Of a stretch of 7,011 nt of DNA, positions 1 to 7,011 are shown one piece after another; positions within the stretch are counted from its first letter, which is position 1, and every line of letters starts with the position of its first letter. The DNA is from Spirochaetaceae bacterium (lineage in GTDB: Bacteria; Spirochaetota; Spirochaetia; Spirochaetales_E; Spirochaetaceae_B): positions 1 to 7,011 of the forward strand of contig QKJO01000181.1 of assembly GCA_003249275.1 (NCBI GenBank). Reading direction: 5' to 3'. The position numbers and the translations under genes were made by a program. Under the pieces are notes generated by a model. It was not told the origin of the DNA, did not search any database, and worked only from the letters and a program-made list of their open reading frames with translations.

Positions 1-459
1 GGCGTTTTCAAAATCCACCAGGTCCAGGGCTTCCGCCAGTTCCACATGGTCTTTGGCTTTGAAGGCGAATTCCGGAACGGTTCCGCTTCTGAGGATCTCC
101 AGGTTATCCTTGTCCTCTTTGCCGACGGGAGCCTCGGGGTGGGCCATATTGGGAATGAGAACCGCTGCGGCTTTCAGCTCTTCCAGAAGAGTTTCCAGAC
201 GGGCTTCCACCTGGGCGATCTTCTCTTTGAGGCCTTTCCCTTCCTCAATGAGGGCCTGACGGACGTCATTGTCCAGTTTTCCCTTCATCTTACCGGCATT
301 TTCATTCCTCTGCCGTCTTAGATCTTCCAGTTCCTGGAGAACCGTGTTGCGGAGGTCATAGAGCTCCACAACCTTGTCCGGGTCGGCAGAAACGTTACGA
401 TTTTTAATGTTTTCCCGGACAGCGTCCAGATTGTCTTTGATAAATTTAAAATCCAGCAT
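1..459 (-). CDS. serS: Seryl-tRNA synthetase, N-terminal part (cut by window edge)
   Basis: This is the N-terminal 153 codons of a class II seryl-tRNA synthetase, the cytosolic enzyme that charges tRNA-Ser with serine. The reading frame is open from the ATG at 457-459 to base 1 with no stop. The protein starts MLDFKFIKDNLDAVRENIKN, the typical SerS opening. Residues about 30-105 are charged and helical (DLRNTVLQELEDLRRQRNEN, then EGKGLKEKIAQVEARLETLL), which fits the antiparallel coiled-coil arm that contacts the long variable arm of tRNA-Ser. The segment IPNMAHPEAPVGKEDKDN (about 109-126) is the conserved link to the catalytic core, which lies outside the window together with motifs 1-3. No good Shine-Dalgarno precedes the ATG, and a candidate promoter places the transcript start only a few bases upstream, so initiation may be nearly leaderless. 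The family call is secure; the partial length is due to the window edge. Confidence 0.95.
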   Translation of the reverse strand, partial: MLDFKFIKDNLDAVRENIKNRNVSADPDKVVELYDLRNTVLQELEDLRRQRNENAGKMKGKLDNDVRQALIEEGKGLKEKIAQVEARLETLLEELKAAAVLIPNMAHPEAPVGKEDKDNLEILRSGTVPEFAFKAKDHVELAEALDLVDFENA

Positions 460-468
460 AGTATTGTG

Positions 469-497
469 ATAGTAGCAGATAGGAATTTATTGATCAA
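469..497 (-). promoter_or_regulatory. Candidate sigma-70 promoter for serS
   Basis: Read on the minus strand, TTGATC (492-497) and TACTAT (469-474) are separated by exactly 17 bp; each matches 4 of 6 consensus bases. A start about 7 bases past the -10 element would lie roughly 3 nt before the serS ATG, so the transcript would be nearly leaderless. This agrees with the lack of a visible Shine-Dalgarno. A second possible -35, TTGAAA (508-513), pairs only with a poor -10. This is prediction from the sequence alone. Confidence 0.35.
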
Positions 498-513
498 TTC
501 ATTTCAATTGAAA
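489..513. repeat. Two AT-rich perfect palindromes between serS and the fecR-like gene
   Basis: ATTGATCAAT (489-498) and TTTCAATTGAAA (502-513) are both perfect inverted repeats of 10 and 12 bp, with centres 14 bp apart. They lie in the 134-bp divergent region and overlap the candidate serS -35 element. Such paired dyads can be operators for dimeric repressors, but AT-rich sequence also produces palindromes by chance. No regulator is recognised. I see no convincing promoter for the rightward gene in this region. Confidence 0.3.
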
Positions 514-593
514 AGAGTTAAAAGGCCTGCGGGCCCGGAATAAAAAATGAAACCGGAGCTTACATTCGGCTGCGGTCGCCTGGAGGAGTTCAT

Positions 594-1262
594 ATGAAAG
601 TCAAATTTTTGGTCCTCATTCTGCCCCTTCTTCTCATTCTCTCCTGTACCAATGAAAAGACGAGGAACAGCGGAACATCAGCCGTCATAACAGGCAAGAT
701 CATCGCCATGGACGGTTCGGTCACGATCAGCGGAAAATCGGCTCAGCCCGGTGACACGGTTAACGATGGCGCCGTAGTCGCCACATCGGGTGACGGGTAC
801 TGCGAGATCCAGTTTCTGGGCAGCAACATTATTAAAATTTTCGAAGATTCCATTCTCAGAATCTCCTTCAGGGACTCCACTGTCTCCCTGGACCGTGGTG
901 CGGCGGCAGCCGTCCTCAGGAATATCGGAACTCTGATCCAGTCCATGGATGACGTCTTCAGAATCGAATCGGGAGCCGTAGTGGCCGGTATCAGAGGAAC
1001 CTCCTTTTATATGCAGAGAGAGGATGCCGATACCGCCTACTTCTGTCTGTGCAACGGGGAGATTCATCTCGGAGACTCGGAGGGCAAATACTCCCAGCTC
1101 ATGCAGAACACCCACCACGGCGCCGTCAGAATCACCGAACAGAACAGACAGATCGAAGTGCGCAAAGCCCCCATGCTCTATCACACGGACAGCGCCATGG
1201 AGGCCCTGGCATCAGCCATAGGCCAGACAATGGACTGGACCCGGGTTGAAAAATCTCACTGA
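594..1262 (+). CDS. FecR-domain lipoprotein
   Basis: This is a 222-residue predicted lipoprotein. Residues 1-17 are a signal peptide (K2, K4, then a Leu/Ile-rich core) ending in L-I-L-S-C18, a relaxed lipobox of the kind spirochaetes accept, so Cys18 is the likely lipidated residue. Residues about 36-160 look like a FecR domain: GSVTISGKSAQPGDTVNDGAV, then a beta-rich stretch with SILRIS, and the hallmark VAGIRGTSFYM at about 130-140. The protein is thus probably anchored in the periplasm or at the surface with a beta-rich domain. It lacks the cytoplasmic N-terminal segment and transmembrane helix of true FecR anti-sigma regulators, so that role is unlikely. A strong GGAGGAG at 582-588 sits 5 nt before the ATG and fixes the start. 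Two close cysteines (C151, C153) lie in YFCLCNG near the domain's end. The gene ends tail to tail in the peptidase gene with a 7-bp overlap. Its binding partner is unknown. Confidence 0.85.
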   Translation: MKVKFLVLILPLLLILSCTNEKTRNSGTSAVITGKIIAMDGSVTISGKSAQPGDTVNDGAVVATSGDGYCEIQFLGSNIIKIFEDSILRISFRDSTVSLDRGAAAAVLRNIGTLIQSMDDVFRIESGAVVAGIRGTSFYMQREDADTAYFCLCNGEIHLGDSEGKYSQLMQNTHHGAVRITEQNRQIEVRKAPMLYHTDSAMEALASAIGQTMDWTRVEKSH

Positions 1263-3055
1263 AGGAGTTCACTCTCCATCTGATCGACAAGTGAGGCAAA
1301 ACGTCCCAGGGCTCTGTTGACGGCATCGGGACGGCTCATATCCACTCCGGCGGTCTTCAGGGACTCAAGGGGAAATCTGCTGCCTCCCGATTTGAGGAAA
1401 TTCAGATAGTTCTCCCTCTCTCTGACGCCCCCTTCCAGAACCATGTCCGAAAGAGCCATGGCAGCCGAGAGTCCCGTGGCATACTTGTAGACGTAGAAGG
1501 CGTTGTAGAAGTGGGGAATCCTGAGCCCCTCCAGGTCGGCGGCCTCATCCAGTACAACATCCCGGCCGAAATATTTCTCCAGCAGGGCTCTGTATTCAGA
1601 CCGGAGTCTGTCCACGGTCAGAGGCTGTCCCTCCTCGGCGAGGGCATGACAGATCTGCTCATATTCGGCGAACATGGTCTGCCGGTAGATGGTGGCCAGA
1701 ATATCGTCAATCTGCCGACCCAGAAGGTAAAGAGTCATCTCCTTCGATGCACTGTGGTCCAAAAGATATCGTCCCAGAAGCTGCTCATTGAAGGTGGACG
1801 CCACTTCGGCCTCAAAGATCGTATAGTTGTAGTACTGGAAGGGATTGTTCCGGACCGAATACCAGGAGTGCATGGAATGTCCGCCCTCGTGGGCCAGGGT
1901 GAACACATCCCGTATGTCATCCTCCTTGAAGTTCATGAGGATGTAGGGCTCTCCCTTGTAGGAACCTGCGGAAAAGGCGCCCGACCGTTTCCCCTTGTTT
2001 TCATACCGGTCCACCCAGCCGCCCGTCAGACCAGAGTTCAGAACACGGACGTACTCGTCTCCCATCGGGGACAGGGCCTTCATGATCACATCCACTGCAT
2101 CATCATAGCTGTGCCTGACACTCATATCCGGGATCAGGGAAACCTTGGTATCATAGAGTCTCAGATCCTCCAGTCCGAGAACCTTTTTTCTGAGGCTGTA
2201 ATACCTGTGGAGAGGCTTCAGATTTTCCGAAACCGACGCCACCAGATTGTCATAGACCTCCAGCGGGACATTGTCGGGAAAAAGACTGGCTTCCCGGGAT
2301 GATTTGAATCCCCTGACTCTTGAAGTATAGACATCTCTGAGGACGCTGCCCCCGTATAGTTCGGCAAGGGTGTTTTTATGATCGTCGAAGCAGCTGTAAA
2401 ACCGGGTATAGGCCTCCTTGCGGACCGCTCTGTCGGGATCAAGGAGAAACACGCCATAGGTGGAGTTCGTCAGTTCACGTTCTTCACCCTTCACAGTGAC
2501 GGTCCCGAATTTCATATCCCCGTTGGTGAGGGCGGAGAAGGCTTTCCGGGCTGTCTGGGCGGACTCGGCCTGGAGAGCCAGCAGATTTTCCTCTCCCTCA
2601 GAGAGAATATGGGGTTTGAACCGGATCATTCTTTCCAGCGGAATACGAAACTCCTTCAATACAGGATCCTTCAGATAGGAGTTGAGGCGGTCTTCCGGCA
2701 ATGACTGAATCTCAGGCTTCAGATAGCTGGATGCGGCGCTGCATCTGGTGGCAGCGGAGACATACCTTGAAAACCGGCCCATGGAGGAACTGTCGGCCAC
2801 GTTCTCCTCCTTCCGGAGCATGGCATAGTACCCCAGGCGCTCATCCAGAATCTCCAGCCTGTTGAAGAATTCAAGGCATTCCAGAAGTCTCCCTGCCGAC
2901 TCCCCCAGAGTTCCCTTGAAGCTGCCGATTTCGGGAATCAGAGCCTCCAGCTCCTTCAGACCCTCCTCCCAGGCCTGTTCATCCCGGAAAAGGGAGTCAA
3001 GTTTCCATTTGTCAGATGCGGGTATATCCTTTCTCTCTTTGATGATGCTGCTCAT
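1256..3055 (-). CDS. pepF: Oligoendopeptidase F (M3B metallopeptidase)
   Basis: This is a 599-residue zinc endopeptidase of family M3B, about the usual length for PepF (around 600). It has no signal peptide and is expected to cleave short peptides in the cytosol. The zinc site is H389-E-G-G-H393 within TLAHEGGHSMHSW, with E417 in FEAEVASTFNE as the third ligand. C-terminal features of the family are also present (IPHFYNAFYVYKYATGLSAA, about 513-532). The N-terminal half carries the helical oligoendopeptidase domain. The ATG (3053-3055) overlaps the TGA of the pyrophosphatase gene as ATGA, and GGAGGA lies 6 nt upstream inside that gene, so the two are translationally coupled. This is the last gene of the apparent operon. 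Its stop falls within the 3' end of the opposing lipoprotein gene and I see no terminator hairpin there. Substrate specificity cannot be read from sequence. Confidence 0.96.
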   Translation of the reverse strand: MSSIIKERKDIPASDKWKLDSLFRDEQAWEEGLKELEALIPEIGSFKGTLGESAGRLLECLEFFNRLEILDERLGYYAMLRKEENVADSSSMGRFSRYVSAATRCSAASSYLKPEIQSLPEDRLNSYLKDPVLKEFRIPLERMIRFKPHILSEGEENLLALQAESAQTARKAFSALTNGDMKFGTVTVKGEERELTNSTYGVFLLDPDRAVRKEAYTRFYSCFDDHKNTLAELYGGSVLRDVYTSRVRGFKSSREASLFPDNVPLEVYDNLVASVSENLKPLHRYYSLRKKVLGLEDLRLYDTKVSLIPDMSVRHSYDDAVDVIMKALSPMGDEYVRVLNSGLTGGWVDRYENKGKRSGAFSAGSYKGEPYILMNFKEDDIRDVFTLAHEGGHSMHSWYSVRNNPFQYYNYTIFEAEVASTFNEQLLGRYLLDHSASKEMTLYLLGRQIDDILATIYRQTMFAEYEQICHALAEEGQPLTVDRLRSEYRALLEKYFGRDVVLDEAADLEGLRIPHFYNAFYVYKYATGLSAAMALSDMVLEGGVRERENYLNFLKSGGSRFPLESLKTAGVDMSRPDAVNRALGRFASLVDQMESELLQ

Positions 3056-3642
3056 GCGATATCCTCCAGTATGGCTCTCATGACCTTGCCGGCCTTTCCT
3101 CTGTGGGAAACCAGATTTTTCTCTTCTTCCGAGAGTTCGGCCGCCGTCCTGCCCGACAGGGCATCCACGAAAACGGGGTCATAACCGAAGCCTCCCCCGC
3201 CGAAGGGCGAGTCGGCAATCCAACCGTCAAAAGATTCCTGTACCGAATACACCCTGTAGGGAGCGGTGATAAGAACCATGGCGCAGACAAAGAAGGCGGA
3301 CCGGTCTGCCGCTCCCTCCATATTTTTCAAAAGGAGAACATTCCGGTCTGCATCGGTCAGAAGCGTCCCTTCCTGGTCGGAACCGTATCTGGCGGAGTAG
3401 ATGCCCGGACCTCCGTCCAGAGCACTGACGCAGAGTCCCGAATCATCCGCCAGAACCGGTCTGCCTGCCAGGGCATACAGCGTCTCAGCCTTAAGCAGAG
3501 CATTTTCCATAAAGGTCCGGCCCGTCTCATCGCAATCAAAAATCAGTCCCAGATCGGAGGGAATGAGTATCCTGTGGCCGGAGAGAATCTTCTCCAGCTC
3601 CCTTTTCTTATGCATATTTCCTGTAGCGAGTACTATTTCCAT
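3052..3642 (-). CDS. rdgB: XTP/dITP pyrophosphatase (RdgB/Ham1 family)
   Basis: This nucleoside-triphosphate pyrophosphatase hydrolyses non-canonical purine nucleotides (dITP, XTP) to monophosphates and so keeps deaminated bases out of DNA and RNA. From the ATG at 3642 the protein is 196 residues, typical of the family. Motifs in order: LATGNMHKKREL at 5-16 (T7, G8, N9, K12 in the nucleotide-binding loop), LADDSGLCVSALDGGPGIYS at 64-83 with the acidic pair D66-D67, GFGYDPVF at 151-158, and SHRGKA at 179-184. A TTG at 3660 in the same frame would add MDYLHV, but family members start directly at the LATGN strand, so 3642 is preferred. Neither start has a strong Shine-Dalgarno; re-initiation from the preceding gene, which stops 27 nt upstream, may supply ribosomes. 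The 3' end overlaps pepF by 4 bp. Confidence 0.95.
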   Translation of the reverse strand: MEIVLATGNMHKKRELEKILSGHRILIPSDLGLIFDCDETGRTFMENALLKAETLYALAGRPVLADDSGLCVSALDGGPGIYSARYGSDQEGTLLTDADRNVLLLKNMEGAADRSAFFVCAMVLITAPYRVYSVQESFDGWIADSPFGGGGFGYDPVFVDALSGRTAAELSEEEKNLVSHRGKAGKVMRAILEDIA

Positions 3643-3669
3643 AACATGAAGATAATCCAAAGGGCGGGG

Positions 3670-4554
3670 TCAGCGCAACCTGACTTTCTCTTTCAGTTTC
3701 TCCAGATAGGATCTCAGGTAGAAGAGTCCTGAATCCACCGATCCCTTGGGAATCTTCAGGACCCCGGCAATATCCTCGTTACTGGGCATGAGGGGGATGG
3801 CTTTCAACTGTTCATCCAGTCTGCGGATTCTTCTGCGGTACAGACAGGATCTGTTTTCAAGAGAAGCGCACTGATGACGGTCTACACAGGAGGATCTTTT
3901 TTTCTCGTGAAAATTGAGCCTGAAATAGTTCTCGTTTCTCTTGAGGGTCAGAATCTCTCTGCGGCGGCACTTCTTCTCCAGTGCCGTCAGAAGTTCCGAC
4001 CGGAGGAGAACAGCCTTCTGCTTTGAGGGACCCAGAAAAGGGAAGGCGCCGAGATAGTCGTCTTCACTCAGGGATGCTATATTTTTAAGAACCATGAGCA
4101 GAAGCCTGTGCTTGAGTGATTCCATTCTAACCGGAGTCATTTTTGATGTTTCGACAATGCATTTCAGTTTCTCGATCAGAGAAAACTCGGCATCCTCATT
4201 CTCTCTGCAGAAATCGTATTCAATGATCGATTCCCTCTCATGAATCCACTCTTCATTTCTGCACTTCTGATCGTCTCTGTAGAATGTCCTGAGCTGCCAG
4301 GAGAGCACCTTGTTCAGATAACAGAGGAAGGAAAGCCCCCGGTATTCAAAGTTCATCACAATCGTATGAAGCCTGTTGGTGACGCTGAGAAGAAAATCGC
4401 TCCACTCTTCTTCTCTCAGTGACTTCCGGTAGCCGGGGAAGGTATAGACATGGAGGCTCAGTTCATCCATCAGTACCCGGTGATTCTCCCCCCTGTCCCC
4501 ATCGGAAACTGTACTCTGATAAACGAGCACCTGGTGAGTCATATAATCCATCAT
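3670..4554 (-). CDS. Divergent sigma-70-like protein with long cysteine-rich middle
   Basis: This 294-residue protein has no secretion signal or membrane segment. I do not recognise an exact family, but both ends look like a sigma factor. Residues about 50-97 (EWSDFLLSVTNRLHTIVMNF, then SFLCYLNKVLSWQLRTFYRD) follow the sigma region 2 pattern of a helix, then F..YL...L...LR.F.R. Residues 257-294 contain SNEDIAGVLKIPKGSVDSGL followed by FYLRSYLEKLKEK, a good match to a region-4 helix-turn-helix (EEIA..L.I..G.V.S.L...R..L). The roughly 160 residues between are charged and helical, longer than in ECF sigmas, and hold C223, H227, C229 and C237, which could bind metal or act as a redox switch. AAGGAG (minus strand, 4563-4568) is 8 nt before the ATG. 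A -24/-12 promoter match lies just upstream. Two in-frame ATGs (4554, 4551) are adjacent. It heads an operon with rdgB and pepF. The sigma role is inferred; a non-sigma DNA-binding protein remains possible. Confidence 0.6.
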   Translation of the reverse strand: MMDYMTHQVLVYQSTVSDGDRGENHRVLMDELSLHVYTFPGYRKSLREEEWSDFLLSVTNRLHTIVMNFEYRGLSFLCYLNKVLSWQLRTFYRDDQKCRNEEWIHERESIIEYDFCRENEDAEFSLIEKLKCIVETSKMTPVRMESLKHRLLLMVLKNIASLSEDDYLGAFPFLGPSKQKAVLLRSELLTALEKKCRRREILTLKRNENYFRLNFHEKKRSSCVDRHQCASLENRSCLYRRRIRRLDEQLKAIPLMPSNEDIAGVLKIPKGSVDSGLFYLRSYLEKLKEKVRLR

Positions 4555-4561
4555 ATAGTAA

Positions 4562-4583
4562 ACTCCTTTTCATTTTAAGGAGT
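4562..4583 (-). promoter_or_regulatory. Potential Shine-Dalgarno-sequestering hairpin
   Basis: On the minus-strand RNA, ACTCCTT (4577-4583) can pair with AAGGAGT (4562-4568) in a perfect 7-bp stem with an 8-nt loop. The 3' arm is the Shine-Dalgarno of the sigma-like gene, so the fold would hide it. If transcription starts from the predicted -24/-12 promoter (about 4572), the 5' arm is not transcribed and the site stays open. The hairpin would then act only on read-through RNA from trpS. Confidence 0.4.
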
Positions 4584-4598
4584 GCAAGATTCAGGCCA
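4583..4598 (-). promoter_or_regulatory. Candidate sigma-54 (-24/-12) promoter of the sigma-like operon
   Basis: Minus strand: TGGC (4595-4598) and TTGCA (4583-4587) are spaced so that the invariant GG and GC are exactly 10 bp apart, as required by RpoN holoenzyme. The flanking G of the TGGCACG consensus is also matched. With C(-12) at 4584, the start would be near 4572, giving an 18-nt leader that contains AAGGAG at proper distance from the ATG at 4554. Sigma-54 promoters need an AAA+ enhancer-binding activator; none is encoded in the window and I see no clear enhancer site. No equally good sigma-70 promoter is visible in this gap. Confidence 0.6.
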
Positions 4599-4604
4599 TC
4601 AGAT

Positions 4605-4638
4605 AAAAAAAGAGGAATTCAGTAAAGAATTCCTCTTT
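4605..4638 (-). terminator. Rho-independent terminator of trpS
   Basis: The minus strand carries a perfect 12-bp inverted repeat, AAAGAGGAATTC (4627-4638) and GAATTCCTCTTT (4609-4620), around the 6-nt loop TTTACT. The T-run continues past the stem (4605-4608), giving seven T in a row. It lies 34 bp after the trpS stop codon and separates trpS from the sigma-like operon. On the plus strand only three T follow the stem, so it is oriented for leftward transcripts. Confidence 0.9.
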
Positions 4639-4672
4639 GCAAACCGGTATCTTAAGAATTTATTAAGAATAA

Positions 4673-5674
4673 TTAAAGATCAAACCCCATTGCCTTTCTC
4701 AGCAGTCTGATCTTGGCAGTAGCCAGAGAACGGGCCTTATCCGCTCCCTCGGCCAGAACACGGTCAATATAGGAAGTGTCCTTCATCAGTTCGTCATACC
4801 TCATTCTCATCGGCGCAATGGCGGTATTGAGAACCCTGAAAAGCTCTCCCTTTGCCTCTCCCCAGCCCATGCCGCCGGCGCGGTATTTTGCCGCCAGTTT
4901 ATCCTGTTCCTCTTTAGTGGCAAAAAGCTTGTAAAGGGTAAAAACATTGCAGGTATCGGGATCTTTCGGTTCCTCAACGGTCTGGGAGTTTGTCACAATT
5001 TTATTACAGAGTTTTTTAAGCTTCTTCTCGGGCAGAAAGAGGGGAATCGTATTGTCATAGCTCTTGCTCATCTTCCGCCCGTCCAGTCCCACGACCACCT
5101 GAGTGGATTCGGATACAAAAGCCTCGGGAAGAACCAGGAGTTCCTGATTATAATTCCGGTTGACAGCCTGAGCGATATCCACTGCCATTTCGATATGCTG
5201 AACCTGGTCTTTACCGACAGGCACCAGGTTGGTATCGAACAGAAGTATATCGGCAGCCATCAGAACGGGATAGGTATAGAGCCCCATATTGATATTGTGA
5301 TCCTCGGGTTTGCCTTTTTCCTTATTCTGATCAACCTGGGCTTTGTAGGCGTGAGCCCGGTTCATCAGACCCTTGGACGTAAAAGCCATGATCATGGTTG
5401 TCAGTTCGAAGGTTTCCGGAACATCCGACTGCCTGTAGAGGAGCGTCTTTTCCGGATCAAGACCGCAGGCCAGCCAGCAGGCGGCGATTTCATAGGTATA
5501 AGATTTGAGAAGCAGGGGATCCTTGATTGAATTCAGTGAGTGATAATCGGCAATGAAGTACCTGGCTTCATAGGTTTCGGCCAGTTCGAGAGCCGGTTTG
5601 ATCGCCCCCAGATAATTTCCCAGATGGGGCATACCCGTCGGTTTTATTCCTGTCAGAACCACTTTTCCGCTCAT
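4673..5674 (-). CDS. trpS: Tryptophanyl-tRNA synthetase
   Basis: This class I synthetase charges tRNA-Trp in the cytosol. From the ATG at 5674 it has 333 residues, close to E. coli TrpS (334). The HIGH-type motif is PTGMPHLGNYLGA (H17-L-G-N20), and the KMSKS loop is exact at 201-205 in LDGRKMSKSYDN. The segment PVLMAADILLFDTNLVPVGK (about 136-155), followed by DQVQHIEM, is the conserved tryptophan and nucleotide-binding region of the family. An in-frame ATG at 5722 would add 16 residues (MLKSPLQNRYDRKVIE) with no family counterpart; its GGGAG lies only 1 nt away, too close. The 5674 ATG has AGGAAGG 8 nt upstream, so it is preferred. The gene ends in front of a strong terminator and appears to be transcribed alone. 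Confidence 0.96.
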   Translation of the reverse strand: MSGKVVLTGIKPTGMPHLGNYLGAIKPALELAETYEARYFIADYHSLNSIKDPLLLKSYTYEIAACWLACGLDPEKTLLYRQSDVPETFELTTMIMAFTSKGLMNRAHAYKAQVDQNKEKGKPEDHNINMGLYTYPVLMAADILLFDTNLVPVGKDQVQHIEMAVDIAQAVNRNYNQELLVLPEAFVSESTQVVVGLDGRKMSKSYDNTIPLFLPEKKLKKLCNKIVTNSQTVEEPKDPDTCNVFTLYKLFATKEEQDKLAAKYRAGGMGWGEAKGELFRVLNTAIAPMRMRYDELMKDTSYIDRVLAEGADKARSLATAKIRLLRKAMGFDL

Positions 5675-5727
5675 CTCGATAACCTTCCTGTCATATCTGT
5701 TTTGCAGGGGCGATTTTAACATACTCC

Positions 5728-5733
5728 CTTATA
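5728..5733 (-). promoter_or_regulatory. Candidate -10 element for trpS
   Basis: TATAAG on the minus strand matches 5 of 6 consensus bases. A start about 7 bases on, near 5721, would exclude the upstream ATG at 5722 and leave a leader of about 47 nt before the 5674 ATG, which supports the shorter protein. No good -35 element is seen at the usual distance, so this remains a weak prediction. Confidence 0.25.
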
Positions 5734-5871
5734 AAAGGAAAGAGATTGGTAAAGATGCACCCTCTGAAGACTTTCCGGAGTCATCGATGCAGCAATTAAG
5801 GCTTCACAAAAGCTCCACCCTTTCTTCAAACCTTCCACTACCGGTACTGTCATGATTGGTAACCGGAGAAT

Positions 5872-5903
5872 TTGACACCCGCCTGAAAAAGGGCTGGTAA
5901 AAT
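5872..5903 (+). promoter_or_regulatory. Candidate promoter of the two-component genes
   Basis: A perfect TTGACA (5872-5877) is followed by an extended -10, TGG-TAAAAT (5895-5903; TAAAAT at 5898-5903 matches 5 of 6). The spacer of 20 bp is longer than the preferred 17, but an extended -10 can compensate. The start would be near 5910, about 20 nt before the ATG. The dyad CCGGT (5841-5845) and ACCGG (5862-5866) lies just upstream and could be an operator. The rest of the 5675-5929 gap shows no RNA gene or recognisable riboswitch. Confidence 0.35.
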
Positions 5904-5929
5904 CGGCGGAATTCGTTCAGAATAATTCC

Positions 5930-6616
5930 ATGGCACTGATTTTTGTAATTGAAGATAATGAATCGATCCGGGAAGCGGTTTCAGGGTATCTGAAACTCTC
6001 TGATTATGAGGTGGAAGAGTTTGAAGCTCTGGGCGGAGTCAAAGAGGCGATCGCTTCGAGAAATCCGGAACTTTTAATTCTGGATGCCATGCTCCCGGAC
6101 GGAGACGGGTTTATTTTTGCCAAGGAAATCAGACAGAAATCGGACATCCCCATCATTTTTATGACGGCAAGAGAGTCCGAGTCTGACAGGATCACCGGGT
6201 TCGAGGTGGGAGCGGATGACTATATCGTCAAACCCTTCTCTCCCAAGGAACTGGTACTGAGGGTCGGAGCAGTCCTGAAAAGAACGGGAACAGCTCTTCC
6301 TCAGAAAAAAACGCAGGGCTGGGTTCTGAGCGGTCAGGTACTGACAACCGATGAGGACTCCCACAAAGCCATGCTGAACAATCAGCTTCTGAAGCTGACT
6401 GCCGCGGAGTGGAAAATTCTCCTGTATCTCTCTTCCAATGGCGGAGCCGTTGTCTCCCGGGAGCAGATACTGGACCGCTGTCTTGAGTACTCTTTCGAGG
6501 GGTATGACAGAACAGTGGATACCCACATTAAAACCCTCCGGGCCAAACTTCAGAATCCCGACTGGATCGAAACTGTAAGGGGCTACGGCTACAGGTTTGC
6601 AGGAAACAGTAAATGA
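5930..6616 (+). CDS. OmpR/PhoB-family response regulator
   Basis: This 228-residue two-component transcription factor has a complete receiver domain at about 3-117: acidic pair E8-D9, phosphoacceptor D52 in LLILDAMLPDGDG, switch T79 in FMTARE, and K101-P102 in DDYIVKPFSPKEL. A linker (about 118-132) joins a winged-helix DNA-binding domain at about 133-226, with LKLTAAEWKILLYLSSNGG, VVSREQILDRC, the recognition-helix region DRTVDTHIKTLRAKL, and the wing WIETVRGYGYRFAG. It is therefore expected to be phosphorylated at D52 and to bind direct repeats at target promoters as a dimer. The first ATG is used because the protein starts at the first beta strand as usual; the Shine-Dalgarno is weak. It overlaps the following sensor gene by 4 bp (ATGA). 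The regulon cannot be told from sequence, so I give no symbol. Confidence 0.95.
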   Translation: MALIFVIEDNESIREAVSGYLKLSDYEVEEFEALGGVKEAIASRNPELLILDAMLPDGDGFIFAKEIRQKSDIPIIFMTARESESDRITGFEVGADDYIVKPFSPKELVLRVGAVLKRTGTALPQKKTQGWVLSGQVLTTDEDSHKAMLNNQLLKLTAAEWKILLYLSSNGGAVVSREQILDRCLEYSFEGYDRTVDTHIKTLRAKLQNPDWIETVRGYGYRFAGNSK

Positions 6617-7011
6617 GATCAATGCACGCCAGGATGCTGGCGGCTTTTTTCTTTATTATCCTTATGAATAGTGTTTTACTTGTCATATCCCTTCTTCTCG
6701 GCTATGAAAGCTCCCGCAAATACTGGAATGAACAGCTGGAACAGGAATCGCGGAATGAGGTCATGGACTACCTCATCGGGGTGCTTCAGCAGCGGGAAGG
6801 ACTGAGCAGGTCGACCAGCAGGCAGGTTCTGAACAGCTCCAACAGCATTCTGATGGGATCGGCGCAGGTCTATCTCTTCTCAAAAGAGGGAGAACTTCTC
6901 GGTTCCTGGGTCAACCCGATCCTGGACAGGGAGAAACCGAAAAAGCCGGATATCAGTCTGGCGGAGACCATCATTGCGGATAACTCCATAAAGGGTTATG
7001 TCCAGATCATC
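6613..7011 (+). CDS. Membrane sensor, probable histidine kinase, N-terminal part (cut by window edge)
   Basis: The first 133 codons of a membrane protein run open to the window edge. The ATG at 6613 overlaps the stop of the response regulator as ATGA, with AGGAA (6601-6605) 7 nt upstream. Residues 1-7 are basic (R2, H5, R7), followed by one transmembrane helix at about 9-29 (LAAFFFIILMNSVLLVISLLL). Residues 30-133 are polar and would lie outside the cytoplasmic membrane as a sensor domain (AQVYLFSKEGELLGSW resembles a PAS-like or Cache-like strand pair, but this is uncertain). The kinase core (HisKA, HATPase) is beyond the window, so the kinase call rests on the coupled response regulator and the single N-terminal membrane anchor. 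The signal sensed is unknown. Confidence 0.75.
   Translation, partial: MRSMHARMLAAFFFIILMNSVLLVISLLLGYESSRKYWNEQLEQESRNEVMDYLIGVLQQREGLSRSTSRQVLNSSNSILMGSAQVYLFSKEGELLGSWVNPILDREKPKKPDISLAETIIADNSIKGYVQII

Follow-up and report, generated by a model that had tools for sequence, protein, structure and literature searches.

In Borrelia burgdorferi, the Rrp2-RpoN-RpoS pathway is described, in the cited passages, as one in which an RpoN promoter drives a sigma gene (PMC3037356, PMC12655853), and the Fur-like co-activator BosR is described there as binding a direct repeat, TAAATTAAAT, at the sigma-54 promoter of rpoS (PMC3037356). In Pseudomonas syringae, RpoN and enhancer-binding proteins drive an ECF sigma gene in the HrpRS-RpoN-HrpL system, according to the part of the source used here (PMC7691447). 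The locus analysed here lies in a stretch of 7,011 nucleotides from a Spirochaetaceae bacterium (contig QKJO01000181.1), hereafter called the window. To the extent that the cited passages describe the Borrelia RpoN-RpoS system, the locus resembles it in combining a putative RpoN promoter before a sigma-70-family gene of a spirochaete with a direct repeat at that promoter. Unlike in Borrelia, the target is a divergent ECF-like protein encoded in a putative rdgB operon and not RpoS, a group 2 sigma factor. In addition, unlike the Borrelia repeat bound by BosR, the repeat found here has a spacing of 10-11 bp and is, in its GTAA form, phased to the promoter. As in the HrpL system, in the form given in the cited part, RpoN would stand upstream of an ECF-type sigma gene. 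Unlike HrpL, which is tied to type III secretion genes in one lineage, the present family has a predicted coiled-coil insert and extends over the class.

The probable sigma-54 promoter in the window and among orthologues

The features of the locus, all on the minus strand of the window, are as follows.

1256..3055, minus strand: pepF-like oligoendopeptidase gene (PF01432, E 1.3e-72), overlapping the end of rdgB by 4 nt
3052..3642, minus strand: rdgB/Ham1-type nucleotide pyrophosphatase gene (PF01725, E 3.2e-54), 27 nt downstream of the sigma-like gene
3670..4554, minus strand: sigma-70/ECF-like gene, 294 aa (family alignment A3; AF2 model with mean pLDDT 91 and pTM 0.70)
4555..4572, minus strand: predicted 18-nt leader with AAGGAG at 4563-4568, placed from the -12 position
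4562..4583, minus strand: inverted repeat ACTCCTT / AAGGAGT with a 7-bp stem, the right arm containing the Shine-Dalgarno and the left arm lying between -12 and +1
4583..4598, minus strand: putative -24/-12 sigma-54 promoter TGGCCTGAATCTTGCA, a motif match, with such sites before 91 of 108 orthologues
4602..4638, minus strand: terminator-like hairpin after trpS (12-pair stem at 4609-4638, then a T run), with six T invariant in near relatives
4652..4669, minus strand: direct repeat TTCTTAA-N4-TTCTTAA, candidate activator or co-activator site, 53 nt upstream of TGG, its second half unchanged in all seven near relatives aligned

In minus-strand order after trpS, the direct repeat (4669-4652) is followed by the hairpin with its T run (4638-4602), TGGCCTGAATCTTGCA (4598-4583), AAGGAG (4568-4563) and the ATG. 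The promoter element is the sole exact match to TGGC-N7-TTGCW in the 7,011 bases, with the exact GG-N10-GC arrangement of a -24/-12 element near a gene start, and its TGGC and TTGCA read on the minus strand (4598-4583) as an earlier sequence-only reading of this DNA had it. The other structural claims of that reading are reproduced as well. The 18-nt leader with a Shine-Dalgarno follows from C(-12) at 4584, which places the predicted start at 4572, ahead of AAGGAG (4568-4563) and ATG (4554). The 118-nt gap after a terminator extends from the trpS stop at 4673 to the gene start at 4554 and holds the 12-pair hairpin (4609-4638); terminator-like hairpins as a class occur in the window at the shuffle rate (7 found versus 7.5 expected).

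By simple arithmetic, the chance expectation for an exact TGGC-N7-TTGCW match is about 0.1 over both strands of the window and about 0.001 in the 118-nt gap. The assertion that chance placement is improbable thus stands for the gap, but window-wide a single site is just modestly unlikely, and the strong evidence is comparative. Sites with at most two mismatches number 30 in the window, against 30.4 expected from shuffles, and because near-matches are as common as in shuffles the promoter is unprovable from one window alone.

A single fixed consensus taken from general knowledge of sigma-54 promoters, TGGCAYG-N4-TTGCW (12 scored positions), was applied to the DNA upstream of 108 different orthologues, and a promoter was called at 10 or more matches within 150 nt upstream. 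The first upstream set left out L021 (35 nt upstream) and six duplicates or fragments (L049, L052, L053, L071, L072 and L073); 13 of the 60 regions of the second set duplicated the first, and two truncated or N-containing loci were kept among the 108. Sites reaching the threshold, each with GG-N10-G[C/T], precede 91 of the 108 orthologues. The same scoring gave 6 of 231 other open reading frames (at least 200 codons, from L001-L041; a mechanical list, many of which are not real genes) and 1 of 108 opposite strands. A chance match as the explanation of the element was rejected on this comparison. Loss of the GG/GC elements from relatives that keep the gene, named by the sequence-only reading as evidence against a promoter, is not the pattern found, since the site is retained before those 91 orthologues. 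TGGCCTGAATCTTGCA is very likely a genuine sigma-54 (RpoN) promoter, in our judgement.

Among these sites, which were selected by score, neither the two G residues of the -24 element nor the TG preceding -12 varies; position -12 carries C in 92% of them and T in 8%. When seven near relatives, the window included, are aligned, TGGC and TTG are invariant in all seven, with C at -12 in three and T in four. The expectation that GG-N10-GC would be the most conserved block holds for GG-N10-G, which is among the most conserved elements alongside the direct repeat and the T run, but not for the final C. Among the 17 orthologues below the threshold, L017, L063 and L097 still show GG-N10-GC; of the other 14, without a clear promoter, L113, L120, L124 and L125 belong to genomes of 1.5-1.8 Mb in which rpoN is present with a weaker profile match.

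In a read-through transcript, the inverted repeat at 4562-4583 would mask the Shine-Dalgarno, whereas RNA initiated at 4572 would escape this masking. Of the 66 orthologues with a promoter score of 10 or more, a Shine-Dalgarno and a sufficiently long leader, 13 have such a stem of 5 bp or longer, versus 2.7% in shuffles.

The upstream direct repeat and its phasing

In many relatives the repeat takes the form TGTAAA-N4-TGTAAA. Direct repeats are present in 56 of the 96 regions (out of 108) that score 9 or more for the promoter and extend 95 nt or further upstream, comprising 48 GTAA-N6-GTAA, six CTTAA-N6-CTTAA and two TCTTAA-N4-TCTTAA; 0.0015 are expected per mononucleotide-shuffled region. The 48 GTAA repeats lie 27-30 nt (16 cases), 37-41 nt (14) or 47-50 nt (13) from the promoter, with single cases at 65, 66, 69, 16 and 77 nt. 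These distances follow a 10-bp rhythm (R 0.76) that was never reached when 20,000 samples were drawn from a smoothed distribution, a nominal p value that is too small because the sequences are related. A quick protein tree with 19 of its 45 inner branches open requires at least 12 switches of distance class (28, 38, 48, far, 16). Because the GTAA-form distances cluster at whole DNA turns (about 28, 38, 48 and 66 nt), a protein bound to this repeat probably works together with sigma-54.

A composite pattern of the repeat, 34-64 nt and the promoter was searched in 25 genomes, which were partly picked as known repeat carriers, with a pattern that omits the 28-nt class. It gave 29 matches, 15 of them at the sigma-like gene, versus four for a control with the spacing off by one base; the reversed pattern gave four, and seven of the 25 genomes contain no composite match. 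In the near relatives G001, G014 and G016 the exact TTCTTAA-N4-TTCTTAA repeat occurs once each, always at the sigma-like gene, and G015 has three exact copies, one at the sigma-like gene and two in a phage-like region. G002 and G003 have no exact copy, and a one-mismatch copy is found at their sigma-like gene; with one mismatch allowed, the genome totals in near relatives are similar to those of the reversed pattern. The two perfect phage-region copies in G015 (L143/L149) are 52 bp apart, between phage integrase-like and phage capsid-like genes.

The repeat and sigma-54 layout, or a variant of it, has a second recurring target, a gene whose product, some 400-480 aa long, is putatively secreted. 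The genes at L171 (G235), L172 (G129), L181 (G009) and L182 (G139) are relatives of each other, and their proteins have no convincing Pfam match. The neighbour in L171, L172 and L181 is by its look what we take to be an acetate kinase-like gene. L211 (G210) resembles these loci by eye only. The secreted target was not found in the near relatives G001, G002, G014, G015 and G016.

The sigma-like family, its probable operon and RpoN

By the profiles that its relatives match, the window gene belongs to a divergent sigma-70/ECF-like family. Like ECF and sigma-70 factors, the family has a region 2-like N-terminus and a region 4-like C-terminus, and TIGR02937 is matched by 42 of 71 members, the window protein itself giving weak matches only. 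In Pfam, Sigma70_r4_2 is found in 14 of the 71 and r2 in four, and the window protein has no match of its own. Unlike ECF factors, the family has an altered region 4 helix and, instead of a short linker, a predicted long coiled-coil hairpin between its ends. In the model, helices 126-252 part the two ends, and about 130-150 residues between them are predicted to form largely a coiled-coil hairpin. The unusual region 4 residues are retained throughout the family. Six columns are conserved in at least 90% of the 71 rows, with Y37, L80, P269, G271 and S275 in the sigma-like ends and R150 outside.

A single-protein sequence search against solved structures gave nothing useful; with the alignment, the best rows were sigma region 4 at E 0.012 and worse, amid unrelated coiled-coil proteins. 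Foldseek with the model gave no match at E <= 0.001, and hhalign of A3 against one ECF factor of a relative gave a probability of 1.2%. The first homologue search yielded 21 sequences including the window's own, the next 41 loci, and 24 of the 26 genomes of the G001 family carry the gene. The family is matched in 338 of 394 Spirochaetia genomes (E <= 0.001), six of them weakly with a best E above 1e-6, where the match could be to other sigma factors. Wherever sources name its members at all, they are called 'hypothetical protein', and no title or abstract start describing the gene family or its promoter was found in the open-licence PMC literature. Plasmid-borne relatives were dropped from consideration, as tblastn against a plasmid collection gave no match.

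At 76 of the 103 loci with enough downstream sequence, rdgB lies at -60 to 150 nt from the sigma-like gene, and it was recognised at all at 80. A pepF match also follows in many of the relatives' loci compared. From this gene order, rdgB is probably co-transcribed with the sigma-like gene, and pepF probably belongs to the same operon. Among 20 genomes in which the family was not matched, rdgB was matched in 16, and the open reading frames flanking these 16 matches, searched with a profile, included no family member (best E 0.48). Elsewhere in the window, an OmpR-type response regulator gene next to trpS (5930-6616, plus strand) is 89-94% identical in L001, L002 and L003, above the other window genes compared there, and a putative FecR-like lipoprotein gene (594-1262, plus strand; PF04773, E 6.8e-6) has a relative at the corresponding place in L001.

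The check for rpoN proposed in the sequence-only reading was run on relatives' genomes. The gene (PF04552) is present in 12 of 12 spirochaete genomes and in 78 of 80 in a larger search, 77 of these 80 having been picked for carrying the sigma-like gene; G074, G163 and G105, also among the 80, have rpoN and no match to the family. Co-loss of rpoN and promoter is not clean: of the 14 genomes without a clear promoter only G025 lacks rpoN, the other 13 having it, and the 1.4 Mb of G029, which include a promoter-like site, yielded no rpoN. Matches to PF00158, the profile used here to look for AAA+ enhancer-binding proteins (4 to 23 per genome, weak AAA ones included), are found in all 14 genomes examined, but also in all 14 control genomes, and thus show availability only. 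Spirochetes average one or two sigma-54 activators, according to the part of the source used here (PMC3162934).

A proposed RpoN-dependent sigma cascade

In the reading that best accounts for these observations, to which a probability of roughly 0.75 is assigned, RpoN and an activator would switch on the sigma-like gene together with rdgB and, here, pepF. Its observed parts are the sequence motif and the extent to which it is conserved, the rpoN gene and phased repeat of relatives, the arrangement of the genes and the relationship of the family to sigma-70. RNA polymerase with RpoN would bind the -24/-12 element, and a protein on the direct repeat, on a fixed face of the helix, would help an AAA+ enhancer-binding protein to open the promoter, or be that protein. 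Transcription from near 4572, the predicted start, would then yield the sigma-like protein, RdgB and, by presumed read-through, PepF, and the sigma-like protein would most likely redirect RNA polymerase to a set of genes. The RpoN to sigma-like cascade put forward in the sequence-only reading is likely, being supported by the conservation of the motif, by rpoN in relatives and by the sigma-70/ECF relationship of the family.

That the motif is fortuitous and the gene is expressed from a sigma-70 promoter, for instance TTAAAA-17-TATGAT at 4578-4550, is strongly disfavoured. A 9-of-12 sigma-70-like site does overlap the start, and the shuffle-level frequency of sigma-54 near-matches is what chance would give; sigma-70-like sites, however, are themselves at the shuffle rate (5 found versus 5.1 expected), and the conserved sites before the orthologues speak against an accident. 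Less improbable, and still unlikely, is that the promoter is real and the direct repeat is the site of an independent regulator, either a repressor or a second promoter of OmpR/CpxR-like type, sharing the gap by coincidence. Sites of the CpxR/OmpR type have a layout similar to GTAAA-N5-GTAAA, and 40 of the 96 promoter-bearing regions have no such repeat, in line with independence; the clustering of the repeat to -24 distance at whole helical turns across the family, and the recurrence of repeat and promoter before an unrelated secreted-protein gene, argue for a shared function.

Somewhat stronger, though again improbable, is the proposal that RpoN drives a protein which is a sigma-derived regulator, for example a DNA-binding protein, an anti-sigma-like decoy or an RNA polymerase-binding factor, with RdgB and PepF as what may be the main output. 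The predicted hairpin between the sigma-like ends, the family-wide retention of unusual region 4 residues, the linkage to rdgB and the lack of Pfam and Foldseek matches (E <= 0.001) for the window protein are consistent with it. Against it, relatives match sigma-70/ECF profiles at both ends, and five of the six most conserved columns fall within these ends. The RpoN to sigma-like cascade is preferred to all three.

The Borrelia parallel is apt, but the sigma-like family is a separate branch and not the same cascade, because the Borrelia-like genomes examined gave no match to it. The sequence-only reading had expected a downstream protein other than RpoS; indeed the relatives of the window gene match ECF-type models, and RpoS-like genes exist separately in relatives.

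Upstream of these RpoS-like genes (L268-L288; best match at least 45% identical), 21 of 21 relatives have a GG-N10-G[C/T] site at a distance of 15-37 nt from the start, which scores 9 in L287 and 11-12 in the others (L283 after correction of the start; G007 found through its promoter). The RpoS-like genes of the Borrelia-like loci L289 and L290 also have such a site upstream, and none was seen upstream in L291 and L292 (G011 and G024; best RpoS matches 38 and 35% identical). A second RpoS-like paralogue has sigma-54-like sites in four of five loci (L294-L297; scores 12, 12, 9 and 11), the fifth, L293, being one that could not be judged. From these sites, the ancestor of the group may already have had RpoS under RpoN control, and because RpoS-like genes also carry upstream sites, these bacteria may have more than one sigma gene that depends on RpoN.

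Four things appear new here: the family that is targeted, how far it extends, the operon in which it lies and the phased upstream repeat. A wider proposal, for which the odds seem about even, is that RpoN is an ancient hub of sigma cascades across Spirochaetia, driving, in the greater part of the class, an RpoS-like gene and a separate, hitherto unrecognised group of sigma-70 proteins with a coiled-coil insert in the rdgB operon. The second branch would be switched at short range by a regulator on the phased repeat, just a few helical turns away from the promoter, and would have been lost in Borrelia and other reduced genomes.

The results suggest a widespread, little-noticed regulatory cascade in spirochaetes. 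They point to a regulator kept by most Spirochaetia genomes examined and show where its promoter and activator should be sought, and the helical phasing of the repeat opens the question of how sigma-54 activators may act over short distances to clean genetic analysis. The well-known RpoN-RpoS cascade of Borrelia may represent one remaining branch of a more extensive wiring from RpoN to sigma genes.
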